A stretch of 44,689 bases of DNA from Pseudobdellovibrionaceae bacterium (GTDB lineage Bacteria; Bdellovibrionota; Bdellovibrionia; Bdellovibrionales; UBA1609): assembly GCA_018663505.1 (NCBI GenBank), contig JABJQG010000070.1:1-44689 (forward strand), written 5' to 3'. Both the position numbers and the translations under genes were made by a program. Below the pieces are notes generated by a model. It did not search any database. It was not told where the DNA came from and worked only from the letters and a program-made list of their open reading frames with translations. Below are positions 1 through 44,689 of this stretch, piece by piece; positions within the stretch are counted from its first letter, which is position 1, and the number at the start of each line of letters is the position of its first letter.

Positions 1-2
1 TG

Positions 3-110
3 AAGAGAAAGGGCTATGGATATCGAAATATGCATTATTTCAAGCTTAAAATACTCCAAACTTGTGGGTATTTAAACTCAAGGTACATCACAGATCCATA
101 TATGCTGTAG
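3..110 (+). pseudogene. C-terminal end of an ISL3-family transposase, cut by the window edge
   Basis: The third forward frame is open from the window edge and ends in TAG at 108-110. It encodes about 35 residues including GYGYRNMHYFKLKILQ and GYLNSRYITDP, which match the C-terminus of the complete transposase at 43308-44573 almost residue for residue (KRKGYGYR here, KRSGYGYR there). At DNA level a run of about 46 bases is identical, with scattered differences elsewhere. After the stop codon the two copies diverge quickly, so they are related but not identical elements. Whether the gene is complete outside the window cannot be seen. Confidence 0.85.
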
Positions 111-205
111 CTTTGAGATGAAACTAAAATGAAATAGAAACGTAACTATGTAAAAATTGTTCTAAATCTAAGTAGATTGGTACGCGTTTTGCTAATTAGA
201 ACCAT

Positions 206-1306
206 ATGAACACTGAAATTTCGTCCGCAAACAGCTATCTGCAGCTTCTACGCCTGTTAAGGATATATAAAGCAACAAATTTTGTCATAATTTTGCTGCT
301 TACTTCTGTCATAGGATCTGATGCCCAAGCTGCAAGACTGTTCATTGGGGACACGATAACTCTTAAAAATCAAGAATTTTCAGTACAAAGCAAAATCCAT
401 TCCGGTAAAGAAGGTATGGTTTTTTTAATAGCAAATACCGATTTTTCTGAATTCTACGCCCTTAAGGAGTACTCGCCACATAGCAATGCGGAATTTAATC
501 ATACCAGGATTCTCAGACTAAAAAATCTCCAACAAAAAATGAGTACACTCACTGGAAAAACTTATTTACATAAAATATTACATCTTGAAGTTCAAGAGAA
601 TCACCTTTACGAGCTCTCTCACGTGGGAAACTCTGACCTAAAACAAAGACTGCTGGATAAAAGACATACCAATCTTGTGTTAAATAAGCTGCAGAACGTA
701 GATCTTCTTGAAAATAAAATTGAGACTATTTACAGATTATTCAAACAAAGTCTATTGGCTATTGAAACTCTTCACAGTATAGGCTTTGTACATACCGACC
801 TCAAGCCTTCTAACATTATCACTTTCAATAAGATTATTTCTGAGTTAGCTATTGTAGATTACGGTATGGTTCACAGAATTGGAGTTCTAGAAGGTTTTTT
901 AAATAAAACAGTTTACTCTCCTCCAGAACAACAAGTTTATATAACAGCTCTCGCTGAACCTGCCGTAGACTATTACAGTCTTGGAAAAACATGGATGGCT
1001 GTGATCAGCTTACTGGACCATGAACTCTATGAAAAAACAAAAGTTGCAAGAGACCAAGATAAAACCATAGAACAATTTGAAATATTTAAAGAAATACATA
1101 TTGCTGAAATAAAACGTAAAGTTTCTGAAAGATCTTGGCTGCAATTAAAAAGTCTTCTTGTCTTTATAGACTCCGCCCTTGAGTTCTACCCTCAAGATAG
1201 AATAAAAAGCTTAGTAAAAAACCGAGGCAAAATTTTTGGGCCCTCTGACCCATCTCCTTCATTATTAAAAATGAATATGTGTAAGTTTATATTTTCAGGG
1301 TATTGA
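206..1306 (+). CDS. Exported protein-kinase-like protein
   Basis: This 366-residue protein has the core of a eukaryotic-type Ser/Thr kinase: a degenerate glycine loop (SGKEGMVF, residues 66-73), a probable ATP lysine in ALKEY (Lys87), a catalytic loop HTDLKPSN (196-203) with Asp198, Lys200 and Asn203 intact, DYG at 218-220 in place of DFG, an SPPEQ segment like APE (238-242) and VDYYSLG (254-260) like the DxWSLG helix. Before the kinase fold lies a long N-terminus with a hydrophobic stretch (about 25-37) ending in SDAQA, which resembles a signal peptide. The kinase domain would then be outside the cytoplasm or anchored facing out. An in-frame TAG at 197-199 limits the start to this ATG, which has no clear Shine-Dalgarno. 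The substrate is unknown. Kinase fold is confident; activity and export are inferred. Confidence 0.8.
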   Translation: MNTEISSANSYLQLLRLLRIYKATNFVIILLLTSVIGSDAQAARLFIGDTITLKNQEFSVQSKIHSGKEGMVFLIANTDFSEFYALKEYSPHSNAEFNHTRILRLKNLQQKMSTLTGKTYLHKILHLEVQENHLYELSHVGNSDLKQRLLDKRHTNLVLNKLQNVDLLENKIETIYRLFKQSLLAIETLHSIGFVHTDLKPSNIITFNKIISELAIVDYGMVHRIGVLEGFLNKTVYSPPEQQVYITALAEPAVDYYSLGKTWMAVISLLDHELYEKTKVARDQDKTIEQFEIFKEIHIAEIKRKVSERSWLQLKSLLVFIDSALEFYPQDRIKSLVKNRGKIFGPSDPSPSLLKMNMCKFIFSGY

Positions 1307-1322
1307 TTGATACGCAAAAAAT

Positions 1323-1347
1323 TTTGGAGCACGCCCTGTGCTCCAAA
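1323..1347. terminator. Bidirectional rho-independent terminator
   Basis: A perfect 10-bp stem (TTTGGAGCAC / GTGCTCCAAA) with a 5-nt loop lies between the convergent kinase-like and His/Asp-rich lipoprotein genes. On the minus strand it is followed by a T-run, so it best serves the lipoprotein transcript. Confidence 0.8.
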
Positions 1348-1358
1348 GATATCTTTTC

Positions 1359-2267
1359 TTAATAAAATGGAATTCCAGTTGCATCATTCACCCCATCACA
1401 ATTGGCATCAATATCATAATTAACTAAACACCATGCCGGTATGTCAGCGCCAGGATCTACAACTGGTGGCTCTGGTACAGGTACTGGATCTGGAATAACC
1501 ACAGGATCAGTTCCTGATCCATCGTCAACAATCACTCCACCATCATCTATGGGCACCTCATCAGCTGGTAATTCATCAACCATACAGCTTTGGTATTTAT
1601 CATCGTCGTCTTCATTCTCATCTTCGTGATTTGCGTCATCATCATCATGGTCACCATCATCATCGTCATCGTGATGACTATCTTCGTCATGATCTCCATC
1701 TTCATGATGACTATCTCCATCTTCATGATGACTATCTTCATCATGATTACAGTCTCCACCATGATCATCATGATCACCTTCTTTTTCACCTTCTTTTTCA
1801 TCTTCTTCTTCATCATCATCATGATGGCTATCATCATCAGAATCTTCACCATGATGATTTTTTTTCTTCTCAAGCTTATCATCATCTATAGAGCAACTAG
1901 CTAGGTCATCATCATCAATCTCACAGTAGCCTAAATGGTCGCCATCTTCCTCTCCATCATGATGTTTATCTTTATCACCATGATCAATATGAGCTAATAC
2001 CGCTGACAATGAAAGTTTCATAGATTTTTTATTTTCATGATTTCCTGGGGGCCTATGGCAAATAACAACACAAACACTGTTTTCAGCATTTGATCCGTCA
2101 CAACTTACTAAATTTTTACTTATATCTTCTGGCATAGCTTTCAAAAGGCTAACTGGTTCTGCCTGGACATCTAGCAAATCAGACACATTAGGTGCATCAC
2201 CATTATTATCACTACAAGAAATCAGTGATAGTGAGAGTACAAATAAAATAATTCTCCACTTCTGCAT
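1359..2267 (-). CDS. His/Asp-rich lipoprotein with CHxPPGN motif
   Basis: This 302-residue protein begins with a lipoprotein signal ending in LISC (Cys18). Residues about 65-115 contain VVICHRPPGN, then SAVLAHIDHGD and LGYC. This is the CHxPPGNP...H..HGD..G.C pattern known from many secreted bacterial proteins. The middle (about 115-235) is low-complexity Asp/His/Glu with degenerate repeats of EDGDSHHEDGD type, which should bind divalent metals such as zinc, nickel or calcium. The tail has a proline/valine linker and a Cys/Asn/Asp segment (WCLVNYDIDANCDGVND) like a calcium loop. The start is supported by AAGGAG six bases upstream. Its role is unknown; metal buffering at the cell surface is a reasonable guess. 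The His/Asp repeats are prone to slippage, so length may vary between strains. Confidence 0.85.
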   Translation of the reverse strand: MQKWRIILFVLSLSLISCSDNNGDAPNVSDLLDVQAEPVSLLKAMPEDISKNLVSCDGSNAENSVCVVICHRPPGNHENKKSMKLSLSAVLAHIDHGDKDKHHDGEEDGDHLGYCEIDDDDLASCSIDDDKLEKKKNHHGEDSDDDSHHDDDEEEDEKEGEKEGDHDDHGGDCNHDEDSHHEDGDSHHEDGDHDEDSHHDDDDDGDHDDDDANHEDENEDDDDKYQSCMVDELPADEVPIDDGGVIVDDGSGTDPVVIPDPVPVPEPPVVDPGADIPAWCLVNYDIDANCDGVNDATGIPFY

Positions 2268-2491
2268 GTAAAACTCCTTTATTAAACGTGAGATGTTGGG
2301 TTTAATTGCGCCAGAGTTTACATGAGATTGAGCCTCTTTAGTTTATACTAAAACTAGACTTTATTCTGAATAATTCGAAGTTTTCTCAATTTAAAACACT
2401 GAATTTATTAAGCTGTCTAAAAGCTTTTCGAAAAATTTTAAATTCACTCAATCAACCTCAATAAAAGTACCCACTTAATTTATGTGATTTT

Positions 2492-2520
2492 TTGACTCTT
2501 TTCAAAGTTAATACTATATT
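2492..2520 (+). promoter_or_regulatory. Sigma70-type promoter for the MTA nucleosidase gene
   Basis: TTGACT (2492-2497) and TATATT (2515-2520) are separated by exactly 17 bases. Transcription would start near 2527, about 80 bases before the ATG at 2608. The rest of the AT-rich gap from 2268 shows no other feature. Confidence 0.6.
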
Positions 2521-2607
2521 TGTTCACAGATTCTCCCAGTGAAGCGTTATCAGTATTTAACTGTGAGCACAAAATCTTTGGACATTTCTTTAACTTATAA
2601 GGCTAAT

Positions 2608-3342
2608 ATGCAAATTCTTAAAAGTGTCAAAAACCTTGTTATTTTAATGGCCATGGCAGATGAGGCACAGCCAATTATTGGTCAGCTATCCTTAACTGAG
2701 AAAATTAGCGAAACCCCACTCCTGCCTATGAAAATATTTCATGGGCACTTTAATGAAAAAAACATTCATATAATCGTTAATGGGGCCGACCCAGAACATA
2801 AAGTGGACTGTATTGGCACTGTCCCGGCTAGCCTATCCACATTCATGGCCATGCAACAATTTAACCCTGATTTAATCATAAATGCCGGAACTGCAGGAGG
2901 ATTTAAATCTCAAGGTGCTAATATTGGTGATATTTATTTAGCGAACAAAGTTCAGTTTCATGATCATCGTATCACAATTCCCGGCTTCAAGGGGTTTGGT
3001 ATTAATGAATCAAATATTAATATTCAATTCAACTCTCTTTCGTTAGAGAATTTATCTAACAAACTTAATTTTAAAATTGGTGCAATTTCTACAGGAGACT
3101 CACTAGATATGTCCTCTGAAGATAAGAACTCAATGGAAACCTATGGCGCATGCTTAAAAGATATGGAGGCTGCTGGAATTTTATGGGTAAGTAAGCTTTA
3201 TAACAAACCCACATTATTTTTAAAATCAGTGACAGATATTGTTGATGACCAGCACCCTACTGCAGATGAATTTCTAAAAAACCTAAAGATGGCCTCAGAA
3301 AACTTATCCCTTGCGCTCATTAAGCTTATAAAGTGTCTGTAG
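2608..3342 (+). CDS. 5'-methylthioadenosine nucleosidase, plant-type
   Basis: The 244-residue product hydrolyses the N-glycosidic bond of 5'-methylthioadenosine (and perhaps S-adenosylhomocysteine) in the methionine salvage route. The ordered motifs follow plant MTN proteins: MAMADEAQPI near the N-terminus, GTVPASLSTF, INAGTAGGFKSQGANIGDIY, FHDHRITIPGF, STGDSLDMS, KDMEAAG (catalytic-site Glu) and SVTDIVDD (purine-binding Asp), PTADEFL near the end. Similarity to the plant branch is visibly stronger than to the bacterial MtnN/Pfs pattern. The frame is open back to a GTG at 2539, but the ATG at 2608 has AAGG five bases upstream and matches the family's N-terminus, so I use it. It is alone on its strand with its own promoter. 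Confidence 0.88.
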   Translation: MQILKSVKNLVILMAMADEAQPIIGQLSLTEKISETPLLPMKIFHGHFNEKNIHIIVNGADPEHKVDCIGTVPASLSTFMAMQQFNPDLIINAGTAGGFKSQGANIGDIYLANKVQFHDHRITIPGFKGFGINESNINIQFNSLSLENLSNKLNFKIGAISTGDSLDMSSEDKNSMETYGACLKDMEAAGILWVSKLYNKPTLFLKSVTDIVDDQHPTADEFLKNLKMASENLSLALIKLIKCL

Positions 3343-3389
3343 GTTTTATTATTTTCTATTGATTTTAATAATGAACTAAAATTAAAGAT

Positions 3390-3881
3390 TTAATCAACAA
3401 CCACTTCTAAAATCACAATGTCTTCCACAGGAACATCTTGGTGCAATCCCATATTTTGGGTGGGCACAGTCTTCATTTTTTCTACGATATCCATTCCTCC
3501 AGCCACTTTTGCAAAAACGCAATAACCCCAGCCTTCTGCCGTGTCGTTTTGATAGTTTAGAAAATGATTATCGTTCACATTAATAAAAAATTGGGAAGTG
3601 GCCGAGTGAGGATCTGGAGTTCTAGCCATAGCCACAGTGCCCACATCATTTGAGATCCTATTGCCTGCTTCATTTTGTACAGGTGGGTTTGTTTTCTTTT
3701 GGCGAAGACCTGACTCGAAGCCACCACCTTGAACCATAAAATTGTTAATTACTCGGTGGAAAACAGTATTATTGTAGTAATCACTTTCAGCGTACTCCAA
3801 GAAATTCTTTACTGTTAAAGGCGCCTCTTGAGATAAAAGCTCCAACGAAATATCACCATAATTTGTTTTTAAAACCACCAT
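3390..3881 (-). CDS. ppiB: Peptidyl-prolyl cis-trans isomerase, cyclophilin type
   Basis: This 163-residue protein catalyses proline cis-trans isomerisation during folding. It shows FHRVINNFMVQGGGF (active-site Arg and Gln-Gly-Gly), AMARTPDPHSATSQFFIN (cyclophilin core with the AxxSATSQFFI pattern) and FAKVAGGMDIVEKM near the end. The length equals that of cytoplasmic PpiB, and there is no signal peptide. A strong AAGGAG precedes the ATG. It is divergent from the amidotransferase gene and convergent with the nucleosidase gene; the 47-bp gap between those two ends shows no clear terminator hairpin. Confidence 0.95.
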   Translation of the reverse strand: MVVLKTNYGDISLELLSQEAPLTVKNFLEYAESDYYNNTVFHRVINNFMVQGGGFESGLRQKKTNPPVQNEAGNRISNDVGTVAMARTPDPHSATSQFFINVNDNHFLNYQNDTAEGWGYCVFAKVAGGMDIVEKMKTVPTQNMGLHQDVPVEDIVILEVVVD

Positions 3882-3919
3882 AACTGTTCTCCTTAGGGTC
3901 CATATTTATACGCAATGCC

Positions 3920-3948
3920 TTACAAAAAGGGAACCCTTACCTTATAAT
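3920..3948 (+). promoter_or_regulatory. Promoter of the amidotransferase gene, positioned for leaderless mRNA
   Basis: TTACAA (3920-3925), a 17-base spacer and a perfect TATAAT (3943-3948) place the transcription start at about 3955-3956, the first base of the ATG at 3956. An alternative ATG at 3947 lies inside the -10 box and so could not be transcribed from this promoter. Confidence 0.65.
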
Positions 3949-3955
3949 GGAAACC

Positions 3956-4807
3956 ATGTGTCGTATTTTTGGATTTCGATCAATTTTAGAAAGTCATATG
4001 CACGAAAGCCTTATCTCTGCAGATAATGCCCTGAGTGTACAAAGCCAACAGCATCCCGACGGCTGGGGAATTGCCTACTACGTCCACAACACTCCTCACG
4101 TGATTAAATCCACTAAATCCGCTCAAAGTGATGTGTTATTTCCAAAAGTGTCCAGCGTGGTGAGCTCAAATACTGTGATCGCTCATATCCGAAATGCTAC
4201 ATTAGGAGAAAAAAATATTCTAAACACCCACCCCTTTCAATTTGGGCCCTGGGTTTTTGTGCACAATGGGCATGTAAAGGACTTCGAAAAACATAGGCCC
4301 GCCCTTTTAGAATTGATCCCAGAATCTACTCGAAAATATATTTTAGGCACAACTGACAGCGAAATTTTATTTTATATAATCATGGGGCATGCAGCTAAAA
4401 CACTCAATATCTTTAATCAAGATATCCCCTTTAAGGAATTAAAGTTTAGAGTTACCGAGGCTCTACATATGATTACAGAGGTCATTGGCCGTTTTTCCAA
4501 AGATGACGTAGGCCCCACAGAAAACTACATTACCTTTATTTTATCCAATGGTAAGATCACGTTAGCTCATCATGGCGGTAAACACTTGTATTATTCTACC
4601 TACAAAAAACTTTGTGGAGAAAGAGACAGCTGCCCCTTCTTTAACTTAAGTTGTGAAAACAAAACGCCTGATGGCAAAGTTAATCACTTCCTTGTGTCCT
4701 CCGAGCAATTGAAAACAAATAATGTATGGCTAGATTTTGAGGCTGGCGAACTTATGGGTGTAGATCAAGAGATGAACTTCTATAAGGAGAAAATTTTTGA
4801 TTTTTAA
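3956..4807 (+). CDS. Class II glutamine amidotransferase, YafJ-like
   Basis: The 283-residue protein starts Met-Cys-Arg-Ile-Phe-Gly. Removal of Met exposes the N-terminal cysteine nucleophile typical of Ntn-hydrolase glutaminase domains. Further glutaminase features are HPDGWGIAYY (36-45), VIAHIRNAT (78-86), NTHPF and the HNGHV loop, then GTTDSE (residues near 130), all in the order of the YafJ/GATase_4 family. There is no synthase domain, so the acceptor of the ammonia is unknown. I place the start at 3956 rather than 3947 because Cys must be residue 2 and because the promoter's -10 box covers 3947. No Shine-Dalgarno is seen. Confidence 0.88.
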   Translation: MCRIFGFRSILESHMHESLISADNALSVQSQQHPDGWGIAYYVHNTPHVIKSTKSAQSDVLFPKVSSVVSSNTVIAHIRNATLGEKNILNTHPFQFGPWVFVHNGHVKDFEKHRPALLELIPESTRKYILGTTDSEILFYIIMGHAAKTLNIFNQDIPFKELKFRVTEALHMITEVIGRFSKDDVGPTENYITFILSNGKITLAHHGGKHLYYSTYKKLCGERDSCPFFNLSCENKTPDGKVNHFLVSSEQLKTNNVWLDFEAGELMGVDQEMNFYKEKIFDF

Positions 4808-4978
4808 AGCTATGGATTATTTTTAAAAAGAACTCTTCTATTTACCAACAAACATTTTTTAAAATAAACCACTGCGCTAAATAATAGTTAAAAGGCGCTT
4901 TTTACCCTTCCTTAATTCAACTTGCTTCTTTTTAAGCAATATGCTCTAACTCGTTTTAACTTCTAAAGGGGATATTCT

Positions 4979-5521
4979 ATGAAAACTAAGATACTTTGGC
5001 TAATGGCCCTTATTATGGCACCACTAATTTCTAATGCTCAAAGCACAATATCAACTGTGGAAGATAGTATTAAAAAATGGTCCACTGAAGCCCAGTTTAA
5101 TACTTCATCTAATTCTAATTCAGCCACTTTTGGTCCTTCAATGCTTTATCACCTGAATAACAGAAGCCAGGTGGGACTTAAATTATTAATGCCCATTGGA
5201 GTGCCTTACAGTGGCACTACTTCTGTAATTGCCCTGTATAGACAATTATTAAGTCAAAAAACCACTAATTTATTTGTTGAAGGTTCAGTCGGTGCGAATT
5301 GGTATAATTTCGAACACTCTCAAGTAAATATCAACATAACATCACCTTCTATAGGAACCAATTTTGGAGTACTACACAATATAACTGACCACATTGCTTT
5401 TGGTGGACTTGCAGGAATTGAATGGACTCAAGTTCGACTTGGAAAAAACCTCGCCATTGAGGAGCCTAACTCCGTTTTTGCATGGGGAAGAATCGCTCTT
5501 TTTGGCTCTCTGAAGTTTTAG
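4979..5521 (+). CDS. Small outer-membrane beta-barrel candidate
   Basis: The 180-residue protein has a clear signal peptide (MKTKILWLMALIMAPLISNA, cleavage before QS). The mature part alternates polar and hydrophobic residues in strand-like blocks (QVGLKLLMPIG, TNLFVEGSVGANWY, IAFGGLAGIEW) and ends VFAWGRIALFGSLKF. A terminal Phe is typical of outer-membrane barrels recognised by BamA. About 160 mature residues would fit an 8-strand barrel. The start is preceded by AAGGGG. No specific family is recognised. The 171-bp gap before it holds a TTGCTT/AAGCAA inverted repeat but no convincing promoter. Confidence 0.7.
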   Translation: MKTKILWLMALIMAPLISNAQSTISTVEDSIKKWSTEAQFNTSSNSNSATFGPSMLYHLNNRSQVGLKLLMPIGVPYSGTTSVIALYRQLLSQKTTNLFVEGSVGANWYNFEHSQVNINITSPSIGTNFGVLHNITDHIAFGGLAGIEWTQVRLGKNLAIEEPNSVFAWGRIALFGSLKF

Positions 5522-5596
5522 AGCGGGACTCTTTACTTGTAAATCTTGTTTAGTTAATAAAGAAGCTTTAATTCCATTTAGTACTGAATTGTAAGA

Positions 5597-6220
5597 CTAC
5601 TCAAAAACCTGCTTAAGGGTTTGCATAAAAAAATCATTCTCTATGGCCTTTAGTCTTTCACTTAAACTATTTGCCGTATCATCGCCATAAACTTCAATGA
5701 CTTTTTGGGCTATCACAGGGCCTTCATCAAAATTTTCAGACACATAGTGAACAGTTATTCCCGATTGAGTTTCTTTATTGGCTATCACGGCTTCATGAAC
5801 TTTATGACCATACATACCAACACCACCATACTTTGGCAAAAGGCTTGGATGAGTGTTAATAATTTTGTTTTCAAAAGCCTGAATTGTTTTTGGACCGATT
5901 TTTTTCATAAACCCTGCTAACACCACCCACTGAACTTGGCTTTCTATAAGATCTGAAGAAACAAATTGGTCCCAATCAACAAAACTATTCCATTGCGATT
6001 GAGGAATTAAAACAGAAGGGATAGATAGGTCTTTTGCTCGCTCTAAAACGTAAGCATCTTGGTTGTTACAGTAGAGTTTCACAACTTGGGCGTTGAGATT
6101 GCCCTCTTCACAGGCTTGCACAATTTTCTGAAAATTTGAGCCGTTATGGGAGGAGAAAATGGCAATTCTATTTCTAGTCTTTGATTTCTCCGTAGCTTGA
6201 GCCTTCTTCGATGATTCCAT
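5597..6220 (-). CDS. purN: Phosphoribosylglycinamide formyltransferase
   Basis: This 207-residue enzyme transfers a formyl group from 10-formyl-tetrahydrofolate to GAR in purine synthesis. The nucleotide-binding N-terminus reads IAIFSSHNGSNFQ. The catalytic triad is visible: Asn122 and His124 in INTHPSLLPKYGG, and Asp165 in NFDEGPVI. Compared with E. coli PurN the segment between His and Asp is about five residues longer (GGVGMYGHKVHEAV). The start at 6220 lies inside the last 47 bases of the CBS-PAS gene, so the two are translated as an overlapping pair. No better internal start is visible; the first 16 residues are hydrophilic and could be non-native. Confidence 0.92.
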   Translation of the reverse strand: MESSKKAQATEKSKTRNRIAIFSSHNGSNFQKIVQACEEGNLNAQVVKLYCNNQDAYVLERAKDLSIPSVLIPQSQWNSFVDWDQFVSSDLIESQVQWVVLAGFMKKIGPKTIQAFENKIINTHPSLLPKYGGVGMYGHKVHEAVIANKETQSGITVHYVSENFDEGPVIAQKVIEVYGDDTANSLSERLKAIENDFFMQTLKQVFE

Positions 6221-7076
6221 GCAGGGATCTTAACAGATGATCAGATTCAATTTCACGTGAAATCGTAAAAGTTCCGTTAAAATCACCATTTTTATCCTTA
6301 ATTGAGGCCGATGCAACGTCAATACGGATTATAGCACCCCCTTTTTTAACCATAGACGAGTAAACCTGAGAGTGTTTGCCCTCAAGCCTAATACGCTCAA
6401 GCCCCGCTTTTACCTGTGAGTGAACACTTTTAGGGTATATTTCATAAATTGATTTTCCTAGCAGATCACCATTATCATAACCCAAGGTGGTATGTAGTTT
6501 TTCATTAGCAAATACAATTACGCCATCCTTGTCCGATGAGTGAAGCATATAAACACCTGACTGAAAAACAGTATCATAAACATCCATATAGGATTCCAAA
6601 TCCACCATTTTTTCCTTCATCTCATCCATTTGATTTTGCATGTCTTCCATTTCTTCTAAAATGGCTTTTTTATCTTTGCGATCAAATTGTCCACTTAAAT
6701 TACGAATTAAGTCCTTAGGAGTAATTATTCCAGTCATTTTACCTTTAGAATCTTTAACTAACACCCTGTGAGACGTGGACTGGATTAGTGATTTAAGCAC
6801 ATCAGAAACATGCCCATCTTCATCCACAAAGTGGATCTTTTCTAAAATTTCTTTATAATAATTAATTTTTTGATTTGCGTCTTTTGTAACCTGACTCATG
6901 ACTAAGGCTTTGACTAAGCTCAGCTCGGTCATATTTCCAAGAACTTCCCCTAATGGTGTGATGACCACTGCTGAACCTATGCCCTTGTCCGCAAAAAGCT
7001 CTACCGCCTGCTGAAGTGTATCCCCCGAACCCAATGTAATTGGGTTTTCTGTCATATATTTTTTTGCAACTGCCAT
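6174..7076 (-). CDS. CBS-pair plus PAS sensor protein without output domain
   Basis: This 300-residue soluble protein has two CBS repeats (about 1-60, MTENPITLGSGDTLQQAVEL..., and 75-130, ending MTGIITPKDLIRNL), a charged coiled coil (about 130-168) and a PAS domain (about 168-285) with YMLHSSDKDGVIVFANEK, LGYDNGDLLGKSIYEIYP and GTFTISREIE. CBS pairs usually bind adenine nucleotides and PAS domains bind small ligands or dimerise. No kinase, GGDEF or HTH follows, so it probably acts by protein contact. It overlaps purN, so a link to purine or adenylate status is possible but is inference only. Confidence 0.85.
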   Translation of the reverse strand: MAVAKKYMTENPITLGSGDTLQQAVELFADKGIGSAVVITPLGEVLGNMTELSLVKALVMSQVTKDANQKINYYKEILEKIHFVDEDGHVSDVLKSLIQSTSHRVLVKDSKGKMTGIITPKDLIRNLSGQFDRKDKKAILEEMEDMQNQMDEMKEKMVDLESYMDVYDTVFQSGVYMLHSSDKDGVIVFANEKLHTTLGYDNGDLLGKSIYEIYPKSVHSQVKAGLERIRLEGKHSQVYSSMVKKGGAIIRIDVASASIKDKNGDFNGTFTISREIESDHLLRSLHGIIEEGSSYGEIKD

Positions 7077-7248
7077 TGTTGTTAGAACCTCTAGTTAACT
7101 TAAATATCTAATATAACTCACCTTATTTTCCACTTCCTAGCCTTTAAGGTCAATTCCAAGCTGAGAAGCTCAAATCTTCTAGTGTTAAGGCTTGATTTAA
7201 AGTACAATTCGCTAGTGTAGCTATGATTTTTTAGTTAAGGAGGGGCCC

Positions 7249-8295
7249 TTGAAAACAGTACTAATATCTATATTCACAATATTTCTTACTACTTCAGCTA
7301 TGGCAGAAGATTCTCTTATTTTACAATCAGTGGGAACTCACAAAGACAGCGCAAATTATCATGCCTGGTTAGATTCTCCTTTGCATCCCACTAGTATTCT
7401 TCCCAAGTTAGCTAACCTTGATCCAAAAAAAACTTGCGAAGATTTACATGCGCTTCCTGAAGATCAATTATCCATTTTTAGGGACGCATTAGAAATTGAT
7501 ACAAAACTTCACTGCAAAGATGTGCTTCTAGATAAAACCAACACCTACTTTCAGTACAAGAAAGAATTATTAAAATGGCGAAGTAGCTACTCTCATGAGA
7601 CTCAAAAGCCCTTCTCTTCTACCACGCCCAGAAAATTTACACAAGAACATAGCTTTGGCCCAAGTAGAGAACAAAATGTAAACACCACAGGTGGTCCAAT
7701 TTTTATATCAGGAGATCTAAACTATAAAGAAGTGGCCATAACATTTGATGACGGCCCCCATGGAACATTAACTCCTGAGCTACTGGACATCCTCAAATCT
7801 GAAAACCTACAGGTGACATTTTTTTCAGTGGGCCGCAATGTAAAAAAATACCCCGCAATAGTGAATCAGATTAACGAAGACAGGCACAGCCTTGGCAACC
7901 ATAGTTGGAGTCATCCAAATATGAGAAAACTTAAGCACAGGTCCTCAGTAAACCAGATTGAATCCACTTTCCAACAGATTCAACAAGAAATGGACTTTTA
8001 TATCCCTTTTTTCAGATTCCCCTATGGGAATTATACTTCTAAACTAAAAACATATTTAAAAAGAAATGATATTTCTTCCTTTTTTTGGAATATTGATACT
8101 TTGGACTGGAAATACTCAGACCCCGAGTTCTTGTTAGACTACGCCTTAGAGCAAGTGGAAAAAACCGAAGGAGGAATTGTCTTATTTCACGACGTGCAAC
8201 CCCAGACTATTGCCATTATGCCAGCTTTCCTGCAAACTCTAAAAAATAATGGATATAAACCCGTTGTCTATAGAACTCAATCCGAAAGAAACTAA
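7249..8295 (+). CDS. Secreted polysaccharide (peptidoglycan-type) deacetylase
   Basis: The 348-residue NodB-fold esterase should remove N-acetyl groups from GlcNAc-type polymers. The TTG start is supported by a perfect AAGGAGG six bases upstream and is followed by a signal peptide (cleavage after TSAMA, residue 19). An unassigned region (20-155) precedes the catalytic domain. NodB motifs are complete: TFDDGP (165-170, catalytic Asp167 and metal Asp168), NHSWSHP (217-223, metal His218 and His222), FFRFPYGNY, FFWNIDTLDW and IVLFHD with the catalytic His. Predatory Bdellovibrio uses such enzymes to deacetylate prey wall; here that role is only suggested. rmuC follows three bases later. Confidence 0.92.
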   Translation: MKTVLISIFTIFLTTSAMAEDSLILQSVGTHKDSANYHAWLDSPLHPTSILPKLANLDPKKTCEDLHALPEDQLSIFRDALEIDTKLHCKDVLLDKTNTYFQYKKELLKWRSSYSHETQKPFSSTTPRKFTQEHSFGPSREQNVNTTGGPIFISGDLNYKEVAITFDDGPHGTLTPELLDILKSENLQVTFFSVGRNVKKYPAIVNQINEDRHSLGNHSWSHPNMRKLKHRSSVNQIESTFQQIQQEMDFYIPFFRFPYGNYTSKLKTYLKRNDISSFFWNIDTLDWKYSDPEFLLDYALEQVEKTEGGIVLFHDVQPQTIAIMPAFLQTLKNNGYKPVVYRTQSERN

Positions 8296-8298
8296 TTT

Positions 8299-9705
8299 AT
8301 GACTCTTACTTATATTCTCTCTACACTTTTTGCCATCTCTCTAACCATAAACCTGGGAATTGCTCTCTGGTTATTTAAAGATATTAAAAAACAAAAAAAG
8401 TACAAAAAAAAATATACTGAAATCAAAATACAGAACGAGCAGTTACTACACCAAGTTAAAAACTTGGAACTACAACTTGAATCTGAGAAAAAATTTCTCA
8501 AGATGAGTCAAGAATCCCTTAAAGACACCTTTCAATCCCTTGCTAGTAAGGCGCTTGAAGGCAACAATAAACAATTTATGGAGCTTGCCAAAACAGTCTT
8601 TGAGAAAGACCAACAAAAAGCACAATCTGAACTAAATAAGAAAGAAGAGTCCATAACTAATATCGTGAAACCCCTCAAGGAGGTTCTTGTTAAATATGAA
8701 TCTCAACTATCCACCATTGAGAGAGATCGGCAAAAATCATATTTAAACATCGAACATGAACTGAAAAAAGTAGCAACATCCAATGATACGCTGAATTCGC
8801 AAACTCAGGCCCTAAAAGATGCTTTAAAAAAACCTCATATTCGCGGACGCTGGGGTGAAATACAGCTAAAAAACTGTATCGATCTTGCTGGTATGAGTGA
8901 ATATTCAGATGTACATTTTCAGGACATACAGGATGTTGATGGGCAAAAACTAATCCCTGACATGACTGTAAAAATGCCTGGGGGCCGTTTAGTTATTGTA
9001 GATGCAAAAACTCCCCTAGAGGCATTTTTATCATCCTTAGAAGCTTCCACTGACGAAGAACGACAATCAGAGCTTGTTAGACATGGCAAACATGTTAAAG
9101 GTCATATACAAAGCCTTTCTACAAAAGCCTATTCCGAGGCCTTTGAGGGCTCTGCGGACTTTACAGTTATGTTTTTGCCCAATGAGTCTTTTTTATATGC
9201 AGCTTTAGAAGTTGAACCAGATTTAGTGGAATACGCCATTCAAAAGAAAATACTTATCGCCACCCCACCAACCTTGATCGGTTTACTTAAAGTTATCAGG
9301 TATGGTTGGAACGAAGAAAAACTTGCAGAAAATGCACAAAAAATATCTGAGGCTGGTGCCGAACTTCACAAAAGAGTTTGTGACTTTATGGATGCATTTA
9401 TGTCTGTGGGCAAACACCTGGAAAAAGCTAAGGATGAATATTCAAAAGGACTCTCTCGAATTCAAAGCCGTGTATTGGTACAAGCCAAACGCCTAGAGGA
9501 ATTGGGTGCAAAGAGCTCTAAATCCCTACCAGACATTAAGATTCAACCAGAAATTGAAGCGGCAACTCAAAATGAAACTGACCTTGAAGATCAAGATAAG
9601 AAACAATTTGAAGCAGTTACTGAGCTAGAAAGTCAGAGTGAAAAACAACCTGAAAATATTCTCACTGAGGCGGAAACTAAGATTGAAAAGCAACCCGAGG
9701 CTTAG
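8299..9705 (+). CDS. rmuC: RmuC-family DNA recombination protein
   Basis: The 468-residue protein has an N-terminal membrane helix (about 4-26), a long Lys/Glu/Gln coiled coil (30-180) and the RmuC domain from GRWGEIQLKNCIDLAGM onwards, with DVDGQKLIPDMTVKMPGGRLVIVDAKTPLEAF (a nuclease-like Asp...Asp-Ala-Lys core), FLPNES, ATPPTLIGLLKVI and the helical end VGKHLEKAKDEYSKGL. RmuC is proposed to limit inversion at short inverted repeats, which may matter in this palindrome-rich genome. The last 60 residues are a low-complexity Glu/Gln tail with EKQPE repeats. It is probably cotranscribed with the deacetylase gene. Confidence 0.92.
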   Translation: MTLTYILSTLFAISLTINLGIALWLFKDIKKQKKYKKKYTEIKIQNEQLLHQVKNLELQLESEKKFLKMSQESLKDTFQSLASKALEGNNKQFMELAKTVFEKDQQKAQSELNKKEESITNIVKPLKEVLVKYESQLSTIERDRQKSYLNIEHELKKVATSNDTLNSQTQALKDALKKPHIRGRWGEIQLKNCIDLAGMSEYSDVHFQDIQDVDGQKLIPDMTVKMPGGRLVIVDAKTPLEAFLSSLEASTDEERQSELVRHGKHVKGHIQSLSTKAYSEAFEGSADFTVMFLPNESFLYAALEVEPDLVEYAIQKKILIATPPTLIGLLKVIRYGWNEEKLAENAQKISEAGAELHKRVCDFMDAFMSVGKHLEKAKDEYSKGLSRIQSRVLVQAKRLEELGAKSSKSLPDIKIQPEIEAATQNETDLEDQDKKQFEAVTELESQSEKQPENILTEAETKIEKQPEA

Positions 9706-9872
9706 CGTCCTGCTTTACTACTCTCATAAGTCTTTGTTTTTTCTGACTGCACACTCAGAGCGGCCTTTATGTTTTTGCCTAGCCCGTAATTATTCAAATA
9801 GTACATAAAATAAAGTACAAGGCCAAACCCCAAAAGTAAATAATTTATTTTTACGATGAATTTACTGTCCAT
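9702..9872 (-). CDS. 56-residue single-pass membrane protein
   Basis: The frame starts ATG at 9872 and stops at 9702, overlapping the last bases of rmuC on the other strand. The product has a hydrophobic segment (about residues 10-25, YLLLGFGLVLYFMYYL) followed by a polar, Lys/Ser-rich tail. An AGGAG lies exactly six bases before the ATG, which makes chance unlikely. It is too short for usual gene calling. No family is recognised. It is divergent from the cytochrome gene and may share that regulatory region. Confidence 0.65.
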   Translation of the reverse strand: MDSKFIVKINYLLLGFGLVLYFMYYLNNYGLGKNIKAALSVQSEKTKTYESSKAGR

Positions 9873-9989
9873 TCTATACTCCTGTGCTTACAAACTCTAC
9901 GTCTAAGCCTAACACAAAAATTGATCCACACAAGTTGTACCAGCATCATTAGGTATACCTTTTTTTTATGGAATAGGTATGAGCTGCAA

Positions 9990-10031
9990 TTGACCCATAT
10001 ATTTAATAAGAATAGAATTATTCTTATTAAA
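9990..10031 (+). promoter_or_regulatory. Promoter with a palindromic operator over the -10 box
   Basis: TTGACC (9990-9995) and TAGAAT (10013-10018) are 17 bases apart. The -10 box is in the centre of a perfect inverted repeat, TTTAATAAGAATA (10002-10014) and TATTCTTATTAAA (10019-10031), with a 4-base centre. A dimeric repressor bound there would block the cytochrome gene, whose ATG is 21 bases further on. Confidence 0.65.
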
Positions 10032-10051
10032 ATCAAAACCAAGGATACTCA

Positions 10052-11452
10052 ATGAAACTTCTATTCAGTGCATTTTTACTAGCTGGATTATTCTTTACAT
10101 TTGAACAACTAGAGGCAGAGCCCTGGTTATCCAATCGACTGGCCCAAAATTGTGCTGGATGCCACGCTCCTGGGCGCTTAAACCTACCCCCAAAAGGGCG
10201 TCGTTGTACACTTTCTTGTCAGGGTTGTCATGTCAATCCAAATGGCGGTGGGCTTAGAAACCAATACGGAGTTTGGTCTCAGCAAAGATGGATGAGATCT
10301 TTTGCCTCAGATACCTTTGGCAGTAAAATGCAACCCAAACCTCACTACAAGCAGCCCTATATGGATCGCAAAGGTGCGGACAAAAAAATTCTTCCCCCAA
10401 TGAAATTTAAAACTGCCACATCACTAGATTATGTTGAGAGAGAGTATACTAACAAGGTCTACAAGGATTGGCATAAAGAAGCCAAAAATAAAAAAGAATT
10501 TTTAAGCCGCATTGCCAAAGGAGACCCGTATGCCTCTGAAAGAACAAAATCAGTATATGCTGGTGGTGATTTTAGATATATCTACGGACAGTACTCAGGA
10601 GACACTAACGGTAATGATGAATTAAATTTTCCTATGTCATTTGACATGGGCATGAGGTATCGCCCAGTAAGGGAGAAGTACTCTCTAGTCTTTGAGTCCA
10701 GATTTTTAAATATTCCGGGCAACTCTGATCTTGATCAAACCTTCACTACTTCCTCTAGAATTCGTTCGGCGTATTTTATTGCCGATGACTTAATGTACAA
10801 CTCTTGGGTTATGGCAGGATTATACCGCCCAATGTTTGGTAACTACACAGCAGATCACACAACGCTGTCACAAAAAATTTCTGATTTAGATCAAAATACA
10901 GTATTTAAATCTGTTGGGTTTGGTACTGCACCCAACGTTCCATTTTTTAATATTCATTTTATTCAACCACTAAAAAACACCACATATTCGCAAGACAGTG
11001 GTTACATTATTAATGCTGGTGGACGATTTGTCAGCTATAGTGCAAATATCAAACTTTCCTATATGAGCACCAAAAGAACCGCTGAAGAACTTATCAATGA
11101 TTTAACATCTCTTACTCTTGGTGGAATGTGGAAAGATCGTTTAATTTCAGTTTTTGAACTTTTAAATTTTAAAATTGAAGAAAGCCGTGGAGTGATAGAC
11201 GCTGGGAGCGTAGTCACTTTAGAAAATAAGTATCGCTTTTGGAGAGAAAATTACGTCACATTAGATTTACAATCAGCCAACACCCTAAGCAGCCGAAAAG
11301 AAGGCACAGCGACTCAATACTCCCTTGGCATTAAAAGTTATTTACTATCGGGAACAAAAGTAGAGTTAGCCTATGTTTTGCGTAAAGAAGAAAGCCCGGC
11401 TGCCACAGTAGAGATCAACGGCATCCAAATGCAAGGACATATTTACTTCTAA
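10052..11452 (+). CDS. Outer-membrane barrel with N-terminal diheme cytochrome c region
   Basis: The 466-residue protein has a signal peptide (cleavage near LEA/EP, residue 22), then two c-type heme motifs, CAGCH (34-38) and CQGCH (56-60), within 30 residues. The second is followed by VNPNGGGLRNQYG. Residues from about 165 to the end form alternating strand blocks and finish IQMQGHIYF, a C-terminal Phe as in outer-membrane barrels. It could carry electrons across or at the outer membrane, in the manner of porin-cytochrome systems but fused in one chain; that function is inferred. AAGGA precedes the start. The stop codon TAA is the first triplet of the inverted repeat at 11450-11574. Confidence 0.8.
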   Translation: MKLLFSAFLLAGLFFTFEQLEAEPWLSNRLAQNCAGCHAPGRLNLPPKGRRCTLSCQGCHVNPNGGGLRNQYGVWSQQRWMRSFASDTFGSKMQPKPHYKQPYMDRKGADKKILPPMKFKTATSLDYVEREYTNKVYKDWHKEAKNKKEFLSRIAKGDPYASERTKSVYAGGDFRYIYGQYSGDTNGNDELNFPMSFDMGMRYRPVREKYSLVFESRFLNIPGNSDLDQTFTTSSRIRSAYFIADDLMYNSWVMAGLYRPMFGNYTADHTTLSQKISDLDQNTVFKSVGFGTAPNVPFFNIHFIQPLKNTTYSQDSGYIINAGGRFVSYSANIKLSYMSTKRTAEELINDLTSLTLGGMWKDRLISVFELLNFKIEESRGVIDAGSVVTLENKYRFWRENYVTLDLQSANTLSSRKEGTATQYSLGIKSYLLSGTKVELAYVLRKEESPAATVEINGIQMQGHIYF

Positions 11453-11574
11453 ACAGGTGCCAGGCATCTTTTGCGGATGCAGCACACCATAATTCTACAG
11501 TATTGTTTTCATTTTAATTCATTAACCTGAATTATGGTGTGCTGCATCCGCAAAAGATGCCTGGCACCTGTTTA
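11450..11574. repeat. Perfect 46-bp inverted repeat spanning stop codon to stop codon
   Basis: Arms 11450-11495 and 11529-11574 are exact reverse complements around a 33-base AT-rich loop. Each arm starts TAAACAGGTGCCAGGCATC, so both convergent genes read directly into the element and take their TAA from it. It may act as a bidirectional terminator, though no T-run follows. The size and symmetry resemble a miniature mobile element. Confidence 0.9.
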
Positions 11575-12996
11575 GGGTAATGTTCTTACTGGGAATGATT
11601 CACTGTAAAAGGGTTCTGCTGCATCGTTAAACGCAATAGCTCGAAAATTATAAAGAGTATCTGGAGTCAGGTCAGTTATATTCAAAGCGTGATATGTGGT
11701 GAAGTTCACATCTAATGCCGTTGTCATCACTTCACCTGTTAATACATCGGTATACTCAAGTTGCGTTGGACTAGCTATATCTGTGTTCCACTCCACTATG
11801 ATACTTGTTCTATTTGGTTCAATAAATTGAAAATTTGATATGACTACTGGGTTAGATAAAGGCTGACAGTAAGAAATATATATTTCAGATCTCTCCCCGC
11901 CAACAAGTGCCGCCTCAATATGAATTTCATTTGGGACTGATTGATAACTAAATGCTACTGGCTGCCTATCTACTAAAACCTTTAATGTACTTTGATCAAA
12001 ATCAGCATGAGAAAGTGGAAACTCTGTAAGTAAGTTTAGTTTTTTCACCGCAAGGAAACCTATTTGCTGCATAGAAGAGTCGTAGTTTCCGTCTGCAAGA
12101 TCCACAAGGATCCCATTGGATTGCTGAACTGTTTCTAAATAACCATAACCAATTTCATTTTCTCCAGTGGCTGGCAAAGTTTCATTATCAGTATATATAA
12201 TTCCAGATAACAATAGTGGAGCTTCTTGCTTTAAATCTTGTAACTGCGATATCACAGACTCGGGGTTTATTCCGGCGCAGTCTCTATCATGGGCTGGCCA
12301 TTCCTTATGGTTTGGATCAAAAACAGGATCTACTCCTTCTGGGTATTGACTTAAAGAACAAATATCATTCTCATCAGCTACAAATACAACGGCTAGTCCC
12401 GCATCAGCTCTAAAAAAATCTAAAGCACTATTTTCAACTAAGTGAGTGGTCACTCCTTCAATAAGAGAAAATAACCCAACTTCACCACCATCCGAATGGC
12501 TATCTGTTTTAATAGATGTCATATTCTCTCTTAATAAAGTTTGCATATCAGTTGTAGTTAGCTCTGATGATTTAAGGACTTTAGGGTTTCCTGATTTAGC
12601 ATACAGTTTGCCACTATAAGAGCTCTTGGAGCTATGTGCCAGCATCACACTCACATGAACATCAACATCAGCAGGCAGCTCATCGATAAAAGCATCTATG
12701 CCCTCAGCTATTCCTGCACGCTCTGCAGATAAAGATCCTGAAGTATCCACAACAAAAAGAAGATCTATTTTTTTTGAAATTTCAGCATCAGGTTGGATGA
12801 AAGTATCAGAGTAACATAACTGAGTATCAAGCACGTCATCAGGAGGGTCTTGCGGTAATACCTCTGGATTAAAAGCTTCACCAATATCCGCCTTACTTTC
12901 TTCATCTATAACACAGGCCGAAGTTAACAATAAAAAGCCTAAAAGCAAAAATACTCTTATAAACATATTTGTAGAATTATCTAGCTTGTTATTCAT
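11572..12996 (-). CDS. Surface lipoprotein with von Willebrand factor A and fibronectin III domains
   Basis: From the ATG at 12996 the product has 474 residues; an upstream in-frame GTG at 13008 would add four. GGGGGA just before the ATG favours 12996. The signal peptide ends LLLTSAC (Cys28). A vWA domain follows, with the MIDAS metal motif DTSGS in LLFVVDTSGSLS and later AVVFVADENDICS. The C-terminal 90 residues look like a fibronectin III domain (SIIVEWNTDIASPTQLEY..., LTPDTLYNFRAIAFND). Such proteins usually mediate adhesion or surface binding. It is convergent with the diheme barrel gene. Its TAA stop is the end of the palindromic element. Confidence 0.88.
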   Translation of the reverse strand: MNNKLDNSTNMFIRVFLLLGFLLLTSACVIDEESKADIGEAFNPEVLPQDPPDDVLDTQLCYSDTFIQPDAEISKKIDLLFVVDTSGSLSAERAGIAEGIDAFIDELPADVDVHVSVMLAHSSKSSYSGKLYAKSGNPKVLKSSELTTTDMQTLLRENMTSIKTDSHSDGGEVGLFSLIEGVTTHLVENSALDFFRADAGLAVVFVADENDICSLSQYPEGVDPVFDPNHKEWPAHDRDCAGINPESVISQLQDLKQEAPLLLSGIIYTDNETLPATGENEIGYGYLETVQQSNGILVDLADGNYDSSMQQIGFLAVKKLNLLTEFPLSHADFDQSTLKVLVDRQPVAFSYQSVPNEIHIEAALVGGERSEIYISYCQPLSNPVVISNFQFIEPNRTSIIVEWNTDIASPTQLEYTDVLTGEVMTTALDVNFTTYHALNITDLTPDTLYNFRAIAFNDAAEPFYSESFPVRTLP

Positions 12997-13066
12997 TACG
13001 TCCCCCACTTAAAGCTAAGTCATTACAGAGTGGAGCGTACATACAAGAAAACTCTTAATTATCAAA

Positions 13067-13090
13067 AGTCCCCGACCTTGGTCCGGGGCT
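13067..13090. terminator. Strong GC hairpin, orphan terminator-like
   Basis: AGTCCCCGACC / GGTCCGGGGCT with a TT loop forms an 11-bp stem with one C-C mismatch and one G-T pair. On the minus strand it is followed by a short T-run. It lies between divergent starts, so no gene visibly ends here; it may protect against read-through or remain from a lost gene. Confidence 0.45.
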
Positions 13091-13182
13091 TTCATAAACT
13101 ATCGGCACTAACTACAAAAGCTTAAGTGATTTATCTTTCTAAGCTCATAAAATCATTAATGTTTAATTTTCTGTCGATATTT

Positions 13183-13217
13183 TTGTCATAATATCTACCC
13201 ATCATTATCATAATGAT
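13183..13217 (+). promoter_or_regulatory. Promoter candidate with palindrome upstream of trhP
   Basis: TTGTCA (13183-13188) and TATCAT (13206-13211) are 17 bases apart. A perfect inverted repeat, ATCATTAT-C-ATAATGAT (13201-13217), covers the -10 box and could be an operator. Transcription would leave a leader of about 130 bases before 13349. The remainder of the 350-bp gap shows nothing else I can support. Confidence 0.45.
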
Positions 13218-13348
13218 ACATATGTAATTATTTCTTTTGCTGGGAAAATTATCCAATTTTTCCTTCCCATTCTCCACTGGCTTGCATCTCCCGTTCTCAT
13301 TATAATTGAAAGTTGCATTTCCAAAGATAAATCTATAAATAGTTACAC

Positions 13349-14635
13349 ATGAAAACTATAGAAACCCCTGAATTATTAATGCCTGCGGGCTCATTAGAAA
13401 AACTCAAAACTGCCTTTAGCTTCGGTGCCGACGCTGTGTATGCGGGGGTTCCCTTCTTTAGCTTAAGAGCTCGTGAAAATGAATTCAACCTAGAGGATCT
13501 GCAAGAGGGCATTGAGCTTGCCAACTCACAAGATCGAAAACTATATCTAACAGCAAATATTTTTGCTAGAAACTCAAAAATTAAGTCCTTTATCAAACAC
13601 ATTGATGCTTGGGCTCAGCTAAAACCACACGCGTTAATTATGAGTGACCCTGGCTTAATTAGTATAGTTAAAGAACGGCACCCTGATATTCCTATTCATT
13701 TATCTGTACAAGCCAACTGCATGAATTGGTCCAGCGTTAAATTTTGGCATTCAATTGGCGTAGAGCGAATTATCTTAAGCCGTGAGCTAAGATTAGAAGA
13801 GGTCAAAGAAATTAAAAATCAAGTTCCTGAGATGGAACTTGAAGCCTTCGTACATGGATCAATTTGTATTGCATATTCTGGGCGCTGCCTATTGTCCCAT
13901 TATATGAGCCATAGAGACGCCAACCAAGGTGTTTGTGATAACTCCTGTCGTTATGATTACAACCTCTACAAAACTGAAAAAAAAGAAGAAGACTACTACC
14001 TTGAAGACCTAAGAAATAAGGGTGAGCTTTATCGTATCAACGAAGATGAAAATGGCACATATATTATGAACGCCAAAGATCTTCGTTTAATTCAATATCT
14101 AAAAGAGATCACCGACGCTGGTGTCTGTTCTTTTAAGATCGAAGGTCGCACTAAATCTTTATATTACTTATCTATGGTGACAAAGGCTTACAGAAAAGCC
14201 ATTGATGACATGGCTATGGGAAAAGACTTTAATCCTGAGCTCATCACAGAATTAGATAAAGTACCTAACCGCGGTTACCACGAGGGTTTTATGGTTCAAC
14301 AAGTGGGGTCTCACTCACAAAATTATGACAATAGTGTTTCCCGTTACCACACCCAATCCTATGCTGGCCGTGTTGTTTCACCAGTGCAAACAAATGCAAA
14401 TAGAATTCATATTGAAGTAAGAAACAAATTAACTCGTGGACAAGAAATCGAAGTGATCTCACCTGATGACAAGACCAGTAAATCGTTTACTATTGGCAAT
14501 ATGTATAATGCTGATGGTGAAGTAGTAGAGTCTGTGCATGGTGGTACAGGAGTATTTGAATTTGAAATGGACTTCATACCCGAAGAGTATTCAATTCTTA
14601 GCCTAAAACCAAAGTATAAAACCCTAGAGCCCTAA
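13349..14635 (+). CDS. trhP: U32-family tRNA hydroxylation protein
   Basis: The 428-residue protein follows E. coli TrhP (YegQ) closely. TrhP acts in prephenate-dependent formation of 5-hydroxyuridine at tRNA position 34. Motifs in order: ELLMPAGSLEKLKTAFSFGADAVYAG, LIMSDPGLISIV, IHLSVQANCMNW, RIILSREL, EAFVHGSICIAYSGRCLLS (U32 signature), then cysteines in GVCDNSCRYDYN that fit the iron-sulfur cluster ligands, and FKIEGRTKSLYY. A chorismate-mutase gene, whose product makes prephenate, follows 30 bases downstream, which fits TrhP's known need for prephenate. An in-frame TAG just upstream fixes the ATG; no Shine-Dalgarno is visible. Confidence 0.92.
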   Translation: MKTIETPELLMPAGSLEKLKTAFSFGADAVYAGVPFFSLRARENEFNLEDLQEGIELANSQDRKLYLTANIFARNSKIKSFIKHIDAWAQLKPHALIMSDPGLISIVKERHPDIPIHLSVQANCMNWSSVKFWHSIGVERIILSRELRLEEVKEIKNQVPEMELEAFVHGSICIAYSGRCLLSHYMSHRDANQGVCDNSCRYDYNLYKTEKKEEDYYLEDLRNKGELYRINEDENGTYIMNAKDLRLIQYLKEITDAGVCSFKIEGRTKSLYYLSMVTKAYRKAIDDMAMGKDFNPELITELDKVPNRGYHEGFMVQQVGSHSQNYDNSVSRYHTQSYAGRVVSPVQTNANRIHIEVRNKLTRGQEIEVISPDDKTSKSFTIGNMYNADGEVVESVHGGTGVFEFEMDFIPEEYSILSLKPKYKTLEP

Positions 14636-14665
14636 ACTCATATATACTCAACAAAAGTTAATATT

Positions 14666-14944
14666 ATGTCTGATAAACTCACATCAACTAGAATCCAAAT
14701 TGACAATATCAATAATGAACTGGTTCATTTACTAATTAAGCGATTCCAACTCTTAGAACAGGTTCATAAAATAAAAACTCAAGAAAGCTTAGAGCTATTT
14801 GATGGTAAACGTACAAAATTAATGAACCAAATTCTTCAAGACAAGCTCCAATCAGCTCACCTAAATCCCATGCAAAAAGAGTCCATTAACAAAATTCTAA
14901 ACAACCTCTTCTCAGTATCCCTGGAATATCTAAAGAGTAAATAA
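14666..14944 (+). CDS. AroQ-type chorismate mutase
   Basis: This 92-residue all-helical protein matches the monofunctional AroQ class, which converts chorismate to prephenate. Active-site residues can be placed against E. coli chorismate mutase: Arg9 (Arg11), Arg26 (Arg28), Lys37 (Lys39), Asp46 (Asp48) and Arg49 (Arg51). The residue equivalent to Glu52 is Thr50, so catalysis may be altered. The pattern STRIQIDNINNELVHLLIKR is typical. It lies 30 bases after trhP in what looks like an operon, so it may feed prephenate to tRNA modification as well as to Phe/Tyr synthesis. Confidence 0.8.
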   Translation: MSDKLTSTRIQIDNINNELVHLLIKRFQLLEQVHKIKTQESLELFDGKRTKLMNQILQDKLQSAHLNPMQKESINKILNNLFSVSLEYLKSK

Positions 14945-14973
14945 TCAATTCCCAATGAACACACTAATGTAAG

Positions 14974-15009
14974 CCCAAATCCGTGAATCAATGTATTCAC
15001 GGATTTGGG
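14974..15009. terminator. Bidirectional terminator hairpin
   Basis: A perfect 15-bp inverted repeat (CCCAAATCCGTGAAT / ATTCACGGATTTGGG) with a 6-base loop lies between the convergent chorismate-mutase and aminotransferase genes. No long T-run follows. Confidence 0.7.
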
Positions 15010-15022
15010 TGTGCGCTCTCAC

Positions 15023-16228
15023 CTAAAGGCCTTTAAACCTCAAAATAAACTCATCAATAATCTCAGGAGCTTTAGCAAAACATAATCTAAAGTATCCTGG
15101 AACCTCCATACCTAAATCTTGCCCAGCAGTTAAAAAGATTTTGTGCTCATTCAGAAGCTTCTGAAACAATTTTGTTTCAGCATCAAAGCTCTGCTCAGGT
15201 AAATACTCACGCAAATCCAAGAGAAAAAATAGTCCACTGTCCCCATCTATAATTTTCATATCTGGTAAACTTTGAGTTAAATGATTTTTGACTTCCTTAA
15301 GACGAACCTGGTTTAATTTTATAAACTCATCTAAAAACACATAGTCAGATAAAAATTGTTCTAAGAACCTTTGAGTTAATGCATTGGTGCAATGGAAATA
15401 AGTAAGGCTAGACATAGCCTCTTTTAGCTGTGGGTTTTCGGTATAAAAAATCCCAACTTTCAATCCTGCTAAAGTAAAATCCTTAGCCAAGCCATACATA
15501 AAATGAATATGCTCTCTATAGTCACCAGCAAATTCATAAATAGATCTATGGTTTCCTTGATCCATACGGGTTAATGCATAAATCTCATCAGATAAGATCT
15601 CCAATCGGTTATCCTTGGCAAACTTCACAATGTCCCTAAGAAACTCCTCTTCCAAAACCTCTCCCGTTGGATTATGCGGATGAGTTATTAAAATAGCTTT
15701 CACTTTATCTTTATTTTCGCAACTCTCATAAGCTTCAACAAAATCAGATACCTTATGTTGAAACCTATTTTCAGGTTTTAATTTTACTTTTAAAAAATCA
15801 ACACCAAACCTTTTTTGAAAATCATATTCAAAGCCTGTATAATATGGTGTGGGAATCATCATAAGGTCACCCTCATCAAACATAGAATAGCTAAGGCACT
15901 CACAAGCTGAGCTTAAACCATTAAATAATATAAGATTTTCTGGGTTCATGTCTTTAATGAATAAATATTTAGTTAAAAATTTTGATGTGGCTTGTTTAAC
16001 ACTTGGTAATCCGGATAAATCAAAATACTGAAAATCTTCTTTTTCTAAGGGAAAGTGATTCTGAAAATATGGCACTAGGATATCTGACATGAGATGATTT
16101 TCAGCTATACCCAGATTTAAATATCCCCTAGGGTTGCCAGTACTATAGGGGTCACTGGCACAAAGCAGGTGCCCTTCTACAATGGCTGAAGGCTCTCCCA
16201 TGAGGTCTTTCATTCTTTTTGATATCAT
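15023..16228 (-). CDS. PLP-dependent aminotransferase, ACC-synthase-like
   Basis: The 401-residue fold-type I enzyme shows LGIAENHL near the N-terminus, THPHNPTGEVL (PLP-contacting Asn), LSDEIYA (Asp for the pyridine nitrogen), GLAKDFTLAGLKVG (Schiff-base Lys followed by the phosphate-binding region) and FRLCFA (substrate carboxylate Arg). LGIAEN and the KDF-LxGLKVG pattern are closer to ACC-synthase-like members than to aspartate aminotransferase. The substrate is not known. AAAGGA precedes the ATG. Convergent with the chorismate-mutase gene; an aromatic amino acid role is possible but unproven. Confidence 0.85.
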   Translation of the reverse strand: MISKRMKDLMGEPSAIVEGHLLCASDPYSTGNPRGYLNLGIAENHLMSDILVPYFQNHFPLEKEDFQYFDLSGLPSVKQATSKFLTKYLFIKDMNPENLILFNGLSSACECLSYSMFDEGDLMMIPTPYYTGFEYDFQKRFGVDFLKVKLKPENRFQHKVSDFVEAYESCENKDKVKAILITHPHNPTGEVLEEEFLRDIVKFAKDNRLEILSDEIYALTRMDQGNHRSIYEFAGDYREHIHFMYGLAKDFTLAGLKVGIFYTENPQLKEAMSSLTYFHCTNALTQRFLEQFLSDYVFLDEFIKLNQVRLKEVKNHLTQSLPDMKIIDGDSGLFFLLDLREYLPEQSFDAETKLFQKLLNEHKIFLTAGQDLGMEVPGYFRLCFAKAPEIIDEFILRFKGL

Positions 16229-16293
16229 TTTATTCCTTTAACTATGACTGCATACGAAAAGTATCTAGATTTTTTAGGATATTCAAGAATTTA

Positions 16294-16436
16294 AATTTTC
16301 TTAAATGCTTCTTTTATGAATTGGAACATTTAACACCAAAAGGCTCAGACATGCGGTTCTCGCCCTTCGGCCTGCGATCCGAACTCGTTTTTGGCGCTAA
16401 ATGTTCAAATTCATAAAAGAAGCATTTAAGAAAATT
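16294..16436 (-). repeat. Palindromic element, copy 1: 75-bp conserved core in unique inverted arms
   Basis: The conserved core is 16328-16402, read on the minus strand. It is 71/75 identical to the core at 34084-34158 and itself has complementary ends (GCGCCAAAA ... TTTTGGTGT). It is enclosed by 34-bp arms, 16294-16327 and 16403-16436, which are reverse complements with one mismatch but share no sequence with the arms of copy 2. It lies between the barrel gene at 16527 (upstream in the direction of transcription) and the aminotransferase start. The rest of this 298-bp gap holds nothing else I can name. Confidence 0.9.
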
Positions 16437-16526
16437 GCGAGTATCTGATCCGGAGTTCTATACCATCAGAAAGAGTAATAATTTTCTGCGAATCATGACG
16501 TATGGATATTTACAGTAAATATATAA

Positions 16527-17660
16527 TTATCTTACAAAGTACTTATATATAAAATTAATACGATTATCATCTTCTGAAGAGTTATCATATTCAAACTTAA
16601 CACCAACACTTGATTTTTTATGTTCTGTTTTCAAAATATTTTTAGTGAATGTTAAACTAGAGTATTTTGATTCGGTATTTGTAAGTCCTTCAGTAACCAA
16701 ACTTGTGGTAAGTACTGCTTTCAGATCTCCTTTAAGACGAGCTGATAAACTTAGTACATACACAGTGAGGTCCACATGATCACTTTCTGTTTTGCTTACT
16801 AGACCAAAAAGTGCTGGGCTATACTGGCCATCAAACATATATACGCTGCCTAGTGTGGTTGTGTCTGGTGAAGCATTATCACTGTCAGGAAATTTAATAA
16901 TAAGGAAGCTATGAAGCTTATGCCCCTTGTTTATATATATTCCAACAGAAGTCATATCTGTCTTGTTAATATCACCAAAATCAAAATTGTATTTACTGTC
17001 ATAGTTATATCTTGTGAGTTCAATTTTACTAATAGAAAGGCCAAGCTTACTCATCCATTGCTGCAGCCCACTGGAGCTTTTCAGAGCCACACTTAGCCTA
17101 TAACCCATGACACCACTAACATTAGTTGATGTACTTTGATCCGTCTTTGCCCCAGTGATCATTTTTCCAACGGAGTAAGTCACTTCACTGTTTTCCGTAT
17201 CTAACTTATAGCTAATTTTGAACTGTTTCATGAAGCTATCTAACTCAAAATCACTTGAATCAAAATCATCCACCTTGCCGTCTAAAGCCGTAGTCACATT
17301 TAATAGCACTTCATCCATCAAGGATGCCCGCAAGCTAAAACCTGTGTTGTACATGGCAAAATCACCAGACTCTAAATCGTATTCTGAATGCAAATTCCAG
17401 CTTAGGTTAATAGCCTCTTGCTCTTCTCGCCCTATATTTAAATTAATGTCTTTAAAATATTGCAAAGCTTTTTCGTCTTTAAGTTCCTCAGGCGTCGGTT
17501 CACCATCCGCTAAATTTTGAATATTTACTTCTGCTGAATCATCAGCAAATTCTCTTTGATCCTCAGTAACTGGAGGAAGGAAGAGTTTCTCTGCTTGGAG
17601 TTGGTACGGCAGAGATGATAGAATGGCGAATGTTATTGAAATTATTCTGATTTTAGACAT
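16527..17660 (-). CDS. Secreted beta-rich protein, probable outer-membrane barrel
   Basis: This 377-residue protein has a signal peptide (cleavage after QLQA, about residue 23). An acidic linker follows, then long runs of alternating residues with hydrophilic turns (TGFSLRASLMDEVLLNVTT, KISYKLDTENSEVTYSVGK, LTVYVLSLSARLKGDLKAVL). It ends NFIYKYFVR. About 300 residues of strand would suit a 14-16 strand barrel. No family is recognised. No Shine-Dalgarno is seen before the ATG. A GGGGCC/GGCCCC hairpin (17726-17751) lies upstream, within the gap to the next gene. Confidence 0.65.
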   Translation of the reverse strand: MSKIRIISITFAILSSLPYQLQAEKLFLPPVTEDQREFADDSAEVNIQNLADGEPTPEELKDEKALQYFKDINLNIGREEQEAINLSWNLHSEYDLESGDFAMYNTGFSLRASLMDEVLLNVTTALDGKVDDFDSSDFELDSFMKQFKISYKLDTENSEVTYSVGKMITGAKTDQSTSTNVSGVMGYRLSVALKSSSGLQQWMSKLGLSISKIELTRYNYDSKYNFDFGDINKTDMTSVGIYINKGHKLHSFLIIKFPDSDNASPDTTTLGSVYMFDGQYSPALFGLVSKTESDHVDLTVYVLSLSARLKGDLKAVLTTSLVTEGLTNTESKYSSLTFTKNILKTEHKKSSVGVKFEYDNSSEDDNRINFIYKYFVR

Positions 17661-17725
17661 AGTTTTTAATAAAACAGACTTAAATAAATAAGCAGTTCTC
17701 AGATGCCAATTGTAAAAAGGAAATA

Positions 17726-17751
17726 GGGGCCTTACAAATGATTATGGCCCC
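17726..17751. terminator. Short GC hairpin between M1 peptidase and barrel genes
   Basis: GGGGCC and GGCCCC pair around a 14-base loop in the 171-bp gap. The weak stem and long loop make it only a possible terminator for the M1 peptidase transcript or part of the downstream leader. Confidence 0.3.
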
Positions 17752-17831
17752 CAGTGGTATTATGAATAGACAACTATTCAATAGAGAACATAGGAACTCG
17801 TTTAATATGGCATTCTTGATTTGTATTTTTT

Positions 17832-19901
17832 TTAAAAGTTAACTTTTAAGGGGGAGCTACTCCCCTCCCAATGTCCCTTGAGTTTATTTACATGATCTAA
17901 ATCAAAAGCTAAATGGCTGTATCCACCATAATGATAAATTTTGTTACTCAAAGTCTCTGGATCCGAAGTTGGTGATAGCCCTGTCCACATAATGGGTTGC
18001 TTAGTAGCATGTCCAACACAGCTATGAGTCGTATCCAATTGTTCACCAAGTGCTGCAAAAAATGAGAATTCCTCTTTCCTATATTCAGAATTCATAACCT
18101 TTACCTTGTCGAGAGAGAAATCAGACCCTGCTTTTTGAAAGAGGCACTTAATCTTTGAATTAAATTTTGAATTCCATCCCAAAAACCAGAGTGTCCCCTT
18201 AGTAGGCAGTTGATCCCACTTATGATCTTCAATAATATTTATGGGTATTTCATAGTGAGACTGAATACTTTGAGCAAAGATTTTATACTTAGCAAGCTGC
18301 TCGCTTGCAGAGGGAAGAATCATAGCTAGCGCTTTGTTCTCTCCAAAAGTTTCAGATAACACAGGCGGAACCTCACCTTCGTAAAGATGCCTAAAAACAT
18401 CAAAGTCAGGATCTATGCTCAAAGATTTTGGCGGCTGTGAAAATTTGAGTTCATATGAAGTGCTTTTGTTAAACAAAGATAATTGACCCTCCTCTACTGT
18501 TCCGTCTTCCAACGTAACTTTATAAGGTATAAAAAGTTTGTACTTCATGCCCTCTTGCTCTTGTGCCAAGCTAAATTTAAGTTTCCACTTGTGGCCTACG
18601 GAGGCAACAGCCGTATCTCTCAATATTAATTTAGGAGCCCCTTTGCTATAAACCCATTGAGAAAATATGTCTTCTAATGACTTCCCTGATATAGTCTCAA
18701 AAGAGCTTTGGATCTGCTTATAGCCACTAAGTTTAAACAAATTATTGGCGTAGAAATGCTTGATAGATTTAAAAAATACATCGTCTCCCAACTGTTTTCG
18801 CAGCATATGAAAGAACATTAAAACTTTGCCATAGCCAATGGCACTAGACACTTTATCATAACTAGCAGTAAATTCACTTATAGGAAAATCATTAGAGTCA
18901 TCCACATATGAAGAAAAATTCTGTAAGGCCGTTCTTCTATAGATATGCCCCTTAGACCTTTGTTCCTTAAAATAATGGTCTGCTAAATACGAAGTTAAAC
19001 CTTCTGTCCAATTTCCGGTACTAATATCAATGTACACCCCGTTGCCCCACCAATTATGTAAAACTTCATGAGGGTAAGATGTGTAAAGAATAAATGGCAG
19101 TCGAATGACTTTGTCACCTAAAAGTGTAAAAGAAGGCATACCGTATCCTGAACCCCAAAAGTTCTCCACAAGAGAAAATTTAGCATAGGGATAAGGGCCA
19201 ATCATATCTTCATAAAGCTCAATATAACTGGATGTCATTTGTAAATATTTTTCAGCCAATGCCTTATCAGCAGTTCTTAAATAAGCATCAACTTTAACCT
19301 TAGTATCGGGCTGTTCATAATAGTGAAAATCGGCGGCAATTAAATAAATAGCATCCTGTGGTTTTTTCTCCTGCCAAGAAAATACATTATTCCCATTATT
19401 AGTAGAAGAATGATTCAAAACACCTTGGCTAACTACTTTCCATGGAGATGGAACTTTGACATTTAAAGTAAAGCTCACCAACTGATTATCAAACATTGGA
19501 TACCAATAAGCCTCTGTGCCCAGCATCACCCCTTGTGTTCCAATGGTTCCTGGAGATTTGTCCTCTTTTACAGGATGTTTAATCACCCCTTTATAGCTTA
19601 AACTAAAAGTGCAGCTGTCCTTAGAAAGTGTTACCTGAAATGACTCCACAGGAACAGCCCATGCATGATCAGCAAGCTTTTTAACAGATACAGATTTTTT
19701 TAAAGACTTTGGGTGAAGCCCTTTATGTAAATAGAAGACCATTTTCTCTTGCTGACACAACTCATTTGGAACTGTGATTATATCTAAAACTCGCAGCTGA
19801 GAAATACTAGGTTTCAACCTAACATCAAGATGATGTTTTACGCTTTGAGCACGTGCAACTGTTGAAATTACTAACGTGAAAATTAGAATTAAGATTTTCA
19901 T
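17832..19901 (-). CDS. Secreted M1-family zinc aminopeptidase
   Basis: From the ATG at 19901 the protein has 689 residues with a signal peptide (MKILILIFTLVISTVARA). AGGGAGG stands just upstream. An in-frame extension to 20006 exists but would put 35 hydrophilic residues before the signal. Zinc motif: HEVLHNWWG (His278, Glu279, His282) with Glu300 in NWTEGL, the HExxH-x18-E spacing of M1 peptidases. The usual GAMEN substrate loop is replaced by GYGMPS (252-257), so specificity may differ from classic N-terminal exopeptidases. The last 150 residues form an extra region with no recognised domain. It is divergent from the metzincin-like lipoprotein gene, so two secreted proteases share one upstream region. 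Confidence 0.9.
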   Translation of the reverse strand: MKILILIFTLVISTVARAQSVKHHLDVRLKPSISQLRVLDIITVPNELCQQEKMVFYLHKGLHPKSLKKSVSVKKLADHAWAVPVESFQVTLSKDSCTFSLSYKGVIKHPVKEDKSPGTIGTQGVMLGTEAYWYPMFDNQLVSFTLNVKVPSPWKVVSQGVLNHSSTNNGNNVFSWQEKKPQDAIYLIAADFHYYEQPDTKVKVDAYLRTADKALAEKYLQMTSSYIELYEDMIGPYPYAKFSLVENFWGSGYGMPSFTLLGDKVIRLPFILYTSYPHEVLHNWWGNGVYIDISTGNWTEGLTSYLADHYFKEQRSKGHIYRRTALQNFSSYVDDSNDFPISEFTASYDKVSSAIGYGKVLMFFHMLRKQLGDDVFFKSIKHFYANNLFKLSGYKQIQSSFETISGKSLEDIFSQWVYSKGAPKLILRDTAVASVGHKWKLKFSLAQEQEGMKYKLFIPYKVTLEDGTVEEGQLSLFNKSTSYELKFSQPPKSLSIDPDFDVFRHLYEGEVPPVLSETFGENKALAMILPSASEQLAKYKIFAQSIQSHYEIPINIIEDHKWDQLPTKGTLWFLGWNSKFNSKIKCLFQKAGSDFSLDKVKVMNSEYRKEEFSFFAALGEQLDTTHSCVGHATKQPIMWTGLSPTSDPETLSNKIYHYGGYSHLAFDLDHVNKLKGHWEGSSSPLKVNF

Positions 19902-20149
19902 ATTCCTCCCTTTGAAGCCTAATTTTCCTAAACTAATCAGATTTTCACTGTAGATCAACAACAATCTAAAATTGGATAACCTCTGCGTTTTAATCATGAT
20001 TAACAATTTTCGTCATAATTCTCATATTTAGACACTTTAAATATGCAATAGTCTTAATATTACTTACCTTTTTTAAGCTCCAAACAGGCCTTAGATATGC
20101 ATTTTTAACTATTGAGGATTAAAATATTAGGAAAATCGAGGGGATAACT

Positions 20150-23100
20150 ATTTTTAAAAGTATCAACATTAAAAAAATTACTAAATTAGGCAGCTTATTC
20201 TCAATAGGCTTGGTCCTGATGTTTAGTGTCTCCTGTGCTAAAAAGAAAAAGCCAATTAGTTATGTCGCTGATGTTCCTTATATGAAAAAATCAGAATTAG
20301 ATGGCAAAATTTTTTTAATTAAAAAAATTATTGAAAAAGTAGACCCCACCATTGATCTTAGTCAGGCTTTTCCAGGATCTGGTGGAGTTCTCGGACTTAC
20401 AAAAGCTGTTTTCAAAAGAGATTCTATTCAGTTTAGAATCATTGATAACCCTAATACACCAGATACCGCCACTTCAAAAATCGCCTTAGCCTTCCCTGTA
20501 GATTATTTTGATATAACCCACAATGTTAATGATTATGGGGAGAAGACAAATACAATTAGTGAGGATCAGAGAAACAAATGGGAAGGTAGAAAATTTGTAA
20601 GAATTAACTGGAGTGCTCCCATTACAAAAGAGCACAATGCCAGTAATTCATTAAATAGCTCTTGGATGCAAAAATACAATACTCAATCTATCGAATTACA
20701 AGAAGAGCTGGCAAAGGACACTAAGGGTAATTATAATTTTTTAACCGAAGAGGTCATATCAACAAATGTTGGCCCCACAGAAACTGCTGGAAAAACAGTA
20801 CACGTTAGAACGCATTTTTTAAAAGTTAACAAATCTAGCTTTAAGCCAGTACCATATAGTAAAAAAGATTTTCAAAAATTTGGTTTCTTTAGAACTTATG
20901 AAAATAAGAAGAACTTCGCAGAAAGACTTTTAGAAAAAAATGAAATTAATTATGCACATAAATTTAATATTTGCCATAGTAAACTTAAACTTCCCTGCTC
21001 CACAAACAAAGTTACTTATTATTTACATGAAGATTTCCCAGAAAGATTTGTAAACTTAGCTGTAAAAATTATTGAACAATGGAACAAAACATTCAAAAAG
21101 GCCCTTGGGCGAAAAGATGATATTATTACACTTGTTACTGATAAACGATCTCAGTGGTACGATCCGTCAACAAACATGATTATATACGTGGATCAACAGC
21201 TGCAAAACAGCTCCATTGGAGGCTTTGGACTTCCAACGGTAAACCCACTTACTGGTGAGATCCTTAGTGCCCATACTTATATCTATCAAGAAGGAGTCTC
21301 AGGTCCCTCTGTGGACGTAGAGATGTACTTACAATGTTATTTTAATACTGATAAATGTAGACTGAATAAACATCTAAAAATTAATGTAAGCTTAGATGCA
21401 AATGAAGACCAAAAAATCCTCAAACTGAAGCCGGTTACAGCAAAAGATAATAAGAATAATATTTCACTCACTTCAAACCCATTTAGTGACATCAATTCAA
21501 TTCTTACATATAATTTTTCAAGTCGTACATCAATAGCTGACTTTAACTTGGGCGAAAAATTTAACAAAGGGTACGACAGTCTTGATTTCAAAAAGTCCCC
21601 AACCCTTGTGGCTTCTTCAGGTGCACTGAAAGCAAAAACCTTACTGAAAAAAATCCCATCTTTAGCGCATGACACTGATTTCACTGGCCTTGGAGGAATT
21701 AGTACCAATGGACCTGATCAGCAACTAGAGTCTCGGACAGAAAATTTGAAGCTACTTCAAATTCAGAATGAACTGATGGAGGCAGGTGTGCATAATGCCG
21801 CCTTTATTTCTGCTCCTGTGAATCATTTTTTATTTCAAACTTTAAAATTTTACAAAAATAAAAAAATGTCTAAGTTCAAAATCAGTAAAGTTATTAAAAA
21901 AATAAAAGATGACATAGAAAAACGCACCTTTCACTTTTTACTCCTACACGAACTTGGTCACAATTTTGGCCTTGTCCATAATTTTCATGCATCAACAGAC
22001 CGCGAAAATTTTTATGATGAGTACAAAGGGGCGTTAGAAAAAAATCTAAACAAAGATAATGAATTTGTTGAATCACACTTAGATTATGCTACCAGCTCAA
22101 TTATGGACTACAATAGAACTTTTCAATCTCCAAAAGTAGGCCCTGGTAAATACGATCTTGCTGCAATTAAGTATGTTTACTCACACAAAAGCATAAAACC
22201 TGATAAAGATTACAAATATTGCAGCGACAAGCTCGTCGGTACATCCACACTATGTCAGATGCATGATTTCGGTGTAAATGTTAGCGACAGCATCTTAAAT
22301 TATATTGATGATTACGAACAGAATTTTCCCTTGGTCAACTTTACTAACGGAAGAAAAGCTCCATCATCAGAAAATGCATTCCGCTTTTACAGATCATATG
22401 TTTCTCGAAAATTTTCTCGTATACAACTCCCAATTCATGAACTAAATAACTATTTATCTAAAGAACTAAAATCCACAACATTTAACGCTAAGAATCTTTG
22501 TAAACATCCCGGCGTGTTAAAATCTATTGAGCTCAAGGAGATCACAGCATTTTGTAACAAAGATACAAGTAAAGACAAAACCCAATTGCTAGCAATATCA
22601 AGGTTAGCAAGTCTTTTAATTAATGACAAAAACATTTACCATAAGCACTATAAACAGTATGAGCTTGGCGGATTTGCAGATATGGTATTTGCAGCAGTAA
22701 AAAGCCTTAATTTCTTTACAAAAAATATTTACTTGCCAGAACCAGGTTTTTATAGAATTTATCCAGACATAGATAATCCAAGTAAAATCTTGCAAGCCCA
22801 GTTCATCAGTGAAACCAAGCCAGACCTAAGTATATTTCCAAATCCAAGTAACTTGTATGAGGTTACTGCAGGGTACTTTGCTAAGTTTAGTTTTCCCAAA
22901 TTTACAGGTAGCGAAGAGTTCTATGAAATTCAAAGAATTGGACATTCTACAGATAAAAGCCTTTCATCTGAAGCTCTTTTCTCTCCACCAATGATTAGTA
23001 CAGATAAACTTTTGAACCACCAAGGGTTCATCACATCTGCATATCACCTCCCACTTTATAGAGATTTCTTACAAGGCTTTATGAAAACCTTTGTGAGTCA

Positions 23101-23962
23101 AGCAGACATTTCACCATATAAATATAGCGCCTTTCACCTGGGCCAAAATAAAACTTTAAATTTTATCCCCAATTTCCCTGATACACTCAAGCACTCTGTA
23201 GTTCTTAAATCAATACTGAACTTCAGTACTTTTAATAATTATGATTACCTTAAAACATTGAAATTTTGCATAAATAACGAAGGTGGTTGTGACAGTAAAC
23301 TACTAGACGATAATCAGAAGGTAACTGTATCTTCCGCAAATCTACAAGACGAATTTTCAGCTTCACAAAACTTAAATTTTGATAGCATTTCCTTTGATCT
23401 ACTACAAAGTATCGAAAAAATATCAAAAAAATACGAGGTGGCCCTTACTAATTCAAAAGGCGATGTGGCCAAAAAAACCTTAGATAAAGTTTTCAACACA
23501 ATTATATCTGCCGACAACCAACGTTTCATTCGTGAAAATAGTGAATTTTTAATTGCCAATGAGCTATCTCACCTTAATGAAGATTTACTAAATTCTGATA
23601 ACCCAAATAGCATCCACAGCTACCTACTTGATATTATTAAATCCAAACAAATCCTCTTTGGCCCAATGACTGCAGACAAAGAGGCTCTCATCCATAAAGC
23701 TAACCTACTGAAGGGAAAATTAGCAAAATTTTCTGATTATATTCAATCTGATGATTTTATTGAATCTGATCAAGAGAAATTTAAAACAAAAGAAAATCTT
23801 AAGAATTTTCAAAGAGCTGCTAACTTGCTCAGGCAACAGGTTTCAACTCTACATAAAGTTGTTAATGCACCTCTAATTGTAGGTGGTCTTTACGATCAAC
23901 TTAGCAAAGAGGAAGATATGATTTATTTTATCAGGAAGATATATAATAACTTTATGAATTAA
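20150..23962 (+). CDS. Giant metzincin-like metalloprotease lipoprotein, apparent ATT start
   Basis: No ATG, GTG or TTG gives a usable N-terminus: the first, TTG at 20210, leaves only eight residues before the lipobox cysteine. Reading the open frame back to ATT at 20150 gives a textbook lipoprotein signal: basic FKSINIKKITK, hydrophobic SLFSIGLVLMF, then SVSC. GAGGGG lies six bases before that ATT. The protein is then about 1270 residues. The catalytic site is HELGHNFGLVH (His600, Glu601, His604, His610) and SSIMDYN gives a Met-turn (Met652), as in metzincins of the DUF4953/DUF5117 kind. Large flanking regions have no recognised domain. It should be lipid-anchored and act outside the cytoplasm. 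Substrate unknown. Confidence 0.85.
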   Translation: MFKSINIKKITKLGSLFSIGLVLMFSVSCAKKKKPISYVADVPYMKKSELDGKIFLIKKIIEKVDPTIDLSQAFPGSGGVLGLTKAVFKRDSIQFRIIDNPNTPDTATSKIALAFPVDYFDITHNVNDYGEKTNTISEDQRNKWEGRKFVRINWSAPITKEHNASNSLNSSWMQKYNTQSIELQEELAKDTKGNYNFLTEEVISTNVGPTETAGKTVHVRTHFLKVNKSSFKPVPYSKKDFQKFGFFRTYENKKNFAERLLEKNEINYAHKFNICHSKLKLPCSTNKVTYYLHEDFPERFVNLAVKIIEQWNKTFKKALGRKDDIITLVTDKRSQWYDPSTNMIIYVDQQLQNSSIGGFGLPTVNPLTGEILSAHTYIYQEGVSGPSVDVEMYLQCYFNTDKCRLNKHLKINVSLDANEDQKILKLKPVTAKDNKNNISLTSNPFSDINSILTYNFSSRTSIADFNLGEKFNKGYDSLDFKKSPTLVASSGALKAKTLLKKIPSLAHDTDFTGLGGISTNGPDQQLESRTENLKLLQIQNELMEAGVHNAAFISAPVNHFLFQTLKFYKNKKMSKFKISKVIKKIKDDIEKRTFHFLLLHELGHNFGLVHNFHASTDRENFYDEYKGALEKNLNKDNEFVESHLDYATSSIMDYNRTFQSPKVGPGKYDLAAIKYVYSHKSIKPDKDYKYCSDKLVGTSTLCQMHDFGVNVSDSILNYIDDYEQNFPLVNFTNGRKAPSSENAFRFYRSYVSRKFSRIQLPIHELNNYLSKELKSTTFNAKNLCKHPGVLKSIELKEITAFCNKDTSKDKTQLLAISRLASLLINDKNIYHKHYKQYELGGFADMVFAAVKSLNFFTKNIYLPEPGFYRIYPDIDNPSKILQAQFISETKPDLSIFPNPSNLYEVTAGYFAKFSFPKFTGSEEFYEIQRIGHSTDKSLSSEALFSPPMISTDKLLNHQGFITSAYHLPLYRDFLQGFMKTFVSQADISPYKYSAFHLGQNKTLNFIPNFPDTLKHSVVLKSILNFSTFNNYDYLKTLKFCINNEGGCDSKLLDDNQKVTVSSANLQDEFSASQNLNFDSISFDLLQSIEKISKKYEVALTNSKGDVAKKTLDKVFNTIISADNQRFIRENSEFLIANELSHLNEDLLNSDNPNSIHSYLLDIIKSKQILFGPMTADKEALIHKANLLKGKLAKFSDYIQSDDFIESDQEKFKTKENLKNFQRAANLLRQQVSTLHKVVNAPLIVGGLYDQLSKEEDMIYFIRKIYNNFMN

Positions 23963-24071
23963 CTATATTTCAGTAGAATCCTTTTGCTTGTTAATTCTGT
24001 ACACTGCCTCACATCAAGTCATTCACCGGCAAGGGTTTTAGCTATTCCACACACAAACCGAGCAGTAATAC

Positions 24072-24596
24072 ATGGATAGGCCTAAGGTTGAAATTCGTCT
24101 GATTTTAATGACCACGTCATTAATTATGGTCATGGGTATGATTAGTGTCTCATCTTGGTACATTCTTCCACCATCAGATGGGAACAAGGCTTCTAACAAA
24201 AGAAAGATTGCAAGCTTAATCAGCTTAAAAGGGTTTGAAAGTAAGACTAAAAGTGCTGCCGCAAGTTTTCCTAAAATGTCTACCTTACGCCTTGGCTGTT
24301 TAGCCTCTGACAGCTCCACAGAGCTCATTCAAAGCTCCTCTAAGCAAATACGCATTACAGGTGAGATCTGCCATAAATATGGCCACAGCACGCTTCTATC
24401 GAGCATGCTGATTAATAAATCTAACGAATTTGAAGGTACTATTTTTAGTCTTGGCCGCAAAGGTTTTACGAGTGACTATATCTACCTTAAGAAGGGACTC
24501 AATAAACTGCATTTCTCATACACTTTGTCTTCTGGTAAATCATACTTCTCTGAGGTGAACATATTTAATACCACTGGCGTGGCCTTTAAAGAGTAA
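24072..24596 (+). CDS. Membrane-anchored protein with Ig-like C-terminal domain
   Basis: The 174-residue protein has one N-terminal membrane helix (about 9-31) and a periplasmic part. Residues 85-170 (QIRITGEIC..., YIYLKKGLNKLHFSYTLSSGKSYFSEVNIFNTTG) resemble the Ig-like glucodextranase-B/bacterial Ig pattern in which a G-x-N-x-L strand pair closes the sheet. Two cysteines (in LGCLAS and GEICHK) could form a disulfide. Function unknown. No Shine-Dalgarno is visible. The 82-bp gap after it contains nested AT-rich inverted repeats (TAAATCC/GGATTTA outside, AAATAAA/TTTATTT inside) that may terminate both it and the convergent gene. Confidence 0.65.
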   Translation: MDRPKVEIRLILMTTSLIMVMGMISVSSWYILPPSDGNKASNKRKIASLISLKGFESKTKSAAASFPKMSTLRLGCLASDSSTELIQSSSKQIRITGEICHKYGHSTLLSSMLINKSNEFEGTIFSLGRKGFTSDYIYLKKGLNKLHFSYTLSSGKSYFSEVNIFNTTGVAFKE

Positions 24597-24678
24597 TAAA
24601 TCCAAATTCACATCATAAATAAAAATTTATTTTCACGGATTTAAATGTCATGCACTTTTTACTTATAGAAAGTTGATA

Positions 24679-25512
24679 TTAATGAGTCCATGTAAGACCG
24701 AATAGTAATAACCTCTCGTGGTCACCTGGAGTGTCTTCTAAAGCCGTCAATGAAGAAGTGATGGAAGCAGATAGTATTTTAGAAATTCTTCTTTTACCAG
24801 TAACACTAAACTCATTTTCTGAAATACCGAATTTAGAATCTAACTTTGTTTTTTTATCTAGATTATAACCTATGGCAATCACTTGCTCTGTAACATCACT
24901 TGGGCCAAACTCCGTAGGGTCCATTTGTAAGGTTAATTTAGCATCTATTTCATAGGGGTTACTCACTTTAAAATCCAAATAGTTTCCACTAAAAGAATAA
25001 TGTATTTTAACCTGATAACCTTTCTTTACTTCTAGTTTAACATTACTTATGCGTTCTTTCATTTCATATAGAGGCCTAAGTTTAGGATTGGTTTTAGTAA
25101 ACTCATCCACATGGTGCTCTGAAAGTCGCTTAAAAACAAACTCACCAAACTCTTGTTGCTCATTTAGCTGCTCTTGCTCTACATAAATAGCTGAATAACT
25201 ATTATCATTAGCTGTTGCCTGTATATCGCTATGTAATGTTCGCTCTGCCACACTGGAACCAAATTGCTCTTCATACTTATCTCGTAATTCTTTTTTAACT
25301 TTAGGCTGAAAAATAAGGTGATTGTAATCCACTGTTTTATCTGGATTCAAGATGGGGGTGACTTCTAACACACGCGTATATCGCTCTGCCTGAATATCAG
25401 AGATATAACCTTTTCCATTTCCAAACTCAGCCCCAGTGGGATGAGGAATGGCCCAACCTGGCCGAGCCAAAAGTATGAAATATATAATAAAAATCGCTTT
25501 ATTAGTCATCAT
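24679..25512 (-). CDS. Secreted protein of unknown function
   Basis: This 277-residue protein starts MMTNKAIFIIYF and has a signal peptide (cleavage near RPGWA/IP, about residue 22). The next 130 residues are charged and contain PHPTGAEFGNGKGY. The C-terminal 120 residues alternate in strand-like fashion (GYQVKIHYSFSGNYLDFKVS, AKLTLQMDPTEFG, LSASITSSLTAL) and end LLLFGLTWTH, which would fit a small sheet or partial barrel. No family is recognised. The 260-bp gap upstream to 25773 contains a GTGGT/ACCAC hairpin and no clear promoter. Confidence 0.6.
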   Translation of the reverse strand: MMTNKAIFIIYFILLARPGWAIPHPTGAEFGNGKGYISDIQAERYTRVLEVTPILNPDKTVDYNHLIFQPKVKKELRDKYEEQFGSSVAERTLHSDIQATANDNSYSAIYVEQEQLNEQQEFGEFVFKRLSEHHVDEFTKTNPKLRPLYEMKERISNVKLEVKKGYQVKIHYSFSGNYLDFKVSNPYEIDAKLTLQMDPTEFGPSDVTEQVIAIGYNLDKKTKLDSKFGISENEFSVTGKRRISKILSASITSSLTALEDTPGDHERLLLFGLTWTH

Positions 25513-25772
25513 TTACATTAAAAGTGCAAAACAGAAGCCAGAATGAGTACTTTTAACTTACGAGAATTACATAGAAAATCAAAAACCTGTCATTTCTGCC
25601 CTTAAGTCTTGATTAACCCGTTTTCTAAGGCAGAGCGAAACAAAAAATCTCCATAATTTCCATAGGTTAGCATGACTACAATTAAACATTGAAGTGACAA
25701 TCTTCGTAAGTTAATTTAATTCTTTATTATCAGTGGTTTACCACCGAAACAGATGACATAAATGGGGGTCAC

Positions 25773-26411
25773 ATGGAAGCGGTTGAAAAATTAAAGAGCA
25801 AGGCTGATTTACATTTAGCACGAAAATTTTGGCATTTCGTAGGCGTTATGACCATCGTCATAATCTACCATAACGTAGATCGTGTTACCGGGCTTAAATA
25901 TAGCTTAACTGCCGCACTGGTTTCCTGTGTAGTGGATATATCTAGAATTCGTTTTGAAAAATTTAATAATATCATCCTCTACTTCTTTGGCTCCTTTATG
26001 CGTGAGAGTGAAAAGCACTCAGTATCAGGAAACACCTTTTTACTTCTTGGCGCATTTGTTACAATTTACGTTTTTGATCCAGAAATAGCTAAGCTTTCTC
26101 TTTTCTTTCTAGCTACTGCCGATCCACTAGCTAGTTATATTGGTGTAAAATATGGGAAAGATAAAATTCTAGGGAATAAAAGCTTACAGGGTTCAATGGC
26201 TGCATTTGTCTGCTGCATGGTTATTGCTGCTGTTTATTTTTACTCTAAAAATCTTATGGTAGAACGCCTGGTTATTGTGAGCTTGCTGGCTGGCCTTATT
26301 GGCGCAGCCTCTGAACTTATATCTGTGGGTAAACTAGATGATAACCTAACCTTACCAATACTTAGCTCTACATTTTTATTTATTTTATTCTCCATGTTTG
26401 GGGCTTTTTAA
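25773..26411 (+). CDS. Polyprenol/phytol kinase-like membrane enzyme (SEC59/DGK1/VTE5 group)
   Basis: The 212-residue protein has about six hydrophobic segments and the conserved pieces of CTP-dependent lipid kinases: ARKFWHFVGV (16-25), SGNTFLLLGA, ATADPLASYIGVKYGKDKILGNKSLQGS (nucleotide-binding region) and SELISVGKLDDNLTLPI at the C-terminus. The substrate may be a polyprenol, phytol or diacylglycerol. It begins the operon with pssA nine bases downstream, which points to membrane lipid metabolism. GGGGG precedes the ATG. Confidence 0.82.
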   Translation: MEAVEKLKSKADLHLARKFWHFVGVMTIVIIYHNVDRVTGLKYSLTAALVSCVVDISRIRFEKFNNIILYFFGSFMRESEKHSVSGNTFLLLGAFVTIYVFDPEIAKLSLFFLATADPLASYIGVKYGKDKILGNKSLQGSMAAFVCCMVIAAVYFYSKNLMVERLVIVSLLAGLIGAASELISVGKLDDNLTLPILSSTFLFILFSMFGAF

Positions 26412-26420
26412 GGAGCGACT

Positions 26421-27284
26421 ATGTTTTCAACATCTAACGAGGATCATCAAATGAGTGAAAAAAAACGACCTTTAAAAAAGTTGAAAGCGGGAACAAAAAA
26501 ACTGCAAAAAAAAATGCACCTCAATATATATGTGCTTCCCAACCTACTTACCACTGGAAATATGTTTTGCGGCTTCTATGCTGTAGTCCACGCCATTAAA
26601 GGCGATTTCGTAATGGCCAGCTATGCCATTGTTGCTGCTGCTGTTTTTGACTTATTAGATGGCCGTGTTGCCAGAATGACTAACTCTGAAAGTGAATTTG
26701 GTGCCCAGTACGACTCACTCTGCGACCTAATTAGCTTTGGCATGGCACCAGCTGTTTTGCTTTTTCTTTGGTCTTTACAAGATTTTGGTCGCTTAGGTTG
26801 GCTAGCTAGCTTTTTTTACGTAGCTTGTGGAGGACTTCGTCTAGCTCGTTTTAATGTGACCCAAAATGAGGAAGAAGACAAATCTTACTTTCAAGGATTA
26901 CCTATCCCAATGGCAGCTGGGATTGTAGCCAGTGCCGTATTGGCTTTTAATGATTTAGGCTTACACGCAGAAAAATCTCGAATCATTTTAGGTATTACTT
27001 TTTTACTTGGTTTTGTTATGGTTACAAGTTTCAGGTACCGCAGCTTTAAGGATTTAGACCTTAAGCGCAGATTACCCTTCCATTACTTAGTTTTAGGGGT
27101 TTTTGTATTTGCAGTTGTTGCCATCCGACCAGAGGTTATGTTATTCGTCCTTTTCCTTACCTATGCAGTTCTAGGGGCAGTATTTGGAATCCTTAAAATA
27201 GGAAAACCAAATAAAAATGAAGCTCTTGAGGAAGATGTCATAAGTGAGTTTGACGATAATAATAACTCAGGCTTAGTCCAATAA
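26421..27284 (+). CDS. pssA: CDP-diacylglycerol-serine O-phosphatidyltransferase
   Basis: The 287-residue membrane enzyme makes phosphatidylserine from CDP-diacylglycerol and serine. The CDP-alcohol phosphotransferase signature D-G-x2-A-R-x8-G-x3-D-x3-D is complete: DGRVARMTNSESEFGAQYDS followed by LCD. NLLTTGNMFCGF before it and GGLRLARFNV after it are typical of PssA. It has about eight hydrophobic segments and a basic N-terminus (residues 15-30). AAGGAG stands five bases before the ATG. It is the middle gene of a polyprenol kinase-like/pssA/asd operon. Confidence 0.93.
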   Translation: MFSTSNEDHQMSEKKRPLKKLKAGTKKLQKKMHLNIYVLPNLLTTGNMFCGFYAVVHAIKGDFVMASYAIVAAAVFDLLDGRVARMTNSESEFGAQYDSLCDLISFGMAPAVLLFLWSLQDFGRLGWLASFFYVACGGLRLARFNVTQNEEEDKSYFQGLPIPMAAGIVASAVLAFNDLGLHAEKSRIILGITFLLGFVMVTSFRYRSFKDLDLKRRLPFHYLVLGVFVFAVVAIRPEVMLFVLFLTYAVLGAVFGILKIGKPNKNEALEEDVISEFDDNNNSGLVQ

Positions 27285-27291
27285 AATAAAA

Positions 27292-28302
27292 ATGATTAGA
27301 AAAAATTTAAGAATCGGTTTAGTAGGCGCCACAGGCATGGTGGGTGAAACTTTTATTCAGCTTTTAAACGAAGAAAAAGTCAGCGTGCAAGAGCTTCGTC
27401 CTTTTGCTAGTGAAAAAAGCTTAGGGCAAAGCATTACATACGAAAACAAACAGTGGCCCATTCAGATTCTAAAGCCAGATTGCTTTAAAGGCTTAGACTT
27501 GGTCTTTTTTTCTTCAGGTGACCCTATTAGTAAAGAGTGGGCCCCTGAAGCAGAAAAGTCTGGTGCTTATGCTATTGATAACTCTGCAGCCTTTCGTATG
27601 AGTGACAATCACTTATTAGTGACTCCCGAAGTTAATGGCCATTTACTTGCTGAAAACCCTCAGCCACAAGTTATTGCCAACCCAAATTGCTCTACTATTC
27701 AATTGGTAGTAGCCCTTAATCCTTTAAAAAAATTTGGACTTAAAAAAGTACATGTGGCCACCTATCAAGCTGTGAGTGGCGGAGGAAAAGAGGCACAAAA
27801 TGAACTTACAAGTCAGATGAAAAATCTTAGTGAAAATAAAAAAATACAAGCCCCTCAGGACTTCCCCCACCAGATTCTCTTTAACTGTATTCCAGAAATT
27901 GGAGGCTTTGATGAGCAGGGATTCTGCAGTGAAGAGATGAAAATCATTAATGAAACAAAAAAAATTCTGCAACTGCCTAAATTACAAATATCCGCTTTCA
28001 CAGTTAGAGTTCCTGTTTTAAACGGACATAGCGAAGCTGTTTGGGCTGAGTTTGAAAAAGATGTAACCCGCGAGGACGTTCTAGCAGCTTTTCGAGAGCA
28101 AGAAGGTCTTAAGGTTATCGACAACCCTAAAAACCACGCTTATCCCCACGTTGTAGAAGCTTCTGGAAAAAACCCCGTTTACGTAGGCCGAGTCCACAAA
28201 GATTTAAACCTTCCAAATACATGGATTTTCTGGGTTGTGGCCGATAACATCCGTAAAGGCGCAGCCCTCAACGGCCTACAAATAGCCGCTAAACTCTTTT
28301 AG
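27292..28302 (+). CDS. asd: Aspartate-semialdehyde dehydrogenase
   Basis: The 336-residue enzyme reduces aspartyl phosphate to the semialdehyde for lysine/diaminopimelate, threonine and methionine synthesis. Motifs: GLVGATGMVGETF (NADP site, 9-21), ANPNCSTIQL (nucleophile Cys), AVSGGGKEA and NGHSEAVWAEF (substrate Arg/His region). Length is normal for the family. It begins seven bases after pssA with no clear Shine-Dalgarno, so it is probably translated by coupling. Its TAG stop (28300-28302) includes the first two bases of the RAYT cassette's left inverted repeat. Confidence 0.95.
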   Translation: MIRKNLRIGLVGATGMVGETFIQLLNEEKVSVQELRPFASEKSLGQSITYENKQWPIQILKPDCFKGLDLVFFSSGDPISKEWAPEAEKSGAYAIDNSAAFRMSDNHLLVTPEVNGHLLAENPQPQVIANPNCSTIQLVVALNPLKKFGLKKVHVATYQAVSGGGKEAQNELTSQMKNLSENKKIQAPQDFPHQILFNCIPEIGGFDEQGFCSEEMKIINETKKILQLPKLQISAFTVRVPVLNGHSEAVWAEFEKDVTREDVLAAFREQEGLKVIDNPKNHAYPHVVEASGKNPVYVGRVHKDLNLPNTWIFWVVADNIRKGAALNGLQIAAKLF

Positions 28303-28412
28303 GTACGGACACACCTTGGTGTCTACAGGGTGTCAAATCGATAGCTCAAGAAGTCTTGAGTTTTTTTGTGGGAGACATGGATATTTGAGGTTAAGTACTT
28401 CAAACAAACAGT

Positions 28413-28489
28413 GAGCCTTCCTGGCTCTAATTGTTTAAAACTCGGGCTCGTGCCCTCGCTCTTTCAGAGCGCTGCGCGTTTTAAACAAT
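28413..28489. repeat. REP-like cluster of hairpins beside the RAYT gene
   Basis: Three GC stems occur in a row: GAGCC/GGCTC (28413-28427), GGGC/GCCC (28444-28455) and CGCTCT/AGAGCG (28457-28471). The last two are enclosed by a perfect 12-bp AT-rich inverted repeat, ATTGTTTAAAAC (28430-28441) and GTTTTAAACAAT (28478-28489). The layout fits REP/BIME sequences recognised by RAYT enzymes. Confidence 0.7.
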
Positions 28490-28580
28490 CTAATAAAATT
28501 AAAGAGTTATATTTTTATTAATTTCGGCCAAATGCATATGCACCTGAACTGGTTCAAGCTTTGCAGTTTAAACCACTACT

Positions 28581-29222
28581 ATGCCTAGAAAAAAACTAAT
28601 TTATACACATTTACTACCGTACCATATCACTGCAAGAGCCAATAATAAAAAATGGTTTTACCTTCCCAAAGAGGAGGTATGGAGTATATATGTTCATAAT
28701 ATTAATGAGATAACTAAAGAGTATGGCTTTCGTTGTCACGAATTTCTACTTATGAATAATCATTACCATATGATCGGATCCACCACTACTGCTGATTTGG
28801 GTGAAGTGTTTTGTGTGTTTCAAAAGTCTATAAGTCGGATGATCAATTCAAAAGCCGGACAAATCAATCATGTTTTTGGAGGACCATACAAGCCATCACT
28901 TATACACAGCTCAACCTATTACTATCATGTTTACAAATATTTGTACCGCAACCCCATAGAAGCAAATATGGTAAATCAAGCCAATGATTATATTTATTCC
29001 ACCTTTGATTCCAACCACAGTCTAATTGTTCAACCAAATACTTCTAAACCAACAAATGGCATTGATTGCCATATCCCAACTCATATTAATCAAAAACTCT
29101 CCTGGATAAACGAAGCTTACTCTTCAGAAGGAAATTTGCTTATCCAGAAAGGACTTCGTAAAACAGAATTTAAAATTATATATAAAAATCAATGGTCAAA
29201 AATAGATTTAAACTTTAAGTAA
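28581..29222 (+). CDS. REP-associated tyrosine transposase (RAYT), Y1/HUH type
   Basis: The 213-residue protein begins MPRKKLIYTHLLPYHITARANN, the usual RAYT opening. It has the HUH metal motif His61-Tyr62-His63 in LLMNNHYHMIG and the Y..VYKYLYRNPIEANMV block (113-131) that carries the catalytic tyrosine. RAYTs nick single-stranded REP sequences and are linked to REP spread. All key residues are present, so it may be active. It lies inside a cassette with inverted ends and REP-like hairpins 90 bases upstream. Confidence 0.9.
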   Translation: MPRKKLIYTHLLPYHITARANNKKWFYLPKEEVWSIYVHNINEITKEYGFRCHEFLLMNNHYHMIGSTTTADLGEVFCVFQKSISRMINSKAGQINHVFGGPYKPSLIHSSTYYYHVYKYLYRNPIEANMVNQANDYIYSTFDSNHSLIVQPNTSKPTNGIDCHIPTHINQKLSWINEAYSSEGNLLIQKGLRKTEFKIIYKNQWSKIDLNFK

Positions 29223-29528
29223 AATACGTTATGTCGTTTAATCAACTCTCATATTAGATTTATTTTCTATGGATGAAGGATTTACTCAGATATCTATTAA
29301 AAGCCCCCCCTATATATTACACTTGATAGTTGAGAACGAAATGAAGTCTTGGTTAGCTTATTTAGATACTATGAGTTTCTCTCATGATAGAATCTGACAC
29401 GTAATCTTAGTTTGCTTTAAAAAGAGCCTGCTATTTGTGGCAAATGTGACATGGTGTAGACACCAAAGTGTGTCCGCACCTTTAGAAGGTTTTTGACATG
29501 ACCGCCGTTGCGTGATTTCATATTATCT

Positions 29529-30902
29529 ATGAAAGCTCCCCTCTTAGTGATATTATTAATTTGCTTCCTTAGTTTCCAACATATTTCTGCTTCAGTATCT
29601 CTATCATCGGCCTCAGGGCGTTCTGGCTTTGATAATGAAACCGTAACGACCCCTACCATTTATGGGGGAAGGGCGGGAAGCTGTACAGATACCGAAGAAG
29701 CTGAAGCAACTTCAACATGTGATAGCTGTGAAAATACACTCGACTCCCCCTGCAATCCAAACAAGATTGTCCCAAGCACAATTCTTTCCATAACTTTTAC
29801 CAGTACTGCTTCCACAGGTATTCCTCGAATATATAGTTCAAAAGGCAATATTGCCATTGATACAACACCTGATGTTACCGTTACCAAGGGAACGCCTGTG
29901 ACTTTAACCACAACTTGGGGACAAATCTGTGAACAACTCTCTGGAGACAGTACCTGTTCAAAAGATATTATTTTGCTCACAGATTCTACTCGTCCAGACT
30001 ACAATAACTATTTAGAAGTGGGAATTGATGAGGGAGACTCTGCGGAGCTTGAGGATGCTTTAAAAGTTCAATTTCGTATTGTGGATCAAACCGCTGGTTC
30101 CGTTGATGATTGCAGCACTCCTACTGTAACTGGTATTTGTGGCTTGAAGGCTTATCCTGGCGATAACAAAGCCTTTATTACTGATATTTCCAGCCCCACC
30201 CATAGTGCATCTAACTTTCCAATTCTTGCTGGAGACTTTGATGTGAAAGCTGTTAAAATTTTTTACTCCACAACCTCTTTTGCTGACATTACTAACAAAA
30301 GTACAAACACTATTTTTAACCTTGAGTCCGACGGCAAAGAAATTTCTAGTGACCGTATCGAAGGACTTAATAATGGTGAAGTTTACTTCTTTAAATTTGC
30401 AAGTATTGATGAAGCAGGAAATGTTTTTGATCTTCAGGACGATGAAATTTTCACTAACCTAGCTGGCTGTAATACTTCTATAGATATAACCGCTAGCGAT
30501 GTGGAATGCGATTATAAAGTTGTACCGGACGAGGTTATTGGCTTACTCACTGAAAATTTAGACTGTTTCGTTGCCACTGCCACCTATGGATCCAGCCTTC
30601 ACAAAAATTTAGACGACCTGCGAGCTTTCCGAAATCAGTTTCTCGCTCGTAATAGCTTAGGTAAAAAGTTTATTCGATTTTATTACAACCATGGGCCAAA
30701 AGCGGCTCAATATATTTATGATCAGCCTTGGTTAAAAAAAGTGAGCCAGGTTATGCTTTGGCCCGTTTGGGCATTCTCCTACGTAGCCACTCAGTGGAGT
30801 ATCTGGCTAGCAATAGGGTTTATGCTAAGCTCATTTTTTATTGTTTTTATTAGTATTAAAAAATTATCTAGATTGTTTATTACCCCAAGCAAGGCGCATT
30901 AA
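29529..30902 (+). CDS. Secreted CFI-box C-terminal domain protein
   Basis: The 457-residue protein has a signal peptide starting at ATG 29529 (cleavage after QHISA); an in-frame TTG at 29508 is less likely. The large extracellular part has several cysteine pairs (CTDTEEAEATSTCDSCENTL) and two Ig-like stretches. Near the end stands the CFI-box: DCFVATATYGSSLHKNLDDL, then RAFRNQFLARNSLGKKFIRFYY, followed by a C-terminal membrane helix (about 420-440) and a basic tail. That order matches the known CFI-box-CTERM family, thought to be a sorting signal. Its stop overlaps the next start (TAATG). A TTGACA at 29493-29498 may belong to its promoter. The RAYT cassette ends 47 bases upstream. Confidence 0.82.
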   Translation: MKAPLLVILLICFLSFQHISASVSLSSASGRSGFDNETVTTPTIYGGRAGSCTDTEEAEATSTCDSCENTLDSPCNPNKIVPSTILSITFTSTASTGIPRIYSSKGNIAIDTTPDVTVTKGTPVTLTTTWGQICEQLSGDSTCSKDIILLTDSTRPDYNNYLEVGIDEGDSAELEDALKVQFRIVDQTAGSVDDCSTPTVTGICGLKAYPGDNKAFITDISSPTHSASNFPILAGDFDVKAVKIFYSTTSFADITNKSTNTIFNLESDGKEISSDRIEGLNNGEVYFFKFASIDEAGNVFDLQDDEIFTNLAGCNTSIDITASDVECDYKVVPDEVIGLLTENLDCFVATATYGSSLHKNLDDLRAFRNQFLARNSLGKKFIRFYYNHGPKAAQYIYDQPWLKKVSQVMLWPVWAFSYVATQWSIWLAIGFMLSSFFIVFISIKKLSRLFITPSKAH

Positions 30903-32155
30903 TGAAAACCTCATCACTTATCATTATCACACTTATTCTACTTGGATTTTCCATAAACACTCTAGCTGAAGAAGAGAAACCTCAGGATATATCTGGTAGT
31001 GTTGAAACCTTTGCGGATGAGGAGTCCGATTCTAACAATAGCGAAACTGATGTTGTTACGGGTGAGGATACCAGCCGAATAAATACAGATAGTGAAGAAG
31101 ATGAAACAAGTGCCGACAATGAAGACTCGGAAAACAATATGGCTGACGGCAGTAAAAATCCTCAAGACAATGCCTCCGAAGATGAAGACTCAAGTGAAGA
31201 ATCGGCGAACAACTCTGAAGGATTAGAGGATTCTACTTTAACTGAAGACGATAATAATGAAAATGATGGATCCGATTTAGCTAATGAAGATAGTGATGCT
31301 GAATCCGAAAATGATGACGTTATTGTGGAAGCTCAAGACACCAACGCATCTACAATTGCGGATCAAGTTAATAAAATAGATAAAATTAACAATCAGGCTT
31401 ATGAAGGCACTTTAACAAGAGAACAAGTCACAGAAGAGCTTCGACCCATAAACAGAAAGCAAAATAAAAAAATCTCTCATCCTGATGCAAAACGTGGATT
31501 AGTGAGAATTACTAAGGATAATGTTTACGTTTATGCCACAAAAAATACTCCAAAAAATAAAGCGATTAATGTAAATTTTGGACAATACAGCCCCACTGGA
31601 CTTACCAATGGAGAACAGGCTTTTAGTGATCTTTACGATACTGGTTTCATGATTCAAGCAGACAAGGAACATCCTATATTTAAATCAAGCCTAGGCATCC
31701 TGTCTTGGAAATGGGGAACCGGCCTTATGATTTCTCAAGGCAATGGCGTCTTGGAAAGAACTGGGCGCACCTCTCTTGAGGGCTTTACCTTTGTTATGAT
31801 GCCTAATCACATTGGTGCAGTTTACAAAGCTCAATTTTACGACACCCAATTGTTAGTCCCCTATGTCGAAGGTGGAGCTGGATATTACACCTATATGGAA
31901 CGCCGAGATGATAATGATGGTGACGGTATTCATAAGATCCTAGGAAAACTTGGAGGCAGCGCTGTGGCTCATTATGGCGGAGGCGTAGCTCTAAATATTA
32001 TGCAAGCTTCCCGGAGTGCCAGAAGAACTCTGCAAAGAGATTATGGCATTAGCGGTTTTTGGTTACGTGGAGAATTTAGAGCGTTAAAGGGATTAAAAAG
32101 TAGCTTTGACCTGTCTGCCAATGTAATAAATATTGGAATAACCACGGAGTACTAA
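30902..32155 (+). CDS. Secreted protein with acidic low-complexity region and barrel-like C-terminus
   Basis: The 417-residue protein has a signal peptide (cleavage near NTLA/EE, residue 22). Residues 23-145 are a Glu/Asp/Asn/Ser-rich stretch without order (repeated SEDDE-type units). The rest is strand-like (GTGLMISQGNGVLERTGR, AVYKAQFYDTQLLVPYVEGGAGYY, GFWLRGEFRALKGL) and ends NVINIGITTEY, a Tyr-ended barrel-like terminus. DDNDGDGIHK looks like a calcium loop. It is coupled to the CFI-box gene by a one-base stop/start overlap, so the two products probably work together. Its last codons contain the Shine-Dalgarno of truA. Confidence 0.7.
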   Translation: MKTSSLIIITLILLGFSINTLAEEEKPQDISGSVETFADEESDSNNSETDVVTGEDTSRINTDSEEDETSADNEDSENNMADGSKNPQDNASEDEDSSEESANNSEGLEDSTLTEDDNNENDGSDLANEDSDAESENDDVIVEAQDTNASTIADQVNKIDKINNQAYEGTLTREQVTEELRPINRKQNKKISHPDAKRGLVRITKDNVYVYATKNTPKNKAINVNFGQYSPTGLTNGEQAFSDLYDTGFMIQADKEHPIFKSSLGILSWKWGTGLMISQGNGVLERTGRTSLEGFTFVMMPNHIGAVYKAQFYDTQLLVPYVEGGAGYYTYMERRDDNDGDGIHKILGKLGGSAVAHYGGGVALNIMQASRSARRTLQRDYGISGFWLRGEFRALKGLKSSFDLSANVINIGITTEY

Positions 32156-32947
32156 ATTCAAATTGAAAATAAATTTAAAGTCAGGCTACAAGTGTCTTAC
32201 GACGGCTGCGACTATAACGGCTGGCAAAGACAAAAAATTGGTGGCAAAACCGTACAAGGCACTCTAGAAAAAGCCCTTACACATATGCTTAAAGAGCCTA
32301 TTTCCGTATGTAGTGCGGGAAGAACCGATGCCGGGGTTCATGCATTAAGCCAAGAATTACATTTCTGGTGTCATAAGGACCCAAAGAGCATTAATTTTGT
32401 TAGAGCTCTTAATGGAAAAATCACTCCTGACTCCCTGGTGATAAAACAAGCTTGGTTGGCACCCCACGACTTTCATGCCCTAGGATCAGCAATTGGAAAA
32501 ACTTACAAATACCTAGTTCTCAACCGCTCACTCCCCAGTGCCCTAAGACGAAATCATATTACGCACGTCCAAAAACCATTAAACTTGGATTATTTAAATC
32601 AAGTGAGTGAAAAATTTCTAGGAACACATGATTACAGCAGTTTTCAAACCACCGGATCTGAAGTTAAAACCACTGTAAAAACAATAAGTTCAAGCCATTG
32701 GCTGAGACTTTCTGAGGACGTCCTTGAGTACACCATCACAGGGGATGGCTTTCTAAAGCAAATGGTTCGAAATATTGTGGGAACCCAGTTTTATATGACC
32801 CGAAAAAATGAGCCGCCTGATTTTATAACAAAAGTGCTCAAAGCCAAGGACAGACAGGCTGCTAAAGACACTGCTCCCGCTCAAGGCTTGTATTTATACC
32901 AAGTAAAATATCCAAAAGGTGTTGACAAAGCTTGCCTAAAAATTTAA
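32156..32947 (+). CDS. truA: tRNA pseudouridine(38-40) synthase, apparent ATT start
   Basis: TruA isomerises uridines 38-40 in tRNA anticodon arms. Motifs: SYDGCDYNGWQRQ, VCSAGRTDAGVHA (catalytic Asp in RTDAGV), NFVRALNG, TYKYLVLN, FLKQMVRNIVGT and APAQGLYLYQVKYP. The first standard start codon is GTG at 32192, which cuts off the first strand of the fold. The open frame upstream encodes ENKFKVRLQV, exactly where TruA proteins have their KIALGIEYDG-type strand. The only start-like codons there are ATT at 32156 and 32162. GGAG (32146-32149) lies six bases before 32156, directly after the upstream gene's TAA. I annotate 32156 (263 residues). Confidence 0.9.
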   Translation: MQIENKFKVRLQVSYDGCDYNGWQRQKIGGKTVQGTLEKALTHMLKEPISVCSAGRTDAGVHALSQELHFWCHKDPKSINFVRALNGKITPDSLVIKQAWLAPHDFHALGSAIGKTYKYLVLNRSLPSALRRNHITHVQKPLNLDYLNQVSEKFLGTHDYSSFQTTGSEVKTTVKTISSSHWLRLSEDVLEYTITGDGFLKQMVRNIVGTQFYMTRKNEPPDFITKVLKAKDRQAAKDTAPAQGLYLYQVKYPKGVDKACLKI

Positions 32948-32986
32948 CAATAACGGCTCTTTAGCTAATTGTAGCCAAGATTGCTT

Positions 32987-33006
32987 AAAAAAACTGTGGT
33001 TTTTTT
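32987..33006 (+). terminator. Weak terminator-like hairpin after truA
   Basis: A run of A and C pairs with G and seven T around a short loop (AAAAAAACTGTGGTTTTTTT). It could end part of the truA transcript or lie in the rplM leader. The rest of the 159-bp leader to 33107 shows no motif I can identify. Confidence 0.35.
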
Positions 33007-33106
33007 GTAAGTTGTGATTATTTTCATGACTTCAAATACAGCTTGTGATAACAACGGACCCTGGTGTTTTTAAGTTGAAATATTAAGAGTTTATAAAGGA
33101 AATAAG

Positions 33107-33538
33107 ATGAAAACTTGGATTGCTAAACCGAACGAAGTGGAAAGAAAATGGTGGCTAGTAGATGCTGATGGGTTAACTGTTGGTCGCATGGCTTCTGAAA
33201 TCGCTCAGGTTCTAAGAGGAAAAAATAAACCTCAATTTACTCCTAATGTTGATATTGGTGACTTTGTCGTTGTTATTAACACAGACAAAATGAGATTCTC
33301 TGGTGCTAAGTGGAGTGATAAAAAATACTACACACATTCACGCTACATTGGTTCTTTAAAAGAAAAAACAGCTCAACAATTATTAGAAGACGATTCTACT
33401 AAAATTATTAAAGCTGCTGTTAAGGGAATGTTACCTAAAAACAAATTGGCCACTAAGCTTTTAAGTAAATTAAAAACATATACTGGTGCTGAACATCCTC
33501 ATGCTCCACAAAAACCAGAATCATTAGCTTTAAATTAA
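33107..33538 (+). CDS. rplM: 50S ribosomal protein L13
   Basis: The 143-residue protein has the L13 pattern: KTWIAKPNEVERKWWLVDADG, LTVGRMASEIAQVLRGKNKP, DIGDFVVVINTDKMRFSG, KKYYTHSRYIG, AVKGMLPKNKL and YTGAEHPHAPQKPESL. It binds early in 23S rRNA assembly. AAAGGAAATAAG precedes the ATG. rpsI follows after 27 bases, the usual rplM-rpsI operon. Confidence 0.98.
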   Translation: MKTWIAKPNEVERKWWLVDADGLTVGRMASEIAQVLRGKNKPQFTPNVDIGDFVVVINTDKMRFSGAKWSDKKYYTHSRYIGSLKEKTAQQLLEDDSTKIIKAAVKGMLPKNKLATKLLSKLKTYTGAEHPHAPQKPESLALN

Positions 33539-33565
33539 GATTATTTATAAAAAGGGAAACAAAAA

Positions 33566-33955
33566 ATGTCTGAAGAAATTTATTATTCAACTGGAAGAAG
33601 AAAAACAAGTGCTGCAAGAATATTCCTAAAAAAGGGATCTGGCCAAATGACAGTGAACGGCAAGAAAACTGACGAATATTTTAGAGCAACAGACAGAATG
33701 ATTATCCAACAACCATTTGTTGCCACAAGCACAAAAGGTCAGTTTGACGTAATGATCACTGTAAGAGGTGGTGGAATTTCTGGACAAGCCGGCGCAATCA
33801 GACACGGTATTTCAAGAGCTTTAGTTTTGGCTGAAGAAACTCATCAACCCAGCTTGAAAAAAGAAGGCTACTTAACTCGTGATCCTAGAATGGTTGAGAG
33901 AAAGAAATACGGTAAAAAGAAATCCCGTAAAAGTTCACAGTTTTCTAAACGTTAA
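33566..33955 (+). CDS. rpsI: 30S ribosomal protein S9
   Basis: The 129-residue protein shows [70 protein letters not shown] and the C-terminal SQFSKR, whose last Lys-Arg reaches the tRNA in the P site. AAAGGGAAAC precedes the ATG. It is the last gene of the rplM-rpsI pair, followed by a strong terminator. Confidence 0.98.
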
Positions 33956-33979
33956 TATCCAAATCCTATTTGGAAAACA

Positions 33980-34008
33980 AAAAGCCAGAGTTTATCTCTG
34001 GCTTTTTT
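33980..34008 (+). terminator. Rho-independent terminator of rplM-rpsI
   Basis: AAAAGCCAGAG (33980-33990) pairs with CTCTGGCTTTT (33996-34006) around TTTAT, followed by more T. It is 25 bases after the rpsI stop. Confidence 0.9.
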
Positions 34009-34044
34009 TATTTGCGGAGGGTCCAAAAGATAATTTGGGAAAAG

Positions 34045-34197
34045 TTTCTCAAGTTATTGATCAACTCACTTTTAAATTGCAATATTTTGCGCCAAAAGCG
34101 AGTTCGGATCACAGCCCGAAGGGCGAGAACCGCATGTCTGAGCCTTTTGGTGTTAAATATTGCAATTTAAAAGTGAGTTGATCAATAACTTGAGAAA
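34045..34197 (+). repeat. Palindromic element, copy 2: 75-bp conserved core in unique inverted arms
   Basis: The core (34084-34158) is the plus-strand counterpart of the core at 16328-16402, with four differences. It contains a GCCC-GAA-GGGC hairpin and complementary ends GCGCCAAAA/TTTTGGTGT. It is enclosed by perfect 39-bp inverted arms, 34045-34083 and 34159-34197, whose AT-rich sequence is unrelated to the arms of copy 1. It follows the rpsI terminator in the same orientation as rpsI. The following 219 bases to 34416 contain only an orphan AGGAGGT at 34369. Confidence 0.9.
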
Positions 34198-34368
34198 AAA
34201 ATGCCCTAGGACTCCTTGATACCTTATCTATATTTATTTTTAAAGTTCCCATTTTGATACCAAAATTATATATATAAAATTAAAAATCTCATATCAAGCC
34301 ACCTTAAATACTGCCTTAGATCGATGGTGAAAAAATAGGGAAAATTCTGAGATATATCAAGATGTACT

Positions 34369-34375
34369 AGGAGGT
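34369..34375 (+). promoter_or_regulatory. Perfect Shine-Dalgarno displaced from the annotated start
   Basis: AGGAGGT is 41 bases before the ATG at 34417 but six bases before an in-frame CTA (34381), which directly follows an in-frame TAG. No standard start codon uses it. It may be a ribosome standby site, or mark non-standard initiation. Confidence 0.4.
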
Positions 34376-34416
34376 AATAGCTAAAGCCACAGGGTAAAAA
34401 AACCGATAAGTACAGT

Positions 34417-37400
34417 ATGATCCCGGTACGTTTAACTTTCAGTTCCATAAGATTTTTAACTCTTCTAATGAGTGTGGTTGCCATACTCGGATGCAAACTT
34501 GATGACAATACCATTCAGTCAAAAAGTGATCCCACATCTGCACCGGTCTCCTCTCCTGATGATACAACTCCTGTTCCAATTCCTAGTATCACAATTTCAA
34601 ATCCATCTTTATCTTCTACAGCTGCAGGGCCCGTTATTTTTACAATTACATATGCCAATGCAAACTCAATCAGTCTTGACTCTTCAGATATAATTTTAAA
34701 CTCAACGGGGGATGCTACAGCAACCATAGCCGTCTCTGGTACAGGATCTACATCAAGAACTGTAAGCCTTAACTCAATTTCTGGAAATGGAAGCTTAAGT
34801 TTTAATATTAACGCTGACACTGCAACTAATAATACAGGCAATGCTTTGGCAAAAGGACCATCAGAAACCGTAACTGTTTCTAATGCATTGAAAATTTACC
34901 GCTCAGTAGGGCCGGCTAATACAGTAACCCTTCAAGCTGGTGCAGGGATAGATCTAACCATTGTTAATTCCACAGCTACTTTTTCTACGCCATTGCCAGA
35001 TTCCGTGGGCATTGGAGATATTATCCAGTATGACGCCGACAATGACGGACCCAACGACGGTAGTAGTGGCGATGTGAATCATGATGCCCTTGCCGTTATT
35101 CATGGTCGAACCTCATCAACAGTTTATACCGTAAAATCTATTGATGGCTCAACACCAACAGCAACAGCGGGTGGCACTGACCAAGACTGGGATATTTTTC
35201 GCGCATACACAAGTTTATTAAATGCAGAAACAGGTACTGAAAATACAGCCTTTAAAGATAGTTTAGAAAATTTTGATACATGGACTGGTGGAAAAGATTT
35301 ATCAAAAGCCACAGGGTCACACGAACAATGGAATATTACTCTATATGCGGATGAAGTGGACATGGTAAATGAAGTGATGATTACAGGATGGGAAACCACA
35401 GCCGAAAACTACATAAAAATATTCACACCCGTAGGTGCTAATGAAGTGGGTATCTCTCAAAGGCACAAAGGTTACTTTGACTCCAGTGAAGGCTACACCT
35501 TGGTTCAAAATGATCCTGCAGGTAACGATCACAATATACACGTTGACGAAGGCTTTGTTCGCATAGAGGGCTTACAAATTGGACATCGTGAATTTGCCAA
35601 TACCTACACTGGAGCAATCTACATTGTTGGCGACACTCAAGCAGCACAAGAGCACCATATTTCTAACAATATTATTCGAGGTATAGGAAATTTAACCAGT
35701 ACAAACCTTGCTGGTCGAACAGGAGTGCTTGTTGCGTATAATAATGCTCCCAGTAACTGTACAGCAAAAATTTGGAATAATATCATCTATGGCATATACA
35801 GTTCTGACCAGGGACTCATCACCGCCTCGGGTGTAAACACAACAGCGTATGTCTATAACAATACGCTTTCTGATACTACAAACACTCTTGTATCCAGAAA
35901 CTCCGCCAACATTATTGCTAAAAATAATATTTCACAAAATTCTGTAAATGGTTTTGTGGGAACTTTTCATGCCGACTCCACAAATAATTTATCAGAACTT
36001 CCCGGTGATGCTCCAGGTAACAATGCTCAGAATTCAAGTATTTCTAAGTTTATGAATGCTAACGCAAAAGATTTTAGATTAGCTTCAGTGGATACAAGCT
36101 CTAAGGGACAAGGGATTGATTTATCTAATGACCCAACCCTGGCTTTTAATAATGACATTGCTGGGGCTTCAAGATCTGGTAGTTGGGACCGTGGAGCAAG
36201 CACTGGAAAACATATTCGTCCCACGCATATATACCGCTCAGTAGGTTCAAATCTAAATCAGTATTTAGATTCAGGAAATAATATTTCCCTAAGTATCACC
36301 GGGTCTGTGGCCACCTTCTCTGCACCAATAGCTACAAACATTGGAATTGGTGATGCTTTACAATATGACTCTGACAATAACGGAAGTATTGATCGTATTG
36401 CTTTTATCCATGCAAGAACTTCTAGTACTATTTTTACAATTAAAAACTCTATTGGCAATGAACCCACAAATACGTTTGCTGTGGACAACGATTGGAAAAT
36501 TTTTCGTGCTTACCAGAAGCTTGCACACTTTACTGGAGATGCCTCAGGCAACAATCCAGGAACAGAAAATACCAATATAGATGTTACGGTCCAAGATTTC
36601 GATGACCTGTCCGTGCTGCCATATAATTTAATTAGTAAAAATCAGGTGCTCAATATCGTCACATACGGTGGGCCTGAGGTAGATAATGTTTATGCTTCTC
36701 CACGCGCCATAAATTGGAAAACATCCCCCTCACATTATATAAATATTTTTACACCCACAAAATTATCTGAAGTTGGATTTTCACAAAGACACGCTGGAAA
36801 ATGGGACGACTCGAAATATCAAAGAAACGAAGGCATTGGCGTTAGAGCACCATTACATATTAGAGTCACCGGGCTACAGTTTACGCTGAACGGTACAGGA
36901 AGTACCACTAGCTTAAGAACTGAATACGATTTCTATGGAACACAGTCTGACATCCAGTTTTCTGCAAATATCATAAAAGGGGGAACACTGTCTGGAAGCT
37001 ATAATCGGGGGATCCTAGCCTCATCGGGCTACACAGCCATCTTTAATAATATTATTTATGACATTAACGGAGCTTTGGATTACGGCATTGGCATTGCAAG
37101 TTCATACCGTGGCATTTCTTATGTTTTTAACAATACCGTGAGCAATTCTAACTATGGTTATTATACCAACGGAGGAAACTCTCATCAGTTTTTAGTAAAC
37201 AATATTGGAGTAAACAATACTGGGTATAATTTCTCGGGACCATTTGCTAGTTCATCAGATTTCAATATGTCCGACCTTACAGCACAGGCTCCCAACGCTA
37301 CTTTTCCCACCACCATTATGACACCTACATTTGTGGATGCAGCAAATAAAGACTTCAGACTCAGCTTGGCTGGCAATACCGATGCCTCTGGTAATTCTAT

Positions 37401-38832
37401 GGATCCATCTACCACTGAGCCTTATTCTTTCACTGGTGATATCTCTGGTAATTTAAAAACTGGCTCTTTAGATATTGGGGCTTCTAATCTTGGCCAGTAT
37501 CCAACAAGTATTTATCGCTCTCTAGGTCCTGGCAAAACCGTCGCTATTTTAGAGCCTGCAACCACAGAAGCTATTCGCATAGACAACAACCACCTTTATA
37601 TAAATATGGCTGTTCATGGGAATATGGGTGTAGGAGATGTAGTTCAATACGACTCAAACGATGACGGTACTATTGATGCCGTTGCCTTTGTAGAAAAAAG
37701 AATTAGTTATAACCGCTATATTGTGAAAAATGCATCTGGAAATGGTGCAATATCAACCACTTCAAGTGCCGAGCAGCAATGGGGTGTTTACAGAGCCTAT
37801 ACCTCAATAGCAAATGCTGTGGGTAACCCCAGTGGTGGTACTGAGAATGTCGGTATTAATGCAGCCGTTGTTAATTTTGATACCTGGTCTGGTGGAAAAA
37901 ATTATGCCACTACAAATGAAAATTGGTTTTTTACACTCTATGCTGATGCCGCAGAAACGGTTAAGTTAGATATGAGTACTAATTGGTCCTACGGTACAAC
38001 AACAAACTTTGTACAATTCTACACTCCTTCTGAACCCCATGAAGTTGGTGTTCCTCAAGGCCATAGTGGTTTATGGAGCAGTGATGTAACAGAAGCCTTT
38101 ACCTTCGATTACTCGGCTACAAGCGATGATTATTTGATAATTAGAGGTCATTTTAAAATAAAAGGCGTGCAGGTACTTGCTCGAGGAGGTGCAAATAATG
38201 GTACCGATATTTTCAGTCAACGCTTTTTAAATGATACAGATGATATTGAAATTGCCAACAACATTATCACAAGGACAACTGGATCAGGAACAAACCATGC
38301 CGCTTTTAACCTTTCTGAAGGTAATGGCTATGCAGGAGGGCTTAAACCGCAAATAAAAATTTATAATAATATTATTTCAAATTATGATGATACTGGCAAT
38401 ACGGCAATACAACTTGGAGCCTCAAATTCAGGTCATGGTGGTGGCGACTACTACGTCTACAACAACACTATATACAACTGTACAAATGGCATCGAGATAA
38501 CTAATCAAACTGAAAACAACACCACACTGATAAATAATATTGTGCAAAATTCTGTTGGAACTAATACCGGGTACATTGGAACATTTAATGCCAACTCTGA
38601 TTACAATATTTCTGACCAATCTGCTGATGACATGCCCGGCAGTAACTCTGTTGTCTCATCCACTGTAAGCTTTGTGGACCCAGCTACTGGTTACGGAGAT
38701 TTCCACTTACAATCTGGAGACATAGTAGCAAAGGATACTGGTCAAGATTTATCTAATGATGCCAATCTTTCTTATCCTTATGATATAGATGGAGATGCCA
38801 GATCTAACTGGAGCATTGGTGCAGATGAGTAA
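34417..38832 (+). CDS. Giant lipoprotein with three tandem beta-helix modules
   Basis: The 1471-residue protein has a lipoprotein signal ending AILGC (Cys26), a Ser/Pro linker, an Ig-like domain (about 55-155) and three homologous modules of about 430 residues (159-603, 604-1029, 1030-1471). Each opens with IYRS(V/L)G. Then come a GIGDxxQYDxDNDG calcium-like loop, a WxIFRAY strand, an IFTP/YTP...EVGxxQxHxG segment and a run of NNII-type coils typical of right-handed beta-helices, and each closes with KDFRLxxGN... or GDFHLQSG and DIxGxxRxGSWDxGA. Module copies differ throughout, so the triplication is old. Such proteins are usually surface adhesins or polysaccharide-active. No active site is apparent. 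It is alone on its strand. Confidence 0.85.
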   Translation: MIPVRLTFSSIRFLTLLMSVVAILGCKLDDNTIQSKSDPTSAPVSSPDDTTPVPIPSITISNPSLSSTAAGPVIFTITYANANSISLDSSDIILNSTGDATATIAVSGTGSTSRTVSLNSISGNGSLSFNINADTATNNTGNALAKGPSETVTVSNALKIYRSVGPANTVTLQAGAGIDLTIVNSTATFSTPLPDSVGIGDIIQYDADNDGPNDGSSGDVNHDALAVIHGRTSSTVYTVKSIDGSTPTATAGGTDQDWDIFRAYTSLLNAETGTENTAFKDSLENFDTWTGGKDLSKATGSHEQWNITLYADEVDMVNEVMITGWETTAENYIKIFTPVGANEVGISQRHKGYFDSSEGYTLVQNDPAGNDHNIHVDEGFVRIEGLQIGHREFANTYTGAIYIVGDTQAAQEHHISNNIIRGIGNLTSTNLAGRTGVLVAYNNAPSNCTAKIWNNIIYGIYSSDQGLITASGVNTTAYVYNNTLSDTTNTLVSRNSANIIAKNNISQNSVNGFVGTFHADSTNNLSELPGDAPGNNAQNSSISKFMNANAKDFRLASVDTSSKGQGIDLSNDPTLAFNNDIAGASRSGSWDRGASTGKHIRPTHIYRSVGSNLNQYLDSGNNISLSITGSVATFSAPIATNIGIGDALQYDSDNNGSIDRIAFIHARTSSTIFTIKNSIGNEPTNTFAVDNDWKIFRAYQKLAHFTGDASGNNPGTENTNIDVTVQDFDDLSVLPYNLISKNQVLNIVTYGGPEVDNVYASPRAINWKTSPSHYINIFTPTKLSEVGFSQRHAGKWDDSKYQRNEGIGVRAPLHIRVTGLQFTLNGTGSTTSLRTEYDFYGTQSDIQFSANIIKGGTLSGSYNRGILASSGYTAIFNNIIYDINGALDYGIGIASSYRGISYVFNNTVSNSNYGYYTNGGNSHQFLVNNIGVNNTGYNFSGPFASSSDFNMSDLTAQAPNATFPTTIMTPTFVDAANKDFRLSLAGNTDASGNSMDPSTTEPYSFTGDISGNLKTGSLDIGASNLGQYPTSIYRSLGPGKTVAILEPATTEAIRIDNNHLYINMAVHGNMGVGDVVQYDSNDDGTIDAVAFVEKRISYNRYIVKNASGNGAISTTSSAEQQWGVYRAYTSIANAVGNPSGGTENVGINAAVVNFDTWSGGKNYATTNENWFFTLYADAAETVKLDMSTNWSYGTTTNFVQFYTPSEPHEVGVPQGHSGLWSSDVTEAFTFDYSATSDDYLIIRGHFKIKGVQVLARGGANNGTDIFSQRFLNDTDDIEIANNIITRTTGSGTNHAAFNLSEGNGYAGGLKPQIKIYNNIISNYDDTGNTAIQLGASNSGHGGGDYYVYNNTIYNCTNGIEITNQTENNTTLINNIVQNSVGTNTGYIGTFNANSDYNISDQSADDMPGSNSVVSSTVSFVDPATGYGDFHLQSGDIVAKDTGQDLSNDANLSYPYDIDGDARSNWSIGADE

Positions 38833-38905
38833 TTTTATTTGATATTAAAAGAATAGACATTAACTCAAAAATGTAAAACCAATGACTTATGTTTTATAAA
38901 GGCTC

Positions 38906-39916
38906 TTATTGACCTAAAATATAATTCATAGGATCCACCGGCATACCATGAATTCTTACTTCGTAGTGCAAATGGGGACCTGAAGATCTACCTGTATTAC
39001 CCACGGCCGCAATCACATCTCGCCGAGTTACTTTTTGCCCCAGTTGAACATACACTTGTGAAGTATGGGCATATCTAGTGACAACGCCGTACCCATGATC
39101 AATGGAAATTAATTTTCCATAACCAGACTCGTAGCCTACATAAGACACTACCCCATTACTTGGAGCATAAATTGGTGTGCCCGGAGACGCAGCTAGATCT
39201 AATCCATTATGCATGGTGGGTTTTGAGGTAAAAGGATCTAATCGATAGCCAAACTTAGAGGTAAACCAACCTCGTGTTGGTCGTAAACTAGGTGTGGCAT
39301 TTAATAAATTTTGACGTTCAGACAAAGTTTCCCAAAGTTCTAGCACGCTTTGTTCCCGAAGTTGAGTATTCTTAACGGCCTTGTCTATGCGCACAGATAG
39401 TAATGCGTAGTCTTTTCCCTTTGCTAAACTCAGCTCACCGCGTGCATGATTTAATGGAGGGTTTTTAAGGAATAATGCATCTTTTTCTAATTGGTTTAAA
39501 GGCAAGTTCCCCTTAAGTCCCTTACCCTTTAGAAAACCATAATTCTGCTCACCTAAAGAAGGTGTCATACTTAAAGCGGCATCCACAGACCGATCTTCAA
39601 TATCATCAATATTTGTAATAATTTTTAATTTCTTAGAAAAATTCTTAACATGTTCTAAGCTTCTCTCCAGCGTGGAAAGCTTACTTTCTACCACCTGAAA
39701 CTGTTTTCTTAAATAACCACGCTCGGCCTTTAACTTTTTATTTTCTCCTGCCTGTAAAAGTAAACCAAGGTAGTCCACCAACACTGCGCCCGACACCACA
39801 ATAACTACACCCAAAAGAAATCCAGCTGTTTTTACCCAAGCCGCCGAAATAGAAAGTGACCTTGTCTTGCCTCTGCGGTTAGTTGATATTAAGACTGTAT
39901 ACGTTTTATTATCCAT
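38906..39916 (-). CDS. M23-family peptidoglycan endopeptidase, membrane-anchored
   Basis: The 336-residue protein has one N-terminal membrane helix (about 28-52), a coiled coil (58-100), a linker and a C-terminal LytM domain. Zinc ligands are present: MHNGLDLA (His, Asp) and HLHYEV (second His of HxH), with the domain opening GWFTSKFGYRLDPFTSKPTMH. The general base region YAHTSQVYVQLGQKV is also normal. It should cut peptide cross-links in the periplasm, and the coiled coil recalls NlpD/EnvC-like regulators, but here catalytic residues are intact. PP2C lies upstream on the same strand after an 85-bp gap. Confidence 0.92.
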   Translation of the reverse strand: MDNKTYTVLISTNRRGKTRSLSISAAWVKTAGFLLGVVIVVSGAVLVDYLGLLLQAGENKKLKAERGYLRKQFQVVESKLSTLERSLEHVKNFSKKLKIITNIDDIEDRSVDAALSMTPSLGEQNYGFLKGKGLKGNLPLNQLEKDALFLKNPPLNHARGELSLAKGKDYALLSVRIDKAVKNTQLREQSVLELWETLSERQNLLNATPSLRPTRGWFTSKFGYRLDPFTSKPTMHNGLDLAASPGTPIYAPSNGVVSYVGYESGYGKLISIDHGYGVVTRYAHTSQVYVQLGQKVTRRDVIAAVGNTGRSSGPHLHYEVRIHGMPVDPMNYILGQ

Positions 39917-40001
39917 AAGTTTTCTATTTTACCCTGTCTGGCAGCTAAAAGGAAAGTATCACTTTTCCTTTAGTTTTGCGTCAAAACACCCTGAAGGCTC
40001 T

Positions 40002-40739
40002 CTATTTAAATTGGACCACTATTACGGAGATATTATCATCTCCACCTGCTTTTTTTGCCTCTTCCACAAAAACTGGAGTGACTTTATCTATAGGGTTGGC
40101 TTGAAATAAATCTGATATATCTTGATCACTGATTAGCCCACAAAGTCCATCTGAGCACAGCATATAAGTTTCTCCAGGCGAGATTTCCCTTTCAAAAACA
40201 TCAACGTCCACTTCTTCCGCAAAGCCAACGCTTCTAGTAATCACATTTTTACCGGCAGCCGTTTCCGACTCTTCCTCTGAAAGAAACCCAGCCTTAATTT
40301 GCTCGTTTATTAGTGAATGATCTTCGGTGACTTGCCATAAATTTTTATCTTTGTACAAATAGGCTCTAGAGTCCCCCACATTTCCAAAATAAATATTTTT
40401 TTCGGTAATAATCCCCACTACCATTGTAGTTCCCATACCCTGGAGTTCAGTGTTAACAACATGTGCTTCATGAAAAATATTCTTATTAGAAACTGTGATA
40501 ATTTTTTCCACAAGGTCTCGAGGATTGACCTTATCACCAGTCATCAGCTGATCTTGCATAATTTTTTTTGCAGTAGTTATGGCAATATCAGATGCCACTT
40601 CGCCACCCTTATGACCGCCCATACCATCTGCAACAACAACTAAACCTAATTTTTTTTCCACTAAAATAGAGTCCTGGTTTTGCTTACGCTTTAAACCAAC
40701 ATCTGTTTGTGCCCATATACTAAAATCCATACTAACCAT
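40002..40739 (-). CDS. PP2C-type serine/threonine phosphatase
   Basis: From the ATG at 40739 the protein has 245 residues. An in-frame TTG at 40766 and another ATG at 40730 are alternatives; GAG six bases upstream favours 40739. All metal-site motifs are there: KRKQNQDS, VVADGMGGHKGGEVAS, GDSRAYLY, TEDHSL, MLCSDGL and GGDDNISVIVV. It is a soluble phosphatase like Stp/PrpC. No partner kinase is next to it; the only kinase-like gene in the window (206-1306) appears to be exported, so they are unlikely to be a pair. Confidence 0.93.
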   Translation of the reverse strand: MVSMDFSIWAQTDVGLKRKQNQDSILVEKKLGLVVVADGMGGHKGGEVASDIAITTAKKIMQDQLMTGDKVNPRDLVEKIITVSNKNIFHEAHVVNTELQGMGTTMVVGIITEKNIYFGNVGDSRAYLYKDKNLWQVTEDHSLINEQIKAGFLSEEESETAAGKNVITRSVGFAEEVDVDVFEREISPGETYMLCSDGLCGLISDQDISDLFQANPIDKVTPVFVEEAKKAGGDDNISVIVVQFK

Positions 40740-40904
40740 TCTACGCTCAGACTTGGCGGACTGCAACCGGTCTATGGTCCAGGTCCATGATCACAATAGA
40801 AACAATTTTATCTTAAAAAATCTCTATATATTACAAATCCACACAAAAGAATCTAATCCCAGTTTTTTTCTTTATTTATAGGCAAAAATTGCCGACTAAA
40901 TAAT

Positions 40905-41816
40905 ATGTTTAAACACTCTATTTTCTTTTTTTTACTCTCATCTTTCCTTATCCATACCTTCCTCGTATCAGGTATTTACTTCACCCCGAAAAAAACTAAA
41001 AAAATTCAGAAAAAAGAAATCATTGAAGTTGCCTATGTAAACAGCACCACAAAAAAGAATCTGCAAATTGTAGATCAGAATAAAAAAGCTATAAATAATG
41101 AAACACCAGAAAAAGAAGCTTACTTAGGTAAATATAACCAACGCGTAAAAAAACAAACTAAAGCTCGTCATATTGGTAAATTTATCAACTCTAATAATGG
41201 TAATCCTTTAGCAAATAATAAATCTCAAAAACCACAACGAAGACATAAGAAAAAAACCTTAAAAGATCTTATGCCCAAATTTAACCTAGAAAAGCTGGCA
41301 GAAAATGCCAACTCCCCAAAACAGCCACAAAATGTTCCTAAATCTGCTCCGGGAAGAAAAGGACACCTCAGCCAAACAGATGACCACCTTAAAGGCGTAG
41401 ACTATGGCATTGAAACTGTTTTAAATTCTCGAGAATTTTTATACTATGCTTACTATTCACGTATTAAGGATAAAATTAGACAACATTGGGGACCCACCAT
41501 ACGCTCTAAAATCCAAAAGCTATTACAAGGTGGTAGAACTATTGCTTCCAACCAGGACCGCATTACAAAAATTATTATTGTTTTAAATAATCATGGTACA
41601 CTTGTAGGAGTAAAGGTTCTTGGAAAAAGTGGAATCTCTGACTTAGATGATGCTGCTGTAGAAGCATTTAAAGCGGCTGCGCCTTTTCCAAACCCACCAA
41701 AAGGAATGGTGGGTAATGATGGAACAGTGAAGATTCATTGGGACTTTATTTTAGAAGCCCAAAATAAAAAGGAGTTTATGGATGAACAAGGTCGCTTTGC
41801 TCGCCGGAGTTTTTAG
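40905..41816 (+). CDS. TonB-family protein
   Basis: The 303-residue protein has an N-terminal membrane helix (about 5-26), a long basic Lys/Asn/Gln-rich periplasmic spacer (27-185) and a C-terminal TonB-like domain (about 190-290) with YYSRIKDKIRQHW, RITKIIIVLNNHGTLVGVKVLGKSG, LDDAAVEAFKAAAPFPNPP and GTVKIHWDFIL. It may pass proton-motive energy to outer-membrane receptors. No ExbB/ExbD is in the window. A GGCAA/TTGCC hairpin is directly before the ATG, and no Shine-Dalgarno is seen. The next gene starts inside its last 35 bases. Confidence 0.88.
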   Translation: MFKHSIFFFLLSSFLIHTFLVSGIYFTPKKTKKIQKKEIIEVAYVNSTTKKNLQIVDQNKKAINNETPEKEAYLGKYNQRVKKQTKARHIGKFINSNNGNPLANNKSQKPQRRHKKKTLKDLMPKFNLEKLAENANSPKQPQNVPKSAPGRKGHLSQTDDHLKGVDYGIETVLNSREFLYYAYYSRIKDKIRQHWGPTIRSKIQKLLQGGRTIASNQDRITKIIIVLNNHGTLVGVKVLGKSGISDLDDAAVEAFKAAAPFPNPPKGMVGNDGTVKIHWDFILEAQNKKEFMDEQGRFARRSF

Positions 41817-42324
41817 TAAAGATTCTCTATTTACTGAAGTTCAAGGCAAATATCTTATCGATTGGCAAATTGATAACTTAATTTCAATGGGTAAAGAAGT
41901 GTATGTGATTTTAGATCAATACACTGCCGATGATATTATTCGTAAATCTAAAAGTTTCGATCTCTGCGAAATGGTTTATGACACCAACGATCACTCAAAC
42001 TTTTACACAAATTTTCGTTCAGCACTATATATTACCCAAGAGGCCTGCTTCGTTCAACCTGTGAACACCCCCATTGCTGAAAAAAGCATTTGGAATAAAA
42101 TTCAGCAAACCTATTTTAAATTTGGCACACAGACAAACCACCATATGATTCAAGCTCATCAGTTATTTCATGGAGAAATCAAAGATTGTCTCCCGCTCTT
42201 AGTTACGCCTAATGGCAACCAGTTTTTAAGAAGAAAAGATGTATTGGAGTCCTTAAAAGATCCTAGTATTTATATTTACAACTGCCTTGTTAAAAACTCA
42301 AAAGACGAACCATTAAGATTATAA
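41782..42324 (+). CDS. MobA-like nucleotidyltransferase fold protein, probably degenerate
   Basis: The 180-residue protein opens VALLAGVFSKDSLFTEVQGKYLIDWQIDNLISMGKEVYVI, which follows the MobA/MocA NTP-transferase start (LAGG-S-RMG-DK...L). The glycine-rich loop and the Arg/Lys that bind the nucleotide are replaced (AGVFSKDS). QPVNTPI occupies the site of the conserved PCDTP metal motif, with Asn for Asp. It is therefore likely inactive or changed in function. AAGGAG lies seven bases upstream, inside the TonB-like gene, so the two are translated together. Its stop overlaps the end of the convergent gene by six bases. Confidence 0.6.
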   Translation: MNKVALLAGVFSKDSLFTEVQGKYLIDWQIDNLISMGKEVYVILDQYTADDIIRKSKSFDLCEMVYDTNDHSNFYTNFRSALYITQEACFVQPVNTPIAEKSIWNKIQQTYFKFGTQTNHHMIQAHQLFHGEIKDCLPLLVTPNGNQFLRRKDVLESLKDPSIYIYNCLVKNSKDEPLRL

Positions 42325-43122
42325 TTTCCTAGGGCTTCTTTTTTCCTGTAGTTGCCAAAATAATTCCACTATTTTAGCCATTCTTATAATCTCATAGTCA
42401 GTAAAAAATGTTATTCTGCCCATATTGCCCCTAAGTATCTTCATAAAAAACAGCTTCTCTTTTGGACTATGACTCTCTGTTAAAAAATGACTAATTGATA
42501 CAAAGAAAAGGTTTCTGCCAATTTCATTTAGTTTTTTGTACAGTTGAAGTTTTTCCTGATACTTAAGCTTTTCAGGTAATGCAGATTTAAACCTAGATAT
42601 GATTCCAGCGATACTATTCACAACATAAAGCTGGTTTCCATATACATCGATCTGCTCAATGAGTTCCTTTAAATCATGTTTAACATATTCTATTGTCGGG
42701 TTTACTTTCTTTACAATCACAGGATCATAATCTGTAGTTCTCTCTAAGCTTCGTCTATAGTTTAAAAAACTAGCTTTTGACATTGGCTTTGACCCTAGTG
42801 AAGCCACAACCTCAGAAATTTCTTTAAGATTTATTTCTGCTATTTTTTCTAAATGGATATCTGCCTGATCTGTTGCCATCATACGAGCTAATTTCTTCTG
42901 AATTCTATTGAGTCTCTGCATGTATCTAGGATGTGTTTTAAAATTTGAATTAAGATCAACAACTGCTCTTAATAGTCGACGCCGAGTTAGAGGCTCAACA
43001 TTATATTCAGCCGAAAATAAAGATAAGCACGAACTTTGCGCAAAGCAGAGAGGTGAATTTAATAAAAATAAACACATAAGTATTAAAAAATGTTTGTGTT
43101 TTATTCTTAGCTTGTCGTTCAT
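42319..43122 (-). CDS. Secreted helical protein of unknown function
   Basis: From the ATG at 43122 (a TTG sits just before it) the product has 267 residues with a signal peptide whose hydrophobic part is FLILMCLFLLNSPLCFA, cleaved before QSS. The mature protein is rich in Lys/Leu/Ile with regular helical spacing and has one short Cys-containing N-terminus. No family is recognised. The 182-bp gap between it and the transposase contains no clear feature. Confidence 0.6.
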   Translation of the reverse strand: MNDKLRIKHKHFLILMCLFLLNSPLCFAQSSCLSLFSAEYNVEPLTRRRLLRAVVDLNSNFKTHPRYMQRLNRIQKKLARMMATDQADIHLEKIAEINLKEISEVVASLGSKPMSKASFLNYRRSLERTTDYDPVIVKKVNPTIEYVKHDLKELIEQIDVYGNQLYVVNSIAGIISRFKSALPEKLKYQEKLQLYKKLNEIGRNLFFVSISHFLTESHSPKEKLFFMKILRGNMGRITFFTDYEIIRMAKIVELFWQLQEKRSPRKL

Positions 43123-43307
43123 CAAATTTCTTTTCCATAAATATACTTCTTACATTATTACACACCCATCTACATAGGTATAATAGCAGTTAAACACTGG
43201 CTATTATAAAAAATGAACGCATGTTGTATTGTCTACATAAACCGTCAGAAATTGACCATAATATCTACGATATTCAGTCTCTTCTGCATTTAAGTTTATA
43301 CTGAAAG

Positions 43308-44573
43308 CTATAGCATTTGAGGATCTGTAATATACTTTGAGTTTAGATAACCGCACATTTGGAGTATTTTAAGCTTGAAATAATGCATATTTCGATATCC
43401 ATACCCACTTCTTTTTAAAGTTTTAATAACATGGTTCATTCCTTCAGCTAAACCTGAGCTAACTCTGTAGATAAAGTAGTTTTTTAAAGTTTCCCACCTC
43501 GAAGTCATATAGTTGTGCCATTTATGGAGTATTGTAAACCCTGATTGCCAAATCCAACCACCAATTTCATCAAATATTTCACGCGCATCCGTAACAGATC
43601 TTGCATTAAAAAAATCATGCATACGTTCTTTAACTAATTCCAGTTTAAAAAAATCTTCATTTTCAGTCATTAAATCAGAAATATGCCGCTGTTCTGTCTG
43701 GTCTCTTCTTGATGCTTTTTTTAAAAATAAAAATCTATATTTTCCTCGGCTTAACATTTGTGTGTTTGAACCATTTTCAGTTTCACCATGAAGTGTTTTT
43801 CGAGTTTCGTTCACAGCATTATCAAATGATTGCATCACATGAAACCTGTCCCAAACAAGTGTAGCATTTGAACAATGCTCTTTCACTGAAGCCCCGTAAG
43901 CATCATGCATGTCGGCAGCTACAACTAATATTTTTTCACAAGCATTTTTACCAATAATTAAAAAAAATTCATCTAAGGCCTCTTTACGCCTTGAAGATGA
44001 TGTCCAGATCACGCGTCGAGTATCTAAATCACAAATTACAGTTATAAATAAATCATCACGTGTTTCCCCTTTTTTTAATTTTCTCCGAGCATAAACTTCG
44101 TCCACACAAATTCTACTTATTTTAGGAATTCTATAACTTGATAACATTGCTTTCATTCTTTTATAATCAAGTCGCCATGTTGTTGAGCTATCTTCTTTTA
44201 ATATTCTTGCTACTTTCGCTACGGGTGAAATCTCACACATGCGCCCAACCCACCATGCATAATCTAATGTTTTATGTGGGGTTTGTTTGGATAAAAAATT
44301 TAATTTCTCTGTGCGAACTTTTTTACAAAATTTGCAAAAACCCTTTTGTCTTCGAAATATTATATAACAGTGATTTGTAAAAATCGGCATGTGCTGAACT
44401 TTAACTTTATATGAACCATGGCCAGGCTCCATCAGGTTATTGCAGGTAGAACAGTTCATTTTACTGCTTTGATTTCGTACTAAATGTATTTCAATTAAAT
44501 GTTTTGATAGATATTCTTTAAAATCTATAACTTTATGCTTTTCAAATTTAAAAACTCTAGGTAGATTTAACAT
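43308..44573 (-). CDS. ISL3-family transposase, full length
   Basis: The 421-residue protein has N-terminal zinc-binding cysteine pairs (CSTC and CKFCKK), a helix-turn-helix region (SPVAKVARILKEDSSTTWR) and a DDE core: Asp in ISRICVDEVYAR, Asp in VVAADMHDAYGA and Glu in SSGLAEGMNHVIKTLKRSGYGYR. This matches ISL3-family transposases in length and order. Nothing is disrupted. A matching second copy's C-terminus lies at the opposite window edge, facing inwards. Terminal inverted repeats could not be defined from the flanks (43180-43307 and 44574-44689). Confidence 0.93.
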   Translation of the reverse strand: MLNLPRVFKFEKHKVIDFKEYLSKHLIEIHLVRNQSSKMNCSTCNNLMEPGHGSYKVKVQHMPIFTNHCYIIFRRQKGFCKFCKKVRTEKLNFLSKQTPHKTLDYAWWVGRMCEISPVAKVARILKEDSSTTWRLDYKRMKAMLSSYRIPKISRICVDEVYARRKLKKGETRDDLFITVICDLDTRRVIWTSSSRRKEALDEFFLIIGKNACEKILVVAADMHDAYGASVKEHCSNATLVWDRFHVMQSFDNAVNETRKTLHGETENGSNTQMLSRGKYRFLFLKKASRRDQTEQRHISDLMTENEDFFKLELVKERMHDFFNARSVTDAREIFDEIGGWIWQSGFTILHKWHNYMTSRWETLKNYFIYRVSSGLAEGMNHVIKTLKRSGYGYRNMHYFKLKILQMCGYLNSKYITDPQML

Positions 44574-44689
44574 ATAGGTGTCCTCCTGAAATTATTTGTG
44601 CAAATTTAATTTCATCAAAGGTTGGACGCCTTTTTTTATCTTTTTTTCTTGTTTTGACGCATTCTTAAGTAAAACTAGACCTCACTTAA

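Follow-up and report, generated by a model that had tools for sequence, protein, structure and literature searches.

The 143-bp hairpin at positions 16294-16436 of the window, i.e. the whole stretch of 44,689 nucleotides that was analysed, belongs to a dispersed family of hairpins at gene 3' ends that is almost confined to one bacterial order and carries two conserved boxes on a long stem. The arms of these elements probably co-evolve by DNA copying, for which template switching is the best explanation.

The hairpin consists of 39-bp arms with one mismatch (G/A) around an asymmetric core of 64 nt (Table 1), and its stem reaches 48 nt at 94% in a repeat search once the core-edge pairs are included. 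As single-stranded DNA it folds with -43.4 kcal/mol as compared to -13.96 kcal/mol (sd 2.83) for shuffled sequences; with a z of -10.4 and none of 200 shuffles equally stable, it is not a chance structure. A related inverted repeat is located at 34045-34197, and the repeat search aligns the two cores on opposite strands over 103 nt at 87%. That both repeats are real, that one element is present twice with different arms each time, and that the arms carry one mismatch here and are exact in the other copy had been proposed in a sequence-only reading and is borne out by the sequence and the repeat search. The arm length of 34 bp given there for the first copy is slightly short; the outer arms measure 39 bp here and 43 bp in the other copy. 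Equally real is the reported asymmetry of the core ends, AACACC versus GCGCC, which recurs in most type-A copies of the host genome, and the core is, as was also claimed, polar and not simply palindromic. Here, the core is called '+' where it reads TCARACA..GAACTC, a reading that falls on the + strand for the core at 16334 and on the - strand for that at 34089; the sequence-only reading had taken the opposite strand as the core.

Table 1. Coordinates of the two hairpin copies in the window.
Feature	Position	Strand	Remarks
Left arm, first copy	16294..16332	+	39 bp
Conserved asymmetric core, first copy	16334..16397	+	64 nt; box 1 - apical hairpin - box 2, A/T clamp; TCARACA..GAACTC orientation
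Box 1, first copy	16343..16356	+	GCTCAGACATGCGG
Box 2, first copy	16376..16387	+	GATCCGAACTCG
Right arm, first copy	16398..16436	+	39 bp; pairs with the left arm apart from one mismatch
Second copy	34045..34197	-	downstream of rpsI and its separate terminator
Arms, second copy	34045-34087 and 34155-34197		43 bp, no mismatch
Core, second copy	34089-34152	-	
Box 1, second copy	34130..34143	-	
Box 2, second copy	34099..34110	-	

Other structures in the window deserve mention. Upstream of the second copy, a terminator-like hairpin with a T-run follows rpsI at 33975-34010, so that the second copy is probably not the rpsI terminator. At 11449-11575, between two convergent genes, 47-bp arms form a perfect inverted repeat around a spacer of 33 nt; both boxes are missing, and the structure resembles a further long hairpin that has symmetrised itself but is of another kind. 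Two 165-nt stretches near the two ends of the window (3-167 and 43251-43415) are 78% complementary, and a low-complexity repeat at 1599-1859 overlaps a minus-strand ORF.

In the 3.78-Mb host genome (72 contigs), a DNA search gave 40 matches, and the core pattern with up to two mismatches was found in 48 places as compared to none for the reversed control pattern. Forty-four elements were examined, the remaining four places being three outer halves of nested copies and L084, a chance match of the pattern without a hairpin that was discarded as a family copy. The cores fall into three types and are nearly alike inside each type. The arms, 29-62 bp long, are different in every copy yet 98.7% self-complementary (25 mismatches in 1985 pairs). 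Among 68 copy pairs that share an identical 45-nt core, the arms are 43% identical, with 30% expected if they were unrelated, and of the 347 differences in the right arm of the 25 closest copy pairs 313 have a mirrored counterpart in the left arm, most of the unmirrored ones tracing to L016, which has a register shift. In the arms of the 22 type-A copies a weak consensus remains, which declines with distance from the core and, on both sides alike, is down to background at about 40 bp. Four copies (L023, L024, L027 and L028) are each enclosed by the loop of a second element, the own outer arms of which measure 48-98 bp, and nested copies occur in both orientations.

As judged from aligned sequences, the arms change together, indels included, at one orthologous site downstream of ahcY in the genus g37. 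The gene, the product assignment of which is supported by solved relatives, was recovered from 23 of 24 genomes; the full element follows the ahcY stop codon in 12 species, most of one arm has been lost in two genomes (G052 and G047), eight genomes have a different ahcY 3' region without the element and one (G072) is ambiguous. For G085 the element was taken from a second contig (L238), as the assembly breaks inside the hairpin, the left arm being the same in both contigs. The orientation is the same in all 12 elements, and the arms of 30-41 bp show six mismatches in 409 pairs, with 5% to 44% of the aligned columns differing between species besides indels. In seven species pairs, which are not independent of each other, the left-arm events that recur identically in the right arm amount to 4/4, 3/6, 7/7, 6/6, 5/6, 3/8 and 8/8, the two low comparisons (3/6 and 3/8) both involving G077, which has two T.T mismatches. 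In G086 versus G085, for example, each of the four events, namely two substitutions and two indels of 2 nt, has its mirror image in the right arm (4/4). Changes in one arm are thus mirrored in related genomes, only partly so in two of the seven comparisons, and comprise multi-base and indel changes, not just single pairs; such mirroring is hard to get via single compensatory changes. As the arms have evolved after insertion, at a fixed place and with mirrored indels, the generation of new arms at transposition is excluded as the general cause.

For a functional RNA stem, maintained by ordinary compensatory substitutions selected for base pairing, which we consider unlikely, speak the sites just after stop codons and the strong covariation: in 40 sequences from five genomes 94.5% of the cells of the named structure pair, as compared to only 33-50% in slid controls, and there are 536 double changes versus 148 in shuffles. 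However, the 957 cells of the outer arms comprise 902 Watson-Crick, 8 G.T, 8 A.C and 39 other combinations, so that G.T is no commoner than its mirror image A.C and a wobble excess is absent; in tRNA stems of the same loci, a small control, G.U accounts for 7 of 84 pairs. As selection on an RNA stem should pass G.U and DNA copying should not favour it, the arms point to DNA copying. The sequence-only reading had suggested covariation as a check, and double changes are indeed massive, but with almost no wobble pairs they argue for arm-to-arm DNA copying and not for RNA-stem selection. Likewise against an RNA stem are the 30-90 bp arms, perfect to the last pair, and the indels mirrored at the orthologous locus, and the terminator-like hairpin with T-run present in most ahcY cores would be predicted to end the sense transcript before the second arm. 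On the other hand, the core stems do wobble on the minus strand, with 68 A.C on the + strand (equivalent to G.U on the - strand) versus 8 G.T, an excess that includes two conserved core-edge positions, and for 99 of 149 unique cores the minus strand gives the better RNA fold, which hints that it is the structured one. Because of those two positions the strand asymmetry was demoted from a proof of minus-strand RNA to a hint. Covariation by itself is thus no proof of functional RNA, as the arms described here would pass such a test.

Of the mechanisms considered for the arms, template switching is the likeliest. During replication the nascent strand would fold back on the hairpin, with its own first arm serving as the template for the second (quasipalindrome template switching), whereby a mutation in one arm would be mirrored or erased; arms could lengthen by copying flanking DNA, and the core could be flipped. 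Template switching is an established process at imperfect inverted repeats: having folded back, the nascent strand acts as template, and the repeat becomes more perfect (PMC7202029). The footprints of such events are present here as mirrored clusters, mirrored indels, arm growth into the flank and flipped cores, and replication may well produce them; hairpin mismatch repair or arm-arm recombination would be expected to leave similar marks. Arm growth is exemplified by copy L210 of G037, the start of which lies within a tRNA-Arg gene. One of its arms has the final 8 nt of this gene and one further base as its outermost part, and the other arm contains their mirror image; given that function fixes the end of the tRNA, it is the flank that was copied across to the other arm. 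Against the copying model stand conserved core-edge and box-loop mismatches that have not been symmetrised, so that selection must protect them or copying must skip them.

Alternatives that place the origin of the arms in mobility have to be considered as well. An inverted target duplication at transposition, by which new arms are made from the target at each insertion, would account for arms that differ per copy, for flank-derived outermost bases as at tRNA-Arg and for a consensus that reaches background at about 40 bp, but is very unlikely. L022 lies in frame inside an 849-aa ORF, HypF, which at this point is longer than solved HypF proteins by about 56 residues; the corresponding ~168 nt nearly equal the length of the complete 163-bp element, so that both arms arrived with the core. 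Moreover, a weak homology among type-A arms extends to about 40 bp, and the ahcY arms changed once the insertion was already in place. Given the hypF and ahcY evidence, target-derived arms were dropped except for a few outermost bases. Inspection of the hypF copy by eye showed no target-site duplication. A palindromic transposon remnant, a MITE or REP moved by a Y1 (RAYT) or other transposase with the arms as its inverted repeats, is quite unlikely: the dispersal in 40-50 copies, patchy among species, and the insertion in hypF fit, but the conservation is the reverse of that of a transposon, with the centre kept and the terminal repeats not, and 10 of the 20 carrier genomes of the family, including G015 (34 copies, 99% completeness), have no match to a Y1 transposase. 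As the carriers do not track it, the Y1 transposase was rejected as mobiliser. Scarcely credible is an integron-type attC site, a hairpin recombination site just after an ORF, with which the element shares the hairpin, the position downstream of ORFs, the orientation bias and one strand that folds better; the conserved boxes are central and not terminal, copies are scattered singly and not arrayed, and none of the 47 family genomes has an integron integrase over the curated cut-off, weak matches to this protein family being found also in 14 of 14 control genomes.

Two genes related to such systems were observed. The integron-integrase-like recombinase L202 (G000:C27:139498-140339; 113.9 bits, below cut-off, profile positions 5-181) is apparently broken near its C-terminal part. 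In the window, a RAYT-like gene at 28301-29481 comprises a 213-aa ORF (28581-29222) with a weak Y1 transposase match (22.5 bits, below cut-off), flanked by 84% inverted repeats (28301-28338 and 29444-29481). By whatever route, in family f1 the unit seems to have spread whole to new sites.

With respect to distribution, a covariance model has matches in 20 of the 47 family genomes, at 1 to 54 copies per genome, and in 45 of the 140 from the order. When the limit is tightened, 42 of the 368 genomes in the phylum match, and 40 of these 42 belong to the order. As the model can fire on any long palindrome the boxes were checked, and both are present in 28 of 30 loci, the other two (G123) having diverged boxes. 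The unit consists of two boxes, TCARACATGC and GAACTCG, flanking a variable apical hairpin, with an A/T clamp outside the boxes, and is carried as a whole on the long stem. In 172 elements from 38 genomes, positions not fixed by the search pattern are conserved as well: box 1 is preceded by AAA (88-98%) and TCA by C (90%), and AACTC is followed by G (88%) and then by a T-run (80-94%). Conservation of the boxes extends from family to family within the order, and the stem is free in sequence yet always palindromic. While the apical hairpin resembles a canonical intrinsic terminator in some genomes, e.g. G085 and G086, 163 of the 172 cores are without both T5 and A5; a T-run is thus missing from most cores, and the general role is not that of a terminator.

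Further nested arrangements exist in relatives. In G029 (L143, L145, L155 and other loci) the unit is located inside a further, larger palindromic outer stem with its own conserved asymmetric loop (CAGATGAAAGAATACTTACA / CTAACTTTATGTAAAC), possibly a second motif of the same logic; relative to this loop the inner module has one orientation in 20 cases and the other in six, the program counting 20 and four with 10 uncertain, two of which clearly have the second orientation by eye. In L226 (G117) and L237 (G110) a boxed module is nested in the loop of another in opposite orientation. Shared insertions were seen neither among G029, G059 and G060 nor between G061 and G062 in the loci sampled (26/54, 12/37, 5/12, 5/5 and 13/21 matches), which makes this a weak negative. 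Rfam gave no match over the gathering score in the window, and for nine loci, apart from tRNA, only sub-threshold matches, mostly to microRNA precursors. No family member was found in the viral contigs, plasmids and phages searched, and two exact-pattern matches in a wider contig collection were dismissed as chance, being gene-like sequence without a palindrome.

As the boxes resist symmetrisation they are probably selected, and one may speculate that selection keeps them as a recognition site, in single-stranded DNA or RNA, with a role at gene 3' ends. More specifically, and as a tentative reading that we hold possible rather than probable, the boxes would be an undescribed single-strand motif (single-stranded DNA or minus-strand RNA) at gene 3' ends, the arms of which are re-copied by replication, mobile and self-nesting in one family.

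The family sites are mostly located just after stop codons. With gene context called from ORFs of 100 aa or more, 23 of the 44 host copies lie between genes running with the core and seven between genes running against it (p 0.005), the remainder being seven convergent, five divergent, one inside an ORF and one at a contig or locus end; a looser ORF cut-off gives 23, 6, 7, 7 and 1. The arm starts at a median of 22 bp past the stop codon of the upstream gene in sense. Ratios of with to against are 9:4 in G029, 14:10 in the rest of the family and 5:2 in the rest of the order, where 17 of 36 elements are convergent. The orientation relative to the upstream gene is thus biased, not fixed: the sequence-only reading, which had expected a constant polarity from the two copies in the window, was right as to the bias and not as to its constancy, and its rule is the reverse of the general one, as both window copies (L001 and L009) are in the minority orientation.

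The origin and survival of long perfect stems has been an open question. Template switching is the answer that has been proposed, but few direct data follow a single site through evolutionary time. At ahcY a dozen species carry the hairpin in one and the same position with mirrored arms, indels among the mirrored changes, and the locus lends itself to estimating how fast and in which direction arms are copied; other genomes offer dozens of paralogous copies. If the copying model is true, the element would be a self-repairing hairpin that evolves as a shape, its carrier stem needing no sequence conservation, and the boxes present an unexplained conserved motif that can be tested. The mechanism proposed for the arms is already known; the family, the box motif and the ahcY series are not described in the open-access literature searched.

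Among known systems, bacterial small interspersed repeats such as REP/BIME, BOX, RUP and bcr1 are families defined by their stem sequence. As here, they measure about 150 bp, are dispersed between genes in many copies, often at 3' ends, and form hairpins, but in the present family the stem is free and the centre conserved. REP elements possess a conserved palindromic stem with a GTAG-type foot and integron attC sites have terminal R boxes, whereas the elements described here conserve neither the stem nor the ends; conserved terminal inverted repeats, as in MITEs, are likewise not seen, since the terminal arms differ per copy. Intrinsic terminators are equally 3'-end hairpins, and the apical hairpin at ahcY looks canonical; the stem here is, however, several times longer and carries conserved boxes, a T-run is absent from most cores and a separate terminator precedes the second window copy. 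The nematomorph mitochondrial coding palindromes are likewise long perfect inverted repeats with arms that evolve concertedly at a fixed place but, unlike the present family, are mitochondrial, lie in protein genes and have no shared core (PMC6649704). Closest is quasipalindrome correction by template switching, which has mirrored changes, perfect arms, growth by copying and spacer inversion in common with the elements and is described for short repeats, reporters, rRNA genes and yeast genes (PMC7202029, PMC8604942, PMC8794818); compared with these cases, the hairpins described here form a family with a conserved core and arms of 30-90 bp, one locus of which can be traced across 12 species.

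Follow-up and report, generated by a model that had tools for sequence, protein, structure and literature searches.

Palindromic repeats of the Bdellovibrionales with a conserved core and mirrored arms: a probable mobile family maintained by hairpin-templated copying

A hairpin element with a conserved core and long inverted arms occurs twice in the window analysed here, 44,689 nt of contig JABJQG010000070.1 from a Pseudobdellovibrionaceae bacterium (assembly GCA_018663505.1). It probably represents a set of palindromic mobile repeats of the Bdellovibrionales in which the core is recognised, the arms are kept mirrored by hairpin-templated copying, and the arms of aged copies have become saturated with changes. 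It is best filed as a new palindromic mobile repeat family with arms kept by a templated, strand-symmetric process. A long-standing question is how paired positions on opposite sides of a stem can both change with no mismatched stage in between, and the arguments on it have mostly come from single loci or from reconstructed ancestors. The repeat family would serve as a natural archive of the way DNA keeps both sides of a hairpin matched, and would be a further mobile repeat, specific to the order, in which an internal loop close to the tip of a long hairpin is the conserved part.

Two copies in the window

The first copy lies on the plus strand. Its left arm (34045-34085, 41 bp) is locus-specific and finds an exact inverted match in the right arm (34157-34197), which mirrors it; between the two is a type-A core (34086-34156) consisting of GCGCCAAAAGCGAGTTCGG, an apical hairpin CCCGAAGGG and CCGCATGTCTGAGCCTTTTGGTG. 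With the partly paired ends of the core included, the inverted repeat extends to 54 bp at 94%, and the copy folds with −89.5 kcal/mol, a z score of −16 relative to shuffled sequence. Upstream is rpsI, encoding ribosomal protein S9 (33566-33955, plus strand; Pfam Ribosomal_S9, E 3e-48), which has a terminator-like hairpin of its own, judged from the sequence, at about 33982-34010.

The second copy, on the minus strand, has a type-A core at 16328-16402, an arm downstream in the sense of the core at 16294-16329 (36 bp, 97% to its partner) and the other arm, its inverted partner, at 16401-16436. It folds with a z score of −11 relative to shuffled sequence, and the gene upstream (16527-17660, minus strand) encodes a 377-aa product with no Pfam match. 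The initial annotation had matched the core within 34045-34197 to the one at 16328-16402, and this was confirmed, with 95% identity over 75 positions. It had also described perfect 39-bp arms; these are indeed perfect in the first copy, where they reach 41 bp, while the word is limited to that copy because the 36-bp outer arms of the second contain one mismatch.

Other repeats were seen in the window. A 47-bp perfect inverted repeat with a 33-nt A+T-rich loop (11449-11575) spans both stop codons of a convergent gene pair; part of it, ACAGGTGCCAGGCATC, has 80 matches in the genome, at about 40 places, and the whole resembles a REPIN belonging to an ordinary REP family. An inverted 38-nt pair of 84% identity (28301-28338 and 29444-29481) with GGACACACCTTGGTGTCTACAGGGTGTC possibly belongs to another REP-like family. 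A low-complexity repeat of the ATCATCATGATGAC type (1599-1859) lies in a minus-strand gene and possibly encodes a His/Asp-rich metal-binding stretch, and an inverted 165-bp pair of 78% identity (3-167 and 43251-43415) is found near both contig ends.

Copies and arms in the window genome

The window genome (3.78 Mb, 72 contigs) contains 40 copies of the core with three apical variants, A, B and C, and all 40 are flanked by long, near-perfect inverted arms of 26-70 bp. The left arms of 36 copies were concatenated and searched against the genome, the nested or related copies L022, L023, L024 and L026 being left out; each tested arm matched its own two positions, with four further matches at chance level (E 0.08-0.54). 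The initial annotation had proposed checking whether arms are always inverted and always unique; in this genome all copies have inverted arms, and the arms of the 36 tested copies are unique. The idea that arms copy DNA from elsewhere in the genome, in the manner of guides or spacers, was rejected, since the extra matches were at chance level.

Homology between the arms of different copies was measured as a z score against dinucleotide shuffles, a measure that gives 84 in the related genome G029. In the window genome it was 15.6 for the main type-A copies and 3.2 for type C, while type-B arms showed no detectable homology between copies (z 1.1), though their cores are near-identical. The initial annotation called the arms of the two window copies completely different; for many copies this is too strong, as the main type-A arms show weak though significant homology, which type-B arms lack. 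The arms of L005 and L007 align over 45 bp, and each of these copies is closely mirrored. Mantel tests of core against arm relatedness were significant across all copies and across all type A, and gave no signal within the main type-A group or within type B. Neither a recent whole-unit duplicate nor shared terminal inverted repeats were found in this genome.

The confinement of every tested arm to its own locus, the unrelated type-B arms and an arm mismatch (about 1.3-1.6%) close to the divergence of the cores, as if both were equally young, are what would be expected of core insertion with local capture. In such a process, the core would attach to a 3' end beside a gene and, through its hairpin, prime a copy of the flanking strand, leaving one native arm and another that is its inverted copy. 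We consider this unlikely; the homology of type-A arms to each other argues against it, as do several observations on relatives and gene ends presented below.

Nested arrangements were also observed. In L022, L023, L024 and L026 a type-A core sits in the apical loop of a type-C core; the outer arms are unique, the inner arms are partly shared, and copies differ in the orientation of the inner part. Another nested pair, its inner core reversed in orientation, is present at 1483-1581 of L239 in genome G078.

Distribution and structure of the core

A covariance model of the core found matches in 44 of 141 genomes of the order, individual matches being read in part. At a stricter cut-off applied to 369 genomes of the phylum, 44 were positive, 42 of them within the order; one of the two outside it, G294, contains a true motif with arms on reading. 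The element is thus almost restricted to the Bdellovibrionales. Scans of genome contigs with a first, tighter exact pattern returned zero matches, and a looser one returned eight loci, all in Bdellovibrionales assemblies; no match was obtained in viral contigs with the exact patterns or in phage and plasmid records by BLAST. A search of the openly available literature on Bdellovibrio relatives found no repeats of this kind. At one locus (L169, contig C21 of G042), three tandem copies with 129-nt spacing were seen, of which only the last is closed by a mirrored arm.

Across relatives, one side of the core has the fixed letters AAAARCGAGTTC, and the opposite side has TGTYTGAG together with a T run. 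Between these fixed sides is an apical hairpin whose sequence and length vary with paired changes, and below them lie the arms. RNAalifold detected two-sided changes at 17 of 26 pairs in the relatives, several of them inside the core. G-U pairs occur in the covarying core on one strand, and because they replace G-C pairs there, the core-sense strand is the likely folded strand. CGAG opposite TGAG has the potential to form tandem G.A pairs adjoining a C-G pair. The core can be described as an internal-loop motif that is structured and strand-specific.

A conserved, covarying core with G-U pairs on one strand would also suit a functional structured RNA or a bidirectional terminator at gene ends, its arms selected for pairing in the transcript. 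Against this, Rfam gave nothing at gathering score in the window, and six element loci gave only matches far below that score.

Evolution of the arms in related genomes

G029 holds 75 core matches in 1.5 Mb, and its arms, like those of G042 and G013, are homologous and common to several copies, which local capture would not produce. Copies with same-sequence arms, named by the initial annotation as contrary to its reading, accordingly occur in related genomes and not in the window genome. In 39 sampled G029 copies, the inner 27 bp of the arms give 1053 pairs, of which 1049 are Watson-Crick and the remaining four G.T. Arm differences between these copies comprise 5768 compensated and 152 one-sided changes; with tens of copies per genome and about 38 compensated differences for each one-sided one, it could be measured how fast, and in which direction, one arm is copied to the other. 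Divergence reaches 29.6% in the arms and 2.5% in the core boxes. The unpaired spacers outside the inner arms diverge about as much as the arms, suggesting that the arms are free except for pairing and are not hypermutable.

G029 copies share a terminal inverted repeat, TATACCAATCCGGTTTGAATTTTGCGG, at least about 24 nt long, and pairs with 0-2 arm differences have flanks whose identity is at the random level. Such near-identical units in unrelated flanks indicate that the whole arm-core-arm unit moves and that the arms travel with the core, again in opposition to local capture. The insertion of a core with an inverted duplication of local DNA, one of two mechanisms put forward in the initial annotation, is not supported in view of these units and of the shared arms of relatives, as well as of the residual homology of window-genome arms and of the hypF case described below.

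Near-zero mismatch alongside 30% divergence could alternatively be explained if arms were re-made at each transposition, one arm and the core moving and the second arm arising by snap-back copying, so that a new insertion starts with perfect arms and arm sequence drifts as the lineage goes on transposing. The comparison of orthologous positions between G029 and G042, members of one genus, is compatible with this explanation, shared positions not exceeding chance in a test of low power (23 reciprocal best hits, odds ratio 0.83, p 0.75). Under such re-making, nearly every copy would need its own long-separated transposing lineage plus a recent insertion, and no element-linked polymerase or replication protein was found; we hold it to be fairly improbable. 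Also doubtful is the proposal that only the tip of the hairpin is hereditary, each move templating one arm on the other, with an arm sequence that is fully replaceable and a mirror that is restored.

The near absence of one-sided intermediates is unlike classical compensatory evolution, which would leave such intermediates, and is difficult to reconcile with arms selected for pairing in a transcript. Arm mismatches point in the same direction: 71 are G.T and 68 are A.C, with neither a G.U excess nor a strand bias, which fits a DNA-level process (the G029 percentages in this analysis include the outer spacers and are not a mismatch rate). The second mechanism of the initial annotation, a selected RNA with coevolving arms, was right in pattern, coevolution being very strongly supported in G029, and probably wrong in its cause, the arms giving no hint of selection on an RNA.

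Core orientation varies as well. The core is flipped within its outer frame in 5 of the 32 scorable G029 copies, and L023 and L024 of the window genome likewise have their inner core flipped relative to that of L022.

Genomic setting and an insertion in hypF

Both copies in the window are, as initially annotated, in sense orientation downstream of a gene. This does not extend to the whole genome: among 39 window-genome copies, 20 are only antisense to an adjacent gene end and 6 only sense. Nine of the 39 lie between convergent genes and four between divergent ones, and in family f8 the convergent setting accounts for 13 of 20 copies. A gene end faces the core-antisense side within 70 nt in 29 of the 39, at a median of about 17 nt. 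Most arms come to an end 0-30 nt ahead of the stop codon that faces them, and any overlap is about 17 bp at most, whereas arms captured locally would be expected to run into coding DNA.

Proximity to stop codons and the convergent placement of f8 copies are points in favour of a structured RNA or bidirectional terminator. The orientation bias makes it less likely that the core strand acts as RNA within the neighbouring transcript, and one copy lies inside a gene; taken with the arm data above, we regard this explanation as quite unlikely. A terminator role of the element is possible, and its placement at gene ends may simply reflect tolerated insertion sites.

The intragenic copy, in the window genome (L021/L051, contig C20 of G000), is an in-frame insertion of about 55 codons in hypF, between the motifs VDDSLVK and LRRGRG, and the frame of 858 codons stays open across it. 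Removal of the whole unit leaves 11 residues between the flanking motifs, against 5-9 in three relatives, and hypF approaches its usual length only after both arms are removed together with the core. This single case, compared with distant relatives, makes it most likely that both arms came with the insertion; neither appears native, as one would have to be under local capture.

Candidate mobilising enzymes

In the window genome, target-site duplications showed no excess over mismatched left/right flank pairs, and neither there nor in the other loci examined did a neighbouring gene recur. The window genome and 113 of the 141 genomes of the order have genes for Y1 transposases, and the hairpins adjoin gene ends, features expected of a non-autonomous element of REP/RAYT or IS200/IS605 type moved by such an enzyme. 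This origin is nevertheless highly improbable: seven element-rich draft genomes (G042, G037, G013, G028, G036, G015 and G001; 83-99% complete) have no match to PF01797 (Y1, TnpA_REP), which led us to reject Y1 transposase as the mover, and the REP design lacks long copy-specific arms. A reverse transcriptase, as in a retroelement, was rejected on similar grounds, PF00078 having no match in the element-rich drafts G042, G036, G018, G038 and G007.

A model for arm maintenance

We return to palindromic mobile repeats with arms mirrored by hairpin-templated copying. The spreading unit would be the whole hairpin, that is, arm, core and mirrored arm; whole-unit spread is seen in G029, and in the window genome the case for it is hypF. 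The core would be kept because it serves for recognition, probably in the form of a folded single strand, as its conservation and covariation suggest; the part that stays fixed is the internal loop, CGAGTTC facing TGTYTGAG, below the covarying apical hairpin. The arms would need only to pair, their sequence being otherwise free.

Template switching during replication, or some other repair templated by the hairpin, would carry a mutation from one arm into the other or erase it, and arms would drift between copies yet mirror each other within a copy. The same templated process, or recombination between arms, may sometimes flip the core. Template switching is favoured because homogenisation of arms together with inversion of the spacer is its signature during replication, and we infer that it lies behind the observed matching. 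It reportedly homogenises inverted-repeat arms and inverts spacers in yeast genes (PMC8604942), and reportedly maintains hairpin stems through multibase compensatory changes in RNA genes (PMC8794818). In none of the copies read had the non-palindromic core and the asymmetric spacers been "corrected" to palindromes, and selection on the core therefore has to be assumed.

The family in the window genome would be old, with arms almost or fully saturated that consequently look locus-specific. We infer that this genome represents an older state of the process seen in G029; for type B, whose arms show no homology, their common descent is an assumption of the model.

Comparison with known systems

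MITE-like palindromic interspersed repeats include ERIC, RUP, Nezha and similar families. Like these, the element is short, intergenic, multi-copy and hairpin-forming, without coding capacity, and in G029 the whole unit is found in many unrelated flanks and has a shared terminal inverted repeat. Unlike these, it is conserved at the tip and not at the ends, its arms are sequence-free yet mirrored, and no target-site duplication was detected in the window genome. We know of no parent transposon for it.

A REP is a palindrome of 20-40 bp with a stem sequence common to its copies, and in known systems REP and REPIN hairpins are recognised as a single strand. The element resembles REP/REPIN systems with RAYT in being palindromic and near gene ends. 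It differs in that its stems, about 26-70 bp in the window genome, are copy-specific and not common to copies, and in its independence of Y1 transposase, to which the seven drafts without a match point.

The attC site of integrons is a folded strand with conserved unpaired features and a variable apical part, in which structure is kept over sequence. The element, a folded strand with conserved unpaired features and a variable apical part, is like attC by analogy only; its boxes, arm design and arrangement differ, and no cassette arrays were seen.

In arm behaviour the element, with arms matched within copies and different between them and with flipped cores, resembles inverted repeats homogenised by template switching, in which arm identity persists within a locus, with spacer inversion in the yeast cases; coding palindromes of nematomorph mitochondria have been described as such repeats (PMC6649704). 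The cases reported there and in PMC8604942 and PMC8794818 are separate, unrelated loci, whereas the element presents tens of copies of one hairpin.
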